Shown here: piece by piece, positions 1-39,514 of the stretch
Position numbering within the stretch: position 1 is the first letter of the stretch
Layout of the letters: every line of letters begins with the position of its first letter
NCBI GenBank assembly: GCA_017473775.1
Contig: JAFUJH010000048.1
Span: 1-39,514 of the forward strand
DNA from: Ruminococcus sp.
Lineage (GTDB): Bacteria; Bacillota; Clostridia; Oscillospirales; Acutalibacteraceae
Direction of reading: 5' to 3'
DNA length: 39,514 bases
Program-made: the position numbers and the translations under genes
The notes under the pieces: generated by a model
What the model saw: only the letters and a program-made list of their open reading frames with translations
Databases searched by the model: none
Told to the model about the DNA's origin: nothing

Positions 1-1
1 T

Positions 2-387
2 ATGAAAACTGCAATTATTTATAGTTCAGAAACTGGTTTTACAAAAAAATATGCGTTGTGGCTTGAAGAAAAATTGGGAAGCGATGCAAAAGCTTATTCT
101 TTAAAAGAAGCAAAGAAAGTAAATTTTGATGATTGTGATGCTCTTGTTTATGGTGGCTGGGTTTGTGCAGCTCAAATTAATGGTGCAAAATGGTTTAAAG
201 AAAAAATGCCTTCTTGGGCTGCGTCTGGTAAAAAATTAGCTTTGTGGGCAACTGGCGGAAGTCCAATGGAAAGTCCAGATATTCCAAAAGCTTTGGATGT
301 GATGCTTACAGAAGACGAAAAGAAAATTGCAAAAGTTTTTTATTGTCCTGGTGGGTTCAATTACGAAAATATGAAACCAATGTATAG
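2..387 (+). pseudogene. Flavodoxin-domain protein, 5' fragment (split by the prophage)
   Basis: This is the N-terminal part (about 128 residues) of a host flavodoxin-type protein that would bind FMN and carry electrons in the cytoplasm. The start shows a hydrophobic strand followed by the FMN phosphate-binding loop SSETGFT (residues 8-14), and further on LVYGGWV and LWATGG strand/loop motifs. The reading frame runs on to 514, but everything after base 387 is phage end sequence, so the last 40 or so residues are artificial. The missing C-terminus lies at 35962-36109 in the same frame once the phage and one copy of the 6-bp repeat are removed. The hybrid reading frame may still make a truncated protein; whether that is functional cannot be told from sequence. 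Confidence 0.85.
382..387. repeat. Target-site duplication, left copy (GTATAG)
   Basis: GTATAG directly precedes the TG that opens the prophage. The identical hexamer follows the terminal CA at 35956-35961. A short direct repeat made on insertion is expected of DDE transposition; Mu itself makes 5 bp, so either this phage makes 6 bp or one base matches by chance. Confidence 0.85.
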
Positions 388-418
388 TGATAAAAGCATA
401 GATAATATAGGGTTTTGG

Positions 419-530
419 AAGCGAAAAGCCGGGATTTTTAGGGAAAAAGCGGGATTTATTGGGAATATTATGCAAAGGGCTTGCACAATAAGCGATAAAT
501 TTAAGTTTTTTTAGTGCTAAAAATCGCTTA
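419..530. promoter_or_regulatory. Putative left-end transposase-binding repeats
   Basis: Within 150 bp of the left terminus the core AAGCG followed by an A/T run occurs four times: AAGCGAAAA at 419-427, AAAGCGGGATTTA around 446-458, AAGCGATAA at 490-498, and inverted (TAAGCGATTT on the minus strand) at 521-530. The right end carries AAGCGATAA on the minus strand at 35916-35924. Clustered short repeats near both termini are what Mu A-type transposases bind. The assignment rests on position and repetition only. Confidence 0.45.
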
Positions 531-559
531 CGAGGGCGAATTTCAAGGCAAAAACAACC

Positions 560-895
560 CTATTTATAGACTTTTAGAAGCTCCAAAATATAGTATTTTT
601 TTCCTTTTTCTGCTCCCCATTTTTCAAATCCCTCGCCTTTTTTTAGTTTGCAGAGACAGACTGCCATCGGAGAATCTTGGCTGTAACTCGCCCGAAAGCC
701 AACCGTGAAAGACGGAAAATCCTTGTATTTTTCCAACAGCCGCTGATAATACGGCTTGTCCTCACGGTATTCTTCCTTCTTTTCTCCGCTCCATATTTTT
801 TTGAGCCAGAGACCTTTGATTGGCAGAATGAGCGAGGGCTTGCCGAACTGCCACACCCATTCTGTTTGTGTCGGAATATACGGTTCTTTTTTCAT
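560..895 (-). CDS. ASCH-domain-like protein
   Basis: A 111-residue protein whose first half contains LILPIKGLWLKKIWSGEKKEEYRE (residues about 22-45 in overlapping pieces), the pattern of ASCH/PUA-like folds in which a Lys/Glu-rich strand-helix unit binds RNA or modified nucleotides. It is the last gene of the leftward block, and its start overlaps the end of the DUF2786 gene upstream. Small ASCH proteins are frequent in phages with no settled role; RNA binding is an inference from the fold. No frame damage is seen. Confidence 0.65.
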   Translation of the reverse strand: MKKEPYIPTQTEWVWQFGKPSLILPIKGLWLKKIWSGEKKEEYREDKPYYQRLLEKYKDFPSFTVGFRASYSQDSPMAVCLCKLKKGEGFEKWGAEKGKKYYILELLKVYK

Positions 896-896
896 T

Positions 897-1556
897 CTAC
901 CAGCCTTCGATTCTTCGTGTGCCGCTTCCTGTCATCTGGCGGCTGAGGTTTATTCCGTTGGCATCGTTATTTCCTTTTGAAAAAGCCAGTAGGTTTGCCT
1001 TTTCAAATTTTTTTTTTGATGTTTCGATAGCAACCTGTTTTTCAACAAACTCGGCAATCTGTTTCTTTTGTGCTTTCAGTTCTTTTGGATTCCGCCAGCT
1101 GCACTGCTGTCCGAGTTCATACATTCGGTCGTAAAGACGGCTCGCAATTCCTGCTCTGTATGACTGGCGATATTTGTATTTTGCGTTTTTGCGGATGTTT
1201 TGTTTTGCCATTCGGTCTATCGTTTTTACAAGATATTTATACATTTCCGTGGACATAAAAACATCAAGCTCCTCGCCGATAAAAACAATGTTTCCTTCAT
1301 GGTCGGTGTAGTGATATGTTGCATAGAGATTTTCTACGGCATTTGCAAGAACAACACGCCATCTGATAAAACGCTTTGTTCCTTTTACCTTTGCCTTTGT
1401 GTACTCGGAAAATTGCTCTGCGGTGAGTTTATAATCTGCCATCAACTCATTTGCTTTTCTGAGAGCTGAGGCAGCCTCATTTCCATTCGGTGATTTTGAT
1501 AGGGCGAGAAGTTTCTTCACCCTCCTTTTTACGCTTTCAAGTTCATCCATTTTCAT
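897..1556 (-). CDS. DUF2786 family phage protein
   Basis: The N-terminal 40 residues (ESVKRRVKKLLALS...NEAASALRKANELMADYKL) match the DUF2786 pattern of two charged helices found in many Mu-like and other phages; the rest (about residues 55-219) is basic and helical, with several Lys/Arg-rich stretches. Function is unknown; nucleic-acid binding is plausible from charge. Two start codons are possible: ATG at 1556 lies only 3 nt from the GGAAGGA ribosome site, while the second ATG at 1550 has more usual spacing. It belongs to a compact minus-strand operon with the DUF4406 gene. Confidence 0.75.
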   Translation of the reverse strand: MKMDELESVKRRVKKLLALSKSPNGNEAASALRKANELMADYKLTAEQFSEYTKAKVKGTKRFIRWRVVLANAVENLYATYHYTDHEGNIVFIGEELDVFMSTEMYKYLVKTIDRMAKQNIRKNAKYKYRQSYRAGIASRLYDRMYELGQQCSWRNPKELKAQKKQIAEFVEKQVAIETSKKKFEKANLLAFSKGNNDANGINLSRQMTGSGTRRIEGW

Positions 1557-1570
1557 CAGTCCTTCCGCTT

Positions 1571-1879
1571 TCAGTCTTCGCGGGTGGCTTCGTCTTCGTA
1601 AATAATTTGCTTCTTTCTGTCCTTTGCGTACTGAAGCTCCATTCTTGCACCTTTGGACTGCTGCCAGTCTTTCTGCATATAGACCGCATCACACACATCA
1701 ATCATTGCGTAACAGATGTGCATATAGTCCTCATGTTCAAAGCCCTCATTCAATGCAAGAACGGCGGGCAACATTACGAGGTGTCCGTCTTTTTTGAGCA
1801 GCTTTCCGCTCTCATAGAACTTTTTGAATATGTCGGCTTTTTCAAGCCCTGTTACTTTTCCCGCTATGTAAAATTTCAT
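1571..1879 (-). CDS. DUF4406 family protein (nucleoside deoxyribosyltransferase-like fold)
   Basis: A 102-residue protein starting MKFYIAGKVTGL and containing YMHICYAMIDVCDAVYM followed by KGARMELQYA. This layout (strand with GxxTG, central acidic strand, then SxGxxxExxxA) is that of DUF4406, a group related to nucleoside 2-deoxyribosyltransferases. A role in nucleotide metabolism is a family-level inference; the substrate is unknown. A clear GCGAGGT ribosome site precedes the ATG. The start overlaps the 3' end of the upstream small gene by 38 bp. Confidence 0.75.
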   Translation of the reverse strand: MKFYIAGKVTGLEKADIFKKFYESGKLLKKDGHLVMLPAVLALNEGFEHEDYMHICYAMIDVCDAVYMQKDWQQSKGARMELQYAKDRKKQIIYEDEATRED

Positions 1880-2078
1880 TTTTTACCTCGCTTTCAAGAA
1901 TCCCCATCGTTTCCCTTGGAGATAAGCCGATTTTTTGACATAGTAATAAAAAAGAAGCGGCGGCAAGCTGTAAGTCTTGATAGGTCATACTGTTGACAGC
2001 CTGTTGCACCTCTCTGTGCGTTAGTTTGTTTTCGCTGTACATGAATGCCTTTTCTCGACCGTTCAGCCAAATTGCCAT
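1842..2078 (-). CDS. Small phage protein of unknown function
   Basis: A 78-residue, mainly helical protein beginning MAIWLNGREKAF. I chose the ATG at 2078 because AAAGGAG lies 5-6 nt upstream; an ATG-like extension to 2111 has no comparable site. Motifs include LTHREVQQAVNSMTYQDLQ and KIGLSPRETMGIL, which could form a helix-turn-helix-like bundle but do not match a family I recognise. It overlaps the start of the DUF4406 gene, indicating translational coupling in the leftward operon. Confidence 0.6.
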   Translation of the reverse strand: MAIWLNGREKAFMYSENKLTHREVQQAVNSMTYQDLQLAAASFLLLCQKIGLSPRETMGILESEVKNEILHSGKSNRA

Positions 2079-2126
2079 GTCCGCTCCTTTATGCACAAGT
2101 TTTTTCTTCATCGCAACTGTAAGTTT

Positions 2127-2342
2127 CTAAACTCCTGTTGCGGATGTAATCTGCTTGGCGAAGATGCCGGGATTGATAATCGGAACTGCGATAGAAAGTC
2201 CAAAAATCACGATGGCAAAAATCGCAAAAGCTAACTGAGGAACTGCGTTTGCGACGAGTGACACGACAAGCATCATAAACGACACAAGAATTACAGCAAT
2301 CCACATCCAGAAGCTGAGCAAGCATTTAGTCCATTTCTTCAT
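2127..2342 (-). CDS. Small two-helix membrane protein
   Basis: A 71-residue protein starting MKKWTKCLLSF with two hydrophobic segments at about residues 9-33 and 37-60, so probably an inner-membrane protein. The start at 2342 is preceded by GGGGGTG; the in-frame start further upstream at 2366 has none. It is the first gene of the left-end accessory operon, after two terminator-like hairpins. Function unknown; holin-like or exclusion roles are possible but unsupported. Confidence 0.55.
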   Translation of the reverse strand: MKKWTKCLLSFWMWIAVILVSFMMLVVSLVANAVPQLAFAIFAIVIFGLSIAVPIINPGIFAKQITSATGV

Positions 2343-2412
2343 TGATTCACCCCCTTCCGTCCGCACGGTTAGATTTTAAAAACAATAAAGTTTTAGGATT
2401 TAGGCTTACGGA

Positions 2413-2459
2413 GTCAAAAGACGGGCATCACGGCTACAGGTGGTCGCCGCAATGCCCGC
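2413..2459 (-). terminator. Minus-strand terminator-like hairpin
   Basis: CGGGCAT (2422-2428) pairs with ATGCCCG (2452-2458), with an inner CGGC/GCCG stem after a 2x2 mismatch. Read on the minus strand it is followed by CTTTTG, a short U-tract. AGTCAA at 2412-2417 is also a TTGACT box on the minus strand and could be the -35 of a promoter for the accessory genes at 2342 and below; no convincing -10 accompanies it. Confidence 0.45.
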
Positions 2460-2484
2460 TGACTGATGAAAGCGTATGTGTAGT

Positions 2485-2523
2485 ATAGAAAAAGAAAACC
2501 GCTGTCGTGGTTTAACAGCGGTT
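2485..2523 (-). terminator. Rho-independent terminator of the head/packaging operon
   Basis: A perfect 9-bp stem AACCGCTGT (2497-2505) / ACAGCGGTT (2515-2523) with a 9-nt loop is followed on the minus strand by TTTTCTTTTT. It ends leftward transcription coming from the MuF-like gene. On the plus strand there is no T-run after the stem. Confidence 0.8.
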
Positions 2524-2570
2524 AAAAAGTACGGCTTGACTTCTGGGGCGGACAATCGTATTATGCAAGT

Positions 2571-2666
2571 AAAGATAGGCGAAGGAAGGATTCAGAATAG
2601 GAGCGGAGACTGGGGAGGTTCCATCAGTTTGCAGTTGGTTCAAATCCAACCGCCTTCGTCTATTTT
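2571..2666 (+). other. Long hairpin containing a tRNA T-arm-like motif
   Basis: An outer stem of about 14 pairs joins 2572-2585 to 2653-2666 (core GGCGAAGG with CCTTCGTC, two G-U pairs). Inside it the 17-nt unit GTTGG-TTCAAAT-CCAAC (2634-2650) is a perfect 5-bp stem with a 7-nt loop identical to a tRNA T-arm. No acceptable D-arm or 7-nt anticodon loop is present and the acceptor would be offset by 2 nt, so it is not a normal tRNA. It overlaps the stop codon of the MuF-like gene. It could be a decayed tRNA, a structured RNA, or a 3' mRNA stabiliser. Confidence 0.4.
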
Positions 2667-3961
2667 ATTTCAGTCAACTGATTCATCATATTTTCTATTG
2701 TCGAATTCGGCTTATATCCGATAGAGCGAATAAATGGTGCAACGATTCCGTTTACTTCTGTTTCTGGGCGGACTGCAATCTGAAACCACTCGTTTTCATT
2801 TACAGGAAAAAGATAAACAAGAGAGTCTTTTGCTTTGTTGCCGTTTCCATCTTTACTCCAGTAAATTTTTCCGTTGAGCATTGTATCAAGCAGAGGTTCT
2901 GCATCAACTTTCTGAATGCCGTGGCGAGTTGCCTTGATACCTTTTATCAATCTTGATTCTAAGCCGATTACAGTGTTTGTTCCAACATCTATTCCTGCAT
3001 TGCTTTTAAGCCAGCGAACAACCGTTGCATTTAAAAATCCTGCAGGCGTGATTTCGTGTCCTTTGTACTGACCGCTGAAACTTTTATCAACAAAACTTTG
3101 AAAGCTGGTTCTGAAAACCTGATTGTCATAAACAGTTTTTAGAAAATCAAAGTTCGCTCCGTCAGAGTCAACTCCAAGTTTCTTTGCAAGAACTTGTATT
3201 GAAGAGAAAACTCTGTCTGCTTTTCCCTGATTCCAGTTGAAGCCCGGCATTATGCCAGCAGGGATTCTTTCGATAATTCCTTTGCGGACATTCTCATATA
3301 CTTTGTATGACATTTTCGGTGCTGTCGTCTGAACAGGAACGCGGACTGTTCTCTGCGTGTCGGGATTGTAGGCTGGCACTCCGTCACGCTCATATTTTTC
3401 TTTTCGTGCCTGTGTTACGGCGACCGTGTAGCACTTGCAGCCGTAACCGTTGGGCGGAAAAATAATGTTCCAGATTGGGTCGTCTTTTGGGCGGATAAGG
3501 TTGTTCCATCTTAAATGCTGTTCCCGGTGATGTACGCTCGCCCCGATTCGGTACATCAGATATGGGTGCAGGTCGCTTTCCATTGTGCGGTCATACTGTC
3601 CTTTCTGATATGCGCTTCGAAGGTTCGTGCTGTAGATTGTTTTCAAGCGTCGGTCGCTTCCGAGTTGTGTGGTTATTGTTTCGCCTGTGAGTGGGTCAGT
3701 CATTTCTCTTTTTCCCCACCAGCCTTTTTGCATTAGTGTGGGTTTTAGTTCTTTCTTGAACTGCTCAAAAGTCGTTCCTTTTTCAATCGCCTTTTCGACA
3801 GCTCCTTTTATGTCGGAAAGAACATCAAGCTGCATTGCCTTTGCGACTGTGAAAGCGGTGGCGTGTTCTTCATTCCACACATCTTTATATGAGAACGCTG
3901 GATGCAGCTTTTTGTTTTTGATGTAGTCGAGAGCCTGTTTTGGAATGAGTTTGTCTGCCAT
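2660..3961 (-). CDS. F: Mu F-like minor head protein with extra C-terminal domain
   Basis: A 433-residue minor capsid protein of the MuF family, which in Mu and SPP1-type phages sits at the portal and is needed for head assembly. The signature region is at residues 139-180: IGASVHHREQH, then IIFPPNGYGCKC with the Cys-Lys-Cys at 175-177. After about residue 300 there is a separate globular tail (ATRHGIQKV...YWSKDGN...LVYLFPVNENEWFQIAVRP...) that resembles the small RNase/nuclease-like modules often appended to MuF proteins. It starts 3 nt after the portal stop. Its 3' end overlaps the long hairpin at 2571-2666. Confidence 0.9.
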   Translation of the reverse strand: MADKLIPKQALDYIKNKKLHPAFSYKDVWNEEHATAFTVAKAMQLDVLSDIKGAVEKAIEKGTTFEQFKKELKPTLMQKGWWGKREMTDPLTGETITTQLGSDRRLKTIYSTNLRSAYQKGQYDRTMESDLHPYLMYRIGASVHHREQHLRWNNLIRPKDDPIWNIIFPPNGYGCKCYTVAVTQARKEKYERDGVPAYNPDTQRTVRVPVQTTAPKMSYKVYENVRKGIIERIPAGIMPGFNWNQGKADRVFSSIQVLAKKLGVDSDGANFDFLKTVYDNQVFRTSFQSFVDKSFSGQYKGHEITPAGFLNATVVRWLKSNAGIDVGTNTVIGLESRLIKGIKATRHGIQKVDAEPLLDTMLNGKIYWSKDGNGNKAKDSLVYLFPVNENEWFQIAVRPETEVNGIVAPFIRSIGYKPNSTIENMMNQLTEIK

Positions 3962-3964
3962 TTT

Positions 3965-5536
3965 TTATCCTGCAAAATTGTTGTCGCCTTTGGCACGAGC
4001 TGAGAAGAACGCTATCGCCATCAGGTCGGCGATTTTGTCTGCACTCCATTCTGACGAGAGCCGCAAAAGTTCCGCCTTGAAGCTGTCAAAGTCTGTTGCC
4101 TTGTCCGCCGCCTTTTCCAAGACTTCCGCTATTTCATCGCTGATTGGCACGAGGTCGCCTGAGTAGTCGGCTTCGATGTCGGAAACAAAGCTCGAATCTG
4201 ATTGTTTTCCCGCTGATGCAGCGTTGAGTTCCTTTTTTGAGTTCAAATCGGGTTCTTCAGGAGCTGAAACAGGCATTCTTCCGCCGATAATTTCATCGTC
4301 ATCTTCAGGCTTTGAAAGACCGAGAAGCGAGCGGACTTCATCTGCCTTTACTGTCAGTCCGTGTGGGGCGAGCTTTTCAATGGCATTTACAACCTGCTCA
4401 ATGTTCTGCTCGTCGGGCTTATACAGGATGATTTCGGGATAGCGTTCCTGTTCGCCAAAATTGAAATTCACATAAGGAACAACAAGCATTGAGTTGAGCG
4501 TGTCTGCGACAGCGAGTGCATCTGCTGCGGCGATGTCCTGCCTTACTTCCTCGTGGACTTCGCCCTGTGCACGGCTTGAGCCGTCGTCAGTTGTCATTGT
4601 CTGACCGAGAACGAGTTTTGAAATCTGCTTGTCAATCCAAGTTGCCATTTTTTGATAGGCATCGGAATTTTCTCCGCTTGTTTTTGATTCGATGATTTCG
4701 ATTGTTGCTCCTTCAGGAATGACAGCACCGAAGTCTGCCCCGATTGAAGCGACCGCACGGCGTAGAGTTGTGATGTCGTCTTTTGTTGCCTTTCGACTGT
4801 ATTTGCCTAATCGAATCGGGAATCCGTAGCGGTCAATGAAAGCTGCCCAACTTGTCACATCATAGCTTTTAAGCATGAAATAAAACAAAGCCGGGAGTGC
4901 AAGACCGCCCGCAATCTGTGTTCCGCTGATTAAGTGTGGCTCGTGGATTATGAACTTGTTAGGTAAAAGCGGGTGGAGTTCGGTAGTCAATTCGTCACGA
5001 AGCATGAGCGTTTGACCTGTTTCTTTATCGTACTGAAACCAGCGAGGATCTTTCCATGCGTATTTTCTCGGCTTCCACAATTTGTATGAAGTGTTCCAGT
5101 CAATCTCACAAACGGAGAAACCTTTTGCGAGAGCATCAAGCATATCACGCACGAGAGGAATGAACCGGGCTTTTTTGTTTCTGATGATGTCGTTTTCTAC
5201 AGCCTGAGCAATTTCCATGTCACGCTTGTCATCGCTTGCTGGTTCAACCTTGATTTCCAAACCACAGACAGCATCCTTTCTTGTTGAGAGAACAGAACGG
5301 TAATGCAGATCCCGCATTTCCATATCCTGGGCAAGCTCCAAGTATTCCGCAGGACATTCGCCGCTTCTTACATCGCGAAGTATTGAGGCGAGCCTTTCGG
5401 GCGACAGTCTGTTGAGCAGGGAAAAATCAGCCCACGGAGTTCTGTTCGTGTACGGAACGGCAAAGGCCTGTTCTTTTCCGAGCTGCTTTTTTCCAGTCTG
5501 GGTTTCAATTTCGTCTTTTTCTTTATCCTCTACCAT
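3965..5536 (-). CDS. Portal protein, Mu gp29-like (DUF935)
   Basis: A 523-residue DUF935 protein, the Mu-type portal that forms the ring through which DNA enters and leaves the head. Recognisable pieces are YLELAQDMEMRDLHYRSVLSTRKDAV, the wing/stem region KGFSVCEIDWN...KWKDPRWFQYD-like sequence, and the C-terminal VNAIEKLAPHGLTVKADEVRSLLGL. Length matches the family. It overlaps the terminase gene by 7 bp and is followed at 3 nt by the MuF gene, so the packaging genes are tightly coupled. A low-complexity acidic/serine linker occurs around residues 415-450. Confidence 0.92.
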   Translation of the reverse strand: MVEDKEKDEIETQTGKKQLGKEQAFAVPYTNRTPWADFSLLNRLSPERLASILRDVRSGECPAEYLELAQDMEMRDLHYRSVLSTRKDAVCGLEIKVEPASDDKRDMEIAQAVENDIIRNKKARFIPLVRDMLDALAKGFSVCEIDWNTSYKLWKPRKYAWKDPRWFQYDKETGQTLMLRDELTTELHPLLPNKFIIHEPHLISGTQIAGGLALPALFYFMLKSYDVTSWAAFIDRYGFPIRLGKYSRKATKDDITTLRRAVASIGADFGAVIPEGATIEIIESKTSGENSDAYQKMATWIDKQISKLVLGQTMTTDDGSSRAQGEVHEEVRQDIAAADALAVADTLNSMLVVPYVNFNFGEQERYPEIILYKPDEQNIEQVVNAIEKLAPHGLTVKADEVRSLLGLSKPEDDDEIIGGRMPVSAPEEPDLNSKKELNAASAGKQSDSSFVSDIEADYSGDLVPISDEIAEVLEKAADKATDFDSFKAELLRLSSEWSADKIADLMAIAFFSARAKGDNNFAG

Positions 5537-7011
5537 TCGTCGTCCTCTCTGTGTCTGAATCTGTTGGGCGTTTCGACCGCCTCATAAGTCATTTCCTGAT
5601 AACCAGCTCCGTCAAGTTCGCGGTGTGCGAAGTGTGCCATGACTTTTGCAACACAGCTGTCTCCGTGGCGTTTGCTTCGTCCGCCGCCTGTTCGTTCTGT
5701 TATGAGCGGAATGCCCTGAACCAAACCGACAACCCTGTAATCGTCCTTGATAAAGCTGTCGTCTGGGATGTTTGATTTTCCGTCCTCAAACGCTGCCTTT
5801 AAGTGCGGGAAGTTTTCCGCATACCATGAGCGGGTGAGCATGACTTGGAAGATACATCCGGGGTATTCCTGAGCCGCCCATTCAGCTATCATCTGACCGT
5901 TTCCCCTTGAGTCGAAAGCTGCTCCATCAAAGTTTTTGAGCGTGTCAAAGCACAGTTTTATAAACTGCTTCTGCTGTTCAAACGGCACATTACGCAATTC
6001 GATTTCACAAAGCGTGTCCGTGCTTCCGTCTGCAAGTTCGGTGTCAAAGTGTAGAACTGTAATATCGCCCGACCTCGCAAAGTCCTCTCCTGCACAAACA
6101 GGCTGGTCAGTTGAAAGCAAAGTCGGCTTGACTTCCTTGAACCATTTGAGAATCTGCTTTTCTCTTTTTTCAGCTTTTTCAAAAGTGAATGAATCCTCGG
6201 CGGCAAAACGGAAAACAGGCTTGTCTTTGACAGCGACGGAGCGGATAAGCTCGGCGGAGAAATATCTTGCACCGGCCCTGGTTGGAATACAGTAGTATTC
6301 CTCGTCCGCAAATTCGCCAGCTTCTTCAAGAAGTTCAGCAAGCCATTCTTTCTGAGCCACTTCCGACCAGTCTTTGTTCTGAACCTTGCAGATTCTTTTA
6401 TACAAGCCGTCATCAAGGGCATCTTCAATCGTCGTATGATGAAGTGACCATTTTTTCTTGCCGTTTTTTATATCCTGTATAAGCTGATTGAACGGATTGT
6501 CTTCACCGTTATGAGTTGAAAGAATTGAGATTGAACCGCCCCAAATCCTAAATGCGTGGGCGGCTTTTAAAATCTCGTGGAACTCGTCCGCAAAGGCCGC
6601 CTCATCAAAAACAAAATGCCCCTGCTTGGAACGGAGAAGCCTAGCCTTTGACGGCAAAGCCCAAACCTCAAAGCCGGAATCAAAGCGGATTTTATACATC
6701 AAGACATCTTTGTCTTCGTCTTTAATTACAACCTCTTCAATGTCGTTACAGGCAACCTGCAGAACCTTAGCCCAAAATGCAACATCGGAAATGAACTGCT
6801 GTGTCATTTCCTTTTCGTAAGCCATATAAAAGCAGTCCATTCCTCCGGCTGATTTTGCAAGAGCTGCAAGCCCGGCACAGACAAAAGCCTCAGCCCAAGA
6901 TGCACCGATACGGCGGGATTTTTCCCAAATCTTGAGTGGAGAATTATCTTTGAGCCATGCGATTTGATATGCTAGGAGAATATCGTTTTTTCGTGCTTCT
7001 TCGATTGTCAT
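5530..7011 (-). CDS. Terminase large subunit, Mu gp28-like
   Basis: A 493-residue packaging motor with N-terminal ATPase and C-terminal RNase-H-like nuclease. ATPase motifs: a Walker-A-like SRRIGASWA at residues 32-40 and Walker B HFVFDEAAF at 132-140. Nuclease motifs: GEDFARSGD (308-316) and AAFDSRGNG (364-372), each with the acidic residue expected for metal binding. In Mu this enzyme packages by headful from the left end into adjacent host DNA. The start ATGA overlaps the small terminase stop. Confidence 0.93.
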   Translation of the reverse strand: MTIEEARKNDILLAYQIAWLKDNSPLKIWEKSRRIGASWAEAFVCAGLAALAKSAGGMDCFYMAYEKEMTQQFISDVAFWAKVLQVACNDIEEVVIKDEDKDVLMYKIRFDSGFEVWALPSKARLLRSKQGHFVFDEAAFADEFHEILKAAHAFRIWGGSISILSTHNGEDNPFNQLIQDIKNGKKKWSLHHTTIEDALDDGLYKRICKVQNKDWSEVAQKEWLAELLEEAGEFADEEYYCIPTRAGARYFSAELIRSVAVKDKPVFRFAAEDSFTFEKAEKREKQILKWFKEVKPTLLSTDQPVCAGEDFARSGDITVLHFDTELADGSTDTLCEIELRNVPFEQQKQFIKLCFDTLKNFDGAAFDSRGNGQMIAEWAAQEYPGCIFQVMLTRSWYAENFPHLKAAFEDGKSNIPDDSFIKDDYRVVGLVQGIPLITERTGGGRSKRHGDSCVAKVMAHFAHRELDGAGYQEMTYEAVETPNRFRHREDDEW

Positions 7012-7565
7012 TGTATGTTGAAAACCTCTCGCAAAATCATATCCATAGATTCTTTTGAAACGCCTTTCTGCTTGCAGACGGTCTCAACCTTTTCGGCGGC
7101 TTCTTTCATTGCTTCCGCCTTGATTTCAGATTCTCTTTCCGCGTTGAGTTTGTCCGAATATTCAAGTTCTTTTATAGCCCTTGAAACCTTGTAAATTATG
7201 TCGGATAAGATTTCGGGTTTTACTTCACCGCCGTTATCCTTCAAGTCCTCAAGCTCTGTTATGAGGTCAAACACCATGAGGCGGATATATTCATTTGCGA
7301 TTTTACCGAGTTTGTTCCTGCTTTCTGTTCCGTATTTTTCGATGTATGCGTCTGCAACCTCACGAGCTTCCCTTGTCTTAGCGACGAATTTATCCATGCG
7401 AAGTTTGTAGCGGTTTACGCTGCTTTTGCTTACCACAATCTCGCCAGCTTCGGCGTTTATCAGTTCGACGATTTCTTTTTGAGTTACTGACGGATTTTGT
7501 AAAAGCTCTATGAGCTTTGAGCGGAGTTCGGGAGCAAGTTTGTCGATGCTTGATTTCTGACCCAT
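7008..7565 (-). CDS. Terminase small subunit, Mu gp27-like (DUF3486)
   Basis: A 185-residue DUF3486 protein. The N-terminal 60 residues (SIDKLAPELRSKLIELLQNPSVTQKEIVELINAEAGEIVVSKSSVNRY in part) form a helix-turn-helix that recognises the packaging start; the remainder is a charged helical oligomerisation region. It sits directly before and overlaps the large subunit gene by 4 bp, as in Mu-like phages. Confidence 0.9.
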   Translation of the reverse strand: MGQKSSIDKLAPELRSKLIELLQNPSVTQKEIVELINAEAGEIVVSKSSVNRYKLRMDKFVAKTREAREVADAYIEKYGTESRNKLGKIANEYIRLMVFDLITELEDLKDNGGEVKPEILSDIIYKVSRAIKELEYSDKLNAERESEIKAEAMKEAAEKVETVCKQKGVSKESMDMILREVFNIQ

Positions 7566-7568
7566 AGA

Positions 7569-7853
7569 CTAATCCTCCACAGGCAAGTCAACGCCTTCTT
7601 CCCTAGCGTAGCCGAGAGCCACTTCCTGACCATGCTTTGTGAGCTTCATAGTCCAGAGGCTTTCGCTGAGCTTTTCGATTGTTACAAGTCCTCTCTGTTC
7701 AAGCCAAAGACAGATTGCGTTTACCTTTTCAAGCGGGAGTGTATGACCGTAAACACGAAGAAGTCTTTGTGCCATTTCGTTTGAGAGAGTTATATTTTTT
7801 TCGATTCCCTGCAAAATGAGAATCCGCTGATTGCCGATGAATATGTCTTTCAT
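7569..7853 (-). CDS. Mu gp26-region winged-helix-like protein
   Basis: A 94-residue protein resembling the small winged-helix proteins (VpaChn25_0724-type) found next to the terminase in Mu-like phages. Residues about 48-80 (LEKVNAICLWLEQRGLVTIEKLSESLWTMKLTKHGQEVA) read as a helix-wing unit. The role is unknown; location between gp25 and the small terminase suggests packaging or head-stage regulation. It stops 3 nt before the terminase small subunit start. Confidence 0.7.
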   Translation of the reverse strand: MKDIFIGNQRILILQGIEKNITLSNEMAQRLLRVYGHTLPLEKVNAICLWLEQRGLVTIEKLSESLWTMKLTKHGQEVALGYAREEGVDLPVED

Positions 7854-7855
7854 TT

Positions 7856-8236
7856 TTAGCCTCTTGGTGTGTTGTTGATAAACCAGCCTTGTATCTGTTT
7901 CAAGATGTTATTCATGCCCTTCATTTCGCCCTCAATGTTTGAGAGCCTTTGTCCAAGATTGAGGTTTACATCCCGCTGCAAGTCGGAAACATTCTTTTCA
8001 AGGGATGTAATCCGCTTTTCAAGTTTCTCGGATTTTGCGATTGAGCCTTCCCGTACCTTGTCTATTTCTTCCTGCGCGTGAGCTTCTGCTTCTTTTGTTT
8101 TTTCGTCTGCCTGTGCTTGTATGGCTTTGATTTTGTCGTCTGTTTTCTTTGAGTAGGCTTTCCAGATACCCATAAAGAAGCCACTCACGGCGATAAAACT
8201 TCCGATACAGGACAGAACAAATTTTGCTATTTCCAT
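7856..8236 (-). CDS. DUF2730 family protein, Mu gp25-like
   Basis: A 126-residue membrane-anchored coiled-coil protein. One hydrophobic segment (residues about 5-26) is followed by a long charged heptad region (about 30-105) and a short C-terminus. This is the usual form of DUF2730 proteins encoded just before the packaging genes of Mu-like phages. Function unknown. It is the first gene after the lysis terminator at 8262-8296, so it may need its own promoter or readthrough. Confidence 0.8.
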   Translation of the reverse strand: MEIAKFVLSCIGSFIAVSGFFMGIWKAYSKKTDDKIKAIQAQADEKTKEAEAHAQEEIDKVREGSIAKSEKLEKRITSLEKNVSDLQRDVNLNLGQRLSNIEGEMKGMNNILKQIQGWFINNTPRG

Positions 8237-8261
8237 AGTTACTCCGTTAAGTGAATGTTAC

Positions 8262-8296
8262 CAAAACAAAAGAACGCCTGTGCTATAACAGGCGTT
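8262..8296 (-). terminator. Rho-independent terminator after the lysis genes
   Basis: A perfect 9-bp stem AACGCCTGT (8273-8281) / ACAGGCGTT (8288-8296) with a 6-nt loop, followed on the minus strand by CTTTTGTTTT. It separates lysis genes from head genes within the leftward block. Confidence 0.8.
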
Positions 8297-8311
8297 AAAA
8301 GAATCGTGAAG

Positions 8312-8704
8312 TCAGTTCTGCAGCCGAATGGTGAAGCCAAAGCCTCCTCCAAAAATAAAGCCGACACCAAGTCCGCCGAAGGCATAAAGCCATTTTTCTT
8401 TTTTGAGCCGTGTGATTTCGGCTTCGTATTGCGTGGATCTTATCCGCCAATATTCGGCATCAGGAGCGGCTGCAAGCAAGCCTTGTTTGTAGCCTTTGTT
8501 AAAGGCCTCGTCAATAGCCTGTTGAGCTTCCTGCTCCACAATCTGAATCAGCTCCAGAAGCTCCGAGCCTGTGTAACTCTTCGTTAAGTCTATTCCGTAT
8601 TCGCTGGCGGAAGTCGGCTTTGATTCGTTCTTTTTCTGTGCGAAGCTCGTCTGCGTTGTTAGCATCAGAAACAAGAGCGTCAGCGGGAGTGCTTTCAATT
8701 TCAT
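8312..8704 (-). CDS. Putative spanin-like partner, nested out of frame
   Basis: A 130-residue protein with a signal peptide (residues 1-22, MKLKALPLTLLFLMLTTQTS then FAQ), a charged helical middle (about 45-104) and a glycine-rich hydrophobic C-terminus (about 105-126) that could span or dock on a membrane. Its first 194 bp overlap the 3' part of the upstream Rz-like gene in another frame, the classic Rz/Rz1 layout. It lacks a lipobox Cys, so it is not a standard Rz1 lipoprotein. AGAGGAAAAGAAG precedes the ATG. Spanin function is an inference from architecture and place. Confidence 0.5.
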   Translation of the reverse strand: MKLKALPLTLLFLMLTTQTSFAQKKNESKPTSASEYGIDLTKSYTGSELLELIQIVEQEAQQAIDEAFNKGYKQGLLAAAPDAEYWRIRSTQYEAEITRLKKEKWLYAFGGLGVGFIFGGGFGFTIRLQN

Positions 8705-8846
8705 TCTTCTTTTCCTCTTTTGCCTTTTGTGCTTCGTCGTCCTTTCCGTCTGCTGGCTTTCTGAAAAGAAATGCTCCTGTCAGGATTCCGAGTGCGAACA
8801 AGCCGACGACTGCAAGGACTGTTTTAAGTATTTGGAGTACTTTCAT
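8511..8846 (-). CDS. Putative Rz-like inner-membrane spanin
   Basis: A 111-residue protein with an N-terminal membrane anchor (about residues 7-28) and a highly charged helical domain rich in Lys, Glu and Arg (about 33-92), as in Rz-type i-spanins that disrupt the outer membrane at lysis. It overlaps the holin-like gene by 23 bp and carries the start of the next gene inside its coding sequence. The C-terminus (SGADSDCGAGSSTGY) is low complexity and may mostly reflect coding constraint from the overlapping gene. Confidence 0.55.
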   Translation of the reverse strand: MKVLQILKTVLAVVGLFALGILTGAFLFRKPADGKDDEAQKAKEEKKNEIESTPADALVSDANNADELRTEKERIKADFRQRIRNRLNEELHRLGASGADSDCGAGSSTGY

Positions 8847-9129
8847 CTATGCCCATCCAAGCCTTGAATTTGCTATAGATTGCTTTATAACCGAAAACAC
8901 TTATGGCAAAAATCGTAGCCCAATAAAACGGAGCTTGCTTCCAGGTGAAAAACTCGCCGAAAGCAAGCAAAGCAGACTCAAGTCCGCTCAGGATTGCCGG
9001 AATATAAATTCTGTATCCTTTGAGCTTGTCTTTTTTGTCTTCCTTCTTGATGATTTCGGTTAGAAGTACCGTGACGAAAACTGCGACGATTACCGCCACA
9101 GGTAACAGTTTTGTTAAATCAACGCTCAT
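8824..9129 (-). CDS. Putative holin
   Basis: A 101-residue protein with three hydrophobic segments at about residues 9-25, 41-60 and 67-85, separated by a basic loop (KKEDKKDKLKGYR), and a charged C-terminus. Size, topology and position immediately after the cell-wall enzyme gene suggest the holin that times lysis. No family-specific signature was recognised, so other small lysis membrane proteins are possible. It starts 1 nt from the stop of the lysin gene. Confidence 0.6.
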   Translation of the reverse strand: MSVDLTKLLPVAVIVAVFVTVLLTEIIKKEDKKDKLKGYRIYIPAILSGLESALLAFGEFFTWKQAPFYWATIFAISVFGYKAIYSKFKAWMGIDESTPNT

Positions 9130-9130
9130 T

Positions 9131-9676
9131 TTATTCCTCCTCGATTACTTCGCCGCTGATTTCATCGCCAGCCTTAACGCCCTCATTTTTGAGTATTGCG
9201 TTGAGCCGAGCGAGGTCGTTTGATGACAGAATGAAACATCCTGCTGACCAGGCATAGTTTGTGTCTTTGCCGAGTTTGAAGCTGTAGCGGTCGTGTACGA
9301 GCCACCGTCCGTTCTGGAAGCCACCCGCCGTGGTCTGCATTGCAGTTCTGTCGATTGGCTGACCGTCAAGGTCTTTTGACTTTGTGATTGCGTGGATTTC
9401 TCCGTGAAAGGCTCTTGGCTCAACAAAGCATTTGAGCGTGAATTCTCCTGCCGCTACGGTGTCGCCGTGCGGGAGATTGTCGCCCGGAGTCATGTCGCCG
9501 AAACAGTAGTTTGCAACCGTCTGAGCATGGCACTGAAAAAGGATTGCAGAACCGTCAAGAAGCACAAGTAAATCAATGCTGTTGTTCTTCCAGTTATTGT
9601 CGAAGCCGTCAGGCTTTCCGGGATCTGCCTTGAAGTCGTAGCTTTGCTGTCTACGCCATATCTGTAGTTTTAGCAT
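9131..9676 (-). CDS. Putative cell-wall enzyme (L,D-transpeptidase/DUF5675-like endolysin)
   Basis: A 181-residue protein heading the lysis operon. The C-terminal half has HGEIHAIT (residues 91-98), RWLVHDR (124-130, His128) and SAGCF (144-148, Cys147). A His followed after about 16-20 residues by SxGC is the catalytic arrangement of YkuD and DUF5675 folds, here with Ala in place of the usual His before Gly. That makes it a likely peptidoglycan-acting lysis protein rather than a lysozyme. A strong AGAGGTG site precedes the ATG. No signal peptide, so export would depend on the holin. Confidence 0.55.
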   Translation of the reverse strand: MLKLQIWRRQQSYDFKADPGKPDGFDNNWKNNSIDLLVLLDGSAILFQCHAQTVANYCFGDMTPGDNLPHGDTVAAGEFTLKCFVEPRAFHGEIHAITKSKDLDGQPIDRTAMQTTAGGFQNGRWLVHDRYSFKLGKDTNYAWSAGCFILSSNDLARLNAILKNEGVKAGDEISGEVIEEE

Positions 9677-9798
9677 TTTTCACCTCTCCACATAGCGTAA
9701 CAGGGATAGGCTTTTGGTATGTTGTAACGGTGGTTAAAATATAATTTTCTTTGGGATACGCTACAGTTTATCTATCTTTTTTTGCAAGGAGCGTAAGA
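9677..9798. promoter_or_regulatory. Divergent promoter region between lysis operon and tail chaperone
   Basis: The gap separates two divergent genes. TATAAT at 9740-9745 is a good -10 for rightward transcription. Inverted heptamers TAGCGTA (9693-9699) and TACGCTA (9757-9763) flank the region. CACATAGCGT at 9689-9698 also forms the arms of the phage right-end terminator (35867-35897). These repeats are candidate sites for a late activator such as the Mor-family protein, which is an inference. Confidence 0.4.
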
Positions 9799-10287
9799 AT
9801 GGCTAATGAGAATGATTCGGATGAAGGCAGGGCTGTAATGCCTGATTACAGAGGATGCGTGTTTGCGGGAAGCAAGGACGGAAAAAGTTACGGCTTCTAT
9901 CTTCCTGACACGGTCGTTGATGAGGCCGGAAACATCAGCCTTACAGATTATGTAGTGCTGACCGGGGATGAGCACATGGCTCTGATGGACGGACAGGGAG
10001 ACGGCAAGAGGATTGTCTTCCACAAAGGGGAAAAGCCGACCCTGGAAGAACCGCTGCCGCCGAGCGAGGAGGGGCTTGCGGAGCAGATACGGCGGAAGCG
10101 TGACGGCATGATTGACGAGGTGGAGTGGCGGATTCAGCGCTACCAGCAGCAGACAGCCCTGGGCATCGCCACCAACGATTCCGAAGGAGTCTATGAGGAA
10201 ATCCTCGCCTATGTGCAGGAGTTGCGGGATATAACCAAACAACCGGGATTCCCTAATGAGGTCGTGTTCCCGGAGCTGGCGGTATGA
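9799..10287 (+). CDS. Tail (fibre) assembly chaperone-like protein
   Basis: A 162-residue protein. The last 65 residues (RRKRDGMIDEVEWRIQRY...EEILAYVQELRDITKQ-GFPNEVVFPEL) follow the phage tail-assembly chaperone pattern of RD..i...eW...YRqaLRDi..QpgfP..v.wP. Such proteins help fold or trimerise tail fibres. The start at 9799 has AAGGA 8 nt upstream; an upstream in-frame start at 9751 has none. It lies far from the tail genes, between lysis genes and the repressor, and is visibly richer in G+C than its neighbours, suggesting recent acquisition. Confidence 0.65.
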   Translation: MANENDSDEGRAVMPDYRGCVFAGSKDGKSYGFYLPDTVVDEAGNISLTDYVVLTGDEHMALMDGQGDGKRIVFHKGEKPTLEEPLPPSEEGLAEQIRRKRDGMIDEVEWRIQRYQQQTALGIATNDSEGVYEEILAYVQELRDITKQPGFPNEVVFPELAV

Positions 10288-10320
10288 GCGAGAGGCGGCT
10301 TTGAGTTGCCGCCTGTAGAT

Positions 10321-10974
10321 TTAGTTTTTTACAAGTTGGTCTATAACTTTATAATCCGCAACAGGAACAAAGATTTTTTGACCTTTTATAATTTTATCTT
10401 TTGGAACTCCAATGAAAGTTGCAGATTCTCCTTTATCGGCTTCAATGCCAGATGCGGTTCCTGCTCCAATAAAGAAAGTCATTGTGTGACCTGAAAGCAG
10501 ATAATCGTTTACAAGAACTGCTGGATTATCTCTCATTTTTATTTGAATTTCAATTTCTGTAAACCAAGAATAATCTTCCTGTCGATACATCGGATATTTG
10601 TCGTTTGGGTCATATTGGCGAATTGTCGCTGTAGCACTTTCAATACAATTCGGATATTTTTTCAAAATAGCTGAACATCGATGTGTAAAAGATTTTAGAA
10701 TCTGTTCCAAAAGTTGCACATCAACATCCCCCTTTACGGATTTTGCAATCGACGCATGAAAATCTATATCAATAGTTTTGTCATCTTGCTTTGTTTCCGT
10801 TTTAGTTGGTGAAAACAAAAAAGAATGAATGGAAATAATCGGGATTGCAATAAAAGTGCATATTCCGATTGTCAAACAGATAATACCTATGGTTACTTTT
10901 TTCTTTTTGGAAACCATAAGAAAAATTCCAAAAGAAAAAAATAGAAAAGCAATAAAAGCCAAAACATAATACAT
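10321..10974 (-). CDS. Membrane-anchored protein of unknown function, probable lysogeny gene
   Basis: A 217-residue protein with two N-terminal transmembrane helices (about residues 3-21 and 27-52) and a soluble domain (about 60-217) probably outside the cytoplasm. No family recognised. It begins 12 nt after the repressor stop with its own AAAGGAG site, so it would be made together with the repressor in the lysogen. It is clearly more AT-rich than the structural genes. Superinfection exclusion or another lysogenic-conversion role is a reasonable guess, not shown. Confidence 0.6.
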   Translation of the reverse strand: MYYVLAFIAFLFFSFGIFLMVSKKKKVTIGIICLTIGICTFIAIPIISIHSFLFSPTKTETKQDDKTIDIDFHASIAKSVKGDVDVQLLEQILKSFTHRCSAILKKYPNCIESATATIRQYDPNDKYPMYRQEDYSWFTEIEIQIKMRDNPAVLVNDYLLSGHTMTFFIGAGTASGIEADKGESATFIGVPKDKIIKGQKIFVPVADYKVIDQLVKN

Positions 10975-10988
10975 AGGAATAACTCCTT

Positions 10989-11771
10989 TTAGTACGGATT
11001 TCTGTGAAGCCAGCTGATTACTTTGCCGTGAATGCGTAGCAAGTTTTCTGCTTGTTCATAGCTGATAATTTCGGGATTTGGATAGCGTTTTGCGTTCTCC
11101 GAGCTGATGACGATTTTTCGTTCTATCGGACGGTATTCAAGGTGCTTAACACGGACATCAGAGCCTATGCTTATTACATAAACGCCGTCGCCCTCAACTT
11201 GCGTTCTGTCGAAAATCACAAAGTCTCCGTTAAACAAATTCATATCCGTCATGCTGTCACCAACAACCCGGACAATTCCACAGTTGCGTGGGTTTGCTCC
11301 GCCGAGCATTTCCAGCACAATCGGGATATATTTATCGATTTCTTGAAGCTGAGTTTCGGGCTGTCCTCTTCCTGCCGCCGCCGTCTGTGTGAAAACTGGA
11401 AGAAGTACGAGTGCATCAAAATCAGTCTCTGTTGCAGCAAGTGTTACGGCTGTTCCGTGTCTTAAACGGAAAATGTCGAAAGCCTGAGAAGGTACAAGTT
11501 CATTTTCTTTTTGTTGACTAGCTAATTCCCGCAAGGCTTCTCCAGCCGCTCCAGTCGTTTTTTCTCCGCCTTGATACGAGCCTGTTGTTAAGTCCGCATA
11601 CGGGTAGCCCATTTGTGCAAGTTTTACAAGTATTTGAATAGGTGGTTTTGCCTTGCCGATTTCATAACTTGCCCAAGTGGTTTGTGGTATTCCTAATTCT
11701 TTTGCTAATTTTGTTTGACTTAACCCTAAAGATTTTCGTGTTTTTAGCAAATATTTCGTTAATTCTTGCAA
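10989..11771 (-). CDS. LexA/CI-type self-cleaving repressor (HTH + S24 peptidase)
   Basis: A 260-residue lysogeny repressor. Residues about 6-55 form an Xre-type helix-turn-helix (LSQTKLAKELGIPQTTWASYE). The C-terminal S24 domain has the catalytic Ser173 in VVGDSMTD and Lys209 in VRVKHLEY; a likely cleavage site Ala133-Gly134 lies in TAAAGRG. This differs from Mu c, which lacks a protease domain, and implies SOS-triggered induction. The start codon is TTG at 11771, supported by AGAGGT 5 nt upstream. The start region overlaps an operator copy, pointing to autoregulation. Confidence 0.9.
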   Translation of the reverse strand: MQELTKYLLKTRKSLGLSQTKLAKELGIPQTTWASYEIGKAKPPIQILVKLAQMGYPYADLTTGSYQGGEKTTGAAGEALRELASQQKENELVPSQAFDIFRLRHGTAVTLAATETDFDALVLLPVFTQTAAAGRGQPETQLQEIDKYIPIVLEMLGGANPRNCGIVRVVGDSMTDMNLFNGDFVIFDRTQVEGDGVYVISIGSDVRVKHLEYRPIERKIVISSENAKRYPNPEIISYEQAENLLRIHGKVISWLHRNPY

Positions 11772-11822
11772 ATTTTACCTCTATTAGCAATATATTCGCT
11801 TGCTTTAACGAAAATCTTGCTA
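11744..11822. promoter_or_regulatory. Repressor operators (three related sites)
   Basis: Three similar sequences are spread over the repressor start and early promoter: TTAGCAAATATTTCGTTAA at 11744-11762, TTAGCAATATATTCGCT at 11784-11800, and the inverted form TTAACGAAAATCTTGCTA at 11805-11822. The common core is TTAGCAA, an A/T spacer, then TTCG. The third lies between the -35 and -10 of the early promoter, so binding would block early transcription; the first covers the repressor's own first codons. Confidence 0.65.
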
Positions 11823-11826
11823 TACT
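11800..11826 (+). promoter_or_regulatory. Early rightward promoter
   Basis: TTGCTT (11800-11805) and an extended -10, TGC followed by TATACT (11818-11826), point to the early operon. Spacing is 15 bp, short, but an extended -10 tolerates a weak -35. The operator at 11805-11822 fills the space between the boxes. Confidence 0.6.
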
Positions 11827-11864
11827 TTAATTATCGGCAATAAACAACAGTTTATTAACCAACT

Positions 11865-11912
11865 ACAAAAAAACCGAAAGAAAAAGCGTTTTAATTCAAT
11901 TCTTTCGGTTCA
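11865..11912 (-). terminator. Minus-strand terminator in the early leader
   Basis: An 11-bp perfect stem, AACCGAAAGAA (11872-11882) with TTCTTTCGGTT (11900-11910), is followed on the minus strand by a run of seven T. It would stop antisense transcription from the early operon before it enters the repressor promoter. On the plus strand it is just a leader hairpin. Confidence 0.6.
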
Positions 11913-11923
11913 AAAACTAAGCC

Positions 11924-11949
11924 GCATGGAAAAATCCATGCAAGGAAGG
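11924..11949 (+). promoter_or_regulatory. Leader hairpin touching the ribosome site of the Cro/Ner-like gene
   Basis: GCATGGA (11924-11930), loop AAAA, TCCATGC (11935-11941) is a perfect 7-bp hairpin whose 3' base is immediately followed by AAGGAAGG (11942-11949) and the ATG at 11954. Such a hairpin directly before the site can tune translation or protect the mRNA. Confidence 0.45.
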
Positions 11950-11953
11950 TTTT

Positions 11954-12208
11954 ATGTATTATAACACCAAAAGTCCAAGTCTGCAAAGACTTAGCTCCGA
12001 ACAGGGCAAATGGGTAACTTATCAGCTGAGGCTGAAAAATCTGACCCATACAGAAATCGCCCTTCGTGCCGGCTGCTCCCGTCCTACCGTTTCAAATGTC
12101 TTGGCGGGTCGCACATCTTCTTCAAAAGTCTACATCGTTCTCTGTGACATTTTAGGCTACTCAACGCTTGCGGACTTGCTGGCAACTCCCAGAAGGAGAG
12201 CCGCATGA
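11954..12208 (+). CDS. Cro/Ner-like DNA-binding protein
   Basis: An 84-residue protein, mostly one helix-turn-helix domain (about residues 30-65: LTHTEIALRAGCSRPTVSNVLAG). It is the first rightward gene opposite the repressor, the place of Ner in Mu and Cro in lambda, so it probably represses the repressor promoter and tempers early transcription. AAGGAAGG precedes the ATG. The next small gene starts inside its stop codon. Confidence 0.75.
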   Translation: MYYNTKSPSLQRLSSEQGKWVTYQLRLKNLTHTEIALRAGCSRPTVSNVLAGRTSSSKVYIVLCDILGYSTLADLLATPRRRAA

Positions 12209-12336
12209 AAAAATGGATAATTCATTTTGCGGACGGCAGCGATTACACCTACTGCGGAATCTATGATGGTGCTGTTGTCCATGCGGAAGACTGGAGTACA
12301 GAGCTTGGCTCGTACATCATCGAATCTCAAAAATAG
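12205..12336 (+). CDS. Small acidic protein of 43 residues
   Basis: A short gene missed by length cut-offs. The ATG at 12205 overlaps the preceding stop (ATGA) and has AAGGAG at 12193-12198. The protein begins MKKWIIHFADGSDYTYCGIY and ends YIIESQK, with a beta-strand-like pattern. Translational coupling and a good ribosome site support it. Function unknown. Confidence 0.6.
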   Translation: MKKWIIHFADGSDYTYCGIYDGAVVHAEDWSTELGSYIIESQK

Positions 12337-12378
12337 GAGCGGTCTTAAAATCGTATTTTAACACAAGGAGAACTAATT

Positions 12379-12987
12379 ATGGCAAACACAAAAGAATTTC
12401 TGGAAGACGCACAGGGCAGACTTTGTGCTGTGGCAACAATCAAGCCTATCGACCTCAAGAGGCACGAGGTTGTTACCTCAATTATGGCAGACACATTCAA
12501 GGAGCGCGACAGGCTCATTGAGTTCAAAAAATCAATCTGGCTTCGTGTACAGGACTTCCTTGCAGAATCCGCTAAGGACAGCGGGGCTAAAAAGTATGGC
12601 GGAGCTAAGGGTAATGTAACGCTCACGAGCTTTGACGGTAAGTTCAAGGTAATGGTTGCAGTGAACGACACAATACAGTTCAACGAAAAATTACAGGTTG
12701 CAAAGCAGCTGATTGATAAGTGCATAGCAAGCTGGAGCGAAGGGGCTAACGAAAACCTCCGGGCAATCGTGGACGACGCTTTCAATGTGGGAAAGAGCGG
12801 GCTTGTAAGCACGAGCCGTGTCCTTGGACTTCGCCGTCTTAACATCAAAGACCCAACCTGGAAAAAGGCAATGGACGCTATCACGGAATCAATGCAGGTG
12901 GCAAGCTCGAAAACCTACATGAGATTCTATAAAAGGCAGAGCGACGGCAGCTACAAGCAGATCCCGCTTGATGTTGCGAATCTGTAA
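12379..12987 (+). CDS. DUF3164 family early phage protein
   Basis: A 202-residue DUF3164 protein, recognised by the N-terminal DAQGRLCAVATIKPIDLKRHEVV and the middle LTSFDGKFKVMVAVNDTIQFNEKLQVAK. It is a common early-region gene of Mu-like phages. Biochemical function is unknown. AAGGAG precedes the ATG. The C-terminus (SSKTYMRFYKRQSDGSYKQIPLDVA in part) is conserved in the family as well. Confidence 0.85.
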   Translation: MANTKEFLEDAQGRLCAVATIKPIDLKRHEVVTSIMADTFKERDRLIEFKKSIWLRVQDFLAESAKDSGAKKYGGAKGNVTLTSFDGKFKVMVAVNDTIQFNEKLQVAKQLIDKCIASWSEGANENLRAIVDDAFNVGKSGLVSTSRVLGLRRLNIKDPTWKKAMDAITESMQVASSKTYMRFYKRQSDGSYKQIPLDVANL

Positions 12988-13001
12988 AAGGGGGAATGCG
13001 T

Positions 13002-13127
13002 ATGATGGGCTTTGTGTACAGGTGGGGAATGAGAATCAAAGACTTCGGTGAGCGCATTCGAAGCGGCAGAATCCAGCGTTTGGGGATAGCGATTAGGGAA
13101 GCCGCACTAAGAATGAAAGTGAGGTAA
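13002..13127 (+). CDS. Small basic protein of 41 residues
   Basis: A short gene between the DUF3164 and winged-helix genes, beginning MMGFVYRWGMRIKDFGERIR and ending ALRMKVR. It is strongly basic and could form one amphipathic helix. GGGGGAA lies about 6 nt before the ATG, and the ORF fills the gap almost exactly, stopping 5 nt before the next start. Function unknown. Confidence 0.5.
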   Translation: MMGFVYRWGMRIKDFGERIRSGRIQRLGIAIREAALRMKVR

Positions 13128-13132
13128 AGCGT

Positions 13133-13429
13133 ATGGAAAAACTTTCGAGCCAGGAGCGAATCTTGGCGGAAGCAAAGATTATGAGCGAAAACCATCAAGA
13201 CGGCATGAGCAACAAAGAGCTTGCATCCTTACTTGGTACATCAGAATCGAATGTTTGCAGGGACATGGCAATCTTTGAAAAGTTTGGTTTTGTTTCCCGT
13301 AACAGTAAAGGACGGTGGCGACTTTCCGAAAAGTTCGGCGGAATTGCCGGACAGATAATGAAAAGCTATCAGAAAGCCCGCTTGTCTTTGAGTGAAGACG
13401 AAGCAAGATATGCTTCTGAAATGCAGTAA
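13133..13429 (+). CDS. Winged-helix DNA-binding protein
   Basis: A 98-residue protein with a helix-turn-helix at about residues 24-50 (MSNKELASLLGTSESNVCRDMAIFEKFG) and a wing (FVSRNSKGRWRLSEKFG). It resembles IclR/MarR-like winged helices used by phages as local regulators. Target unknown; the palindrome that begins 8 nt after its stop is a possible site. GAGG lies 8 nt before the ATG. Confidence 0.7.
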   Translation: MEKLSSQERILAEAKIMSENHQDGMSNKELASLLGTSESNVCRDMAIFEKFGFVSRNSKGRWRLSEKFGGIAGQIMKSYQKARLSLSEDEARYASEMQ

Positions 13430-13436
13430 AAAAAGT

Positions 13437-13460
13437 AAATTCGCCAACGGTGGCGAATTT
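13437..13460. repeat. Perfect palindrome, copy 1 (intergenic)
   Basis: AAATTCGCCA (13437-13446), loop ACGG, and TGGCGAATTT (13451-13460) form a perfect 10-bp stem with a 4-nt loop. It sits between the winged-helix gene and the ribosome site of the DUF3102 gene. All 24 bases recur at 13802-13825 inside that gene. Confidence 0.9.
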
Positions 13461-13478
13461 GAAGACTGAGGAAAAATT

Positions 13479-14333
13479 ATGGGAAGAAGAAAACTTGAAG
13501 ATACAGACGAAACAACACAGGTTCTTGATGCAATGTCACAACAGGCAGAAAGCCGGGAACTTGCAGTGCAGAATGATGATGAGCGGTTCTTAGAAAAAGA
13601 CGAAACCTACAATCTCCATATCTGCATGGAAAAGGCTCGCATGTATCAGGAGCAGATGGCTAATGGTCTGCTTGGTCTTGGTGCACAGCTGATTCTGATA
13701 AAAAATCACGAAGAGCACGGCAACTTTATGGCTGCTGTTGATGAGCTTGGGCTTGCGTCAAGAAGTGCTAACTATGCAATGGCGGCGGCTCGTAAGTTCG
13801 GAAATTCGCCAACGGTGGCGAATTTGGGCAACTCAAAACTCAAAGCTCTGACGGTTCTTGATGATGAGGATGTTGAAAAACTTGCTGAAGGAGAAGAAGT
13901 TGACGGACTTGGAACGGCTGACGATATAGCCAAAATGTCAATCCGTGAACTTCGTGCAGCACTTCGCAAAGAAAAACAGGAACGCCGGGACGAAAGAGCT
14001 TCTTTTGAGGGTGTAATCGCTGAAAAGAACCGCAAGGCAAATGAGCTTGAATCACAGCTCCGCTATCAGCAGCCGCCGACAAAAGAAGAACTTGCAAAAG
14101 TTAAACTTGACGAAATGAGAAAGCTTCTTGTTGGCTCGCTCTCTGTTGCTAAAGACAACTTGCAGAGTGCCGTGAATCTTGTTGCTAACGCACAGGAAAT
14201 AGAGGGAGTTACGGTTGACCAGCTGGATGGGTGGATTCAAGAAGCTGAGTGGGTGACATCCCTTCTTTCTGACACCTTCCATCAGCTTGAGGAAGACATG
14301 GAAAATATCCGCCCTGCAAAACAGGAGGACTGA
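13479..14333 (+). CDS. DUF3102-like phage protein with coiled coil
   Basis: A 284-residue protein. Residues about 45-110 (ARMYQEQMANGLLGLGAQLILIKNHEEHGNFMAAVDELGLASRSANYAMAAARKF in part) match DUF3102, found in phage and plasmid genes near ParB- or transposase-type functions. A charged coiled coil follows (about 155-205), then a helical C-terminus. It ends 2 nt before the transposase start, so the two are coupled; a DNA-binding role in transposition or partition is possible. The segment GNSPTVANLG (about 108-117) is encoded by the second copy of the palindrome. Confidence 0.75.
   Translation: MGRRKLEDTDETTQVLDAMSQQAESRELAVQNDDERFLEKDETYNLHICMEKARMYQEQMANGLLGLGAQLILIKNHEEHGNFMAAVDELGLASRSANYAMAAARKFGNSPTVANLGNSKLKALTVLDDEDVEKLAEGEEVDGLGTADDIAKMSIRELRAALRKEKQERRDERASFEGVIAEKNRKANELESQLRYQQPPTKEELAKVKLDEMRKLLVGSLSVAKDNLQSAVNLVANAQEIEGVTVDQLDGWIQEAEWVTSLLSDTFHQLEEDMENIRPAKQED
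13802..13825. repeat. Perfect palindrome, copy 2 (inside the DUF3102-like gene)
   Basis: Identical over 24 bases to 13437-13460. Here it is translated as part of GNSPTVANLG. A perfect repeat in both non-coding and coding positions 365 bp apart is unlikely by chance and suggests a protein-binding or regulatory site. Confidence 0.9.
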
Positions 14334-14335
14334 CC

Positions 14336-16063
14336 GTGTACGAGGATTTTGTTCTGCAGATGAAAGCGGCACAGACGGCAAAAGAGCGAAGTGCAATTAT
14401 TGCCGAAATGTGCAGACTGTTCGGCTTCGGCAAAGACAGTGCATACCGTGTTCTGAAAGAAGGCGGTTGGGAAAGCAACCGAAAGAAACGGAGCGACAAA
14501 GGAACTTCTAGCATCAGCGAAAAGGACTTGAGTACGCTTGCAGCACTCTTGCAGAACTCTGTCCGCAAAAACGGAAAGAAAACAATGAGCATAGAAAACG
14601 CTAGGAGCGTAATGCTTATGAACGGATTTGACATTCCGATTTCAACAAGGCAGCTGAGCGGACTTCTTAAAGATAGGACGCTTGCGACTGAGGTTACATC
14701 AAAGCCTAGCCCTCATCAACGAATGAGAAGCGAATATCCTAATCAGATTCATTTTGCCGACCCTTCGGTTGCGTTGATGTACTTCGCACCGAACGGAAAG
14801 CAGAAGTTTCTGCGTGATGATGAGGTCTACAAGAACAAGCCGTTCTTGGAAGGCAAGGAAAACTTGAAGTGCTGGCGGTATGTTTTGACCGACCACTACT
14901 CAGGCACAATCTGTGTCCGCTACTATGCGGCAGCTGGTGAAAACTCGGCGAACATGTACGACTTTCTGTTGTATGCGTGGGGAAAGAAAAAAGACCCACT
15001 CTACAACTTCCACGGTTTGCCGGAGCTTCTGATTTGGGACTGTGGCTCTGCCAATGTTTCAAAGCCTGTAACGAATGCTCTCAAAGCCCTTCGGGTGGAA
15101 ACAAAACCACACCTTCCGGGAAACCCAAGAGCAAAAGGACAGGTAGAAAAAGCAAACGACATCGTTGAACGACAGTTTGAAAGTCTTCTCCACTTGGAGA
15201 CCGTCAACTCAATGGAAGAGCTGAACGATGCAGCTGAAAGATGGTGTGCGGCATTCAACGCCAACACTCTTGAACACCGTGATACAAGAATCATGCGGGC
15301 AGGTCGCAAGGTCGGAAGCCGCACAATGATTTGGAACTGGATTCAGCAAGACCAGTTGCGGGAGCTGCCGGACGAGGAAGTCTGCCGACAGATTTTCACG
15401 ACTGGCGTGCAGGTTCGGACGGTGGGAGGAGACCTTGCAATCAGCTTTGTGCATCCTAAGAACAAACAGGCAACACGCTACAGCCTTTCAGCCCTGCCTG
15501 ACATCATGGTGGGAATGACGGTGAATGTTCAGCCGATTTTGGTGAGCGATGAGGCACTTGCACTCGTAAGCTATCAGGACAGCACTGGCGAGGTTGTGAG
15601 CTTTGAGGTGAAGCCGATTGAGTATGACAGAGTTGGCTTTGATATTGCAGCTCCTGTGTTCGGCAAAGAATACAAGAGCCCGCCTGACACTCTCGTTGAG
15701 AAGAACACGAAGGAGCTTGCGGCTCTGGCCTTGGGTGGTGAGAAATCCGATGTTCCGTTTGCAAAGGTTACGGACGGACAGGGATTCAAAACCCACAGCC
15801 TTATCCATACCGAGGCGAATCCGTTCTTCAAAACACAGACAGGAAAGCAGGTTGAGGTTGCGGCTGGAACTGTTGAGGTTCACGACATCCTTATCACTCC
15901 TGTTGAGATGGCGAAGCGGTTCAAGGCAAGGGCGGGATTCATTCCCGATGGTTTCATTGCGGGCTTGAAAAAAGAATTCCCGGACGGAGTTCCTGCACAG
16001 CTCGTTGATGATTTGGTTAGAGAATACACGGACGGCTCAGAAAGTACCGTCAAACTGGCATAA
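14336..16063 (+). CDS. A: Mu A-like DDE transposase
   Basis: A 575-residue transposase that joins phage ends to target DNA for integration and replicative transposition. N-terminal helix-turn-helix (about residues 10-45), RNase-H catalytic core with Asp142 (IHFADPS), Asp235 (LLIWDCGSAN) and Glu271 (KGQVEKAND); the last two are separated by exactly 35 residues. A Mu-type C-terminal beta-barrel region (about 375-450) and ATPase-interacting tail follow. Mu A has a wider D-E spacing, so this enzyme is closer to the TniA/TnsB-style D,D-35-E core. The start is GTG at 14336 with AGGAGG 7 nt upstream. Confidence 0.93.
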   Translation: MYEDFVLQMKAAQTAKERSAIIAEMCRLFGFGKDSAYRVLKEGGWESNRKKRSDKGTSSISEKDLSTLAALLQNSVRKNGKKTMSIENARSVMLMNGFDIPISTRQLSGLLKDRTLATEVTSKPSPHQRMRSEYPNQIHFADPSVALMYFAPNGKQKFLRDDEVYKNKPFLEGKENLKCWRYVLTDHYSGTICVRYYAAAGENSANMYDFLLYAWGKKKDPLYNFHGLPELLIWDCGSANVSKPVTNALKALRVETKPHLPGNPRAKGQVEKANDIVERQFESLLHLETVNSMEELNDAAERWCAAFNANTLEHRDTRIMRAGRKVGSRTMIWNWIQQDQLRELPDEEVCRQIFTTGVQVRTVGGDLAISFVHPKNKQATRYSLSALPDIMVGMTVNVQPILVSDEALALVSYQDSTGEVVSFEVKPIEYDRVGFDIAAPVFGKEYKSPPDTLVEKNTKELAALALGGEKSDVPFAKVTDGQGFKTHSLIHTEANPFFKTQTGKQVEVAAGTVEVHDILITPVEMAKRFKARAGFIPDGFIAGLKKEFPDGVPAQLVDDLVREYTDGSESTVKLA

Positions 16064-16081
16064 AGCCACTAGGAGAAAAAT

Positions 16082-16939
16082 ATGTTGACTATGAAAGCGT
16101 ATGTAAAGTTCGGACTTAAACAAGATCCATTCAGCGGAGATGTCACAAAAGCCGATGATGTCTTTCTTACAGATGAAACCCGCTTTATTGCGGAGTTTCT
16201 TTACACAACGGCGAAGGTTGGCGGAATGGTTGCCCTGCTTGGCGAGAGCGGAAGCGGAAAGACAACAATTCGCCGCTATGCAATGGACAGAATTCAGAGC
16301 GAGGGTCAGAAAATCAAAATCATTGCTCCTCGCTCAATCGATAAAGGCAAACTCACGACTAGTGCGATTTGTGACGCAATCATACAAGACTGCTCGGCTG
16401 AGAGACCGAGAAGAACGCTCGAAGCAAAATCAAGACAGGTTGAAAAAATCCTCGTCAATTCAAGCCGTGCCGGATATAACCATGTGCTGATGATTGAAGA
16501 GGCTCACGATTTGAGCATCCCGACTTTGAAATATCTCAAACGCTTCTGGGAGCTTGAGGACGGTTTCAAGAAGCTGCTCGCAATCGTACTTATCGGTCAG
16601 GTGGAGATGAAAGCGAAGCTGGACGAATCGCAGAACTGGGAAGCTCGCGAGGTTATCCGCAGAATTGAGATTCTTGAGCTTCACCCACTTGGAACTGGAA
16701 AAGAGATTGCAGACTACCTCGACATCAAGTTCAAGCGGCTCGGAAAAGAGCGTTCAAAAATCATCACGGACGAAGGCTGTGAGGCACTTGCCGAAAAGCT
16801 CCGCAAGGCAACAAGACGAAATGTAGTCTACAGCGTGGCTTACCCGCTTCTGATAAATAACTGGGTACGCCGTGCGATGAACCAGGCGACGGAACTTGGA
16901 GCTGATGCGGTTGATGCTGATGTCGTCAATTCATTGTAG
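16082..16939 (+). CDS. B: Mu B/TniB-like AAA ATPase, transposition target selector
   Basis: A 285-residue AAA+ ATPase with Walker A GESGSGKT (residues 54-61) and Walker B VLMIEEAH (135-142). In Mu the B protein coats target DNA, stimulates transposase A and gives target immunity. The N-terminal YVKFGLKQDPFSGDVTKADDVFLT is the ExeA/TniB-type opening rather than the helix-turn-helix start of Mu B. It follows the transposase gene with AGGAGA before the ATG. Confidence 0.9.
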   Translation: MLTMKAYVKFGLKQDPFSGDVTKADDVFLTDETRFIAEFLYTTAKVGGMVALLGESGSGKTTIRRYAMDRIQSEGQKIKIIAPRSIDKGKLTTSAICDAIIQDCSAERPRRTLEAKSRQVEKILVNSSRAGYNHVLMIEEAHDLSIPTLKYLKRFWELEDGFKKLLAIVLIGQVEMKAKLDESQNWEAREVIRRIEILELHPLGTGKEIADYLDIKFKRLGKERSKIITDEGCEALAEKLRKATRRNVVYSVAYPLLINNWVRRAMNQATELGADAVDADVVNSL

Positions 16940-16954
16940 CAGGGGGATAAGACA

Positions 16955-17275
16955 ATGGGTGGAAAAAAAATCTTAATTACGGTTTCTGAAGATATACACA
17001 GAGCTTTGGAAAAGCTGGCAGATGAGCAGGGTCTTAGGATATCAACTTTCGTAAAGGCGGAAGTCGTTAAGATGGCTCGTTCGGCAGAACCCGCAAGTGA
17101 AGACAGACAGCGAATTTATATTGATGTGACGAATTACCGTGAACTTTCGGGTTATGTCGAGCAGAAACACTTTGGCTCTATCGCTTCTTTTGCGACTTTT
17201 GCGATGGAAAGCGTGATGCAGAGAAATCAGCTTACAGAGGCTCAAAGGGCAAGAATCGGGAAAAGTATCAATTAA
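16955..17275 (+). CDS. Tandem ribbon-helix-helix regulator
   Basis: A 106-residue protein that seems to contain two ribbon-helix-helix units: KILITVSEDIHRALEKLADEQGLRISTFVKAEVV (about 4-38) and RIYIDVTNYRELSGYVEQKHFGSIASFATFAMESV (about 53-88), written here in part. Such DNA-binding folds usually act as dimers; a tandem copy could bind as a monomer. It is the last early gene before the hairpin at 17279, so it may regulate the early-to-middle switch. Only the fold is inferred. Confidence 0.6.
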   Translation: MGGKKILITVSEDIHRALEKLADEQGLRISTFVKAEVVKMARSAEPASEDRQRIYIDVTNYRELSGYVEQKHFGSIASFATFAMESVMQRNQLTEAQRARIGKSIN

Positions 17276-17278
17276 AGC

Positions 17279-17326
17279 AAAACACCCCGTTTCGCACTAC
17301 TGCATAGGGCTGTGGCGGGGTGTTTT
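17279..17326 (+). terminator. Terminator-like hairpin ending the early operon
   Basis: AAAACACCCCG (17279-17289) pairs perfectly over 11 bp with CGGGGTGTTTT (17316-17326). The loop is long (26 nt) and the T-run short, so termination may be partial and is possible on both strands. It separates the transposition genes from gemA and mor. Confidence 0.6.
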
Positions 17327-17349
17327 ACTTGTAGTCTAGGAGTAGAAAA

Positions 17350-17784
17350 ATGGAAAAAATCGACAGATCAAAAATCATTCAACTGATACACATTGCAAAG
17401 TCACAAATCGGGCTGTCTGATGAGGATTACCGGGCTGTTCTGGAAAGTACGGCAAAGAAAGCAAGCTGCTCCGAGATGACTCTTTTTGAGCTGAACGAGG
17501 TTCTGAAGGCGATGAAAAAACTCGGCTTCAAGGTCAAGAAACTTGAGACCAGAGAAGAAGAAATCGGGTGGGATGCGAGCAAGGCTCAGATGGACTACAT
17601 CAAAGGAATGTGGGAGCTTGTCGCCCGTGACAAGTCGGACAGAGCTTTGTATAAGTTAATCAAGAGAATCACAGGGGCAGACCACCCACGCTTTATGACG
17701 GCTAAGGATTTCCAGAAAGTTATAATTGCCTTGCGGAAGATGATGGCGGATGTGGGGTTGAATCCAGACAGGAAGGAGGCATAA
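17350..17784 (+). CDS. gemA: GemA-like protein, Mu gp16 (DUF1018)
   Basis: A 144-residue GemA family protein, recognised by the N-terminal KIIQLIHIAKSQIGLSDEDYRAVL, the middle WDASKAQMDYIKGMWEL and the C-terminal TGADHPRFMTAKDFQKVIIALR. In Mu, GemA modulates host gene expression and DNA supercoiling and lies just before mor, as here. AGGAG precedes the ATG at 17338-17342. The mor start overlaps its stop by one base. Confidence 0.9.
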   Translation: MEKIDRSKIIQLIHIAKSQIGLSDEDYRAVLESTAKKASCSEMTLFELNEVLKAMKKLGFKVKKLETREEEIGWDASKAQMDYIKGMWELVARDKSDRALYKLIKRITGADHPRFMTAKDFQKVIIALRKMMADVGLNPDRKEA

Positions 17785-18242
17785 TGAAAAATCTGAATCT
17801 TGCTAATGAGATGGTTACTTCCTGTTCCGCCCGGCTTGGCAAAGGCGAGCATGAAACGGCTGTCAAAGGAATCCGTGCAATCTGCCAGTATTACGGCGGA
17901 CAGATGATTTTCCTTCCGAAGTTCAAGCGGGACAACTCCAAGACAGCTGAGCAGCTTTTTGGAATCCTTGCCGATGCGGTTGGTGACGGAACGGCTGAGA
18001 CTATGCTTGAAGTTCTTATGTCGCAGTTCGGCGGAGTCCAGCTTTATATCCCACAGGAAGTGAGGGCGTTTCGTGATGAGGTTGCTATGGAAATCTATGA
18101 GAAGTACGACGGCACGGATGAATCACGAGGAGAGATTTGTCGTGAGTACAAGATAGCGTTCACGCAGATTTACAGGCTTCGGGAGCGGGCGTTGGAACTT
18201 ATGAGGGAGAAAAAGCAGCCCTCGCTGTTTGATGAGTTTTAA
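17784..18242 (+). CDS. mor: Mor/C-family transcription activator
   Basis: A 152-residue activator of the Mor/C family, which binds upstream of middle or late phage promoters and recruits RNA polymerase. The strand GGVQLYIP (residues 83-90) followed by FRDEVAMEIYEKYDG and the helix-turn-helix ESRGEICREYKIAFTQIYRLRERA (about 113-136) is the family hallmark. An earlier segment, YYGGQMIFLP (about 36-45), looks like a second copy of the strand motif, so the N-terminal half may be duplicated. It is the only such gene seen, so it may do the work of both Mor and C. AAGGAGG precedes the ATG. Confidence 0.88.
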   Translation: MKNLNLANEMVTSCSARLGKGEHETAVKGIRAICQYYGGQMIFLPKFKRDNSKTAEQLFGILADAVGDGTAETMLEVLMSQFGGVQLYIPQEVRAFRDEVAMEIYEKYDGTDESRGEICREYKIAFTQIYRLRERALELMREKKQPSLFDEF

Positions 18243-18278
18243 CGGCGGTTACAGCAAATGCAGAATGAAAATGAGTTA

Positions 18279-18314
18279 GGCTTTCAGTATGAAAATTACT
18301 GAAAGCCTTTTTTT
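18279..18314 (+). terminator. Intrinsic terminator whose loop holds the protease start codon
   Basis: GGCTTTCAGT (18279-18288) and ACTGAAAGCC (18298-18307) form a perfect 10-bp stem, followed by seven T (18308-18314). It ends the gemA-mor transcript. The 9-nt loop ATGAAAATT begins with the apparent start codon of the next gene. Confidence 0.85.
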
Positions 18315-19269
18315 ATGCCTCAACGCAGCTGACGGTGTTCCCGCAAGAATTCAGATTCTTCCGGCGGGAAAAGAGATTGTCGGCGTTGACGGTCGAAGAT
18401 GGAAGAACAGCGACCCTGCCGCACTTTGTGCAAAGATGAACGCAAGCAGCCGTGTTACTGTCAAAAACGGCTGTGTCATTGACGAAAACCACTCCACAGA
18501 CCTTGCAGCTCCAAATGGCGGAGAAGCTCCGGCTTTCGGCTGGTTCAGGAATTTCACGACTGAGGCTGACGGCTCAATTTGGGCGGATGTCGAATGGAAT
18601 TCCCGCGGTCAAAAAGCCGTGTCTGAAAAAGAATACAAATACATCAGCCCAGTTTTTACACGCGACAAGGACGGCAACATCACCGAGATTTTACGAGCCG
18701 CCCTGACAAACAATCCGAACCTTGATAACCCTGCATTAAATTCATCTCAGGAAACTGAGGAGGAGAAAAATATGGATAAAGAACTTTGTGCGGCTTTGGG
18801 GCTTCCCGAAACCGCCACAACAGCAGACGCGCTCGCAGCAATCAAAAAGCTCAAAACCGAGCTTAACGGAGCGCAGAACAAGGGCGTAGACCTTGCGGCT
18901 TACGCTCCGAGGGCTGACCTTACCGCAATGCAGCAGAGAGCGGAAAAGGCAGAAAGAGAGCTTGCTGAGATGAACGCAGCCTCTCTCAAAACAAAGGCAG
19001 AGGCAGCAGTTGAACAGGCTGTGAAGGACGGCAAAATCGCTCCTGCAAGCAAAGAAGTCTATCTTGACCTTTGCTCTACAAAAGACGGTTTTGAAAAGTT
19101 TGAAAAAATTATGGCTACAATAGCTTCAATCAATGGTGGCACTCAGGTTTCGGACAAAGCTCCTGAAAACAAGGAAAAAGTCGAACTGAACGCGGCTGAA
19201 AAGGAATGGGCTTCTGCTATGGGATTTACCGAGGCAGAATGGGCAGAAATCAAAAAGGAAGGTGAATAA
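18289..19269 (+). CDS. I: Head maturation protease with C-terminal scaffold, Mu I-like
   Basis: A 326-residue protein of the Mu I family. The protease part (1-150) shows IQILPAGKEIVGVDGRRW, DENHSTDLA and FGWFRNF...GSIWADVEWNSRGQKAVSEKEYKYISPVF; it trims the scaffold during prohead assembly. The C-terminal part is an Ala/Glu-rich coiled-coil scaffold. A stop codon lies 4 codons before the ATG at 18289, and the next ATG would remove conserved sequence, so this start is nearly forced. It has no ribosome site and lies in the loop of the terminator hairpin, so translation may depend on a transcript starting inside or just before the hairpin. Confidence 0.88.
   Translation: MKITESLFLCLNAADGVPARIQILPAGKEIVGVDGRRWKNSDPAALCAKMNASSRVTVKNGCVIDENHSTDLAAPNGGEAPAFGWFRNFTTEADGSIWADVEWNSRGQKAVSEKEYKYISPVFTRDKDGNITEILRAALTNNPNLDNPALNSSQETEEEKNMDKELCAALGLPETATTADALAAIKKLKTELNGAQNKGVDLAAYAPRADLTAMQQRAEKAERELAEMNAASLKTKAEAAVEQAVKDGKIAPASKEVYLDLCSTKDGFEKFEKIMATIASINGGTQVSDKAPENKEKVELNAAEKEWASAMGFTEAEWAEIKKEGE
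18772..19269 (+). CDS. Z: Nested scaffold protein, Mu Z-like
   Basis: An in-frame internal start, ATG at 18772, is preceded by GAGGAGGAG (18757-18765), much stronger than any site for the full-length protein. It would give 165 residues beginning MDKELCAALGLPETA, with a long Ala/Glu/Lys coiled coil (about 40-95), the scaffold alone. Mu makes I and Z from one gene in this way, so separate scaffold production is well supported by analogy. It ends with the capsid start overlapping its stop. Confidence 0.75.
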   Translation: MDKELCAALGLPETATTADALAAIKKLKTELNGAQNKGVDLAAYAPRADLTAMQQRAEKAERELAEMNAASLKTKAEAAVEQAVKDGKIAPASKEVYLDLCSTKDGFEKFEKIMATIASINGGTQVSDKAPENKEKVELNAAEKEWASAMGFTEAEWAEIKKEGE

Positions 19270-20192
19270 TGGCTATTCTCAACACTACAACCTTAAACAA
19301 TCTTCGCACCACGATTCGCGGTGAATTCAACATCGCTTTCAAGAATGCGAACTCAAACTCATTGTACAAACGCCTTGCTACGACAATCGTGTCATCTAGC
19401 AAGACAAACACTTATGACTGGCTCGGAAAGTTCCCGCAGATGCGTGAATGGGTCGGCCAGCGTGTCGTAAAAGACATGACAGAATCAAGCTATCAGATTA
19501 CAAACAAAAAGTACGAGGCAACTCTCGGAGTTGACCGTGCCGACATCGAAGATGACAATCTCGGCTTGTATTCTACAATCGCCCAGAGCATGGGGCAGGA
19601 AGCAAACGACTTCCTTGACCGTGGGGTTGCCGCTCTTTTGAAGGACGGGTTCGCCTCGCTCTGCTACGACGGACAGAATTTCTTTGATGACAGCCACCCT
19701 GTTTATCCGAAAACAGACGGAACAGGAACTGCAACACTCGTGTCAAACATCTACAAAAAAACAAATGCAGATGCAGGGACACCGTGGTTTCTGCTTTCTT
19801 TGAACCGCCCTCTCAAGCCGCTCATTCATCAGGAACGCACAAAAATGGAGCTTGAAGCCCTTACAGACCCGAAAGACGAAACAGTCTTCATGGAAGACAA
19901 GGTTCGCTACGGAATCCGTTATCGCGGAAACTTCGGTTATGGTCTTTGGCAGCAGGCTGTAGCTTCAAAAGCTGATTTGGACGCTGCCAACTTTGAAGAG
20001 GCTTACAAGCTCATGCAGGGATTCAAGCGTGACGGAGGCGACCCTATGGGTATCATGCCAACTGCACTTGTCGTTCCGCCAAGCCTTCAGAGCAATGCAG
20101 AGAAGATTTTGAAGGTTGCACAGCTTGCAGACGGCGGCGGTAACATCAACTACAACAAAGTCGAGCTTATCGTAAACCCTTGGCTCGAATAG
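19269..20192 (+). CDS. T: Major capsid protein, Mu T-like
   Basis: A 307-residue Mu gpT-type major head subunit. Diagnostic segments are YDWLGKFPQMREWVGQRVV, EATLGVDRADIEDDNLGLYS, LCYDGQNFFDDSHP and the C-terminal IMPTALVVPPSLQSNAEKIL. It forms the icosahedral shell on the Z scaffold. The ATG overlaps the stop of the protease gene, with GGAAGG just upstream. Length is typical. Confidence 0.95.
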   Translation: MAILNTTTLNNLRTTIRGEFNIAFKNANSNSLYKRLATTIVSSSKTNTYDWLGKFPQMREWVGQRVVKDMTESSYQITNKKYEATLGVDRADIEDDNLGLYSTIAQSMGQEANDFLDRGVAALLKDGFASLCYDGQNFFDDSHPVYPKTDGTGTATLVSNIYKKTNADAGTPWFLLSLNRPLKPLIHQERTKMELEALTDPKDETVFMEDKVRYGIRYRGNFGYGLWQQAVASKADLDAANFEEAYKLMQGFKRDGGDPMGIMPTALVVPPSLQSNAEKILKVAQLADGGGNINYNKVELIVNPWLE

Positions 20193-20201
20193 GAGATTGA
20201 T

Positions 20202-20648
20202 ATGGGAAACAACAACAAGAACAAGAACCAGGCAACTGACGAAAAGAAAAACGAAACACAGGCTCAGACTGTTGAAAATCAGCAGACTGAAAATCCGGCA
20301 CGGGCAGACAGCGGCGACACTCAGCCGCCTGTTACTCCGCCCGCTGATTCAGGTGCTGGCGATGGAAACGGTGACAGCACACCGACTGACACCCCGCCCG
20401 CTGGCGAAAAAGACGGCTCGGAAGAACAGCCGGAAGGTGGCGGCTCTCAGCCTGTAGATGAAAGTGCTGCCGGCGGCAAGACCAAAGATAAAAAGGTCAA
20501 GCTGACTTTGCGGCACAAAAGCCACACCCAGCATTATTACCGCTGCGGGCTTATGCTCACAAAGGTTTTTGCTGAATATGAGGTTTCAGAAGATGCCGTG
20601 GCTAAAATCAAAGCTGACAAGTGGATTGAAATCAAGGGCAGCAAATGA
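20202..20648 (+). CDS. Mu gp35/HI1506-like head-region protein
   Basis: A 148-residue protein with a long low-complexity N-terminus rich in Asn, Gln, Pro, Gly and Asp (residues 1-95) and a compact C-terminal domain (about 98-148: KVKLTLRHKSHTQHYYRCGLMLT...). The C-terminal part is like the small proteins following the capsid gene in Mu-like phages. It may decorate or stabilise the head; the disordered part may be a linker. AGGAG lies before the ATG, and the next ATG overlaps its stop. Confidence 0.7.
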   Translation: MGNNNKNKNQATDEKKNETQAQTVENQQTENPARADSGDTQPPVTPPADSGAGDGNGDSTPTDTPPAGEKDGSEEQPEGGGSQPVDESAAGGKTKDKKVKLTLRHKSHTQHYYRCGLMLTKVFAEYEVSEDAVAKIKADKWIEIKGSK

Positions 20649-21085
20649 GAACTCTCCTTACGGTAGAGGAGCTTGAGGAGCGTCTTCCAGCGGGGACGCT
20701 CCCCCTTGCACCTGACAGCGACGAAATTGACAGCCACCGCGTTGAAATTGCCCTGCACGACGCAACCGGAATAATCGTGTCGCAGTTGCCGTGGCTCTTG
20801 GATAAGGAAACTGGGGATATTGCGGATCCTGTTCCGCCACAGTTTGAAAATGCAATTCGTTCTTTCTGTTCGGACATCGCAAGACACAAACTGACTGACA
20901 CGGTAACGAGCAGCGAGGATGAGCGGGAATGGTTCAAGATGACGATGCAGCTGATAGACAAAATAGACAAGGAATACAAGGGCGGACTTTCCGGGCCTGG
21001 GGAACAGGAAAGTTTTGTCGTTGAGGCTGACGAGTCGCAGGAAATACCCGAAACAAGGTATTTCAAAAAAGGAAGGCTTTTCTAG
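20645..21085 (+). CDS. Head-tail connector protein, Mu gp36/J-like (DUF1320)
   Basis: A 146-residue DUF1320 protein. The family pattern is an N-terminal helix LLTVEELEERLP, then RVEIALHDATGIIVSQL and FENAIRSFCSDIARHKLTD, an all-helical fold related to gp15/gp6 connectors below the portal. It starts inside the stop of the preceding gene and ends inside the start of the next. Confidence 0.88.
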   Translation: MRTLLTVEELEERLPAGTLPLAPDSDEIDSHRVEIALHDATGIIVSQLPWLLDKETGDIADPVPPQFENAIRSFCSDIARHKLTDTVTSSEDEREWFKMTMQLIDKIDKEYKGGLSGPGEQESFVVEADESQEIPETRYFKKGRLF

Positions 21086-21549
21086 TGGCTGATGCGGTTG
21101 TAACGATACAGGATGATGAGCTGAAAGCGTTATGCTCTCGGCTCAACGGAATGGCATTGAAGCCAGCGGAGCGAAAAGCCCTGCTGGCTTCAATCGGAGA
21201 AGAAATCATAACGCAGACGAAAGACAGGTTTGCGGAAAAGAAAACGCCCGACGGTGATGATTGGGCGGATATTGCAGAATCAACAAAAAATTACTATCAG
21301 AAAAAATTTGGCTCAAAGAATCCGGGAAACGGAATCTTGTGGCGACAAGGAAACCTTATGGATTCTCTGACACAAGAAGCGGGTTCGTGGAGCGTGGTAG
21401 TCGGTGCGACAAAGGTCTATGCCGCAGTTCATCAGTACGGCTGGCAAGAAAAGAACATCACCGCCCGATCGTATCTTGGACTTAGTGCGGAAAACAAAGT
21501 TGAAATAATCGAAATCATAAACGCATTTTTGGAAAGGCGGTCAGTATGA
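21085..21549 (+). CDS. G: Virion morphogenesis protein, Mu G-like
   Basis: A 154-residue member of the phage virion morphogenesis (P2 S/Mu G) family, a tail-completion or neck protein. Signature sequences are RFAEKKTPDGDDWADIAEST, ILWRQGNLMDSLTQ and the C-terminal ARSYLGLSAENKVEI. The start is GTG at 21085, overlapping the upstream TAG, with GGAAGG nearby. In Mu, G precedes the protease gene; here it has moved between the gp36 and gp37 homologues. Confidence 0.88.
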   Translation: MADAVVTIQDDELKALCSRLNGMALKPAERKALLASIGEEIITQTKDRFAEKKTPDGDDWADIAESTKNYYQKKFGSKNPGNGILWRQGNLMDSLTQEAGSWSVVVGATKVYAAVHQYGWQEKNITARSYLGLSAENKVEIIEIINAFLERRSV

Positions 21550-22103
21550 GCAGATACACATACCTAGACATAAGAAACGAAGCAGTCCGCATAATAAAAG
21601 CGGCGTTCCAAGAACAGAAAATCAGAATTACGATAGATGCACACGCAGGGCGATTTACAGAAGCGGAAATAAGACGGCTGGCGACAAAAGCTCCTGCAGT
21701 TCTTACTTCACTTATGAAAATAAAAGACGGCGAAGGAACAGACAACTCCGATGTTCATTTTATAAGTTGGCTTCTGGTTCGGGCTGACAACAAGGATAAA
21801 ATCTACGATTCGGGTCTGAAATTCATTTCACTTTTAATCCCTGTTATAAGAAGCATACCCAACAAATCAGAATATAATGCAACTGATGTAACGGACATCG
21901 AAGCAGAAAATCTTTATACAGGAACGCTCGATAACATCAATATTTCGATGTGGGCGGTTTCTTGGACTTGGAAAGGAAGGGCGACGCAGCTTCCAGAAGG
22001 AAACATCGCCCTTGATGATGAACTTGAAATGTTTGAAGGCGCGGACGGTACTCTTGATGTAGAGGAACGGGCGGTCGGCTCAACAGTAGATATGGAGGTA
22101 TAA
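21546..22103 (+). CDS. Tail terminator-region protein, Mu gp37/K-like (DUF1834)
   Basis: A 185-residue DUF1834 protein, recognised by placement directly before the sheath gene and by a middle section with VHFISWLLVRADNKD, LIPVIRSI and NINISMWAVSWTWKGRA. Family members are thought to close the tail tube at the head side. The start overlaps the G stop by 4 bp. Length is in range. Confidence 0.8.
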   Translation: MSRYTYLDIRNEAVRIIKAAFQEQKIRITIDAHAGRFTEAEIRRLATKAPAVLTSLMKIKDGEGTDNSDVHFISWLLVRADNKDKIYDSGLKFISLLIPVIRSIPNKSEYNATDVTDIEAENLYTGTLDNINISMWAVSWTWKGRATQLPEGNIALDDELEMFEGADGTLDVEERAVGSTVDMEV

Positions 22104-23576
22104 ATGGCAATCGCATTTACCGAAATTCCTGAAGCCCTGCTCGTGCCGGGTCAGTATCAGGAAATCGACAATTCGCTTGCGGGAACTGTAAGCGATGTAA
22201 AACGCGCTCTTATGGTCGGCACTATGTCGGCATCGGGAACAGCAACAGCCGGAAAAGCTGTGCAGGTTCGGAACGCTGACAAGGCAAAAATCCTTTTCGG
22301 AAATGGAAGCCCTGCAGCAATCATGGCTGCGGAATTCCTTAAGCACAACACAACCGAAGAGCTGTGGGTGCTCCCTATCGCCGAGCCGGCCGCAGGAGCA
22401 AAGTGGAATCGCTCTTTTGTGGTTTCTGCTTCAAATGCTGCCGCTGGCAAGGTGGCAATCACAATCAACGGTAAAGAACTTTCTGCAGCTGTTTCAGCTG
22501 GTGCATTAGCAAGCGATGTTGCGTCCGCTATCACAGCGGCAATCAACGGAACAGAAAACAGTCCTGTTGAGGCTGAGGTTGTCACAGACTCAGAAAATAA
22601 TACCGTTTCGGTAAAACTTTCTTCCGTCGTAAAAGGTGTTACAGGAAACTACAACACAATCGCAATTACAGCGAATGCAAGCGGGGTTTCAGTCAACGCC
22701 CAGAATGCAGTTCCTGGCACTCTCTCACCAGAAATTGAAGGCTCACTCGTGGCTCTTGGCTCAGCCCGCTATCACTACATAGCTAGTGAATTTGCAGATC
22801 CGGCGAATATCAAGGCAATGGCAGATGAACTGAACGACAGATACACAGCCCTTCGTCAGATTGACGGTCGCTGTTTCATCGCTCTTTCGGGCGAGCTTGG
22901 TGATGCCTCAACAGCCAACACAATGCTTTATTCGGCTCAGACAATCAACTGTCCGCATATTGCCCTTGTTCCTCGTGGGGTATCTGTTCAGCATCCTTGC
23001 GTATGGGCTGCAGCTTGGTGTGCGAAGCTCTCTCGTCGTCTTGCTGATGACCCTGCAGCAAATACTACTGACATTGAAATCAGTGACTTGATTGCCGAGG
23101 AATACAGCTTTGACGACAGACAGGCTTTGCTTGAAAACGGAATCTGTACTTACAGAATCGACACTTCGGGAAAACTGCTCATTGAAAGAGCTGTCACAAG
23201 CTACACTGAAAATTCAGATGGTGCTCGTGACACAAGCTATCTTGATATTCAGGTTGTGGAAACCGTTTCTGCAATCCGCACTTATATCAATCAGCTTGCG
23301 AGAAAACGCTTCAAGACTTGGAAGCTCGCTCGCACAGAAGAAAACTTCGGTGCTGGCTCAAAAGTTATGACTCCGGGTGTTTGGAGAAGTTTCCTTGCGG
23401 AAGTCTATCAGTCGCACTTCATTCAGGAAGTACAGTGGTGTCAGGACTTTGACTCATACAAGGATTCTATCATTGTTGAAGTCAAAGCAGGTTCAAAGAC
23501 AAGGCTTGAATACCGCCACAGACCTATCCTTATCGGTCAGTTCTATGTCGGTGCAGGCTTGAATCAGTTTCAGTAA
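22104..23576 (+). CDS. L: Contractile tail sheath protein, Mu L-like
   Basis: A 490-residue tail sheath subunit. It opens MAIAFTEIPEALLVPGQYQEI as in Mu L and has the conserved RALMVGTMSASGTA, the Ala/Thr-rich variable outer domain (about 105-215), and the conserved C-terminal core VETVSAIRTYINQLARKRF...LIGQFYVGAGLNQFQ. It establishes that the virion is a myovirus with a contractile tail. The next gene, the tube, follows 12 nt later. Confidence 0.95.
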   Translation: MAIAFTEIPEALLVPGQYQEIDNSLAGTVSDVKRALMVGTMSASGTATAGKAVQVRNADKAKILFGNGSPAAIMAAEFLKHNTTEELWVLPIAEPAAGAKWNRSFVVSASNAAAGKVAITINGKELSAAVSAGALASDVASAITAAINGTENSPVEAEVVTDSENNTVSVKLSSVVKGVTGNYNTIAITANASGVSVNAQNAVPGTLSPEIEGSLVALGSARYHYIASEFADPANIKAMADELNDRYTALRQIDGRCFIALSGELGDASTANTMLYSAQTINCPHIALVPRGVSVQHPCVWAAAWCAKLSRRLADDPAANTTDIEISDLIAEEYSFDDRQALLENGICTYRIDTSGKLLIERAVTSYTENSDGARDTSYLDIQVVETVSAIRTYINQLARKRFKTWKLARTEENFGAGSKVMTPGVWRSFLAEVYQSHFIQEVQWCQDFDSYKDSIIVEVKAGSKTRLEYRHRPILIGQFYVGAGLNQFQ

Positions 23577-23588
23577 TAGGAGCTAAAA

Positions 23589-23942
23589 ATGGCAGGATTA
23601 AGCAAGGTTATTCGGGTAGTTTCGGCAAATTTCGGCGAGCTGCCTATCAAAGCGGACGGCGGAACTTTTAAGCCGTCAGGACATAAAAGAGAGACACAGG
23701 ACGGTGAACAGGCAGAAAACACAGGCTTCGTTGAAACACCAACCCATGCGGAACTCAAGCTGAAGCTCAACGCTTCCGTTGACCCTCAGACATACGACAC
23801 GGCAGCAGATACGCTCACAATCTTCACAGCTGACGGACATCAGCACATGATGCCTCAGGCTTGGACTGTTGATATGGGTGAGCTTGGCAAGGGCGAGTTT
23901 GATATTGAGTATCACTCGGCAAAAAGTCAGAAGCTGGCGTAA
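23589..23942 (+). CDS. M: Tail tube protein, Mu M-like
   Basis: A 117-residue tail tube subunit that stacks into the inner tube under the sheath. Characteristic segments are IKADGGTFKPSGHKRETQ and HMMPQAWTVDMGELGKGEFDIEY. TAGGAGC precedes the ATG. Position after the sheath and before the frameshifting chaperone is the canonical order. Confidence 0.93.
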   Translation: MAGLSKVIRVVSANFGELPIKADGGTFKPSGHKRETQDGEQAENTGFVETPTHAELKLKLNASVDPQTYDTAADTLTIFTADGHQHMMPQAWTVDMGELGKGEFDIEYHSAKSQKLA

Positions 23943-23951
23943 GGGGCTGTT

Positions 23952-24293
23952 ATGGAAACTATATTTGAATACACGCTCAAAGCCCCTGTTTCTGTTGGCG
24001 AGCGTACCGTAACGGAGTTGAAATTTCATCGCCCGAAGGTGCGTGACTTTCTCCGCACGGACGGACACACAATCGATACTGTTGGTGCAGACCAGGCGTT
24101 ATGCTCTGCACTTTCGGGAGAACCTGAGATTATCATTCAGGAGATTGATGTGGATGACTGGGCTGTTATTCGGAACGAACTCAGCCGGATTTGGTATCAG
24201 TTCTTCGGCGTAAAGCCTAAGAAAAAAGCTGATAAGGCTTCAGACCCAAACTCGGAAGCGGAAGCGGGAAAAACAGCAAAGAAAGATTCCTAA
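23952..24293 (+). CDS. Tail assembly chaperone, Mu gp41-like (zero-frame product)
   Basis: A 113-residue tail assembly chaperone. The N-terminal domain TIFEYTLKAPVSVGERTVTELKFHRPKVRDFLRTDG is the gp41 form; the C-terminus is a lysine-rich tail. A slippery heptamer near its end allows a second, longer product. Such chaperones coat the tape measure protein before tube assembly and are not in the final virion. AGGGG precedes the ATG. Confidence 0.88.
   Translation: METIFEYTLKAPVSVGERTVTELKFHRPKVRDFLRTDGHTIDTVGADQALCSALSGEPEIIIQEIDVDDWAVIRNELSRIWYQFFGVKPKKKADKASDPNSEAEAGKTAKKDS
24266..24272 (+). promoter_or_regulatory. -1 ribosomal frameshift site, GGGAAAA
   Basis: The heptamer lies in register as G-GGA-AAA (X-XXY-YYZ) in the gp41 frame, 21 nt before its stop. 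A -1 shift enters a frame open until the TGA at 24443-24445. The same device is known for tail chaperones of Mu-like, P2 and lambda phages. Confidence 0.85.
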
Positions 24294-24445
24294 CTTTTCA
24301 AGAGGTTCAAGACATCGTGGCTGACATGGTGGTGAACCTCTTGGCAGTTCTTCCCGGAATGAGCTATGAGACAGTCATGGGGTTTACTTGGGATGAACTT
24401 AATTTTTGGCACAAAAAAACAGAACGACTGAGAGGACATAAATGA
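24272..24445 (+). CDS. Tail assembly chaperone, -1 frameshift extension (Mu gp42/E'-like)
   Basis: After a -1 slip at 24266-24272, translation adds 57 residues to the first 107 of gp41, giving 164 in total. The extension has no start of its own with a ribosome site and contains DIVADMVVNLLAVLPG and MGFTWDELNFWHKKTERLRG, the pattern of E'/gp42 extensions (a Trp-rich helix pair that binds the tape measure). The stop overlaps the tape measure start by 3 bases. Confidence 0.8.
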   Translation, partial: NSKERFLTFQEVQDIVADMVVNLLAVLPGMSYETVMGFTWDELNFWHKKTERLRGHK

Positions 24446-26610
24446 ACGAGATTAAAGCGGGCGTACTGCTCTCTCTGAAAGACAAGTTCTCTCAGGGAAT
24501 AAAATCTGCTGGCTCTGGTGTAGAGGCGTTTGCCTCCAGAGCCGCTTCCGCCATTCAAGGCGTAGACAAAGCCTTTTCAGGGCTTGGCACGGCGATGGGA
24601 GCAATCGGAGTTTCGCTTTCCGTTGGTGCTGCCACAAAAGAAATAATCGAATTAGACAATAGACTTACTCGAATCGGGCTTACGGCTGACGCTTCAGCTG
24701 AACAGGTTGCTGCACTCAAACAGAAAGTGTTTGAAGCGGCCAGCGATTCAAGCATCAAAATAGACACAACAAGCATTAACGACGCTCTCGATGTCGTAAT
24801 GACAAAAACAGGCGACCTCAAATACGCCGAAGATAACATCAGAAATATCGCCATAGCAATTCAGGCAACGGGAGAACAGGGATCCTCAATCGGTTCTGTT
24901 TTCGCTGAGTTTCAGAAGTTCGGATATTCAGCCGAGCAGATAACACAGCTTATGGATGATATGGTCAAACAGGGTGACCAGGGAGCTTTCACTTTCGGCG
25001 AATTCGCAAAGGCGGGTTCTGCCGTAATCTCCGCATACTCACCAATCGGCACTGCTCCAGAGGACATCAAAAAAGCCAACGCCGCAATGCAGATTATTAT
25101 GATGGGTACGAAGAACGCTGAGATTGCCGTTACAGCCCTCGGCTCTGCAATGTCTGAATTGAGCAGTCCAGACAAACAGGCAAAGCTCATGGCTATCGGC
25201 GTTCGTGTCCGCGACGAGTCGGGCAAGTTCCGCGACTTCAACGACATTATGGCTGACTTGCTCAAGGTTTCTGAAAAGGTCGGAAACACTGACTTTTTGG
25301 GAAACATTTTCGGTCAGACCACAATGCAAGCAATCAGAGCTTACGGAAACTTCTATGAGGATATGTACCCTAAGCTCATGGACTTGGGCGACACCACAGG
25401 AGCGATGGAAAACAAGTCCGCAACAATGGCAAACACCCTCGCCGCAAACTTGCAGCAGGTTCAGACGGCTTTCGTGCGTTTTGCCGATGCAAAGCTCACA
25501 GAGCCTCTTGAAAAACTGACCAACTTACTGAACAAACTTGCGGAAGATCCTGACGCATTTAATCGTATTTTTACAGGTATAGCGGTTGGAATCGGCTCAA
25601 TAGCCGCTGTCAAAGGTCTTTCAAGCGTTATCAATATAGTCTCAAGCATTGCAAGCCTAAAAAAAGGCGGCGGAAACATCAGCATAGGCTCTAATCTTGG
25701 CGGAGCCGGAATGCCTGTCTATGTCACGAACTGGGGCGGCAAGGCTGGAACTTCGCCTTTTCCAAGCTCAGGTTCAGCCGGAAATCAACAGGTTCTTGGA
25801 AGAACCCCGACGGGGCAATCTGCAGGAACTCATCTCAACGCTGGCTCTCAGGGAAACACATTGCAGAAAATGGGCGGAGCTGCAAACCAAGCTGTAAAAG
25901 ACCTTACAGGAAAACAGCTTGCCGCGGGTGGAGCTGCTGCAGGAATCGGGGCGGCTCTTGTTGCTATTCCGAGTGCGGTCAACGAGGTGGCAGAAATTAA
26001 TGCGGACGAGACTCTGACAGATAAAGAAAAATCAACAAAGAAAGGCGGAGCTATTGGCGATGCCGCAGGAACTGTAATCGGTGCAACCGCAGGCGGTGTT
26101 GCCGGAGTTGCGGCAGGTGCTGCCGTTGGTGCGGCTGTTGGTTCTGTCATTCCTGTTTTGGGGACTGCTGTCGGTGCGCTCGTTGGTGCTGGCATCGGAG
26201 CTTTGGGCGGATGGCTTGGTGGCAAGGCAGGTCGGGCAATCGGCGAAGGAATAGGAAGTGCGGTCGCAGGAGATGACGAAGAAAAACACTCTCAAAAGTC
26301 TTTGTATTATGAAGAAAATTCTATGCCTCCGTTTATTGAGCACAAAAAAACAGATTTCACTTATTCATTGCATCCATCAGTTATTTCTGAAAATCAGCTT
26401 CCCCCGGAAATAACAAACACTTACATGACAGGCGAGCCTAAGTGGAATGGAATGAACATGAACGCCGAGCTTTCCGGCACGGCAGATGTGAATCTTCATC
26501 TTACTTTGGATGATAACCGTACCATGTTTACGGCAGAAACCTCACAGAATACGGCACGGAACATCCGTGTAAATACAGGAAGCGCAGTAGACGCAAGGAG
26601 CAACTATTGA
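24442..26610 (+). CDS. Tail tape measure protein
   Basis: A 722-residue tape measure protein, with a core like the TIGR01760 family (about 45-340: ATKEIIELDNRLTRIGL, FGEFAKAGSAVISAYSP and LGNIFGQTTMQAIRAYG). An Ala/Gly-rich hydrophobic region (about 505-610) with small-residue repeats could insert in the host membrane during DNA entry. Its length sets tail length. The start overlaps the frameshift product stop. Confidence 0.93.
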   Translation: MNEIKAGVLLSLKDKFSQGIKSAGSGVEAFASRAASAIQGVDKAFSGLGTAMGAIGVSLSVGAATKEIIELDNRLTRIGLTADASAEQVAALKQKVFEAASDSSIKIDTTSINDALDVVMTKTGDLKYAEDNIRNIAIAIQATGEQGSSIGSVFAEFQKFGYSAEQITQLMDDMVKQGDQGAFTFGEFAKAGSAVISAYSPIGTAPEDIKKANAAMQIIMMGTKNAEIAVTALGSAMSELSSPDKQAKLMAIGVRVRDESGKFRDFNDIMADLLKVSEKVGNTDFLGNIFGQTTMQAIRAYGNFYEDMYPKLMDLGDTTGAMENKSATMANTLAANLQQVQTAFVRFADAKLTEPLEKLTNLLNKLAEDPDAFNRIFTGIAVGIGSIAAVKGLSSVINIVSSIASLKKGGGNISIGSNLGGAGMPVYVTNWGGKAGTSPFPSSGSAGNQQVLGRTPTGQSAGTHLNAGSQGNTLQKMGGAANQAVKDLTGKQLAAGGAAAGIGAALVAIPSAVNEVAEINADETLTDKEKSTKKGGAIGDAAGTVIGATAGGVAGVAAGAAVGAAVGSVIPVLGTAVGALVGAGIGALGGWLGGKAGRAIGEGIGSAVAGDDEEKHSQKSLYYEENSMPPFIEHKKTDFTYSLHPSVISENQLPPEITNTYMTGEPKWNGMNMNAELSGTADVNLHLTLDDNRTMFTAETSQNTARNIRVNTGSAVDARSNY

Positions 26611-28010
26611 GCACATCTAAATCAGCACTCAGCTTTGATTCATCTCTTCCCCGTGTTTACAGCGATTCCTGGAGGAAGGCTTACGGGCAGAGCGAGGATA
26701 CCCGCCGCCTGTCATCGTATCAGGCTCCGAACGGAAAGCCTGTTGTTTTCGCCTATGACTCAATCAACCTTGACGGCGGGCAAAACATGGACACCTCGGA
26801 ATATCCATACGGTTACTGGTCTAACACCCAGCTTGGGGAGAAAGCACAGTCCGTCAAAATCAAAGGACACCTTATCGGTGAAAATTACATAGCTTCCCGA
26901 AATAAAATCGTAACGGCCTTGCAGACCGCCACTGATGACGACAACCCCGGTACTCTTGACCTGCCCTTGTGGGGTCGATTCAAGGTCGTCGTTATTACAT
27001 GGAGCGTCGCGGAGGAAAAATCAAAAACAGGGCTTTCCGACATCTCTCTGGAATTCAAGAGGGCGGGCTATTCCGATGCCAGACGGTTTGATGAAGCCTC
27101 AAAAAACCTTGCGGCTCAAAATATTGACGGAGCAGTCTCGGATTTGAAGACGGCAAGTGCTGCGGCTTTCGCGGCGGCGGTTGAGAAACAAAAAGATGTC
27201 ACGACGCTCTCTCAAGGCTTCGGAATACTTGCGTCAAAATTACAGACAACAGTCGGACGGGTGCAGGGAGCCAGAACTGTCCTGAACGGCATGACGAACA
27301 AAATCAACTCCATCACAAACCTTATAGCACAGGGAATCCGTGCCCCTGCTGAGCTTGCCCAGGCTTTCGTTTCTGCGGCCTTCGGCATCGTTGAGGGAAT
27401 TATGGAAATAAAAAATGCGGCGGACGAAACAGCCTCGTACTTTATGCGTGATGACGATGATGATTCCGAAAGCACAAACTCAGGAAACAGCTCAAGCACA
27501 TCAAGCACGCTTTCTCCGACCCAGCAGGAAATGGTCATGCAGGGGTTCATTGCCACCAACGAGAAAAATGTTCTGATGCAGTTTCTGTCATCCGCCAGTT
27601 ATAAGCTAGACGAAACGCCGATTACAGAGGCACAGTATAATACGGTCGCCGCGCTGGAAAACCTGTACAAGGCATGTTCATTCGGCGTATGTGCCCAGCT
27701 GATTACTAAACTAGATGCGGACACGGAGACTTATGACAGGGCGAGCGGGCTTTGGAAGCAGCTTGAGAAACTGGAAGATTCCATTGACAAAGAAGACACG
27801 GCAGTATTCGCTGCCATCGAGAAATGCCGTATTGCATGTGCCCAGATGCTGCTCTCATACAGCTATGATGTGGAATTGAAACGCAATATCCGCCATAAAA
27901 TGCCGCTTCTTTCGCTTGCCGTGTATCTGGGATGCGACGAGGACAGACTCAGGAGCCTTAACGCCGTGTCAGATTCATTCCTAATGCAAGGGGAAATAAT
28001 CTATGTCTGA
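26607..28010 (+). CDS. N: DNA circulation/tail protein, Mu N-like
   Basis: A 467-residue protein with the N-terminal DNA_circ_N-type domain (about 15-160: SDSWRKAYGQSEDTRR, SINLDGGQNMDTSEYPYGYWS, and IVTALQTATDDDNPGTLDLPLWG). Despite the family name it is a tail hub component between tape measure and baseplate. The start is TTG at 26607, overlapping the tape measure stop, with AAGGAG at 26595-26600. A Ser/Thr/Asp linker occurs around residues 278-305. Confidence 0.9.
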   Translation: MSTSKSALSFDSSLPRVYSDSWRKAYGQSEDTRRLSSYQAPNGKPVVFAYDSINLDGGQNMDTSEYPYGYWSNTQLGEKAQSVKIKGHLIGENYIASRNKIVTALQTATDDDNPGTLDLPLWGRFKVVVITWSVAEEKSKTGLSDISLEFKRAGYSDARRFDEASKNLAAQNIDGAVSDLKTASAAAFAAAVEKQKDVTTLSQGFGILASKLQTTVGRVQGARTVLNGMTNKINSITNLIAQGIRAPAELAQAFVSAAFGIVEGIMEIKNAADETASYFMRDDDDDSESTNSGNSSSTSSTLSPTQQEMVMQGFIATNEKNVLMQFLSSASYKLDETPITEAQYNTVAALENLYKACSFGVCAQLITKLDADTETYDRASGLWKQLEKLEDSIDKEDTAVFAAIEKCRIACAQMLLSYSYDVELKRNIRHKMPLLSLAVYLGCDEDRLRSLNAVSDSFLMQGEIIYV

Positions 28011-29064
28011 GGTAGCTGTTGCAGTCTGGAATTCATCAGCACGGAAATACATCAATGTCTCATACAGGCGCGTGTTCGTGCGGAAATCCCTTGATGAAAT
28101 ATGCCACTATGTTGAGGTGGATGTTTCCAAAGCGGAGAGAAAGTTTTTTCACAAGCACGGCATTATGCAGGTGCGATGTCTCAGCCAATACATTACCGAA
28201 GGCCGCGACAGTTACGATGCTAAGTACGGTTTTCACCCGGTTACTACGGTCTATATTGATGATATAGACGAAGAAACACAAAAGGACTCTGCAACTGTTA
28301 CCATAATAGGTCGTTCAAAGGCCAGGGATATTATAGACAGCAAGTGGAGCGGTACGGTGCTCGGAAGCCCGACCCTGCTGCAGATTCTCCGTCAGATTGC
28401 CGGAGAATTCGGCTTTGAGGAAAAAGATGTAATCTGTATGCCGACAACGGCGGGCGACATTACAAATCCTGTATTTTCTTTTTCCTGGGAGAATGAAAGT
28501 CCGTGGTCTAAGCTGCTTACCCTTGCAGATGCCCAGGGATTTATCATAACATCCAATCAACTGGGCGGGCTTTACATAGAGCGGCCAGCCCGTGGTGTTT
28601 GCGACTGGGGCTTTGCGATCCAGGAAGGCGTAAACACCAAAAATATGCGGAGAAACGAGAGCGGCTCGGAGCAGTTTCATGAATATATTGTGAATTGCTG
28701 CAACAAGGTCGGAAGGGCAATAGACAACACATGTCCGAATAAGCGCAAACTCACAATCAACCTGTCTGAGTTCAACATCGACCAAGAAAAGCTAGACCGC
28801 CGGGCTAAAACGGAAATGCTCCGCCGCCGGGAAGATAAAATCGTTTGTCCTCTTTCTGGCTGGGGCTTGAGCGAGGCTCAGATACAGCGTCTCGGCGGCA
28901 CCTATCACAAAGAAATCTTCTGGGAAGTAAATCTTTTAATCCCTGTTAAATTACCAACCTTTGGCTTGAATGCTACCATGCTTATATCTCAGGTAGAGTA
29001 CACGGCTGATGCCCGTACCTTCTCCTGCGATGTAACGCTCGTCAAGCCAGAGGCATACCGTTGA
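28003..29064 (+). CDS. P: Baseplate hub protein, Mu P (gp44)-like
   Basis: A 353-residue baseplate hub protein, equivalent to gp27 of T4 and gpD of P2. Recognisable pieces are YRRVFVRKSLDEICHYVEVDV, TVTIIGRSKARDIIDSKW, and the C-terminal LLIPVKLPTFGLNATMLISQVEYTADA in part. It overlaps the N gene by 8 bp and its stop overlaps the spike gene start. Confidence 0.9.
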   Translation: MSEVAVAVWNSSARKYINVSYRRVFVRKSLDEICHYVEVDVSKAERKFFHKHGIMQVRCLSQYITEGRDSYDAKYGFHPVTTVYIDDIDEETQKDSATVTIIGRSKARDIIDSKWSGTVLGSPTLLQILRQIAGEFGFEEKDVICMPTTAGDITNPVFSFSWENESPWSKLLTLADAQGFIITSNQLGGLYIERPARGVCDWGFAIQEGVNTKNMRRNESGSEQFHEYIVNCCNKVGRAIDNTCPNKRKLTINLSEFNIDQEKLDRRAKTEMLRRREDKIVCPLSGWGLSEAQIQRLGGTYHKEIFWEVNLLIPVKLPTFGLNATMLISQVEYTADARTFSCDVTLVKPEAYR

Positions 29065-29627
29065 GTTTCAGTGAATTATCAGCAAAAATCAGAAATCTTT
29101 TCCAGTCAGGCTCTCTCTCAAAGCAGAATGAGGACGGCTCCTCAAAGGTCACATCGGATTATGGTCGCATAATCGACAAAATGAAAATCTCATACCCATA
29201 CGGTTTTTTCTCAAAAGCGGAAAAAGGCACTGTCACGATTCTTTGTGCCGGAGGGAACCTTGACGCGGTGCGTGTGTTTCCTGTTGAGGACAGCGAGAAT
29301 GCCCCGGCACTCAAGGCCGGAGACACGGCAATCTACACTTCCGGCGGTTCACTCGTTGTCTGCCGTAAGGACGGTTCTGTTGAGCTGAACGGAAAGCAGA
29401 ACGGCGGGGTGATAGTGGCAGCTGAACTGAAAATCCAGCTTTCCCTGCTGACCGCCCGCGTTGACGCACTCTACAATGCCTTGAAGAACTCCCCGGTTGT
29501 CGCTCAGGATGGCGGTTCTGCCTACAAAGCGGCAATCTCAACGGCACTGGAGACCGTCAAACAGAAAGAGGACTTTTCGAACATTGAGAGCGACAAAGTA
29601 AAGCACGGAACAGGGGCAGAACAGTGA
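29061..29627 (+). CDS. Baseplate spike protein, Mu gp45-like
   Basis: A 188-residue gp45/V-type central spike. The N-terminal 90 residues carry the OB-like domain (SYPYGFFSKAEKGTVTILCAGGNLDAV); the beta-rich GDTAIYTSGGSLVVCRKDGSVELNG would form the membrane-piercing beta-helix. A helical C-terminus follows. Start TTG at 29061 overlaps the upstream TGA. Confidence 0.88.
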   Translation: MSFSELSAKIRNLFQSGSLSKQNEDGSSKVTSDYGRIIDKMKISYPYGFFSKAEKGTVTILCAGGNLDAVRVFPVEDSENAPALKAGDTAIYTSGGSLVVCRKDGSVELNGKQNGGVIVAAELKIQLSLLTARVDALYNALKNSPVVAQDGGSAYKAAISTALETVKQKEDFSNIESDKVKHGTGAEQ

Positions 29628-29953
29628 CTATCGGACGGCTTGAGAACTGGCAGGATATAAGGGAACTTGTGCTGATGTCTGTGGGAACGGACAAAGGACG
29701 ATGGTGGGCTGACAAAGACTTCGGCTCAGAAATCTGGAAACTCCGGCAGACGGGAAAAATCACGCTTACTATTGTGGGTACATTCAGACAGATGGTGCTT
29801 GACTCCGTGCAGTGGCTCATAGATGACGGACTTGCCGAAAGCATAGACTGTGAGGCAGAGCAGCAAGGGCGAAACACGATTGCATATTGTGTGACAGTAC
29901 ACCGCCCGGACGGAGACACGATTGAAGTAAAGGAGGCATGGAATGGCATTTGA
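29624..29953 (+). CDS. Baseplate wedge protein, Mu gp46-like
   Basis: A 109-residue GP46/W-type (gp25-like) protein that anchors the sheath to the baseplate. Features are LMSVGTDKGRWWADKDFGSEIWKL and a C-terminal IEVKEAWNGI. Start GTG at 29624 overlaps the upstream stop; the gene overlaps gp47 by 11 bp. Confidence 0.88.
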   Translation: MTIGRLENWQDIRELVLMSVGTDKGRWWADKDFGSEIWKLRQTGKITLTIVGTFRQMVLDSVQWLIDDGLAESIDCEAEQQGRNTIAYCVTVHRPDGDTIEVKEAWNGI

Positions 29954-31004
29954 CCGCGAGACATTGCAGTCGCTTTTGGACAGAACCTACTCAAACTACA
30001 TGAGCCTTTTGAAGCCTTTGGATAAAACACCCCGCTACAACCTTATGAAAGTACTTGCCTATACAGAGGGCGGCGATGTTCACCAGCTTTTGGGAGACCT
30101 TGGTTTTCTTTCCAAGCAGATTTTTCCTGATACGGCTTCCGGGGAATTTCTCCGTATGCACTGGTCGGACAGAGTACCGCCGCTATATGCAAGTGCTGCG
30201 GCGGGAAAAGTCATCCAGACAGGGGTTCCGGCCTCATCAGTGCCGAAAGGCTTCATCTATACTTCTCCGGCAGGGAAACGCTACTACACGACAAAATCAT
30301 ACACCATCGGCGAAAGCGGTTCTGTCGAAGTTTGGGTGACGGCGGAGGAATCTGGCGAAGACTCAAATCTTGAAGCAGATGCGGAGCTTACTGTTGCCTC
30401 CGCTCTTTCTGCCGGACTTGACTCTACAGTAAAGGTCTCAGGTGACGGTATTGCGGGCGGGGTCAACGGAGAAACTGACGAGGAGTATCTTACCCGTGTT
30501 ATGACCACCCTGCGCAACACAACGCGCTACGGAAAGACTGGTGACTTTGCGGCATGGGCTATGGATTCCACGAGTGAGGTGACAAAGGCCTTTGAGATTC
30601 CGAGTTTTGACATATTCGGCTCACTTCTCATACAGGTAATTCACGGAAACCAAATTGACGGCGTGGAGCAGGTTCATAATATTCAGGCGGTTCAATCCTA
30701 TATAGAGCAATATTCCCCGAAAATTATTTTCACGGTGAGGACACCAGAGCTTGTGCCTGTCTCTCCCACCATTCACCTTTCAGAAGGAGAAGACACCGTT
30801 TCAAACAGAAACCTTGTGCTCCAGCGGCTCAAAGTCTACCTGAACGCAAAGGCAGAGCCGGGATGCACTATCACGCAGGCGACATTGCAGACCGTAATCA
30901 CGGACGGGGTGACAATCTCCAAGGCTGAGCTGACGCTTCCAGGCGGCGAGGTAAAGGCGACAGTCCTTCAATATCCAGTGCTGGGGGATGTGACATGGTT
31001 ATAA
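29943..31004 (+). CDS. Baseplate wedge protein, Mu gp47-like (Baseplate J)
   Basis: A 353-residue Baseplate_J protein. Signature stretches are MHWSDRVPPLYASAAAG, GIAGGVNGETDEEYLTRVMTTLRN and YGKTGDFAAWAMDSTSEVTKAF. It forms the wedge ring with gp48. GGAGG precedes the ATG inside the gp46 gene. Confidence 0.92.
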   Translation: MAFDRETLQSLLDRTYSNYMSLLKPLDKTPRYNLMKVLAYTEGGDVHQLLGDLGFLSKQIFPDTASGEFLRMHWSDRVPPLYASAAAGKVIQTGVPASSVPKGFIYTSPAGKRYYTTKSYTIGESGSVEVWVTAEESGEDSNLEADAELTVASALSAGLDSTVKVSGDGIAGGVNGETDEEYLTRVMTTLRNTTRYGKTGDFAAWAMDSTSEVTKAFEIPSFDIFGSLLIQVIHGNQIDGVEQVHNIQAVQSYIEQYSPKIIFTVRTPELVPVSPTIHLSEGEDTVSNRNLVLQRLKVYLNAKAEPGCTITQATLQTVITDGVTISKAELTLPGGEVKATVLQYPVLGDVTWL

Positions 31005-31546
31005 AAAATCCTGACGCCTCCGAATACATTGAGCCGCTGAAAAAACTCTTCCCAAAAGGGGAATATTGGGACAGGCTGCTTTCTGACCCGGCAAGCGATG
31101 TTTCCCTTGTGTGTGCCGCCCGTGCGGAATCGCTCGCAGCGTTCAAAATGCGGATGAATCAGCTTCTGAAAGAGTCCTTGTCCGACTTTGCCGATGAGAC
31201 AATAGGAGACTGGGAGAGGATTTATTTCGTCTATGAGAACGGGGGGCTGGAACTGGAGCAGAGGCGGTCGCTTCTGCGGATACAGCGTTCCGGTGGCATC
31301 AACATCGGCGTATTAAAGACCATCGCCGAAACATACGGTGGTTCGGTCAGCAAGTGGGAGATACCGTACACGCCGGCGGCCTTCGGACACGCACGGTTCG
31401 GACTCACTTATATATCTTCGATTGCGGGAATGTGGGTGGTATTCGTCCACGCATCTCTTCCCCAAGAAAACAAGAGCAGCTTTGAGGCTGCCGTCAGGCG
31501 GGCAATGCTCGCAAACCAAACAATCTTTTTTGTATATGGAGATTAG
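30995..31546 (+). CDS. Baseplate/tail fibre-linking protein, Mu gp48-like (DUF2313)
   Basis: A 183-residue DUF2313 (YmfQ-type) protein, with YIEPLKKLFPKGEYWDRLL at the start and ESLSDFADETIGDWERIY in the middle. It corresponds to P2 gpI/Mu gp48, the baseplate part to which fibres attach. The start overlaps gp47 by 10 bp and the fibre gene follows 3 nt later. Confidence 0.88.
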   Translation: MVIKNPDASEYIEPLKKLFPKGEYWDRLLSDPASDVSLVCAARAESLAAFKMRMNQLLKESLSDFADETIGDWERIYFVYENGGLELEQRRSLLRIQRSGGINIGVLKTIAETYGGSVSKWEIPYTPAAFGHARFGLTYISSIAGMWVVFVHASLPQENKSSFEAAVRRAMLANQTIFFVYGD

Positions 31547-31549
31547 AAT

Positions 31550-32776
31550 ATGGCAGGAATGTTCCCGACAAACAAAGAAATCAGTGTTTTCGGCAAGAAA
31601 ATAAAATTTCCCGGAGTGACGGACAAGGGAGAATATACCAACGGCAATTTTGAGAACCCAGACGAGCCGCCGAGTTACATTGATGCGGACACGCAGAACC
31701 TTATCCTTCATAACCTCAACAATCTGATTGCTCAGCTCAGCGGAAAGGAAGCAAACAACACCGACAGAAATCAGCTGGCAGCATTGTTCACGGTGGAGGC
31801 GACGGCCTTGCGTGGCGTTCAGCGTGATGCCGGTGGCAGGGCAAAGGTCGCTTCCCCTGTAGAAGACGATGACATCGCCCGGAAAAAAGAAGTCGATGAT
31901 GTCGGTTATGAGCTTGGGCTTCACATTGCTGACACTTCCAATCCCCACGAGGTGACGAAAGCACAGGTCGGTCTCGGCAATGTCGACAACACGGCGGACA
32001 AAGACAAGGCGGTAAAATCGGCGGGCACATGCACGGGCAACGCGGAAACGGCAAGCAAATGGCAGACAGCTCGTAAGCTGAATGGCCTTTTCATACAGGG
32101 AGACTCAGACAGGACGAATTATGCGGTTTGCCCTACAGCCGCAGGAACTCAGGCAAAGACTTGTGATTGTGCAGGTTTTGCCCTGGTAACGGGAGCAGAA
32201 ATCACAGTCAAATTCTCCACGACAAACACACAGAATGCTCCAACGCTTAATGTGAACGGCACCGGGGCAAAAGCAATTTATTACCGTGGAGCCGCGATTC
32301 CCGCCGCTTATCTTGCCGCCAACAGAACCTACACATTCCGATACAATGGTTCGCAGTACGAGCTTGTCGGTGATATTGATACAAGCACGACATATTCTGT
32401 AGCAACAAGCTCCGCAGCCGGACTGATGAGTGCAACGGACAAAAAACGGCTTGATGGAAATTATGTGACCGCGTCAAATTTTGGAAGCTCGTCTGGTTAT
32501 ATAAAATATTCGAACGGCTTGGTTATACAGTGGATTAGAGTTAAAGCGACATCTGGAAACTTTAATATTCCACTTGTATTTCCTACCCCTTATACATCTC
32601 GAACATCTTATGTTGTCGTTACAGCAGAAGGTATTCAAGATTGTGAAACGAGAACTACTGCAGATGATGCCAGTGGCTATGACTATAGCGTTGCTATAGA
32701 CCAAAAATATGCAGACAGAATAGTTGTCTCAGTCGAACGTGATCGTATGGTTTTTATCGTTACTATGGGATATTAG
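31550..32776 (+). CDS. S: Tail fibre protein, Mu S-like
   Basis: A 408-residue fibre protein expected to bind the host receptor. The N-terminal 110 residues attach to the baseplate; HEVTKAQVGLGNVDNTADKDK (about 132-152, in part) is a phage fibre repeat; a beta-rich shaft follows; SAAGLMSATDKKRLDG (about 287-302) is a common hinge; and the last ~90 residues (from NGLVIQWIRV) are the receptor-binding tip. An alternative tip lies tail-to-tail on the other strand, overlapping by 4 bp. Base use in the last 300 bp is more AT-rich than the shaft, fitting an exchangeable tip. Confidence 0.85.
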   Translation: MAGMFPTNKEISVFGKKIKFPGVTDKGEYTNGNFENPDEPPSYIDADTQNLILHNLNNLIAQLSGKEANNTDRNQLAALFTVEATALRGVQRDAGGRAKVASPVEDDDIARKKEVDDVGYELGLHIADTSNPHEVTKAQVGLGNVDNTADKDKAVKSAGTCTGNAETASKWQTARKLNGLFIQGDSDRTNYAVCPTAAGTQAKTCDCAGFALVTGAEITVKFSTTNTQNAPTLNVNGTGAKAIYYRGAAIPAAYLAANRTYTFRYNGSQYELVGDIDTSTTYSVATSSAAGLMSATDKKRLDGNYVTASNFGSSSGYIKYSNGLVIQWIRVKATSGNFNIPLVFPTPYTSRTSYVVVTAEGIQDCETRTTADDASGYDYSVAIDQKYADRIVVSVERDRMVFIVTMGY

Positions 32777-33021
32777 TAACCTATAGCTATCCACCTAGCA
32801 TATAGGTCACCTTCGCCGTTTCTTCTTGTGTTGATTGTAAAAGAAGTTGCAGAAATCTCCGTAATATTTGGGTACCAATCATCACTATCCCTTGCTGAGA
32901 AATACGGAGAAAATACAACCGTAGGTGGCTTAGTAAACAGTAGTCCTGTAACTTTAATTACTCTGTCGTTACCAGAACTTTCTGTATCTTTACCAACTCC
33001 CCACTGTATTAATAATCCGTT
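32513..33021. repeat. Imperfect inverted match bounding the fibre tip cassettes
   Basis: The 21-bp stretch at 32513-32533 (encoding NGLVIQW) matches the reverse complement of 33001-33021 (encoding NGLLIQW) at 17 positions. It marks the boundary where the two tip sequences begin. It may be a crossover site, or simply conserved coding sequence; it is not the long perfect repeat expected for a freshly used invertible segment. Confidence 0.35.
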
Positions 33022-33072
33022 CACCCAAAAAAAACATATTTCTGCAAAAATGATTGCGGAGGTAATACACAT
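32773..33072 (-). CDS. Silent alternative tail-fibre tip cassette
   Basis: Read on the minus strand, about 83 residues from NGLLIQWGVGKD to RWIAIGY form a fibre receptor-binding tip of the same type and size as the end of the S protein (NGLVIQWIRV ... IVTMGY). There is no ribosome site before the ATG at 33072 and a stop lies just upstream, so it is not a free-standing gene but a spare 3' end. It converges on S with overlapping stop codons. Residues encoded before NGLLIQW overlap the invertase leader and are probably not functional protein. Confidence 0.75.
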   Translation of the reverse strand: MCITSAIIFAEICFFWVNGLLIQWGVGKDTESSGNDRVIKVTGLLFTKPPTVVFSPYFSARDSDDWYPNITEISATSFTINTRRNGEGDLYARWIAIGY

Positions 33073-33757
33073 GAACTACGGATATATTCGTGTCAGTACG
33101 GACGGACAGACAGTTGAGAATCAGAAACTAGCGATACGCAATTTTTGCCGATACAGGCGACTTCGACATGTGCAATGGGTAGCAGAAACAATTAGCGGTA
33201 CGAAAAAACCCGAAAAACGAAAACTTGGTTCTTTGCTCTCGACAGTACAAGAGGGAGACACAATCATTGTGACAGAGCTTTCCAGACTAGGACGCTCCCT
33301 GATGATGATTCTTGATGTTTTGCAGGAGCTGTTGGAGAAAAAAGTCAGCGTCATCGCAATCAAAGAGGGGTATGAGCTAGGCGACAACATTCAGAGTAAG
33401 GTTCTTGCCTTTGCTTTCGGACTGTCGGCAGAAATTGAGCGAACTTTGCTTTCAGAACGGACAAAGCAGGGCTTGGAACGCGCAAGAAAAGCAGGAAAGC
33501 AAATCGGCAGACTTCCCGGCCAAAAACCGCTGCATTATAAGCTCACCCCTCACCGTTACAAAATCCGACACTGGCTAAAGGAAGGCCGGAGCAAACTCTC
33601 AATCGCCCGCGAGCTTGGTGTAACTTGGTGCACACTCGACCGCTTCATCAAACAGCATCTTTATGACAAGCCGCCACAGCCACTTTCAGAGAAACCGAAA
33701 AAGCATGGTCATCCAACAATCTTAGAAAAGAAGTATTTTGAGAAAAATAAGGGCTAA
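33071..33757 (+). CDS. Serine-recombinase DNA invertase (Gin/Mpi-like)
   Basis: A 228-residue small serine recombinase. Catalytic Ser9 lies in YGYIRVSTD; Arg72 and Arg75 in ELSRLGRS; the E-helix region is SKVLAFAFGLSAEIERTLLSERTKQGL (about 127-153, in part); a C-terminal helix-turn-helix is at about 185-205 (SKLSIARELGVTWCTLDRF). The sequence resembles Bacteroides Mpi-type and phage Gin invertases. GGAGG at 33058-33062 fixes the start at 33071. It sits next to the inverted fibre tip, where gin sits in Mu, so the likely job is switching host range. Confidence 0.88.
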   Translation: MNYGYIRVSTDGQTVENQKLAIRNFCRYRRLRHVQWVAETISGTKKPEKRKLGSLLSTVQEGDTIIVTELSRLGRSLMMILDVLQELLEKKVSVIAIKEGYELGDNIQSKVLAFAFGLSAEIERTLLSERTKQGLERARKAGKQIGRLPGQKPLHYKLTPHRYKIRHWLKEGRSKLSIARELGVTWCTLDRFIKQHLYDKPPQPLSEKPKKHGHPTILEKKYFEKNKG

Positions 33758-33876
33758 TGCGTGTAAAAGTTGTTTTAACGACAGTTAATGCAGAAAAAAT
33801 AGTGAATACTGATATTGTTGTTCAAAACAAAGAAAGGGCAGAAACCCGCGAGCTGCAACTCACGGACAAGTGCTGA
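33757..33876 (+). CDS. Small protein of 39 residues after the invertase
   Basis: The ATG overlaps the invertase stop (TAATG). The product, MRVKVVLTTVNAEKIVNTDI followed by a charged tail ending TDKC, occupies the place of com in Mu but lacks the CxxC zinc motifs of Com. Coupling is the only support; function unknown. Confidence 0.35.
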   Translation: MRVKVVLTTVNAEKIVNTDIVVQNKERAETRELQLTDKC

Positions 33877-33991
33877 CACACTTATTGGATAACCAACTTC
33901 CACCCGATACATATAAGGATTATCGGTTGTTTTCGTCTTTAGGTTTACCCCTGATTGATAAGTTAATTTTATCACTCTGGGAGGTAATTGG
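33877..33991 (+). promoter_or_regulatory. Leader of the right-end operon with two small hairpins
   Basis: CCGATA (33904-33909) / TATCGG (33921-33926) followed by TTGTTTT could be a weak terminator or attenuator; TATAAG within its loop could serve as a -10. TGATAA (33956-33961) / TTATCA (33969-33974) lies a few bases before the GGGAGGT ribosome site of the 41-residue gene. In Mu, mom expression is controlled at both transcription and translation, so regulation here is plausible but not shown. Confidence 0.35.
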
Positions 33992-34117
33992 ATGAGTGAA
34001 TTTGAATACAAGCCGAAGTATGCGGTTATTGTAATGTGCAAGGATGAGGATGAGCAGAAAGCCATCTTCGAGAAGCTGAAGGCGATGGGGCTTACCATCA
34101 AGGTGGTGAGCGTATGA
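33992..34117 (+). CDS. Small 41-residue protein of the right-end operon
   Basis: The product runs MSEFEYKPKYAVIVMCKDED then EQKAIFEKLKAMGLTIKVVSV. It is a beta-alpha-beta mini-domain: a hydrophobic strand, an acidic turn with CKDEDEQ, an amphipathic helix with FEKLKAMG, and a last strand. I recall similar units beside or fused to phage DNA-processing proteins, but cannot confirm that here. GGGAGGT precedes the ATG, and the stop overlaps the ABC-GNAT start (ATGA), so the two are coupled. Confidence 0.65.
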   Translation: MSEFEYKPKYAVIVMCKDEDEQKAIFEKLKAMGLTIKVVSV

Positions 34118-35232
34118 AAACAATCAGCGTGGAAAAAGAATGCACGAATTATGAGACTTACAGAGCGCAGAGGGTGAAAAGCCTTTTCAACGCTGAATAC
34201 GGTCACAAATTCAGCATAAGCGTAGACACGGACATTGACGAGTTTGACTGGAAAATCGGTGTTGTCGTTGGTGCTTCGGGAACAGGAAAAACATCAATCG
34301 GAAAGACATTTTTTGACGGTCAGATTTATGACTTGAAAAACGGCTGGGCTGACGATTTGCCGATTATAGACGCAATCGCTCCCGATGGCGATTTCAATTC
34401 TGTTACTTCCGCATTGTCGGCGGTTGGTCTTGGAAGCGTTCCATCCTGGCTTCGTCCGTTTTCTGTTTTGTCGAACGGCGAGCAGTTCCGGGCAGGTCTT
34501 GCACGGCTCTTGCTTTCCGACGAAAAAGCCGTTGTTTTGGATGAGTTTACATCCGTTATTGACAGACAAGTCGCCCGGATTGCTTCAGGTGCATTTCAAA
34601 AGGCATGGAGAAGAAAGGAAGGCAGACAGGTGGTTATCTTAACGCCGCATTATGACATTCTGCCTTGGCTTGAACCTGACTGGATTATAGACACCAATGC
34701 AAAGAACTATAAAAGGGGGTGTCTTCAACGCCCTAAGTTCGAACTTGAGATTAGGCAGACCAATGGAAGTTACTGGAAATACTTTAAGTCGCATTACTAT
34801 TTAGACTTGCCGATGCCGATTGCAGCTCAGTATTTTGTGGGTCTGGTTGACGGTGAGCCGGTGGCTCATGTCGCTGTTTGTCCGTTCTTCCAAAGTGGTT
34901 ATTACAGGGCGACACGCCTTGTTGTAATGCCCGAATGGCAAGGAGCAGGAATCGGAACTAGATTCCTGAATGCGGTTTGTCAGTGGCATTTGGACGGAAA
35001 CGGACGATGTGGAAGAAAACTTCCTGTGATTTTCCACACATCTCATCCCCAGCTTGCGGCGGCTCTTCGTCGCTCTCCGCTTTGGGTTCAGAAAAGTGCA
35101 GTTCTTTATCAGAAATCCGGAACGAAATTCAGTCTTGCTCATAAGGACGGAACGAGTGGCGGACACAGCTGGTACGGCGGACATTTCAGAGCCGTGCAGG
35201 GCTTCGCCTATCTGGGGGTGCGTAATGCTTAA
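34114..35232 (+). CDS. ABC-ATPase fused to GNAT acyltransferase (COG2401-like), at the mom position
   Basis: A 372-residue fusion. The ABC ATPase half has Walker A GASGTGKT (53-60), signature LSNGE (119-123), Walker B VVLDEF (Asp143, Glu144) and an H-loop TPHYD (His179), so it looks active but has no membrane part. The GNAT half (about 210-340) has the acyl-CoA loop RLVVMPEWQGAGIGTRFL. Such fusions are known as COG2401 with unclear function. Mu Mom, encoded at this genome position, is itself a GNAT-fold enzyme that modifies adenine in DNA. A DNA-modifying role for this fusion is inference from fold and place. It overlaps both neighbours. Confidence 0.8.
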   Translation: MKTISVEKECTNYETYRAQRVKSLFNAEYGHKFSISVDTDIDEFDWKIGVVVGASGTGKTSIGKTFFDGQIYDLKNGWADDLPIIDAIAPDGDFNSVTSALSAVGLGSVPSWLRPFSVLSNGEQFRAGLARLLLSDEKAVVLDEFTSVIDRQVARIASGAFQKAWRRKEGRQVVILTPHYDILPWLEPDWIIDTNAKNYKRGCLQRPKFELEIRQTNGSYWKYFKSHYYLDLPMPIAAQYFVGLVDGEPVAHVAVCPFFQSGYYRATRLVVMPEWQGAGIGTRFLNAVCQWHLDGNGRCGRKLPVIFHTSHPQLAAALRRSPLWVQKSAVLYQKSGTKFSLAHKDGTSGGHSWYGGHFRAVQGFAYLGVRNA

Positions 35233-35857
35233 AGTGTTCATTGCAGGTCAGAAGTCTTTCGGTGCGGCAGTCTATAAGGCTGTTAAAGATGCAGGCTATA
35301 CGATAACTGGTGTTGCATGTCCTGCAGACGGCCAGTATTACGACAGACTCAAAAAAGCCGCATTTTGCGACAAGGCAAAGCCTGTCATTATCGATTCTGA
35401 CAAGTTGCGTTCATCTGATATTCCTGATGGAACGGATGTTATAATTGCGGCTCACAGTCACCATTTTATAAGCACGAAAGCCCGTGAGAAAGTGAGGTAT
35501 GCGGTCGGCTATCATCCGTCGCTTCTTCCCCGACACCGTGGGCGTGATGCAGTTAAATGGACTGTCCGATTCGGTGATACTGTAGCAGGTGGCTCAATCT
35601 ATGAGCTTGGTGAAAAGGTAGACGGTGGAGCGATTGTGCTTCAACGCTCGGTGCTTGTGAAGAAAGAATGGACTTACAAGGACTTGTGGCGTGAGGCTCT
35701 GTTTCCTCTTGGTGTGCAACTGATACTTGAAACCTTGAAAATGATAGAGGACGGTAAATATTCGGCAACGCCACAGAACGAGAGCCTTGCCACATGGGAG
35801 CCTCCCGTTGACCAAAATACAAGATTGTTTAGACCTGAATTGATGATGCTGCCATAA
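35225..35857 (+). CDS. Formyltransferase-fold protein of the right-end operon
   Basis: A 210-residue protein of the formyltransferase N-terminal fold (as in Fmt, PurN, ArnA). It has an N-terminal Rossmann strand VFIAGQKSFG, the hallmark YHPSLLPRHRG (96-106, His97), GGSIYEL and VDGGAIVLQ (Asp133). The catalytic Asn two residues before the His is Gly95 here, so chemistry may differ or formyl-folate may not be the donor. It starts inside the end of the ABC-GNAT gene (8-bp overlap), implying one pathway. No tRNA-binding C-terminal domain is present, so it is not a true Met-tRNA formyltransferase. Confidence 0.8.
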   Translation: MLKVFIAGQKSFGAAVYKAVKDAGYTITGVACPADGQYYDRLKKAAFCDKAKPVIIDSDKLRSSDIPDGTDVIIAAHSHHFISTKAREKVRYAVGYHPSLLPRHRGRDAVKWTVRFGDTVAGGSIYELGEKVDGGAIVLQRSVLVKKEWTYKDLWREALFPLGVQLILETLKMIEDGKYSATPQNESLATWEPPVDQNTRLFRPELMMLP

Positions 35858-35866
35858 AAAAAGAAA

Positions 35867-35904
35867 ACGCTATGTGCAAATGACTTACACATAGCGTGAT
35901 TTTT
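35867..35904 (+). terminator. Terminator of the right-end operon
   Basis: A perfect 10-bp stem ACGCTATGTG (35867-35876) / CACATAGCGT (35888-35897) is followed by GATTTTT. It lies 10 nt after the last phage gene. Confidence 0.85.
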
Positions 35905-35919
35905 GACTGAGTGAGTTAT

Positions 35920-35941
35920 CGCTTCAAAAAAGCGTTTTTTT
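35920..35941 (+). terminator. Second terminator-like hairpin at the phage right end
   Basis: CGCTT (35920-35924), loop CAAAA, AAGCG (35930-35934) and seven T. It ends 14 bp before the phage terminus and would insulate the host gene fragment. It overlaps an AAGCGATAA copy on the minus strand (35916-35924), a possible transposase site. Confidence 0.6.
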
Positions 35942-35955
35942 CGTTGCGTGTTACA

Positions 35956-35961
35956 GTATAG
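35956..35961. repeat. Target-site duplication, right copy (GTATAG)
   Basis: Identical to 382-387 and immediately after the terminal CA of the prophage. Joining 2-387 to 35962 onward keeps the flavodoxin frame open. Confidence 0.85.
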
Positions 35962-36109
35962 ATTGATGATGAAAATGTTTGTAAAAATGCTTTCTAACAA
36001 AAAAGATATGCGAGAAATTGACAAAGAAGCTGTAAAAATGATGAGTCATTCTTATGACATTGCCGACCAAAAGTATCTTGATCCGATTGTAGAATATTTG
36101 AAAGGGTAA
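35962..36109 (+). pseudogene. Flavodoxin-domain protein, 3' fragment
   Basis: About 48 residues in the frame continuing from 387: LMMKMFVKMLSNKKDMREID onward, ending DPIVEYLKG before TAA at 36107-36109. The helical, lysine-rich end with SYDIADQKYLDPIVEYL is the sort of C-terminus expected of this flavodoxin-like family. An ATG occurs at the start of the fragment but no good ribosome site, so it is probably not expressed on its own. Confidence 0.85.
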
Positions 36110-36260
36110 ATTGCGTTAGGCAATGGAGCGGTGCCGAAGGCAGCCACCCTGTAAAGTTTGCGACCAACGGGAGCAAATCTTTAGCAACCGTTCAGGTTGC
36201 GACAGGGGGCCGAGGGTACCGAGCCGCGGAACTGCCGACCTTGAGCGACTAACAGGAGCG
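36110..36260. other. GC-rich structured intergenic element
   Basis: About 150 bp much richer in G+C than the genes on both sides and rich in short inverted repeats, for example GCAACC (36184-36189) / GGTTGC (36195-36200) and TGCC-GAA-GGCA near 36132-36142, with GCGTT at one edge and AACGC at the other. It encodes no convincing protein, except that the last codons and stop of sfsA run into it. It looks like a dispersed genomic repeat or a structured RNA; neither can be proven from one copy. Confidence 0.5.
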
Positions 36261-37007
36261 AGAGGGAACGCCAATATAAAGATTATCTGGCTGGACTTTG
36301 CAAGGCAAAAACCACACTTCAACACCAGCTTTTTGTGCATTTTCCAAAGCGGTAGCGAATTCTGGGTGAGTTTTTGTGTTGGGCAAAACTTTTTCCACTC
36401 CTTCCATTTGAATTACAAAAGCCAAAATTGATTTGTAGCCTTTAGAAACTGCGGCGGCAAGTTCATTAAGATGTTTTACGCCACGTTCCGTTGGAGCGTC
36501 TGGGAAATATCCCACGCCCCCAACTTCCAAAGTGCAGCCCTTCACTTCCATAAGGATTTTTTCGGTTTTTCCTGTGACTTCATTAGTTTTTTCCATGTAG
36601 AAGTCGAATCTTGATTTTCCAAAAGTGTACTCTGGCTTGATTTTGTTGTAGCTCTGAGTTTGAAGCCACTCTAGCACGACCTTGTTTGGCGCTTGACTGT
36701 CGATATTAAACAAAAGAGATTTTTCCTCACCGTTTTTCATCCGCTTTCGAAAAGCCGAAGGATAATTTTCCCAGTTAGAAACTTGGTCGTAGCGTTTTTC
36801 CACAGCCACCAAATCGTACAAAGTTTTTCGATTGGGATTTTCAGATTTTTCAAGATAAACAGTGCACCCCGGAATAAGAAGTTCTCTGCATCGCCCAGTA
36901 TTTTTTACGTGAACAGTTTCCTCCGTGCCGTCAAAAAAACGAACCTGGGCAATAAAGCGATTTGGCCGAGAAAGAAAGGTTGCGGTGGTGATGTGGTGGT
37001 AGTGCAT
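36249..37007 (-). CDS. sfsA: SfsA family DNA/RNA nuclease-like protein
   Basis: A 252-residue SfsA protein, first known as sugar fermentation stimulation protein and now linked to a PD-(D/E)XK nuclease-like fold. Signatures are NTGRCRELLIPG, LLFNIDSQAPNKVVLEWL, GKSRFDFYM, ILMEVKGCTL and FPDAPTERGVKHL; Asp and Glu-x-Lys in the last blocks would form the active site. I use the ATG at 37007, 4 nt after the hsdR stop; an upstream TTG at 37043 overlaps hsdR. The C-terminal few residues (VPSRSC) are encoded by the GC-rich element, so the natural end may have been altered. Confidence 0.9.
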   Translation of the reverse strand: MHYHHITTATFLSRPNRFIAQVRFFDGTEETVHVKNTGRCRELLIPGCTVYLEKSENPNRKTLYDLVAVEKRYDQVSNWENYPSAFRKRMKNGEEKSLLFNIDSQAPNKVVLEWLQTQSYNKIKPEYTFGKSRFDFYMEKTNEVTGKTEKILMEVKGCTLEVGGVGYFPDAPTERGVKHLNELAAAVSKGYKSILAFVIQMEGVEKVLPNTKTHPEFATALENAQKAGVEVWFLPCKVQPDNLYIGVPSRSC

Positions 37008-37011
37008 GGTG

Positions 37012-39514
37012 TTATTTTCCGTAGTTTGGAGTTTCTTCTGCAACCATTAAGTTTTGGGAAGGATGATTTGCAAAGTCATAAGTTGGTTTGTTTGCTTTTT
37101 CGTTTTGAGTAGTTTCTGAGTGTTCAAAGTTTTCTTGATTGTCTGTCCACATTTCGCATTGGCTGATTACGGTTTTTAGTGCGTCTTCTTGTCCTTCTGG
37201 TGGATATTTGTATTTTTTTAGAAGGCGTTTTACTAGCATTCGCATTTTTGCACGAGCACTTTCCTTTTTTTGCCAATCGATTGTTTTGTTTTTACGTAAT
37301 TCTTCTGTAAGTTCTTTTGTGAGGGCAACAAGTTCTTCATTTGAATAAAAGTCTTTTACTGCCGCAGGTTTTGTAAGAGCATCATAAAATGCTAATTCTT
37401 CGTCTGTAAGTCCAAGTTTGTTGCCTTCTTCATTTGCATGGAGCATTTCTTTTGCAAGTTTTAGCAATTCTTGAATTACTTCTTCATTTGTAAGCATTCC
37501 ATTCAAATAACGATTTAAAGTTTGCTGAATTAATTCGCTAAATTTTTCTGATTTTACAAGATTTGTTCGTTTATAAACTTTTACTTGTTCTGCAATCAAC
37601 TTTTTGAGCATTTCTACAGCAAGATTTTTTTCTTTCATTTTTGAAATATTTTCTAAAAAGGCTGCATCAAAAAGATTGATTTGTTCCCCAATATCAGAAA
37701 AAAGATTCAAAACTCCATCTGATTTTACAGATTGTTTTAAAAGTTCATTGATTCTGTCGTTGATTTCTTTAAGAGAAAACTTTTTCCCTGTTGGACTAAA
37801 AAGAAGTCGCATTACTAAAACACGAACAGCTTCAAAAAAGGCCGCTTCCATTCGCATTTTTTCTTTTACCATTGAAGAACAAAGGGAAAGAGATTGTTTT
37901 AACATTAATGCTTCTTTTATAAAACATTGCTTTTCTTCTTCTTTTTCCACAGACATAATAAAGTTTACAGCCCCTGTTATTGTTTTTCCTCGCTGTAAAT
38001 CTGAGCCATCATAAAAATCAGAATAATCGTATCCGTAAAAAAGATTTTGACATATTTCTAATTTTTCTTGGAATTTTGGATATGCTTTTTTGGCAACATC
38101 CATTTCGCCATAATTATTTTTGTCACGAACTGTGTAATCGTTCATGGCTTGTTTTAATGCGTTTGCAATGCCAATATAATCTACTACAAGCCCACCTTCT
38201 TTGTCTTTAAAAACACGATTTACTCTGGCAATTGCTTGCATAAGATTGTAACTTTCCATTGGTTTGTAAACATACATTGTTGCAAGTGACGGAACATCAA
38301 AGCCTGTAAGCCACATATCAACAACAATGGCGATTTTTAATGGACTTGAATTGTCTTTAAATCGAATTGCAAGTTCTTGTTTATATTTTTTGTTACCAAT
38401 AAAAGCTCGCCATTCTTCTGGATCTTTATTACTTTCTGTTATTACAAGAGCAATTTTTGCATCATCACCGGGAACTGTAATTTGATTAGAACCGATTGTA
38501 ACTTGCGATGTTGTTCCTGCCCAAGAAGGACGCAATTCCAAAATTCTTTTAAAAATCTTCATTGCAATTGAACGATTGTAAGCAACTATCATTGCTTTTC
38601 CTGTGTACAAATATTGGCGTTCATTTTCGTAATGTTCCAAAATATCATCAACAAGAGAATTAATAGTTTTTTCATGGCCCAGAATTTCTTCCATTTTTCC
38701 AAGTTCATGTTTGCTTTTTTCTATTACTTCTTCATCTGCATTTTGAGCAAGGTAATCATATTCTGCGTCAATTTGAGAAAGAACTTTATCATCAAGTTTT
38801 AATTTGATAACACGACTTTCGTAATAAACAGGCCGAGTTGCTCCGTCTAAAACTGCCTGTGTCATATCATAAATGTCGATGTAATCACCAAAAACTTCGA
38901 TTGTACTTTTGTCTTGGCGAGAAATTGGAGTTCCTGTAAAACCGATGTAACTTGCCTTTGGCAAAGAATCACGAATAATTCTTGCAGTTCCAATTGTTCG
39001 GTGGGCAATTAGATTATCATTTTCGTCTTTAAAAGTTTTGATTTTTTCTGTTAATCCATATTGTCCACGATGAGCTTCGTCTGCCATTACAATAATATTT
39101 TTGCGTTCAGAAAGAGGTTCATTTGATTCTTCAAACTTTTGCATTGTTGTAAAAATAATTCCGTTTGCCTTGCGACCATCAAGTAATTTTTTAAGATGTT
39201 CTCGACTTTCGGCTTGAATTGGTTCTTGTCGCAAAAAATCCTTGCAATTATTGAATTGAGTAAAAAGTTGACTATCTAAATCATTACGGTCGGTAATAAC
39301 AACGATTGTCGGCGAATCAATTGCCTGCTGCAAAAGATGTGCATAAAAAACCATAGAAAGAGATTTTCCAGAACCTTGGGTATGCCAAAAAACACCGATT
39401 TTTCCATCACCCAAAACCGCTTGTTTTGTTCGTTCTACAGCTTTTCTAACTGCAAAATATTGATGATATCCAGCTAAAATCTTAAAAGAATTGATTCCTT
39501 CGTTATTAAAACAA
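37012..39514 (-). CDS. hsdR: Type I restriction enzyme R subunit (HsdR), 5' end outside window
   Basis: The frame stays open to the window edge, so this is the C-terminal 830 residues or so of HsdR. Helicase motifs: HTQGSGKS (Walker A), [12 protein letters not shown] (DEAH box), [10 protein letters not shown] (motif III), [14 protein letters not shown] (motif V) and [10 protein letters not shown] (motif VI). HsdR translocates DNA and cuts it when unmodified at the type I site; the nuclease domain would be further upstream. No hsdM or hsdS is visible. It is AT-rich like the flavodoxin gene, so it is native host DNA. sfsA follows 4 nt after its stop. Confidence 0.93.

Follow-up and report, generated by a model that had tools for sequence, protein, structure and literature searches.

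The window, the whole 39,514-nucleotide stretch of DNA that was analysed, carries a Mu-like element, recognised by a MuA-type transposase (phrog_310), a transposition protein of phrog_296 (MuB), and the Mu portal, Mu F and Mu gp27 proteins. The gene order at the right end of phage Mu is gin, com, mom, end, and it is paralleled in the window by an invertase, a tiny protein, an ABC-GNAT fusion, a formyltransferase-like protein and the right end. The features of this region are as follows.

32512-33022, no strand: invertible tail-fibre segment; inverted repeats of 22 nt at 32512-32533 and at 33001-33022
33071-33757, plus strand: serine DNA invertase, Mpi-like, in the place of Mu gin (NF009949, E 1.9e-75; PF00239)
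33757-33876, plus strand: 39-aa ORF, probably not a gene
33832-33991, plus strand: conserved non-coding leader, mean column identity 89% (window, L005, L008)
33992-34117, plus strand: 41-aa protein, C-terminal tail of a ParB-like protein of other phages (phrog_28816)
34114-35232, plus strand: ABC-GNAT fusion, ABC ATPase at about residues 44-195 and GNAT at about 222-372, from Pfam, PHROGs and motifs, domain limits estimated
35225-35857, plus strand: formyltransferase-fold protein of the FDH-hydrolase type; H97, S99 and D133 kept, Gly95 at the place of the Asn of amine formyltransferases
35867-35897, direction uncertain (one listing puts it on the minus strand): terminator-like hairpin after the operon, z -5.1
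35942-35955, plus strand: right terminus of the Mu-like element, ending ...CGTGTTACA

The three overlapping genes described in the first-pass annotation were confirmed at these coordinates, and their placement in the com-mom position, between the invertase and the right end, was borne out by the end at 35955 together with the Mu order. Four relative contigs all lose homology at exactly 35955, and the flanks beyond it, inspected by eye, were of three different kinds (the window, L005/L006 from one MAG, and L008). The left end of the element was looked for as the right end in inverted orientation, without success. The invertase scored 253 bits against NF009949, under the model's cut-off of 272, and a reversed alternative fibre end lies at 32773-33072 on the minus strand.

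The further tiny ORF noted after the invertase stop did not hold up as a gene. The 39-aa product has no Pfam or PHROGs family, and its relatives resemble only about the last 15 residues, where the ORF overlaps the conserved leader. This leader is possibly a structured mRNA leader. Two-sided changes were seen in 2 of 44 predicted pairs, with a slightly unfavourable covariation term (+0.78), and the single-sequence fold gave a z of only -1.3 to -2.0; an Rfam search gave no match. The leader was present in 1 of 118 relatives, which was the window's own genome, and the exact 23-base core occurred in only one viral contig, that behind L009. Six promoter-like sites were predicted in 33600-36000, where shuffled sequence gave a mean of 3.3 (sd 2.1); of the six, a single one lies on the operon's strand.

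The ABC-GNAT fusion

The protein encoded at 34114 was matched by Pfam ABC_tran (E 2e-5) and Acetyltransf_1 (E 9.5e-8), and by phrog_11143 at E 1.1e-136 over residues 3-370, with the ABC and then the GNAT domain in one chain. Across 105 aligned rows the residues of the Walker A, signature, Walker B and H-loop motifs are invariant, as are Q276 and G277 of the GNAT acyl-CoA loop, while G279 and G281 are nearly so. The conserved ABC motifs and the acyl-CoA-binding GNAT loop support the first-pass reading. Three histidines, His252 (100%), His308 (99%) and His357 (100%), are peculiar to the clade linked to the formyltransferase-like gene; being confined to one clade, they may reflect simple ancestry. 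The weak matches of the ABC part include ABC-F models.

The arrangement resembles com-mom of phage Mu in its right-end place after an invertase and in having a small gene that overlaps the gene of a GNAT-fold enzyme, the GNAT fold of Mom being described in PMC7824862. It differs in that the window adds an ABC domain and a formyltransferase-like gene, and that the proteins show no sequence relation to Mom or Com. The ABC-GNAT protein gave no match to phrog_1384, the Mom family, up to E 1, with none elsewhere in its own genome, and hhalign gave a probability of 0.1 against five close Mom sequences. The small protein was considered as a Com homologue and rejected, its only good PHROGs match being phrog_28816, while Com matches phrog_13819 and phrog_6417.

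The fusion belongs to the same family as the ABC ATPase-GNAT proteins of Iyer and co-workers, which PMC7824862 already predicts to modify a DNA base with an acyl group. The family example QAX98348.1, gene ASfcp2_2 in L023, aligns with the window protein at 30% identity. The reading is not entirely new: a DNA role for ABC-GNAT is predicted in print, while no earlier account of the ParB tail, the donor slot or the formyl-thioester chemistry described below was found in literature searches. The text of PMC7824862 contains no occurrence of ParB or formyl, and a 2013 paper cited there may say more.

At E 1e-3 the phrog_11143 search was positive in 198/198 relatives and 14/14 controls, and was non-specific, apparently because common ABC ATPases match. 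Only strong matches were then counted, the own genome standing at 3e-137 and the next best at 1e-9; with a later limit of E 1e-50, 1 of 398 genomes in the phylum sample and 1 of 161 genus members were positive, in each case the window's own genome. Plasmid records gave 847 matches, yet only 3 cover at least 80% of the query.

The small protein and its ParB-like relatives

Sequence comparison identified the 41-aa protein as the C-terminal tail of a ParB-like protein encoded by other phages. The ParB part of that protein is common to phage DNA methyltransferases, and for the ParB-like partner the Type II methyltransferase model of PADLOC was matched in its N-terminal portion (14-143 of 436, E 1.5e-25). 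In L016 the gene annotated as a DNA modification methylase is the gene of about 200 aa that precedes ABC-GNAT. Because of this example annotation names were not trusted, and domains were tested in four fetched ParB relatives, hand-picked from a tblastn listing for their methyltransferase annotation: an N6_N4_Mtase domain was present in 4/4, and ParB_N was found by Pfam in 3/4, the fourth being supported by its tblastn match. The same ParB module is thus shared with the phage ParB-DNA methyltransferase fusions of PADLOC MTase_II, from which the present loci differ in that a separate ABC-GNAT gene replaces the methyltransferase domain. A ParB-family protein, DpdB, also serves a base-modification enzyme in Dpd 7-deazaguanine DNA modification, where the chemistry and enzymes differ and where it is described as possibly dispensable in some clusters (PMC12839542).

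Among 46 hand-picked records, MuA was found in 13/23 that carry the tail only and in 0/23 of those called ParB, one of which (L137) is unclassified, and missing MuA is weak evidence because many records are fragments. Three records of the ParB group (L140, L141, L194) gave no tail match under the rule used, and a separate listing gives each of them a tail-bearing ORF of ParB length. A tail-bearing ORF was absent within 80 bp in 9 of 65 representatives. No ParB gene was detected elsewhere in the window with five ParB fragments, the best match having E 0.39. The tail is fairly likely to be a docking adaptor.

The formyltransferase-like protein

The third gene was matched by Pfam Formyl_trans_N (E 8e-18) and phrog_9240. 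Amine formyltransferases such as FMT, PurN and ArnA carry a catalytic Asn-x-His; this Asn was found in 0 of 109 unique formyltransferase-like domains, while the host's own Fmt keeps it (I-N-L-H). With the Asn replaced, H97, S99 and D133 are kept in 67/67 rows, as in the FDH-hydrolase type. The best solved relatives were the hydrolase domains of 10-formyl-THF dehydrogenase (FDH), at E 2.5e-38 and 5e-48 in two structure-database searches, in which HypX was found at about 2e-11 and 1e-14. The His-Ser-Asp set is shared with the FDH (ALDH1L1) hydrolase domain, where the Asn place is Ile, compared with Gly, Ile or Val in the phage proteins. Unlike FDH and the HypX N-domain, the phage protein stands alone, without a carrier or dehydrogenase domain, and most of its rows contain an A-H-S-H motif (H77 in 62/67, H79 in 60/67). 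At the place of this motif other members contact the pterin ring, so the source of the formyl group may differ.

According to PMC6802093, a phosphopantetheine thiol receives the formyl group from FDH, and HypX is a proposed producer of formyl-CoA. The formyltransferase fold stands, but the protein does not resemble an ordinary amine formyltransferase, the nearest solved relatives acting on a thiol. The best NCBIfam match was methionyl-tRNA formyltransferase (E 1.2e-21), an identity that was rejected since the score of 77.2 bits is far below the cut-off of 201.5 and the protein has 210 aa against a model of 315 positions. The formyl-transfer part matches the protein to its end, leaving no room for a tRNA-binding C-terminal domain.

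Linkage of the genes in other phages

Among dereplicated loci from the best 80 viral hits of each protein (best 80 of 577 and best 80 of 226 confirmed matches), the formyltransferase-like gene lay downstream in 52/57 ABC-GNAT loci and ABC-GNAT lay upstream in 55/55 formyltransferase-like loci, both counts leaning to the window's relatives because only best matches were kept and the two sets share contigs. Left out of the counts were 12 of 69 ABC-GNAT representatives whose downstream sequence is shorter than 480 bp (the formyltransferase-like gene is nevertheless present in one of them) and 4 of 59 formyltransferase-like representatives whose upstream sequence is shorter than 600 bp (a partial ABC-GNAT is present in three). 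Of the 58 ABC-GNAT matches upstream, ten were partial or split (<400 bits). The start of the formyltransferase-like domain was measured in 58 cases and lies in a 4-bp overlap in 25 of them. The co-occurrence survey proposed at the outset thus found the set recurring, tightly linked, in unrelated phages, which indicates more than chance. Four of the five ABC-GNAT representatives that are missing the formyltransferase-like gene form a clade, and this clade still keeps His252 and His357.

In the sister clade the slot after ABC-GNAT is mostly empty, neither donor gene being present in 28 of 30 tree rows. ABC-GNAT was paired with a CoA-transferase-III-like gene in six contigs, five of which also have an aspartate decarboxylase; decarboxylase and CoA-transferase occurred together in only 2 of 80 loci of the scan. 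A single CoA-transferase-like protein was scanned, and it matched no more than positions 4-107 of the Pfam model, which has 366 positions. That the slot supplies an acyl donor is a reasonable conjecture, somewhat short of probable.

A possible route to DNA acylation

Judged from sequence, the module quite probably acts on DNA, and its description as a Mom-like DNA-modification module is plausible, if not yet probable. Most likely the set adds a small acyl group, perhaps formyl, to phage DNA. The ABC-GNAT protein would work on DNA and not in transport, its ATPase loading the protein on DNA or moving it along, and its docking partner would be the ParB-like protein or, in the case of Mu-like phages, just the tail of that protein. 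The GNAT domain would take the acyl group of acyl-CoA and attach it to a base amino group in the DNA, the formyltransferase-like protein having moved the formyl of 10-formyl-THF onto the CoA thiol to give formyl-CoA. The expected product would be an N-formyl base, protecting phage DNA from host nucleases; this pairing of formyl-CoA donor and N-formyl base is doubtful. The first-pass reading of an acylated or formylated base, with the ABC ATPase on DNA, is in part supported, by the com-mom place, the motifs, the linkage and the ParB partner whose ParB part it shares with DNA methyltransferases, and needs changing at the amine-formyltransferase step. A wider proposal is modular phage DNA acylation, in which an ABC-GNAT writer, directed by a ParB-like protein or just its tail, would be fed by swappable donor enzymes, formyl-CoA from the FDH-type formyltransferase in one clade, giving an N-formyl base, and beta-alanyl-CoA from aspartate decarboxylase and CoA-transferase in another. 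As a whole it is decidedly tentative and rather unlikely.

GNAT enzymes and Met-tRNA formyltransferases have protein or charged-tRNA substrates, and the module might, as a means of host takeover, be directed at such a host target instead of DNA. The NCBIfam match of the third gene, far below cut-off as it is, and the ABC-F models among the weak ABC matches agree with this, but the lack of room for a tRNA-binding domain, the methyltransferase-associated ParB partner and the mom position make it unlikely. It is improbable that ABC-GNAT modifies DNA with ordinary acetyl-CoA while the formyltransferase-like protein hydrolyses 10-formyl-THF or is a non-catalytic subunit. The mostly empty sister slot and the five representatives of 57 in the window's clade that are missing the formyltransferase-like gene would suit such a side role, and the FDH domain also acts as a hydrolase; the conservation of His97, Ser99 and Asp133 in every row speaks for a working enzyme, and the 55/55 linkage also counts against it. 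The addition by ABC-GNAT of an amine-bearing group, for example aminoacyl, that the third protein then N-formylates would fit the Formyl_trans_N fold, a gene order of writer and then possible tailoring enzyme, and an aspartate decarboxylase suited to amino-acid chemistry, but is improbable given the absence of the amine-formyltransferase Asn, nearest solved relatives that act on a thiol, and a CoA-transferase-like partner better suited to donor supply.

If DNA acylation by formyl-CoA is correct, a class of DNA modification that has been predicted but is still an orphan would gain a concrete chemistry, with calculated mass shifts of +28 Da here and +71 Da for the aspartate-decarboxylase variant. 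Formyl-CoA as a modifier of nucleic acid would, to our knowledge, be new. Isolated phages with annotated hosts, namely Gordonia phage BiggityBass, Pseudomonas phage Komp_PAO1_1 and phage Jace, are suited to nucleoside mass spectrometry.

Operon structure and location

The genes for the tail protein (33992–34117), the ABC-GNAT fusion (34114–35232) and the formyltransferase-like protein (35225–35857) all overlap. Pfam identified ABC_tran and Acetyltransf_1 domains in the fusion protein and Formyl_trans_N in the third gene, and a PHROGs family exists for each of the three proteins, two of these families being of unknown function. The element carrying the operon is Mu-like, and its right end was placed at 35955, where four relative contigs lose homology and the flanking DNA differs. 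The invertase and operon follow the gene order of gin, com and mom at the right end of Mu, so that coordinates, right end and gene order bear out the siting of the three genes at the place of Mu com-mom in the first-pass annotation. The GC content was 0.46–0.48 over the invertase and operon, like the 0.49 of the phage body (13479–31546) and unlike the 0.36 of neighbouring host genes, which argues that the operon moves with the phage. The closest genomic relatives of the window are Treponema MAGs. The serine invertase adjoins the following feature:

32512–33022 invertible tail-fibre tip with reversed alternative end

The leader at 33832–33991 gave a mean column identity of 89% among three relatives, compared to 77–81% over the whole aligned right-end stretches, and contains predicted hairpins, one directly before the ribosome-binding site. 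The leader may act in translation control. Right of the insertion (36249–39414) are SfsA and an ORF like a type I restriction R-subunit, whose match to the best model starts only at position 285.

Recurrence of the gene set

Relatives in phage records were identified using tblastn for the ABC-GNAT (66), the formyltransferase-like protein (33) and the tail (23), the last run to an E value of 10, which makes the weakest tail matches doubtful. Gordonia phages and Pseudomonas phage Komp_PAO1_1 carry the full set, as do Porphyromonas phages, in which the formyltransferase-like gene is shorter. Viral-contig matches were dereplicated and those with enough flank were inspected: the formyltransferase-like gene was downstream of ABC-GNAT in 52 of 57 representatives (best 80 of 577 matches), and an ABC-GNAT match above 60 bits, in some cases partial, was upstream of the formyltransferase-like gene in 55 of 55 (best 80 of 226). 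The gap between the two (n = 58) was a 4-bp overlap in 25 cases and at most 16 bp in 52, with two long gaps of 392 and 1002 bp. With a cut-off of E 1e-50, 398 genomes from the phylum and 161 from the genus yielded the ABC-GNAT protein in the window's own genome only. Four loci came from scanning genome contigs: three lie in Treponema MAGs, where homology extends along the window's element, and the fourth is L007, whose listed genes are those of viral contig L010. The module is a recurrent, genuine gene set.

In one clade (loci L045, L050, L051 and L056) ABC-GNAT and tail are kept and a 69–73-aa ORF of alike sequence replaces the formyltransferase-like gene. The conjugative IncP plasmid pKV29 of Delftia (L308:6001–7565) has an ABC-GNAT match to residues 55–369 with no annotated gene there, followed by a formyltransferase-family gene.

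Judged from sequence, the module is most likely a DNA-acylation system. Iyer and co-workers (PMC7824862) note an existing prediction that a GNAT coupled with an ABC ATPase acylates a DNA base in an uncharacterised manner, and sequence comparison places their example protein in the window's ABC-GNAT family. For ABC-GNAT together with formyltransferase or ParB, partial literature coverage gave no describing paper. The combination was absent from the available part of a BREX paper and from a phage-modification paper. The general role had been predicted; what appears new, and can be tested, is the ParB tail, the proposed donor slot directly after ABC-GNAT and the putative formyl-thioester chemistry.

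The tail protein and ParB

About 40 residues of the tail protein form the C-terminal end of a ~197–210-aa protein in L007, L010 and Gordonia phages. This protein bears a ParB_N-like part, slightly under the Pfam cut-off in L007 and in the sister-clade phage Jace; Pfam gave no match for the Gordonia protein (L003). Of 65 representatives with enough flank, 56 have a tail-bearing ORF ending beside ABC-GNAT, 26 of these ORFs being of 41–95 aa and 30 of 138–408 aa. Of 46 records selected for the comparison, 13 contained MuA, comprising 13 of 23 tail-only records and 0 of 23 others (Fisher p 2e-5, a guide only, given that many records are fragmentary and share ancestry). In a phylogeny of 105 ABC-GNAT proteins, with weak support for 36 of its 102 inner branches, the upstream state (ParB, tail only or none) switches at least 13 times. 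These changes are read as repeated ParB loss with the tail retained, the direction being the presumed one, and the tail is taken as a probable docking piece. In L007 the ParB region aligns with the N-terminal portion of a Type II methyltransferase model (E 1.5e-25), and all four ParB relatives fetched, hand-picked for methyltransferase annotation, contain an N6_N4_Mtase domain. The strongest indication that the writer would act on DNA comes from this sharing.

The formyltransferase-like protein

The predicted formyltransferase fold was confirmed by Formyl_trans_N, but amine formyl transfer was not supported, as the catalytic Asn occurs in none of 109 unique domains. The residue before the aromatic-His pair is Gly in 93, Ile in 13 and Val in 2, one domain being without the His. 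The Asn is present in the host's own Met-tRNA formyltransferase. H97, S99 and D133 are invariant in a 67-row alignment. The closest solved structures are hydrolase domains of 10-formyl-THF dehydrogenase (FDH), followed by tRNA formyltransferases, sugar formyltransferases such as ArnA, and HypX. The FDH domains have I-Y-H at the place of the catalytic Asn in the printed alignment, and FDH is not known to formylate amines. According to PMC6802093, FDH hands formyl to a phosphopantetheine thiol using His, Ser and Asp, and formyl-CoA is proposed for HypX, direct proof being absent. The same paper describes the triad as conserved in Met-tRNA formyltransferase and ArnA also, so the triad alone cannot separate thiol from amine use, and the weight of the probable case against amine-formyltransferase chemistry lies on the absent Asn.

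The proposed donor slot

The genes that follow ABC-GNAT in Jace encode an aspartate decarboxylase (E 2e-33) and, with a partial match at E 2e-8, a CoA-transferase-III-like protein. A separate scan with the second protein found six loci, among them a copy of the Jace genome and the contig of locus L227. One locus is cut at the contig end; the other five all have ABC-GNAT upstream, with the decarboxylase in between in four. Locus L210 is a further case. The three decarboxylase-like sequences inspected carry the G-S pair that serves pyruvoyl formation in PanD. Acyl-CoA is the natural donor of GNAT enzymes, and both slot types, formyltransferase-like or decarboxylase with CoA-transferase, can be read as putative makers of acyl-CoA. 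The second variant is rare (2 of 80 sister-clade loci scanned), and none of the 80 had a formyltransferase-like match. Two neighbours seen once each, a glycosyltransferase in L220 and an ASCH domain in L017, are neutral to the donor-slot reading. His252, His308 and His357 are present in the formyltransferase-linked ABC-GNAT clade and missing from the sister clade, and may reflect a changed pocket or simple ancestry. At L315:2365–3989 there are tandem ABC-GNAT matches, the first to the C-terminal (GNAT) half only, followed by a CoA-transferase-like gene.
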